From Pavlovales sp. CCMP2436 (Eukaryota; Haptophyta; Pavlovophyceae; Pavlovales), in the NCBI GenBank assembly GCA_026770615.1, contig MU631343.1, positions 1 to 18,518 of the forward strand: a DNA stretch of 18,518 bases, written 5' to 3'. Shown here one piece after another: positions 1-18,518 of this stretch. The translations under genes were made by a program, and so were the position numbers. Positions within the stretch are counted from its first letter, which is position 1; the number at the start of each line of letters is the position of its first letter. Below the pieces are notes generated by a model. The model was not told where the DNA came from. It saw nothing but the letters and a program-made list of their open reading frames with translations, and searched no databases.

Positions 1-26
1 AAAAGAAAAGAAGTACATATGTTTAC

Positions 27-70
27 TAATCTCTGCGCTCTTACGAGACGTATCGATGCTCGCAACTCAT
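27..70 (-). pseudogene. Partial copy (3' end plus donor) of the exon at 295-384
   Basis: On the minus strand these 44 bases match the last 44 bases of the exon at 295-338 with a few substitutions. They keep its reading frame (ELRASIRLVRAQRL against ELRASMRLVRAQHL). The copy ends in a usable 5' splice site (TTA|GTAAAC) but has no 5' half and no acceptor. It lies 268 bases downstream of the parent in transcriptional direction. This is the same arrangement seen repeatedly in the kinase gene at the other end of the window. Confidence 0.75.
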
Positions 71-81
71 GTATACGTATA

Positions 82-100
82 TATGTATGTATACATACAT

Positions 101-138
<38 letters not shown>

Positions 139-190
139 CAGTACAAAGTCCGTAAGTTTTCAAAATCCCAAATATCGGACCCCGACACTG

Positions 191-224
<34 letters not shown>
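82..224. repeat. CATA / TA microsatellites
   Basis: A CATA-type tetranucleotide run passes into (TA)n around 111-136, and a second (TA)n run lies at about 193-224. Together they fill most of the space between the exon at 295-384 and its partial copy. Read on the minus strand this would be intron sequence. Confidence 0.9.
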
Positions 225-230
<6 letters not shown>

Positions 231-294
231 TAGATATCACGTGTGTATGTGTGCGGAGGGGGAGCAGGTTTTATGATTATTATTATTTATATAC

Positions 295-384
295 CAAGTG
301 CTGCGCCCGTACAAGACGCATCGACGCTCGCAACTCATCGGCGGAGGCTTCCTCAAAGTGACGGTCGCCCCACTCATCCATCAC
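295..384 (-). CDS. Single internal exon of an unrecognised minus-strand gene
   Basis: A 90-base, phase-0 exon of 30 codons. It follows a C-rich pyrimidine tract ending in CCCCAG and ends at CACTTG|GTATAT. The encoded segment begins VMDEWGDRHFEEAS and ends RLVRAQHL, a charged, probably helical stretch. I do not recognise the family. A diverged copy of its 3' end with conserved frame lies downstream, which supports the exon being real. A MITE (430-596) lies in the intron just upstream. I could not identify the neighbouring exons. The gene may end to the left of the window. Confidence 0.6.
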
Positions 385-429
385 CTGGGGGGAGGGGGGG
401 GGGTGACGGGGTGGTGAGGTGGGTGCATA

Positions 430-596
430 CAGGGGATCGCGGGCAATAAGAACGGCGGGTTTTGAGGCCGAGGCTGAGTTTCTTAGCAAATTACATACAA
501 ACAATGGTTAAATTTTGGTTTAAATTACTACTAAAGGGCTAAAAAATGAGGCTCAGTTTCTTAACACGACGGTTTCTTATTGCCCGCGATCCCATG
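430..596. mobile_element. MITE copy 1, 167 bp, TA target duplication
   Basis: Terminal inverted repeats start CAGGGGATCGCGGGCAATAA on the left and mirror this on the right, with TA on both sides (428-429 and 597-598). The interior is AT-rich and has no ORF. It includes the motif ACATACAAACAATG. A second, diverged copy in the opposite orientation lies at 17626-17789. TA duplication with short TIRs suits a non-autonomous element mobilised by a Tc1/mariner-like transposase, but no transposase is present here. Confidence 0.88.
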
Positions 597-755
597 TAGT
601 GACAATGAAAACGCTGAAAAGATATGAACTGCAGATCTCATGAAAGCCACCACCACCCGCCAGCGCTAGAGGGTGTGTTGAGAGGTCATCATGAAATAGC
701 ACAAGATAGGAAGATGTCTTATGTTACGAGGACGGGGATCGGAAGCTGCCCCACA

Positions 756-886
756 CGTGTATGCGTGTGTAAATATCTAAAAGTACGTCCATCCCATGAC
801 AGGTCTCCACCAGACCCAAGTGTTAAAAAAAACACTCGGATCAAGGGTGGACTTTTGCAGCGCACACGGATACCGTCCCCAAGGCT
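756..886 (+). repeat. Diverged copy of the dispersed TATA-like repeat
   Basis: It contains GTGTGTAAATATCTAAAAG, then GTACGTCC, GGTCTCC and finally GCACACGGATACCGTCC. These modules occur in the same order in the copies at 3376-3490, 5943-6090 and 17097-17207 (minus). The match is patchy, so the boundaries are approximate. Confidence 0.5.
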
Positions 887-933
887 CGAGAAAATACACG
901 GGTCAAGGGACCTTTGCAGAGCACGCGGAAATG
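835..933 (+). repeat. Two-copy direct repeat, about 61-bp period
   Basis: CACTCGGATCAAGG followed by GGACTTTTGCAGCGCACACGG recurs about 61 bases later as CACGGGTCAAGG followed by GACCTTTGCAGAGCACGCGG. The copies are diverged. Nothing coding is evident. Confidence 0.7.
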
Positions 934-1055
934 TATTAGCGCTTGAGCGCGCTGGCCCCGATCGCTGCCCTGCGGGGGAACACGACAAACAGCAACCAGC
1001 AGATCATCTCCCTAAACGCCCTTGCCCGGGCACACTACCGGAGATCCATCGGCAC

Positions 1056-1361
1056 GCGCGGTGGCGCCCAAGCCAGCGCAGCCGACTAAGGCACGCAGCA
1101 GGCAATGGGCGACGCGGCGCTCAGACCAGCACAACATTCAGAACAGTCAGACGCCAGCTTGAATACCTATCATAAATATAACTTGTAGGGATGTAAGCTG
1201 GTGTCTGAGCGCGGTGGCGCCCAAGCCAGCGCAGCCGACTAAGGCACGCAGCAGGCAATGGGCGACGCGGCGCTCAGACCAGCACAACATTCAGAACAGT
1301 CAGACGCCAGCTTGAATACCTATCATAAATATAACTTGTAGGGATGTAAGCTGGTGTCTGA
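1056..1361 (+). repeat. Exact tandem duplication of a 153-bp unit
   Basis: 1056-1208 and 1209-1361 read identically by eye from GCGCGGTGGCGCCCAAGCC to GGTGTCTGA. Each unit contains the complete left arm, the loop and the first ~15 bases of the right arm of the hairpin described for 1243-1418. The lack of divergence implies a recent duplication. Confidence 0.93.
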
Positions 1362-1418
1362 CTATCCTGGAAGGTATGCTGGTCTGAGTGCTGCGTCAAC
1401 CATTGCCTGCTGCGTGCC
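1243..1418. repeat. Long imperfect hairpin (foldback), 72-base arms, 31-base loop
   Basis: The left arm 1243-1315 (GGCACGCAGCAGGCAATG... to ...CAGACGCCAGCTTGA) is the imperfect reverse complement of the right arm 1347-1418. The AT-rich loop contains CATAAATATAACTTG. A second complete left arm lies at 1090-1162. It may be a foldback or MITE-like element, or a small-RNA precursor. No target duplication is obvious. Confidence 0.85.
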
Positions 1419-2635
1419 GTATATATATTGGGCCCGCCGGCCGCAGATCCACTTCCCTACCCGGATCCCACATTCGTTGAAAAAGTTTTAAAATTTAGAG
1501 TTCACGATGGCGAAAGAGAAGATCAGCTGTTTAGAGTTCATGTTCGTTCGTTGATCATGCACATGGTCGCACGAATGTCAGGCCGAGCCGTTGGTGCCGA
1601 TCAGGTTTGGCGCATGCGACGTTGCAGATGTGTGCGGTCTGGCATTCACCTTCGTTGTGTATCTGATAGGCGTTGTGTGCTGCCGGCACCGTTTGACCCT
1701 TTGATGGTTTGATGGTTTGATGGTTTTGATGTTCCAGTGATCCAGTGACCCGGCGATTTGGTGATTCAGTGTTTCAGTGTGACATTGTTTCAGTGTTTAG
1801 AGGTTTGGCTCTTGTTTGTGTACCACGCACACGCACAACGCCGTCACACAGCTGACAACACAGAATCGCACAGTCAAACAGTCAAGCAGCCAAACGCCAC
1901 GCTCGATCGGCACTGACGTTGGCAGACTGCACGCTTATTGCGCGCGGTACGCGATCGGATGGGCACGGGCATACGGGCATTACAGGGTTTGGGTGGGGGT
2001 TATGTATGGGGTTAACCCCCCCCCTCCCCCTCTTCATCCTCGAGCCCCCACCTAAAACTAACCCTGAGCGAACCTTAATCATGCAATCCCCGTCTGGACT
2101 CGCATGGGCCTGTGTGTCATAGCTGCACCACATCTGCCGCAGGCGAAGGACATGTGTGTGTGTGTGTCTTGGTGTGTGTGTCTTGGTGTGTGTATCATCA
2201 TTGTAATATTATGTCATGACCTATTTAAATCGGTGTGCAACCTGTGCCTCCCAATGCCTGACGTAATCTGCATAGTGCCACCCCCCTCCCCCCCCCATCT
2301 TAACCCACCGCTGTCTTATCCGCCCCAATAGGTCTCAAGTGGTCTTGAGAAGTCTTTTGAGCTTTCACGAGACCTCGCGGTCTTTGCAGGGCGGTAAATC
2401 ACGGCTACGATATCACACAGCCCGCAGGATCTGAAGGATACCTCAAAATTGAATCCTGCTACGCTGATGAAACTGCGGCGGGTTGGGACTGACTTCGTGC
2501 CCTCTCCCAGTCCTTCTCCCAGTATATCTGTGTCTGATCTGATCAGCGGCGGGGACGGTATCCGGGTGCCCGGGACTGGGAAGAGAGGGACAATCGACAA
2601 CTCTCGACTGGCACGCTGACCGACCTCCACTGCAT
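1419..2635. other. No gene recognised; simple repeats only
   Basis: The stretch holds a GATGGTTT run (about 1701-1732), CAGTG/TTTCAG-rich sequence to 1800 and a TG-rich run with TCTTGG interruptions (2153-2198). C-rich tracts lie at 2013-2035 and 2280-2300. An open frame covers 1428-1712 but has no recognisable domain and an ambiguous composition, so I do not call it. Confidence 0.6.
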
Positions 2636-2678
2636 CCCCCCCCCCCCCCCCCCCCCTCCCCCCCAGTCTCTCTCCCAG
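2636..2678 (+). promoter_or_regulatory. Poly-C pyrimidine tract and 3' splice site
   Basis: A run of about 21 C, then T and more C, leads into CCCCAG and then TCTCTCCCAG at 2677-2678. It directly precedes the coding-looking block that starts at 2679. Homopolymeric C in place of a U-rich tract recurs before other exons in this window. Confidence 0.55.
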
Positions 2679-3364
2679 CATGTTGGGCCCGCTGTACCGC
2701 GTGGAGCTGAGCACTGCTGGGCGCGGTGCCGCCTGCGTGGTATTCACGTCCAGTCGCGAGCGTGCAGCCGTGCTGCGCGCGGCGCTGGCCGAGATGAGCC
2801 CGGACGCCAACACCGCGGAATGTGTGCACCACTGCGTGTACACCAAAATGTTTGCTTTGGCTGAGGAGTGCGAGGAGCTTCCCCAGGTTGCGCGGGTGTT
2901 CGAAGAACTGCTCATGCTCGGCGAGGGGGCTATCGATGGGCGCTGCAAGCTGCACAGGCTGTTCTGCGGGTTGGTCGAGAACATGTCTGGGTTTACGAGC
3001 TGCGATGGCGCGCACTGCGTGTCTGCTTCTCTCTACAACCACAAGGACAGGAAATCTGCCGACAGGTACTTTATGTACTATCCCATTGCTGTCTGCTGCC
3101 GGCTGCCCAGACTGCCTGCTCCACCTTCCCCCCTTCCCCCCAGCCCAGCCAACAACTTACCCGCCCGCCCGCTCCCCCACCCCCCAATATCTAACCCCCC
3201 TAGTCTTTTCGAGCGGATCGTTCAGAGCATCAACGGCGGCGACACGCCTTCGACTGGGGCTCGCTCCCGGCAAACGTCGACCTGGACGTCGTATACCAGG
3301 GGACAATCTACAAGCTACGGCAACACATTGGACGAAGACCCCAGCGCCAAGGTGTCATTTCACC
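2679..3364 (+). CDS. Unrecognised gene, at least two exons, apparent frame break
   Basis: The first exon (2679-3065) encodes a well-behaved, Cys- and Leu-rich segment starting MLGPLYRVELSTAG. It contains CVHHCVYTKMFALAEECEE and ends at SADR, followed by a strong donor (GACAG|GTACTT). It may be internal, because the preceding frame is open through the acceptor. A C-rich intron ends CCCCCCTAG at 3203. The second exon continues in frame as SLFERIVQSINGGD. Near 3245 the plausible coding frame then changes to FDWGSLPANVDLDVVYQG and GTIYKLRQHIGRRPQRQGVI, up to a possible donor (CACC|GTACGT). The shift could be decay, an assembly error or a missed micro-intron. I recognise no family. Confidence 0.55.
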
Positions 3365-3375
3365 GTACGTGGACA

Positions 3376-3490
3376 GTACGCGTGCAAATACCTATAAAAA
3401 CGTCCGGCCCCGTAAAACGGTCTCCCAGTCTCCCAGTGGTGCAGCAACACCACACTGTTAGCCTAGGACCGTTCACGAGCACACGGATAG
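3376..3490 (+). repeat. Dispersed TATAAAA-containing repeat, copy A
   Basis: The modules are CAGTACGCGTGCAAATACC, TATAAAAACGTCCGGCCCCG, CTCCCAGTCTCCCAGTGGTG, then CCTAGGACCGTTC and GAGCACACGGATA. The minus strand of 17097-17207 carries the same modules in the same order with high similarity. Shorter copies lie at 5943-6090, 756-886 and 15703-15765. It has no coding capacity and no visible TIR. A SINE or introner-like element are possibilities. Confidence 0.8.
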
Positions 3491-3789
3491 CGTCATCATC
3501 CCCTCGTCGTCATCATCCCCCCCCCCCTGCTTGCCGGATTTGTTCTACTACTGTAGGTATGTGTGCGCGTGCGCGTGTGAGCGGTGCGTGCCTGTTGCTT
3601 CCCACGACGCGATACGTGCGCAGTCGCACCGAGCCGGCACGCGGGCATTCATCAGCACGCGCCCATTGCCGGACGGCCGCGGCGCGGAGCAAGTCTCCTA
3701 GGCCTACTGCGTTAGCCCAAGGGGCTTAGCCTGGAGGCGTTTTGGCCTCGGCGTCGTGTGTGTTTGAGCCGTTAGCCCGTATCTGATTT

Positions 3790-4585
3790 TCACCCCAGTA
3801 AAACCCCACTGTGAAAAACTATTGCTCTTTTCAAATGGTCGAAGCGATGACGCTAATCGCCGTTAAAAACTGAATTTCATTTGGCGCTATGTAGGCGAGG
3901 TTGCAGTTCTGGGGACGCAGGAGATGCAGGAGACGCAGGGGACGCAGGATGGGAGAGGTTCCTTCGCCCTCTCGTCGCAGGGTGGGGCGAGGCCGGTCGA
4001 ACACGAGGACCACCCGGGACCTCTCTCGGAGCTCGGCGGCGATACATTCAACTCAGTCACTGGCGCACTCGATCTCGACTGAGGTCTCCGTCGCGGGCCC
4101 GGCCGCTGGCGACGAGGCGAGCGCGCAGGATGGGTACTCGGTCGAGACCTCCGCCGCGAACATGGCCGCTGGCGGACACGCGGCGAGCGCGCTGGCGTGT
4201 GCGCACGCAGGCGAGACATCCCTCGTGGGCCTGGCCACTGGCGACGAGGCAAGCGCGCTGGCTAAGGCGGGGCTGGTCGAGACCTCCGCCGCGGGTCTCG
4301 CGACTGTCGGACACGAGGCGAGCGCTCTGGCGGGTGCGCACGCGGGCGAGACATCCCTCATGGGCCTGGCCACTGGCGATGAGACAAGCGCGCTGGCTGT
4401 GGAACGGCCGGTCGCGCGTGCTGACCCTCAGTGAGGCGGGCCAACCGATGGGGATAAAAATACCCTTGGGCCAACAACCCCTTTTGGAAGTTTAGGCCCT
4501 AAATTTAGCAAATATATAAATCTTGCATCATTCCCCATAGCTATAGTATTTTCTTAATTTCCCCAGTGGGGTTTTACTAGGGTGA
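3790..4585. mobile_element. TIR-bounded element, ~796 bp, carrying a coding-like minisatellite
   Basis: TCACCCCAGTAAAACCCCAC at 3790 is mirrored by GTGGGGTTTTACTAGGGTGA ending at 4585, giving inverted termini of about 22 bases. No target duplication is clear. Inside, a plus frame (3901-4434, 177 codons) is open. It begins with a GGAGACGCAGG microsatellite and continues through the minisatellite described separately. No transposase motif is present, so this looks non-autonomous. Confidence 0.75.
4081..4431 (+). repeat. Alternating 69/66-bp minisatellite, open reading frame kept
   Basis: Five units of 60, 69, 66, 69 and 66 bases encode variants of ETSxxGLAxGxEASALAxA. Units 2 and 4 resemble each other (VETSAA...), as do units 3 and 5 (GETSL...GLATGDE). 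The array is therefore two dimers of 135 bp with a shorter leading unit. All unit lengths are multiples of three and no stop interrupts the frame. The encoded protein would be low-complexity, Ala-rich and acidic; whether it is expressed is unknown. Confidence 0.8.
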
Positions 4586-5690
4586 CCGGGCTTGAATTGC
4601 AGTTAGTTTAGTTAGTCTTACTCTTATGATTTCACCGGGCGCTTAGTATGAATTAAGTAGTAGTCTTATTCATGTAGAACCAAATTTTATTTAGTGTCGA
4701 CAAAAATGTCAAAAGTACGCGTAATATATTAGTATAGAGGAGTTTGGGCTGGCGGTACGTTTTAAGTTTAAGTCAAGCTGATCTTAGCGCTCCGACGCAG
4801 GCTCCTACGCTCTACGCCGAAGTGGGAAGCTGATAGAAGTGGTGGATGATGAGGAAACCGAAAACAAAGCGCGCTGGCGTCGCTGCGCAACGCGGGGCCT
4901 CCCGACAGTGCGCGAGCAAGCGAGTCCATTAGTGATCCCACCGGTGACGTATCGCTGGGAAGCGTTGGGGTTTTGAATGTCGATAAACGCGTAATATATA
5001 CTATGATGGAGTTTTGACAAATAAATCAGCGCGTAGTGTTGAAACCATACGACAATATAAAGTGTAACCTGTATAATATATGTTGCATATAGTACCCAAA
5101 CTATTTAGCCCGTGTGACCTAGATTAAATGTGTAGCCTGTAGCCTGTGTAATAACATACATAATCCTAATTTGTAATATGTTCACCGCAGAGATTATAAC
5201 TAACTTCATCGTAACATCGCGGCGGGGCGAGGGAAGCATAAAAGTGCCTGCACGTTACGCGTCGCAGGCACATGCGCGCTGCAAGAAAGCCCTCCAGACG
5301 CGTACCGTAGCACCTTGGTATTTTGAAGTAAGTTCTAGGTTAAATTGTTATTGGTAATTTGCTAATGTATTGTGCTGGCCAGCGCTCGAGAATTCGGCGC
5401 AGTGTTTGAGAGCGTGGCAGATTTTGTTAAAACATAAATCGACAAATATCCTCCAGGCCAACTTACAGTAGCCTAATGTATATATAGCCTTCTTGATATC
5501 TTGATATATACAAGAAGACACCCCTTTAATTATAAAACCACCGGCCCAACGTATATTGGATGGTTTGTTACCGTACATATTTAGTCACGGGGGGGGTTCG
5601 TTCGGCCTTGGCACTGTCCAGATATGGCCAGTACATTACAACATATTTTCACAATATTGCCAGTAAAGTTTTTTTTAAATACACATCATC
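4586..5690. other. AT-rich region without a recognised gene
   Basis: It has many stop codons in all frames. Two diverged direct repeats contain CGCGTAATATA and GGAGTTT (about 4696-4746 and 4979-5018). I see no domain, RNA gene or TIR. Confidence 0.65.
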
Positions 5691-5692
5691 AG

Positions 5693-5767
5693 ATCGAGAT
5701 GGGCCCCATCTCGGGTATCACCGCCGTGGCCGCGGTCCCGAGGTCGGACTTCCCGGTGAAGCGCGAG
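5693..5767 (+). CDS. Possible short exon
   Basis: It is preceded by a T-rich tract and ATCATCAG and followed by CGCGA|GTGAGA. The open codons read IEMGPISGITAVAAVPRSDF followed by PVKR. The GC-rich, coding-like island in AT-rich surroundings supports an exon. There is no homologue I recognise and no partner exon is identified, so confidence is low. Confidence 0.3.
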
Positions 5768-5942
5768 TGAGAAACGACCCCCGTGCACGGGCTTCCGTAT
5801 TTTGACTTTTGAATTTTCACCAGCGGGCACGCAGCCCTATTCAAGACTGCCGGGACGTGTAGACCGCCGCACCTGTCCTGTTGAGACCGGACTTCACTGG
5901 TACCGGAATATGCTCTTTGAACTCTCAGCAGGGGGGTACTCC

Positions 5943-6090
5943 CAGTACGCGTGTGAATATCTATAAAATCGTCCGGTCCCGTTTGCGGTCTCAAAGGTAA
6001 AAATGGGACCAGCTCCCGAGACCCCGGATACCGTCCTCCCCGCTAAGACTGATCAGACACACGAATGTCGAGGACAATCGACTTGCGCGC
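5943..6090 (+). repeat. Dispersed TATAAAA-containing repeat, copy B
   Basis: It starts CAGTACGCGTGTGAATATCT then ATAAAATCGTCCGGTCCCG, and includes ACCCCGGATACCGTCC. A downstream block, GGACAATCGAC...GCTGACAACCTC...CTGCAT, recurs at 2589-2634. The block around 2535-2575 is related to 6020-6064 in inverted orientation, so copies are rearranged mosaics. Confidence 0.65.
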
Positions 6091-6135
6091 TGACAACCTC
6101 TGCTGCATTTCGCTCGTCTCGAAATGCGGCTCGCC

Positions 6136-6199
6136 TGCACATGCACCGCACCTACTGCACATAATGCATGCACATGCACCGCACCTACAGCACATAATA
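6136..6199 (+). repeat. 33-bp tandem repeat, two copies
   Basis: The unit TGCACATGCACCGCACCTAC followed by TGCACATAATGCA occurs at 6136-6168 and again, nearly complete, at 6169-6199, with one visible substitution. Confidence 0.9.
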
Positions 6200-6322
6200 C
6201 AGGCAGAGAAAATGAACTTCTGCGCCAGCCCACTTCCCCCTCCCCCCCCCACCCTCTCCTTGCTTGTTAGTTTTGCTTGCGCTGCTATTGGCCAGAAGTT
6301 GGGTCGCTTACTGTGGTCTAGG

Positions 6323-7210
6323 TCATTCCCCATGCATGGGGTCATCCGGGTCTATATTCGGTCTGTATAGCCTGAGGGCCTTCTTAACCTCCACCGGGAG
6401 GCCAATTGCTAGTGTGATTGCCGCCTCCCGTATTTGTACGGCTGCGTTCCAGCTGGCTGGTCGCCCTGAGCTCTTTAGCGCCGCATAAATCAGGCAGTTT
6501 CCGTCGCCATTCACGTGTTCTGGGGCTAGCGCAACTGACGCCAACGGGCTGTTTAAGTTGCCGGCCGGGGCTCGCATCGGTTGCGCTGTGATGTCTAGGT
6601 CGTCCCCCACTGTCACTTGGTGGTTGCTGGTTTTCTGCTCTATTTTCTTGCATGGGTGGTCGCGGGAGGTTCTGGCTAGGCAGGCGTTTTGTGCCGGGTT
6701 TTTTTTCAGGGTAATTGGCCTTTTTGTGTGGCGGCGCTTTTGGATGGCTTTGGCTGGCGGGGCGTTTGCGTATGGGGCTGCTAGGTTGCCAGCGCTGGGT
6801 TGGGATGCTGCTCGGCGTCGTGGCTGTCCATTCGGTCTGGCGAAGGGCTGTGTTGGTGGGCTTGGTGTGGCCGACGGGCGATCGCTTGGGGTGGGTGGGT
6901 TTGGCGTGTGCGAGTCATCTTGGCTCGATGTAGGGTGATCGGGGGTTTGGGATGGGGTCTGACTGGTGGGTCTTGGGTCTTCTTCTTCCATTTCTGAGTG
7001 GTTGTCATCCTGTTTCGTCTTGCTCTCGATGGCGGCCTGCCTTTCGGCGGTCTGGGATGCCCACATTGCGATTCGGTACTTTTGCACCTCGTAGTTGGAG
7101 ATTCCATCTGACGTGGCTGCAGCCATGGATTTTATCGCCTCTTCGCGCAGTTGGTGCATCGCTATGATGTACGCTAGAAGTTGGTGCGGGCTGGATGCCC
7201 CGGTGCACAT
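6323..7210 (-). CDS. ORF with OTU-type cysteine protease motif, C-terminally truncated
   Basis: The 295-codon frame has four parts. Residues 1-65 are a helical N-terminal block, 66-125 are acidic then Pro/Ser/Thr-rich, and 126-200 are a basic Arg/Lys-rich region. Near the end, from about residue 231, EHVNGDGNCLIYAAL occurs. D-G-N-C at 236-239 is the catalytic-cysteine signature of OTU deubiquitinase-like proteases. Family members need about another 80-100 residues with a catalytic His. Here the frame stops after only about 55. A neighbouring frame (NDLDHSKRPNFWPIAAQAK) continues plausibly downstream of 6323, so a frameshift is likely. OTU domains are common in eukaryotic retroelement and DNA-transposon proteins, and the disordered basic linker fits that setting. 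A host OTU gene cannot be excluded. Confidence 0.6.
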   Translation of the reverse strand: MCTGASSPHQLLAYIIAMHQLREEAIKSMAAATSDGISNYEVQKYRIAMWASQTAERQAAIESKTKQDDNHSEMEEEDPRPTSQTPSQTPDHPTSSQDDSHTPNPPTPSDRPSATPSPPTQPFARPNGQPRRRAASQPSAGNLAAPYANAPPAKAIQKRRHTKRPITLKKNPAQNACLARTSRDHPCKKIEQKTSNHQVTVGDDLDITAQPMRAPAGNLNSPLASVALAPEHVNGDGNCLIYAALKSSGRPASWNAAVQIREAAITLAIGLPVEVKKALRLYRPNIDPDDPMHGE

Positions 7211-7345
7211 AATAACATATCAGCGGCGCGCGACACTCTGAGCGGGCTCGCGCCTCTTTGTACGTCTCGTTCGCGAAGGAAGCGAGGCTGAAAAGACGCC
7301 CAAAAATAATGGCGTCCTGCACGCACTGTTCCGCGCTCGCAGTGC

Positions 7346-8554
7346 ATGCGTCTCTCTAGGCGGTCGCACACTCACGCTCGCGCGGGCGCGGGCCCGGAAT
7401 GGACAGTTAAATCATTGGACCTATCCGGCGACTTGCTGTGGGCCGCCAGGGCCGTCGCAGCCCGGTCAGCATCAGTCGAAGATCGGTCTGCATGCATGCA
7501 CTTGTGTTGGCCACGACTTGCATGGCGCCAAAAAGAAACGGTTATTTTCCCACCAAACAGCAGAAAACTTTTCATATCTCTGAACGGCTGCGATGCCGAC
7601 CTAGTCGCCGCGGCTCGGCGGCGAGGGCTCTTGGAGGTGCGGCGGTTACGTCGCTCCCGAGCGGCTGATAACGTCGCACGTCGCACGCCGACACCGACGT
7701 GCGCGACCACGGCCGACAAGGTCGCGGCTGAGCTTTGCGTCTCGACGCTGCGCCTCTGCAAGCCTGGACAAGGCATGCAGGTGAAGCCGCGGTATGGGCC
7801 GTTTGGCTGGGCGTACGCCGTTGGGCGGTACGTCGAGGAGCGCGCGCCACGGGAGTGGAACTCGGGCGCGTGCGGAGTGGCTGCGGTGGGCGACGATTGG
7901 ATGGCGAGGTCAATTGGTTTGTGCGCACATCTGGCGAAGGTGCTACCCGATGGCGCCGACTTCGAGATCGTGCCGTGATTCGTGAGCGAGGGGCGCGTGA
8001 TGTTCGTGCTTAACGCTCGCGTTGCCATCGCGCCGCAGCAGCGGCGGGCGGCGGGTGGCAAGCGCCGCGGGGCGGCGGTGGGTGGTAAGCCCCACGTGGG
8101 CGGCATGGGTGCACGCGCGGGCCGGTCAGCCCGCCGGGCAGCGGAGCGCGCCCTGGCGGCTGCGGAGCGCGCCCAGGCGCCTGTGCCCGCGCCCGCTGAC
8201 GCGTTCGCTGAGGCGCCCGCTGAGGCGCCCGCTGACGCGGGGATTGAGGAGCTGGTTGTGCCATCTCCCGTGGCGGACGCGGCAACCGGTGAGGCAGCGG
8301 CTCCTGCCTCTGACGCACCTGCTGACGCGCTTGCTGCCGAGGTTTCGCTGTTGTCGCAGACACTGCAGGTTTTGCTGCCGGCGCTGCCGCTGCACGTTCT
8401 CTTTCAAGCCGCGAGCGAGTCTATCCCAGAGTTTATCACCAGGGTAATCAGTCCACTGGCGAACTGGGTAGGCAAACCCGGCAAACACTCGAGATCGAGC
8501 GATGAGAACAGCAGCAGTGGTGACGACGACGGGAATAGAAACCGGTGGGCTTGA
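7346..8554 (+). pseudogene. Unrecognised gene, left copy, broken by an in-frame TGA
   Basis: One continuous frame runs from about 7346 to the TGA at 8552-8554, interrupted only by TGA at 7976-7978. The inverted copy on the right has TGG (Trp) at that codon. The first part includes KPRYGPFGWAYAVGRYVEER and LCAHLAKVLPDGADFEIVP. Then come an Arg/Ala-rich stretch, a Pro/Ala/Glu repeat (APADA, APAEAPADA) and a hydrophobic segment SLLSQTLQVLLPALPLHVLF. The end is an acidic/Ser tail. The 5' limit is uncertain, because coding character is clear only from about 7560. I recognise no family. Reading the TGA as readthrough or Trp is possible but less likely than decay. Confidence 0.6.
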
Positions 8555-8740
8555 CGCGGTGACGGCAACTTTGGCGAGGACTCTGGCACCTTCGGCAACT
8601 CAACGATATAATTTTTTGTCAGTGATGGGCCTTTAGCGCACAAGGGCAGCTGGAGGTACCTGCGGGCACGGCGGATTCACTCGCGAGAGTGACGTCGTTA
8701 TGAATCGACGATGACGGGTCTCGAGCGAAATAAATTATAA
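7793..8740. repeat. Left arm of ~0.9-kb inverted repeat
   Basis: From GGGCCGTTTGGCTGGGCG to beyond GACGGGTCTCGAGC, this arm is the near-identical reverse complement of 9258-10163. It carries the 3' two-thirds of the gene plus its 3' flank. Differences are scattered substitutions and in-frame length changes in the Pro/Ala repeat. Confidence 0.93.
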
Positions 8741-8794
8741 ATATAGTTTATGTGTGAATTTTAATAACGGCTACTTTCCTCCCGCTTTGCACAG

Positions 8795-9285
8795 AGGACG
8801 TGAAGACCGCCGCCGCACACTGTCTTCCACCGCGCACGTACAGCTGCTTCCCAGCATGCAACCACACCGGAGCGCAGATGCCGCACGCAGCGGTTAGGAC
8901 ACATTCGATAGCCGACCGTGGCAATCGGATATCGCACGATGGCGAAACGGCTCACTGGTTCCACTTCACAGCCGACCAGGCCGACCGGGGCGAAGTAAGT
9001 GCGCAAATGATGCTTGGCAGGATGCTCCTTGGGGATGTCCCAGACGACGTGCGTGAGCCGGAAGACTTGCGCACCGGAGCTAAGCTTCTCGCGCGCGCAG
9101 CGCAGAGCGTGGCGCCACAGTATGTGAGCGCTCGCCTCGATGCGCTAGAGGTTCTCTGCAGGCACGCCGACAAACGCGAGGTGGTCTATGGGCGTGTTGC
9201 ATCGGCTGCGGGGCGACCAGCGTTCGTGGCGAATTTTCGTTGTTATAATATATTCAGCTCGAGACCCGTCATCGTCGGTTCATAA
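8795..9285 (+). CDS. Sel1-like repeat exon between the inverted arms
   Basis: A pyrimidine-rich acceptor (CTTTCCTCCCGCTTTGCACAG) precedes an open frame that ends at TAA in the right arm. Residues equivalent to TAHWFHFTADQADRGEVSAQ, MMLGRMLLGD and DLRTGAKLLARAAQ follow the Sel1-repeat pattern (A..W....A.Q....AQ..LG.ML..G...D...A..LL..AA). This suggests one or two alpha-helical Sel1 units used in protein-protein contacts. A GTAAGT at 8995-9000 is a perfect donor inside the repeat, so the true exon could end there. Sel1 proteins of protists often also carry a MYND finger, and a MYND half-exon lies on the same strand at 11225. It is probably a gene fragment split by the inverted repeat. Confidence 0.5.
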
Positions 9286-10163
9286 CGACGTCACTCTCGC
9301 GAGTGAATCCGCCGTGCCCGCAGGTACCTCCAGCTGCCCTTGTGCGCTAAAGGCCCATCACTGACAAATAATTATATCGTTGAGTTGCCGAAGGTGTCAG
9401 AGTCCTCTCCAAAGTTGCCGTCACCGCCTCAGGCCCGCCTGTTTCTTTTCCCGTCGTCACCACTGCTGCTCTCATCACTCGATCTCGAGTGTTTGCCGGG
9501 TTTGCCTACCCAGTTCGTCAGTGGACTGATTACCCTGGTGATGAACTCTGGGATGGACTCGCTCGCGGCTTGAAAGAGAACGTGCAGCGGCAGCGCCGGC
9601 AGCAAAACCTGCAGTGTCTGCGACAACAGCGATACCTTGGCAGCGGGCGCGTCAGCGGGTGCGTCAGCGGTAGGAGCCGCTGCCACACCGGTTGCCGCGT
9701 CCGCCACGGGAGATGGCACCACCAGCTCCTCAATCCCCGCGTCAGCGGGCGCGTCAGCGGGCGCGGGCACAGGCGCCTGGGCGCGCTCCGCAGCCGCCAG
9801 GGCGCGCTCCGCTGCCCGGCGGGCTGACCGGCCCGCGCGTGCACCCATGCCGCCCACGTGGGGCTTACCCCCTACCGCCGCCCTGCGGCGCTAGCCACCC
9901 GCCGCCCGCCGCTGCTGCGGCGCGATGGCAACGCGAGCGGTTAGCACGAACATCACGCACCCCTCGCTCACGAACCACGGCATGATCTTGAAGTCGGCAC
10001 CATTGGGTCGCACCTTCGCCAGTTGTGCGCACAAACCAGTTAACCTCGCCTCACAATCGTCGCCCGCCGCAGCCACTCCGCACGCGCCCGAGTTCCACTC
10101 CCGCGGCGCGCGCTCCTCGACGTACCGCCCCATGGCGTACGCCCAGCCAAACGGCCCACACCG
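9258..10163. repeat. Right arm of ~0.9-kb inverted repeat
   Basis: Reverse complement of 7793-8740. It is slightly shorter, mostly through loss of units in the Pro/Ala-coding repeat. The spacer between arms is about 517 bp and holds the Sel1-like exon. Confidence 0.93.
9429..10163 (-). pseudogene. Unrecognised gene, right copy, broken by an in-frame TAG
   Basis: The same protein as the left copy. The frame is open from the arm edge (C-G-P-F-G-W-A-Y-A, then MGRYVEERAPREWNSG) through MPWFVSEG, where the left copy has its stop. It then meets TAG at 9891-9893, where the left copy has AAG (Lys). It resumes in the same frame to a TGA at 9429-9431. Immediately upstream of the homologous region the frame hits a stop, so this copy lacks the 5' part of the gene. 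Confidence 0.7.
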
Positions 10164-10178
10164 TCAAATGCCAGCCTG

Positions 10179-10775
10179 GGACGGAACTTCCACACCGTCG
10201 TCTTCGACGACGACGACGACAGGCTCTTCAGCCCGGAGGACCTGCGGCTCGTGCTTCGCGTCATCGTCAAAGACCTCGGGCTCTAGGAGAGTGCCAACAC
10301 GGAGCCGAACGACTGGGTGAACCCCCTCATCCACACCGACGATCAGACGCGCAAGGATGCTCGTGGAATGATGCGTTACGACCTGGTTGAGTTGTTCGGA
10401 GCTCGCATCCGCCCCACGCAAAAGGACAAGCTCTGCATCTGCATGTGGTGGGCAGACCTTCTCCCCGTGCACTCCACAAGGCTCTCGTGCCACATCACGT
10501 TCAGCTGCTGCTCGGACCATCCGTAGGAAGGAGTTGATGGAAGTCGCTGTCGCGGGTACCGTCACCGCCAAGCTCTTCGTTTCCAAGCTCGCGCGCCTCG
10601 CCGCACTCGCGGACGCGGACGATGACTGGACGATGACAGAGACTCCGATGACAGAGACTCCCCCCCCTTCTCCAAACTAGTTGAGCGTGGAGACGGTCGA
10701 GCACCGGCCACCGCTGCCGCCGTGGATGATCCACCCGGAGATTACGGATCTTGACTGGCTCAATGATCTTGAGTG
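10179..10775 (+). pseudogene. Broken unrecognised gene, plus strand
   Basis: A coding-like frame begins LGRNFHTVVFDDDDDRLFSP and EDLRLVLRVIVKDLGL, then meets TAG at 10284-10286. It continues in the same frame through NDWVNPLIHTDDQTRKDARG and FGARIRPTQKDKLCICMWWA to TAG at 10525. A second frame then reads VAVAGTVTAKLFVSKLARLA, passes TAG at 10678 and ends WMIHPEITDLDWLNDLE at TGA 10773-10775. Two in-frame stops and one frame change indicate decay or missed introns. No family is recognised. Confidence 0.45.
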
Positions 10776-11005
10776 ATCGAACCGATCGCTTGGACTTTGA
10801 TGTCACGCGCAGCCACCGCCTCGTTCGCGTCCGTGCCCTTGAGCTTAGCCTTGATGTTGGGTTGCTGGATAAAATACGCCTCAATCGTGCTCTTGGGCAG
10901 GTGGACACCGTCCTCGGTGATGATCTCCTTGAAGCCGCTCGGCATGGCCACCATGGTCCTCCGCAGACGCGACGCGCTTGGACGAGAGCTCTTGGACGAG
11001 AGCAC
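10760..11005 (-). CDS. Small unrecognised ORF, coding-like
   Basis: From an ATG at 10954 the frame reads MVAMPSGFKEIITEDGVHLP and then KSTIEAYFIQQPNIKAKLKG, followed by TDANEAVAARDIKVQAIGS. This is balanced, low-repeat composition that looks like real protein. The frame is open upstream to 11005, where a short duplication (CTTGGACGAGAGCT twice) lies. It overlaps the convergent end of the broken gene at 10775 by a few bases. The family and the true exon limits are unknown. Confidence 0.45.
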   Translation of the reverse strand: MLSSKSSRPSASRLRRTMVAMPSGFKEIITEDGVHLPKSTIEAYFIQQPNIKAKLKGTDANEAVAARDIKVQAIGSITQDH

Positions 11006-11043
11006 GTAACTAACGAAATTTCAATGCGAACAACTTTTATTTA

Positions 11044-11215
11044 GAATTTCGCAGCAATTTCGTTGCGAAAGGCTCTATTCTTTTCGCAGCGATATTTCGC
11101 TGCGAAATTTCACTGCGAAAGGCTCTATTTTTTCGCAGCGAAATTTCGCAAAATTTTGCATGTGAATTTCGCTGCATTTCGCTGCGAAATTTTTGTTTAG
11201 GATTTAGCAGCGAAA
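11044..11215. repeat. Array of TTTCGCWGCGAAA palindromes
   Basis: The words TTTCGCAGCGA, TTTCGCTGCGAAA, TTTCGTTGCGAAA and variants recur about every 15-30 bases. TTTCGCAGCGATATTTCGCT followed by GCGAAA (from 11082) is a perfect hairpin with a 3-4 base centre. A longer 51-bp direct repeat is visible: TGCGAAAGGCTCTATT then TTTTCGCAGCG. Confidence 0.88.
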
Positions 11216-11224
11216 TCACGAACC

Positions 11225-11512
11225 CTGGGGGCGACCCATGGGCTAAAGCGGTGCATAAAGCGCGACAAAGCGCGCTTCTGCGGGATGGCGTGCATGCGGC
11301 AGATGTGGCCGACGCACAAACGGTGCTGCAAGGAGTGGACGGAGCAGCGCAACTTCGAGGAGGCCACCGCCCCGAAGGACTCCGAGGATGCAGTGGATGT
11401 GGCAACTCCACCGATGAAAGAGCTCAAGCGTATGCTAGATCGCCTCAAGATCAGCTACACCGGCGTGCTCGAGCGCGCCGAGCTAATCGCGCTGCTCCAG
11501 AACGCTATTTGA
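11225..11512 (+). CDS. C-terminal half of MYND zinc finger plus SAP-like tail
   Basis: In one frame the sequence gives RCIKRDKARF, then CGMACMRQMWPTHKRCC and KEW. This matches the second half of a MYND finger (C-x3-C-x7-H-x3-C then a short tail). The first zinc-binding pair (C-x2-C...C-x2-C) is absent; the sequence upstream is the palindrome array. The protein ends ELKRMLDRLKISYTGVLERA followed by ELIALLQNAI and TGA. This is an 'ELK.LL...GVS..G..EK.EL..LL' helix pair common in algal proteins. MYND fingers bind Pro-rich partner motifs. It may be a last exon (possible acceptor TTTAGCAG at 11203-11210) or a truncated gene. Link to the Sel1-like exon at 8795 is speculative. Confidence 0.55.
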   Translation: MGATHGLKRCIKRDKARFCGMACMRQMWPTHKRCCKEWTEQRNFEEATAPKDSEDAVDVATPPMKELKRMLDRLKISYTGVLERAELIALLQNAI

Positions 11513-11631
11513 GTATTACTTGACTGAGCGCAGGCCGCCAAGCGCGGTGAACCGTTCCAAGCCCCGACCGGGGAATATCTACTGACTCAAAACACACTGG
11601 GATTAAGTAAATCGCAGCGCTGCCATCGGCT

Positions 11632-12751
11632 GTGTCAGAGCTGGACGGTAGACAGGCTGTGCTCAGCTCCCCTGAACGCGACGGCCTAGGTGGACCCGTG
11701 CGCCCAAAACGCGGGCGAAAAAGTATCAGCCATGCTACGCCTTCTCAACTCACCCGTGGAATCCGCAACGCACGCCCTCGCGGCACATGCATTGAGTATC
11801 GCCCAAAACGGACTCGCGAGACAAGCTAAGGCAAAAACGATGCCCACCGCAAGGGAGGCGATCAAAAGTCTTTCCGAAGCACCCCAGGGGGAAGAAAACT
11901 GGGATATATTCGAGAGCTATGCATGCTTGCATACGACACCCATGGGCAAGCTCGCCCCTGTCCCACTATGGCTAGCCCTAGGCGTCACTCGCTGCGCAAA
12001 ACCCAAGATGGCTTCGGTCACCCTAGCAGCAATGAGCCCTTCAACTTGGCAAAACTGCGCATCGCAAGTACTGCCCCCACTTTAAGTGACACTGACAGAC
12101 AATTGCCAGCTATAAGTGCAACAGAAGAAGAAATATTACGAACAAACGGCAGCTCTATGAGGGACATGCTAATCGTACTTCAAAATGACCTACCGATGCA
12201 TGCGAACAAGGCTACAGTAGCAAAAGGAGCCAAAACCCTGTTCACACACGAATACAGGCAAACGTTTATGCGACTAAAACACCCCGAGCAGCTTGAAATA
12301 TTTAGGAAAATTCTACCCGCACTCACGCAGGCACTATGCGGACTTATGTGCTTCCGGTTTGTTTTTACGCCACACGACACTCATACATGCACTCAGACAC
12401 CAACCATCGACAGGAGAGAACCCACAATTGTGCTCCCCTCATATCGGGGTCGACGGCTCATTTATCGAACCAGATGGGAACGGCAAGGCTCGAACAGCCG
12501 GTGCGACGTATTTTTACGTACTCCCATCACACCACATCTGCGGCACTACACATGCCTCAGAGGCACATATCCTCACCTGCACATTCTCAGGCGATCAAAC
12601 GGTTGTCAACGCAGAATGCAATGCGATTACAATTGCCTTACAATCACTGACTCACGAGCAAGAGCTATTTATCGGATGGGACCATGACACGGGCTTACAC
12701 TCTATACACCTGGTACACGTAGGTATGAATTCAAATGAGCCACGGTACTGA
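11632..12751 (+). pseudogene. Decayed retroelement pol fragment with RNase H domain
   Basis: Coding character moves between frames: about 11632-11720, then 11720-11935, then 11923-12400, then 12440-12751. At least two frameshifts are therefore implied. The last part is recognisable. IGVDGSFIEPDGNGKARTAG (Asp at 12452), then GDQTVVNAECNAITIALQ (Glu) and FIGWDHDTGLHSI (Asp) reproduce the D...E...D pattern of RNase HI-type domains of retroelements. The upstream part (for example KTLFTHEYRQTFMRLKHPEQ) has no clear reverse-transcriptase motif and may be the connection region. Stop TGA at 12749. No LTR, poly-A tail or target duplication is evident. A non-LTR element relic is the favoured reading. 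Confidence 0.6.
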
Positions 12752-12801
12752 GTAAGGGGCGAGGCGGCAGGGCACAGTCCGCTCGAAAGCAAGCGGTCCG
12801 C

Positions 12802-14210
12802 CTACTCCATGTATTGTTTAGTCGCTTCGTGCGACCCGTATTTGCGCAGGTTATTTGCGCGCCGCTTCGCTTCAGCCGCAGCTAGGCGCTCTGGCTTGCC
12901 CTCCGGATCGTTACGCTTCGCCTTGGCCGCAGCGAGCGCATCTGACTCGTCACGCTTCGCCTTGGCCGCAGCGAGCGCATCTGGCTCATCATGCTTCGCC
13001 TCGCGCTTGAGCTTGGCGGCGGGCTCATCGCGCTGGAGCTTTGCGGCGGCCTTGCGCTCGTGTGGTGTTGCCCGAGGAGCTAGCGGGAGCTCGGGGTGCT
13101 CGAAGCTTGAGGTCGCATGAGAGACGTTGACTTGCACCGCCAGGCCCGTGCGGCAGACCTTGCGGCCAGACTGCTTGAACTCGTCGAGGGCGTTCTCTCG
13201 GGTCTGCACCTCGATCTTTCAGCCCTGCCACTCGCTCGGCTCTGCGGACTTACGCGCCGCGAGCCCCTGCACCTGGCGCCGTTGGCTGCACTCGGCGAAG
13301 CGGCGCGAAATGTCGAGGGCGGTCTCGAGCACACCTTGGTTGGAGTCGACTCCGAATGTGACGTTGAGCTCACCAGCCGCTCTGCCAGGCACACCGTCCG
13401 AGGGGGGTGCGCCTGGCAGTGCCCATGGCATGCACGCGTCGCCGCCCGACCGCGCCGGCAGGCGTGCACCTCGGGCCATGCACACGCGCACGGCCGGCAG
13501 CGGCGATGTCAAGGCCGCGCCCTCGAGCGCCTGTAGCGCCTCGCAGGCGTCTGTCGGGCAGCAGAGCGCGCAGTGGACGCACTACACAAGCATCGCCACA
13601 CCGCCCGGCCCGATCGGCAAGCGGATCGTGCAGGGCGCCCCGCCAATCCCGTCTGCGTAGCACGTTGCGCCGCGCGTGAGGCAGAGGAGCGCAGCGAGGC
13701 TGCCCTCGGAGATGACGATCGTCACGCGGACGCCCTCGTTCCGGCCCGCCATGAGGATGAAGTGCAGAATGAAGTGCCCGAGCTTCCACAGCAGGCGCGC
13801 CAGTGATGTGCGCTGGTCAAGGTGCGGCACGAGGTCTCCGGCGGGCCCATTGATGCGCACCTACCCGTTGAAGAGCGGCTTGGCACCAAGCTCAGCGCAG
13901 AGCGGCTCCCAGAGGCGCTTGAGAGTGGTGGCGGCGGCGCGCGAGGTCGCCTTCGCGGTATAGTCGGTGATTGTGCGGCGCCGGCCCTGCGGGATGTCGA
14001 GGGCGGGCGTCTTCCCTGCGCCGAAGCAGACGTTGCCGGCGCCAGCGCTGCACGGTCGGCGCGGGAGAGCGTCACCGCATCCTCGGGGCTCAGTGCGATG
14101 TCGCAGTTCGACACAAGGAAGTCCAACTCAGCCAGGTCCGTGCGGTGGTTGAACTCGCCGTTGCCGATCTGGACCCAGCCCGCGAGCGCGCAGACGTTCG
14201 AGCTGGACAT
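12802..14210 (-). pseudogene. Long unrecognised minus-strand gene with three in-frame stops and a frameshift
   Basis: The start region (from 14210) reads SSSNVCALAGWVQIGNGEF and DFLVSNCDIALSPEDAVTLS. Near 14050 the coding frame shifts to NVCFGAGKTPALDIPQG and LKRLWEPLCAELGAKPLFNG. That frame then stays open to 12802 except for TAG at 13861, TAG at 13582 and TGA at 13219. Between the stops it gives VRINGPAGDLVPHLDQRTSL, LWKLGHFILHFILMAG, EGVRVTIVISEG and LNVTFGVDSNQGVLETALDI. The C-terminal part is Ala/Lys-rich (see 12911-13000) and ends KYGSHEATKQYME. The coding-like composition across each stop argues for a recently disabled gene. Programmed readthrough or unseen micro-introns are alternatives. 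No family is recognised. Confidence 0.5.
12911..13000 (-). repeat. 39-bp tandem repeat encoding ALAAAKAKRDESD
   Basis: Two full units and part of a third, beginning TTACGCTTCGCCTTGGCCGC on the plus strand. They encode 13-residue, probably helical Ala/Lys repeats on the minus strand. Confidence 0.9.
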
Positions 14211-14227
14211 GCAAAACCGCGCAAATT

Positions 14228-14566
14228 TTGATTCAGCAACTAACTGCCATGATCGATTTTTTCAAATGCAGCGAATTCTTACGCGGGCCGCTCTGCTCCA
14301 ATGTGCTCGGTACAATTGCCCGCGCTCAGGGGGAGGAGGTACCATATTACACCTTACGCGAGGTGGTCCTAGCAGCCTCGCCCCTTTACTCTACCACGGG
14401 AGACGCTTTTTACAAGAACCACTCTCGCCTCAAATGGCGAGAGCGGGGGGAATTTCAAAAAAAGTTAGGTGAAATCCTCCGTAGCAACTCACGTTACAGA
14501 GGAAGTACCAAAAAGTTGGTTGCAAATTCGCTTGATCGTAAAACATCCAGCCCCGCTCGAGGATAA
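14228..14566 (+). CDS. Doubtful ORF, no family recognised
   Basis: A 112-codon open frame includes MIDFFKCSEFLRGPLCSNVL and YTLREVVLAASPLY. Composition is moderately protein-like, but there is no start context, neighbour or homologue to support it. It contains a short perfect hairpin (14422-14443, CTCTCGCC/GGCGAGAG). A second hairpin, CAGCCCCG.../CGGGGCTG (14548-14590), follows it. It may be non-coding repeat sequence. Confidence 0.2.
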   Translation: MIQQLTAMIDFFKCSEFLRGPLCSNVLGTIARAQGEEVPYYTLREVVLAASPLYSTTGDAFYKNHSRLKWRERGEFQKKLGEILRSNSRYRGSTKKLVANSLDRKTSSPARG

Positions 14567-15016
14567 TCTACCCTCGTACCAACGGGGCTGAAACGGTTAG
14601 TAAAGTCAGTCAGTGCAACAAAGCTCGCTTCTGTTGCATAGACGCTGCATGCGGAAGGCGTGGAAGCCGCCGCACACGTGGTCATGGAAGAAGTAGGCGG
14701 CGTAGCGCGACGACGCGCCACTGGGCTGAATTTATGGGGACGAGCTATAGCATAAAATGTCTGCGAAGTCGATCACGCGAATAATTTCTTGTATTTGTTG
14801 AGCACGGGCTGCTGAGCCGCTTATTTGGTACTCCTTCGACACACCCGCAAGCGCTTTAGGCGTTCAGGAGTTGTGGCTTTATGTCACTAGAATAATAAAT
14901 GAGTCATAATTGTGGCGCTGCTATCGCATATTGTATTTTGGATGTGGAATTAATCTACGTGTTAGGCATGGACTATCAAGGGCAGGCGTCCTGTCTCGGT
15001 AGATGATCAGGATGAC
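14567..15016. other. No gene recognised; 3' flank of the kinase gene
   Basis: Mixed-composition sequence downstream (minus-strand sense) of the kinase stop codon. AATAATAAATGAG at about 14891 reads on the plus strand. I see no convincing polyadenylation signal for the kinase on the minus strand. Confidence 0.5.
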
Positions 15017-15243
15017 TCAGGAGATGAATGGGTCGAAGGGGGCGAAGTGTGCGTCGGCGAGCAGCCTACACTCGTCGCTCAGCCCCTCGTAGTCGGCCTT
15101 GCCGTCGCCGATCGCCAGGTGGACCACCTCGCTCACGCAGTCGGCGAAGTATCGAGTATCTGCGGGCCCGGCAAGGGTGGGCGCCCAGGGCGGCACGATC
15201 TGGCCTGCCTCGAGCGCCTTCCAATCAAGGCCAACGAACCACT
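15017..15243 (-). CDS. Kinase exon F (AGC C-tail and stop)
   Basis: Acceptor AAAATGCGTAG|AG; the first codon is completed by the G of exon E, giving HEWFVGLDW. It aligns with PKA KWFATTDW, the C-tail Pro-rich segment and GDTSNFDDY (here ADTRYFADC). It ends FAPFDPFIS then TGA. No partial copy of this exon was seen. Confidence 0.92.
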
Positions 15244-18200
15244 CTACGCATTTTGGAAACATTTGATAGTAAAGGCGGGGGCGGGGTGGGTGTATTCAGG
15301 TGTGTGCAGAGTGGTGGTGTGTGCGTGTGCACGTGTGCACGCGTGCACGTGTACTTTCTTAATCAGAGTAAAGCAATGGAATGTGAAAGTACAGGGCGAA
15401 GTGCGATTAAATCCTTCTGTAGCCCAAACCCCCACAAATAGGAGAAAAAGGAGAAACAAAAGGAGAAACAAAAGAGAAAAATGAGGGAGAAACAACGCTA
15501 CCGGGGAGTAGGATAGCGCATGAGACGACCGATGCGCTGACCCTCCCATGTCATGCCCGTATGCCTTCGGGCTGCAAGTCGGGGGACGTTAAAAGAACTA
15601 TTATAAAAAACGCTACCGTGCGCCTTCACGTCGTCCGCCCCACCGTCGAGGTTGCCGAGGCGCTGCGACGGCCTGAGTAAAAGAAAGGATTTCTGATTAG
15701 GACATCTATCCCCGGAGCCGGTCTCCCGGACATGTCCAGGACCACTCCCCGAGCACACAGATACCGCCCCCCCCTGAGCCTGGTTACTCGGAGAGCCTGC
15801 GGGGCCAAACTGACTTGTGTGTCAGCATGCATCATTTTCAAAAGAGCATTGTCAGTCATAATGCGGTGTCAGTGTTAACATTAGAATTCGTTTTCGAATT
15901 CGTATTCGAATTCGTTCGTATTCGTATTCGTATGATCCTAATTACCTGTGTGTGAGCAGCGCGCCAACGAACCTGCACGCTGCCCCATGCGCCGCAACCT
16001 CCTGTGCGCGCGGGGAGAGGGGGGAGGGTGGGTGGGTGGGTGGGGGGGGGGCTAGCTAGCTTCAAGATGAGCAAGTGTAACCGCACGCCGCAGTGTGTAA
16101 ATATCTAGCGCCTGCACGCTGCCCCATGCGCTGCAACCTCCTGAGAGGGGATGGGGGGGGGGTAGCCTCAAGATGAGCAAGTGCAACTAAGTGTGGTGCG
16201 AGTATGCATATGTAACAACTCGTGACAGCAGACTAATTCGAATCCGGACTGGGCCGAATCCGGGGCAACTGCCAAAGAAAGGCAGTTGCAAACGGCAAAA
16301 GGAAGTTACAGTTACAACACAGAGCAGTGGTGGGTGCTACACAGGGCAGCCGCTACCTCGGCGCTCGGGCGGCCGCCGTTCGCCGCGGCTGGTGGGTACG
16401 GAATCAACTTACATACAAACAATGCTTAGAACTACATACAAACAAAATAATGCTGAAACCTGCATACAAACCATGCATTAAGACACCAGTTACCTCGGCG
16501 CTCGAGCGGCCGCCGTCCGCCACAGCTCGTATTCATATTCGTATTTTCAGTATTGTTACTACTACTATAATATTACAATGGGTTTTTTTAATATTATCAC
16601 TAGTAATACTAATACTTTTTATTCTTACCTCGGCGCTCGGGCGGCCGCCGTCCGCCGCGGCCGCCGGCGGGAACGGAGGCAAATTCGACCCCAGAATGTT
16701 GCGATAGACCTGACGGGGGGGATGGGGGGGGGGTTGAGAGTGAGTGTGTGTGTGTGTGTGTGTGTGTGTTTGGGGGGGGGAGGTGCAAATTTGCGTAGAT
16801 GATTTTGCGATTTATTTGAAAGTAAGCGGGAGAGAAGGAGACAGTAGGACGGAGAGTCAGGATAGACTCGACAGTTTAGCGACAATGTGCTGGACAGAGC
16901 TTCTCAATAAAAAAAATGAAAAAAATGAAACCTCTGCATCGGCACTTCTGCGGAGAACAGCGATCGCCCCGTAACTATTTCGAACACGAGTGGTGTGTGA
17001 ATATGTGTTTGTGTGTGTGTATGTGTATGTAACGGCACCTAAAAGAAGAAGCGTGTGATACAAACCGTTAAAAAAAAAGAAAAAAAGCGTGCGACACACA
17101 CCCCGTGTGCTCGGGAACGGTCCTAGGCAAACATTGTGTTGCTGCTGCACTACTGGGAGACTGGGAGATCTTTATGGGGCCGGACGTTTTTATATATGTT
17201 CACACACCTGCATTGGCGCTTCTGCGGAGAACGGCGATCTCCCCGCAACCATTTCGAACACGAGTACGCCCAGCGCCCACCAGTCCACCGAAGTTGTGTA
17301 CCCCACCTATATGTAGTTAGGATACAATGGGGGCAAGGGTCGTTTCAAAAGTCAGCCAGTCAGGGGCAAGTGACCTCCCATTTCAAAGGCGAGCACACCC
17401 AGCGCCCACCAGTCCACCGCAGTCGTGTACCCCGTCTGCTTGTAGATTTATTAATTCATTTATTATGGTTATCATTTAGATCTTAAAAAATATATAATGA
17501 GTATAACTGTTATTAGAATGAGTGAAAATTTTGAAATAAAATGACAAATTAATAAAAAAGGAGCATGCAGTAGTAATTAGTACGCCCATCGCCCACCAGT
17601 CCACTGCAGTCGTGTACCCCGCCTACAGGGGGTCGCGGGCAAAAGGAAATCGTAACGTTAATAAACTGAGCCTCATTTTTGTGCCCGTCACTAGTAATTT
17701 AAGAAAAATTTAAGCATTGTTTGTATGTAATTTGCTAAAATCTGAGCCTCAGTCTCAAAAGCGCCGTTCTTATTGCCTGCGACACCCTGTACTTGTAGTG
17801 ACTTATTCTACACTAATATTAGTTATTATCTAAAAAAAAAATGATATAGCAATTACTATGAGGAGATTTGTTATCGAAAACAGGCTCATACCTATATGAA
17901 TTTGGGGCCACCGTAACCCACCGTATTGGCAACCATTTTAGGTGCCATGAATTCATGCCGATCCCCATCCCCCCCCATGTCAAAAGCAACCCCCCCCCCT
18001 TCCCCCCCTCCATTAATTAGGCACCCACCGTGTTTGCCACCTTTTCAGGAGCCATGTACTCTTAAGTGCTACAGAGGAATGGTGGCATTGCTATTTATAG
18101 TAATAGTTATAGTAATGATAATCAAAATACTGATAGCTTCATTCTCCCTTGATCACTCAATTAGGATGTTCTAAAACCGCTCAAGACCTACCGTGTTGGC

Positions 18201-18429
18201 AACCATCTCAGGTGCCATGTACTCGGGAGTGCCACCAAGAAATAATCACAGTGATAGTTTCAATACTGGTAGTGGACTTATAATTAATAAGAACTAAATT
18301 ATTTGTAATAGCCGTAAAGTATTCCCACCGTGTTTACCACCATTTCAGGTGCCATGTACTCTGGAGTGCCGCAGAATGTGCGCGCGCGCTCGTCAGCCCC
18401 GGATGGCAATTCCCGCGCAAAGCCGAAAT
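15017..18429 (-). CDS. PKA-like AGC protein kinase, last six exons (5' part outside window)
   Basis: The exons are 18429-18329, 17306-17208, 16709-16629, 16001-15946, 15672-15617 and 15243-15017. All introns are GT-AG and all phases fit. In order the product carries the DFG motif (Asp split over the upstream junction) and [10 protein letters not shown]. Next are the activation loop with [14 protein letters not shown] (T-loop Thr, APE), [13 protein letters not shown] (subdomain IX), [12 protein letters not shown] and VYRNILGS. Then come RPSQRLGN (subdomain XI Arg) and KAHEWF. The AGC C-tail is [17 protein letters not shown] and [10 protein letters not shown]. The end, FAPFDPFIS, is an FxxF hydrophobic motif as in PKA and PRK-type kinases. 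The closest group by motif is PKA/PKG. An Ala/Gly-rich insert follows PPFP. The protein would be a cytosolic Ser/Thr kinase. The glycine loop, Lys72 and HRD motifs lie beyond the window. Introns contain partial copies of exon ends, a MITE and repeats. Confidence 0.93.
15433..15483 (+). repeat. Purine-rich AGGAGAAACAAA short tandem repeat
   Basis: GGAGAAA / AGGAGAAACAAA units repeat with small changes. On the minus strand this is a TTTCTCC pyrimidine stretch within the last intron. Confidence 0.8.
15617..15672 (-). CDS. Kinase exon E (RLGN loop, subdomain XI)
   Basis: A 56-base exon between TTTTACTCAG and CACG|GTAGCG. It starts in phase 2 (AG+G gives Arg), encodes [18 protein letters not shown] and ends in phase 1. 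It aligns with PKA LTKRFGNLKNGVNDIKNH. Confidence 0.92.
15703..15765 (+). repeat. Fragment of the dispersed repeat inside kinase intron D-E
   Basis: GGTCTCCCGG, CCAGGACCACTCCCC and GAGCACACAGATACCGCC match the 3' modules of the copy at 3376-3490 in the same order. Confidence 0.55.
15883..15933. repeat. TTCGTA / TTCGAA hexamer microsatellite
   Basis: A run of TTCGTATTCGAA-type hexamers lies in kinase intron D-E. A related ATTCATATTCGTATTT run borders the partial exon copy at 16494-16523. Confidence 0.85.
15946..16001 (-). CDS. Kinase exon D (C-lobe helix before RLG)
   Basis: A 56-base exon after GCGCGCACAG, ending CACACAG|GTAATT. It encodes [18 protein letters not shown] plus two bases. It aligns with the LKDLLRNLLQVD helix of PKA. 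Phase 0 in, phase 2 out, matching exon E exactly. Confidence 0.85.
16021..16052 (+). promoter_or_regulatory. GGGTGGG-rich tract (minus-strand C-rich pyrimidine tract)
   Basis: Runs GGGG, GGGTGGGTGGGTGGG and G(10) lie just upstream, in kinase sense, of the exon D acceptor. On the transcribed sense they form the C-rich tract for splicing. On the other strand they meet the four-G-run pattern for a G-quadruplex. Confidence 0.6.
16111..16140 (-). pseudogene. Partial copy of exon D: 5' end with acceptor
   Basis: CCTCTCAG| is followed by 30 bases matching the start of exon D with one visible difference ([10 protein letters not shown]). The match then breaks into CGCTAGATATTTACACAC, the inverse of the GTGTGTAAATATCTA module of the dispersed repeat. 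It lies 139 bases upstream of exon D. Flanking intron sequence (AGCTTCAAGATGAGCAAGTG, AGCCTCAAGATGAGCAAGTG) is duplicated too. Confidence 0.85.
16357..16401 (-). pseudogene. Partial copy of exon C (second): 3' end with donor
   Basis: It encodes [15 protein letters not shown] in the parental frame and ends GAG|GTAGCG. It lies 137 bases downstream of the other partial copy. The 5' part (VYRNILGS) is missing. Confidence 0.85.
16408..16480. repeat. Three ACATACAAAC motifs related to the MITE interior
   Basis: TTACATACAAACAATG, CTACATACAAACAAAATAAT and TGCATACAAACCATGCATT recur about 30 bases apart between the two partial copies of exon C. The first matches the internal MITE motif TTACATACAAACAATG exactly. 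Confidence 0.7.
16494..16523 (-). pseudogene. Partial copy of exon C (first): 3' end with donor
   Basis: About 30 bases encode [10 protein letters not shown] in the parental frame and end GAG|GTAACT. The copy is 135 bases downstream of the exon C donor. The intron sequence after its donor shows little resemblance to that after exon C. Confidence 0.85.
16629..16709 (-). CDS. Kinase exon C ([12 protein letters not shown], Ala-rich insert)
   Basis: An 81-base, phase-0 exon between CCCCCCCGTCAG and GAG|GTAAGA. It encodes [14 protein letters not shown] followed by [26 protein letters not shown] aligns with PKA IYEKIVSGKVRFP. The Ala/Gly-rich tail is a lineage-specific insert. Confidence 0.92.
16715..16790. 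repeat. G-runs and (GT)n microsatellite in kinase intron B-C
   Basis: GGGGGG runs at 16715-16734 are followed by (GT)n at about 16742-16770 and another run of eight G. On the sense (minus) strand this forms the pyrimidine tract before exon C. Confidence 0.85.
16934..16992 (-). pseudogene. Partial copy of exon B: 3' end, donor lost
   Basis: It encodes [18 protein letters not shown] against [18 protein letters not shown] of exon B. The junction reads CAG|AGGTTT, so GT is not at the homologous place. The upstream break is at GTGTGTGAATAT on the plus strand, the same word that opens the dispersed repeat. It is 274 bases downstream of exon B. Confidence 0.85.
17097..17207 (-). repeat. Dispersed TATAAAA-containing repeat starting at the exon B donor
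   Basis: Read on the minus strand, it begins at the first intron base after exon B: GTGTGTGAACATATATAAAA, then ACGTCCGGCCCC, CTCCCAGTCTCCCAGTAGTG, CCTAGGACCGTTCCCGAGCA and CACGG. Order and sequence match copy A at 3376-3490. Confidence 0.82.
17208..17306 (-). CDS. Kinase exon B (subdomain IX)
   Basis: A 99-base, phase-0 exon between CTACATATAG and ATGCAG|GTGTGT. It encodes [19 protein letters not shown] and [14 protein letters not shown]. The invariant Asp of subdomain IX and the WW pair are typical of AGC kinases ([17 protein letters not shown]). Confidence 0.94.
17379..17435 (-). pseudogene. Partial copy of exon B: 5' end with acceptor (proximal)
   Basis: CTACAAGCAG| is followed by codons for [19 protein letters not shown]. 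The match is then lost and a stop follows after GGHLPLTG. The copy's acceptor lies 129 bases upstream of the exon B acceptor. If spliced it would give a truncated kinase. Confidence 0.88.
17579..17622 (-). pseudogene. Partial copy of exon B: 5' end with acceptor (distal, at MITE edge)
   Basis: CCCTGTAG| is followed by codons for [15 protein letters not shown]; the match ends there. The AG of the acceptor is formed by the MITE's TA target duplication plus the original G. Confidence 0.85.
17626..17789. mobile_element. MITE copy 2, 164 bp, TA target duplication, in kinase intron A-B
   Basis: TIRs CAGGGGGTCGCGGGCAA and TTGCCTGCGACACCCTG, flanked by TA (17624-17625, 17790-17791). The reverse complement matches MITE 430-596 along its length, including TTTAGCAAATTACATACAAA then CAATG and AATGAGGCTCAGTTT. 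It is diverged, so not a recent insertion. Confidence 0.9.
17922..17959 (-). pseudogene. Partial copy of exon A (third): 3' end with donor
   Basis: It encodes MAPKMVANT and ends ACG|GTGGGT. The upstream GTPEY part is eroded by a deletion and the APE Glu is Lys. It is the most decayed of the exon A copies. Confidence 0.75.
18029..18072 (-). pseudogene. Partial copy of exon A (second): 3' end with donor
   Basis: It encodes [18 protein letters not shown] in the parental frame and ends ACG|GTGGGT. The Pro codon of GTPEY is replaced by TAA, so inclusion would end translation. Confidence 0.85.
18192..18235 (-). pseudogene. Partial copy of exon A (first): 3' end with donor
   Basis: It encodes [14 protein letters not shown] without a stop and ends ACG|GTAGGT, a better donor than that of exon A itself (GTGGGA). 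No acceptor precedes it. It is 137 bases downstream of the exon A donor. Confidence 0.9.
18329..18429 (-). CDS. Kinase exon A (DFG to APE, activation loop)
   Basis: A 101-base exon after CCACCAACATGCAG, ending AACACG|GTGGGA. The first two bases complete Asp of DFG. It then encodes [18 protein letters not shown] and [15 protein letters not shown]. The FCGTPEY stretch places the phosphorylatable Thr as in PKA Thr197. Confidence 0.95.
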
Positions 18430-18489
18430 CTGCATGTTGGTGGGTGGGGGGGGTGAGGGGTAAAGGAAGGAGATAGGAGGGGGGGTAAG

Positions 18490-18518
18490 TGTGCGCGCAC
18501 GCTCGTCAGCCCCGAATG
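18490..18518 (-). pseudogene. Partial copy of exon A middle, cut by the window end
   Basis: It encodes GADERART in the same frame as exon A, then diverges into CTTACC. It lies upstream of exon A, so it may be the end of another partial or complete copy outside the window. Confidence 0.7.

Follow-up and report, generated by a model that had tools for sequence, protein, structure and literature searches.

The window analyzed here, that is, the whole stretch of 18,518 nucleotides from the haptophyte Pavlovales sp. CCMP2436, contains a kinase gene whose introns repeat the ends of the exons next to them, raising the question of how such copies came into being and whether splicing makes use of them. 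We call a partial copy of an exon end inside the adjoining intron, usually with its GT or AG, an echo. The initial annotation had listed nine junction-bearing copies and one fragment, all of which were found again by local alignment, and had offered intron growth or regulation through decoy splice sites as explanations; the letters of the exons are reversed in this study, so that its exons A, B, C, and D are our D, C, B, and A. The assembly containing the window comprises 119.35 Mb in 703 contigs, and the contig sequence beyond position 18518 reads N up to at least 55000.

The gene lies on the minus strand at 15.0–18.5 kb of the window, encodes a PKA-like kinase (PKA is the top match of the kinase segment among solved structures, E 3e-20), and carries echoes in three introns; all of the following features are on the same strand. 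Exon D (18329–18429) encodes the DFG...APE segment, as judged from its translation, a piece of the Pfam Pkinase domain, the best structure match to PKA, and an alignment of the relative P0162 that runs through it. Upstream of it, a fragment of the same exon is cut by the window end (18490–18518, 27/29 identical), and downstream its 3' end recurs three times: as echo 1 at 18192–18241, followed by GTAGGT (42/48 identical), as echo 2 at 18029–18075, followed by GTGGGT and containing an in-frame stop (40/47), and as echo 3 at 17922–17954, again followed by GTGGGT (26/33). The same intron continues with two echoes of the 5' end of exon C, echo 1 at 17579–17622 with CTGTAG before it (38/42 identical) and echo 2 at 17378–17435 with AAGCAG before it (49/56). 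Exon C itself (17208–17306) is supported by its translation and by the motif TSVDWW, which is also present in P0162, and an echo of its 3' end follows at 16934–16991 (52/58 identical), with AG in place of GT. Exon B (16629–16709; translation and alignment to P0162) is followed by echo 1 of its 3' end at 16494–16526, leading into GTAACT (30/33), and by echo 2 at 16357–16410, leading into GTAGCG (47/54). An echo of the 5' end of exon A, preceded by TCTCAG, lies at 16112–16140; it is 28/29 identical to the exon, and its intron part is homologous as well (z 6.8). Exon A (15946–16001) rests on a weak tblastn match of P0162 (E 0.012), its end being read from the sequence, and tblastn of P0162 also places the next exon at 15617–15672 and the C-terminal exon at 15023–15247, both with approximate ends.

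No transcript of the window kinase from the same species was present among the best 120 of 3649 matches, in which P0162 (474 aa, JGI source) is the nearest by identity, with 75% over 76 aa. This protein spans exons D, C, and the start of B and contains none of the echo peptides. It reads TSVDWW, as does exon C, where the echoes of exon C (echo 1 is the one named) read TAVDWW, which identifies the exon-side copy as the real exon C. An Rfam scan of the window returned nothing at gathering thresholds.

The echoes follow a consistent geometry. In local alignments within the window, all nine junction-bearing matches stop 2 nt or less from the junction, their divergence from their own exons ranges from 3% to 21%, and the copies within an intron are arranged in the order exon, donor copies, acceptor copies, exon. 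Eight of the nine keep the splice dinucleotide, as the initial annotation had stated, the exception being the AG for GT at 16934. When exon ends were scored against introns, five of the six reached 53–86 in their own intron, far above the cross-gene null, for which introns of sufficient length at other loci gave a maximum of 16–31; for exon B, the 5' end has no echo in its own intron (18 vs 26 in other loci). Inverted copies did not stand out.

Exon-end matches in introns are not peculiar to this locus, since they recur in six other genes. Together with the window kinase, these seven genes contain 21 families with 35 copies, picked by eye and so not an unbiased sample, of which 34 keep the dinucleotide; the orientation is direct throughout, with direct scores of 16–75 and inverted scores of 12–27 over the 21 families. 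The loci under study, 20 with kinase hits and mostly consisting of several pieces, had been taken from a Pfam hit list before the echo search. Besides a MAPKK (L030) and an Aurora-like kinase (L025), the carriers of echoes include the kinesin of L035 and the CDK-like kinase of L038; among the other kinesin loci, L034 is without local repeats, and two repeats in L040 lie outside its kinesin pieces. Searches for TCP1 and myosin gave 6 and 8 matches, respectively. The candidates L028 86–262, L026 6664–6816, L033, and L036 were not placeable in a gene and were excluded from the 21 families. Two of the families, E7d and KNanp, have a weak exon-side match (0.43–0.53 over 30 nt). Local direct repeats are common throughout this genome, with 32 of 128 background windows of 1 kb containing them, some of them being coding or possibly echoes of unmodelled genes. 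Of 12 purely intronic pairs, nine are simple sequence in one L028 segment and three lie in A, E1, and E7; read as parts of junction-straddling units, these three leave duplications away from junctions looking scarce.

To relate echoes to intron length, gene models were built with a home-made spliced profile aligner, which found the inner boundaries of exons 1–6 of the MAPKK gene, overran the end of exon 6, and recovered only exons D and C in the window; both genes were then set by hand. The surveyed introns come from 16 of the 20 loci plus the window: single-exon models (L014, L027) were discarded, no introns came from L031 and L032, L028, just below the first threshold, was added later, and the exon ends of L020 and L028 were hand-adjusted. 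Introns with N runs were excluded, and repeat pairs were accepted at a length of at least 20, an entropy of at least 2.7, and an E-value of at most 0.001. Exon-end echoes were found in none of the 18 internal introns shorter than 200 nt, in one of 10 with 200–400 nt, and in nine of 15 with at least 400 nt, one of these nine being weak (E 5e-4); these figures for 43 internal introns are a recount, the original tally having also counted four flank segments that were brought in where echoes were known beforehand. The dependence on length is significant (Fisher p 7e-5; 0.001 without the window), and echo-bearing introns are longer partly because the copies themselves add length.

The MAPKK gene shows what becomes of the echoes in a mature product. 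Its exon chain with the 11 echoes skipped equals P0121, a prediction from an MMETSP transcript (JGI and MMETSP sources), at 100% over 259 aa, and residues 1–323 of the 349 in P0121 match exons E0–E8 at 100%, each exon end appearing once. None of the 11 echoes is included in this protein, the main product of the one gene concerned, and their removal by splicing leaves the MAPKK coding sequence unchanged. Over 22 echoes, mismatches are spread across the three codon positions as 28/28/39, and the codon changes comprise 50 nonsynonymous, 28 synonymous, and one stop. This pattern fits neutral decay and is incompatible with coding constraint on both sides; the mismatches being codon-neutral, the echoes are therefore not coding exons, and we rejected a coding use on account of this spread. 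The contrast drawn in the initial annotation with whole-exon duplication and exclusive use was borne out in that the copies cover only parts of exons and their decay shows no coding constraint.

Two gene models from databases touch on the same introns. Across 76% of its length, the MAPKK protein shows 100% identity to P0126 (NCBI, Pavlovales sp. CCMP2436), a partial MAPKK model that terminates within intronic sequence past exon 6, suggesting that gene prediction is misled by these introns. In P0124, a predicted MAPKK of Diacronema lutheri, the stretch ITQSPFGR.EGSSAL is repeated at the place of the first exon's end; this may be an in-frame duplication or an echo in the gene model, and is a hint that the process is Pavlovales-wide.

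We propose that repeated local tandem duplications across splice junctions, tolerated through splicing, have probably lengthened the introns of this alga. Segments of ~70–300 bp straddling an exon–intron junction would be duplicated in tandem, repeatedly; the copy adjoining the exon body would stay functional, and all extra copies would be lost when the exon-side donor is spliced to the exon-side acceptor, leaving the protein unchanged and the intron one unit longer per duplication. The extra copies, each with its exon end and splice dinucleotide, would sit on the intron side, where they would decay in the manner of non-coding DNA, and tolerance through splicing is presumably the reason why they persist. 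The rule that copies keep the junction would follow, because a tandem duplication that leaves one exonic and one intronic copy must cross it, and the copies do lie on the side that tandem duplication demands, which counts for duplication. In the Aurora-like kinase gene, two near-identical junction-straddling units of ~47 exon and 31 intron nt each follow an exon. Co-duplicated intron sequence is present in 11 to 13 of the 21 families. Ten passed an anchored test of intron-side homology, among them E7 and A3 narrowly (E7 has a z of -0.3 in a separate spacer comparison); in the H and CDK families, simple sequence makes up part of what is shared in the intron. Three more (A, upstream of E1, and 3' of E7) show intron homology by local alignment or through intronic pairs. 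Spacer homology reaches z 8.6–16.7 in E6, except for the outermost spacer (z 0.1–1.2), z 9.0 in E2, and z 6.8 in A, and the intron homology upstream of E1 has a z of 3.9. Of the two explanations in the initial annotation, intron growth gains support from the concentration of echoes in long introns, the young junction-spanning tandem repeats, and the absence of the MAPKK echoes from the transcript-derived protein.

Plain decay of duplicated units does not account for everything. In eight of the 21 families (B, C3, C5, D, E8, K, KNenq, and KNfng), no intron-side homology was found beyond ~14 nt from the junction, in a gapped test as well, and plain decay fails to account for this stop; simulated co-duplicated intron sequence of 58 nt was recognizable in 86–100% of trials, using the sequences of four families and a fixed score threshold. 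We infer that these eight families arose by tandem duplication likewise. Pooled over 26 copies of 16 families, the identity of echo and exon is 85–88% on the exon side within 20 nt, 96% in the dinucleotide, 58% at +3 to +6, 39% at +7 to +11, and ~30% beyond, in an ungapped profile that exaggerates the intron-side fall; between echoes, neither of which codes, the same bins give 82–86%, 100%, 77%, 49%, and 25–29%. With weight matrices built from 25 introns, echo donors score 6.0 bits, true donors 6.4, and all GTs of two loci 1.9, the corresponding values for acceptors being 2.7, 4.1, and 1.4 (all AGs). Retention of the dinucleotide in 34 of 35 copies is only moderately above the neutral expectation, with p from 0.0005 to 0.07 depending on the assumed decay. 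The apparent scarcity of duplications away from junctions and the weak exon-side matches of E7d and KNanp also count against the proposal. Thus, in some of the cases, the exon-like parts and the splice signals last longer than the sequence around them, and such persistence could reflect conversion, constraint, duplicated segments with little intron, or a faster turnover of low-complexity spacers.

Conversion would add a step to a tandem origin: the exon-like parts would stay similar through short-range gene conversion or template switching, which could involve the real exon or take place between alleles with differing introns, and as homology ends at the junction, only the exon end would be renewed while the spacers diverge. 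The sharp identity step at the junction, seen between echoes too, agrees with this, as does the fact that the B, C, and D spacers are mostly without significant homology though their exon parts are 79–91% alike (the best spacer pairs, the second against the fourth of D and those downstream of C, reach z 2.6 and 2.7); the spacers do not make up a single repeat family, given that one from B matches the genome at one place only. We nevertheless consider conversion rather unlikely, given that the divergence between exon and echo is not clearly below independent decay, that no conversion tract or allele was seen, and that about half of the families require no such process. Maintenance of the echoes by function, either through nested or recursive inside-out splicing with the real outer sites used last or as decoys, is to us doubtful. 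In its favor, each kind of copy is found at its own end of the intron, donors with the donor and acceptors with the acceptor, so that inner pairs nest in outer ones; echo donors roughly equal true ones in strength, GT or AG is kept in 34/35, echoes are almost confined to introns over 400 nt, and the exon side, together with the first bases of the intron, persists longer than the rest. However, several introns have one-sided copies, for which inside-out splicing is not simple, the GT after an acceptor echo that a ratchet point (AG|GT) needs is found in only 6/17, echo acceptors are weaker than true ones, the sole transcript product seen, that of the MAPKK gene, does not use the echoes, and the length dependence is equally expected from growth by duplication. 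A maintained splice-site ladder, in which long introns are excised in nested steps from the inside outwards by way of repeated modules, each an exon end with its splice signal, that have kept their full donor strength, is improbable, and would, if true, help an alga with many short introns to remove its long ones. Decoy-splice-site regulation, the other explanation in the initial annotation, has no direct support, and it is possible that echo sites are still used, their donors being as strong as real ones and 34/35 dinucleotides being kept.

A transposon or introner inserting at exon ends and duplicating 30–60 bp of its target would agree with the dispersed elements in several of these introns, one element end providing the AG of a window echo and that of a real L025 exon. 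It is very unlikely, however, as the genome contains only one match to the first B spacer, spacers 1 and 2 of D, the first of B, one of C, and the second downstream of C match only themselves among the examined loci, and the target duplications of introners are given as 3–9 bp (PMC9860276). End-to-end joining of allelic contigs could be suspected in a gapped assembly with a stretch of N adjoining the window, but divergence of 3–21%, codon-neutral changes with a stop, unlike functional alleles, several copies of different ages per junction, and the same pattern in seven genes make an assembly error extremely unlikely. Tandem exon duplication with alternative, mutually exclusive use, which the retention of one splice site in each copy might bring to mind, is scarcely credible for copies that are partial, free of coding constraint, and missing from the MAPKK transcript product. 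Two further schemes were rejected. Intron insertion with a long target-site duplication is contradicted by the D spacers, which by eye do not run GT...AG between copies as those of B do, and by the non-repetitive nature of the first B spacer; duplication of an AGGT within a continuous exon should, as we reason, place acceptor-side before donor-side copies, the reverse of what is observed.

Repeats of other kinds are present as well. An element of ~155 bp, with ends like CTACAGGGG...TGTAG, has 21 matches in 14 examined loci including the window; copies lie at 428–582 and 17623–17791 of the window, the latter with approximate ends set by eye and no strand assigned, and at ~3140–3310 of L025. By eye, the end of the copy at 17623–17791 supplies the AG before echo 1 of exon C, and in L025 the copy's end does so for the acceptor of a real exon. 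Introns and other sequence also contain at least one further dispersed family, with some copies starting like GTGTGTGAATATCTA (window 17103–17207, 3393–3486, and 760–900; L030 2960–3110). Perfect tandem duplications, one of 153 bp at 1056–1361 of the window and one with 68-bp spacing at 2665–2801 of L021, are either very recent or assembly artefacts. The window further contains a large inverted repeat (~7300–8700 and 9300–10170) with closely similar open frames on opposite strands, and a 298-codon open frame on the minus strand at 6323–7219 with a GDGNCLIYAA stretch reminiscent of OTU-type proteases.

Mass change of intron content in protists is known from introners, and the algal echoes are like them in this respect. 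Introners are transposons common to many loci (PMC9860276), unlike the algal B spacer with one genome match. Closer to the process proposed here are the tandem duplications known to create introns in vertebrate ATP2A1 (Hellsten 2011) and in fission yeast, which share with the alga the duplication of a segment in tandem, its silencing by splicing, and the exon-derived sequence left in the intron; in the fission yeast case the intron runs across several duplicates (PMC4974935). According to the same source, the new intron there arises from an exonic AGGT, whereas in the alga existing introns are lengthened and the unit crosses an existing junction. The algal copies all lie inside introns, and no new intron position from an exonic AGGT was found among them. 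In a potato RdRp gene the duplicated unit likewise crosses an intron–exon boundary and part of an exon becomes intron, but that case (PMC4974935) is one event with one new intron, in contrast to up to four copies per junction in several algal genes without a new position. Stwintrons, which are nested spliceosomal twin introns (PMC8469720), resemble the algal introns in that repeated splice sites within an intron could permit stepwise excision, and differ by an internal intron splitting a splice signal, of which none was seen in the alga.

A literature search whose coverage left out most subscription journals turned up no paper with a title or opening abstract lines describing repeated arrays that cross junctions and lengthen introns in several genes of a single genome. 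We file the echoes as an iterated form of tandem genomic duplication. To our knowledge, intron lengthening other than by transposon insertion seems poorly documented. Echo-bearing introns may account for poor gene models such as P0126, and introns with as many as four donors of similar strength are natural arrays in which the choice of the right donor by the spliceosome can be tested directly. Junction duplications in this alga form a graded record from near-identical to barely visible, in which intron growth can be read step by step.
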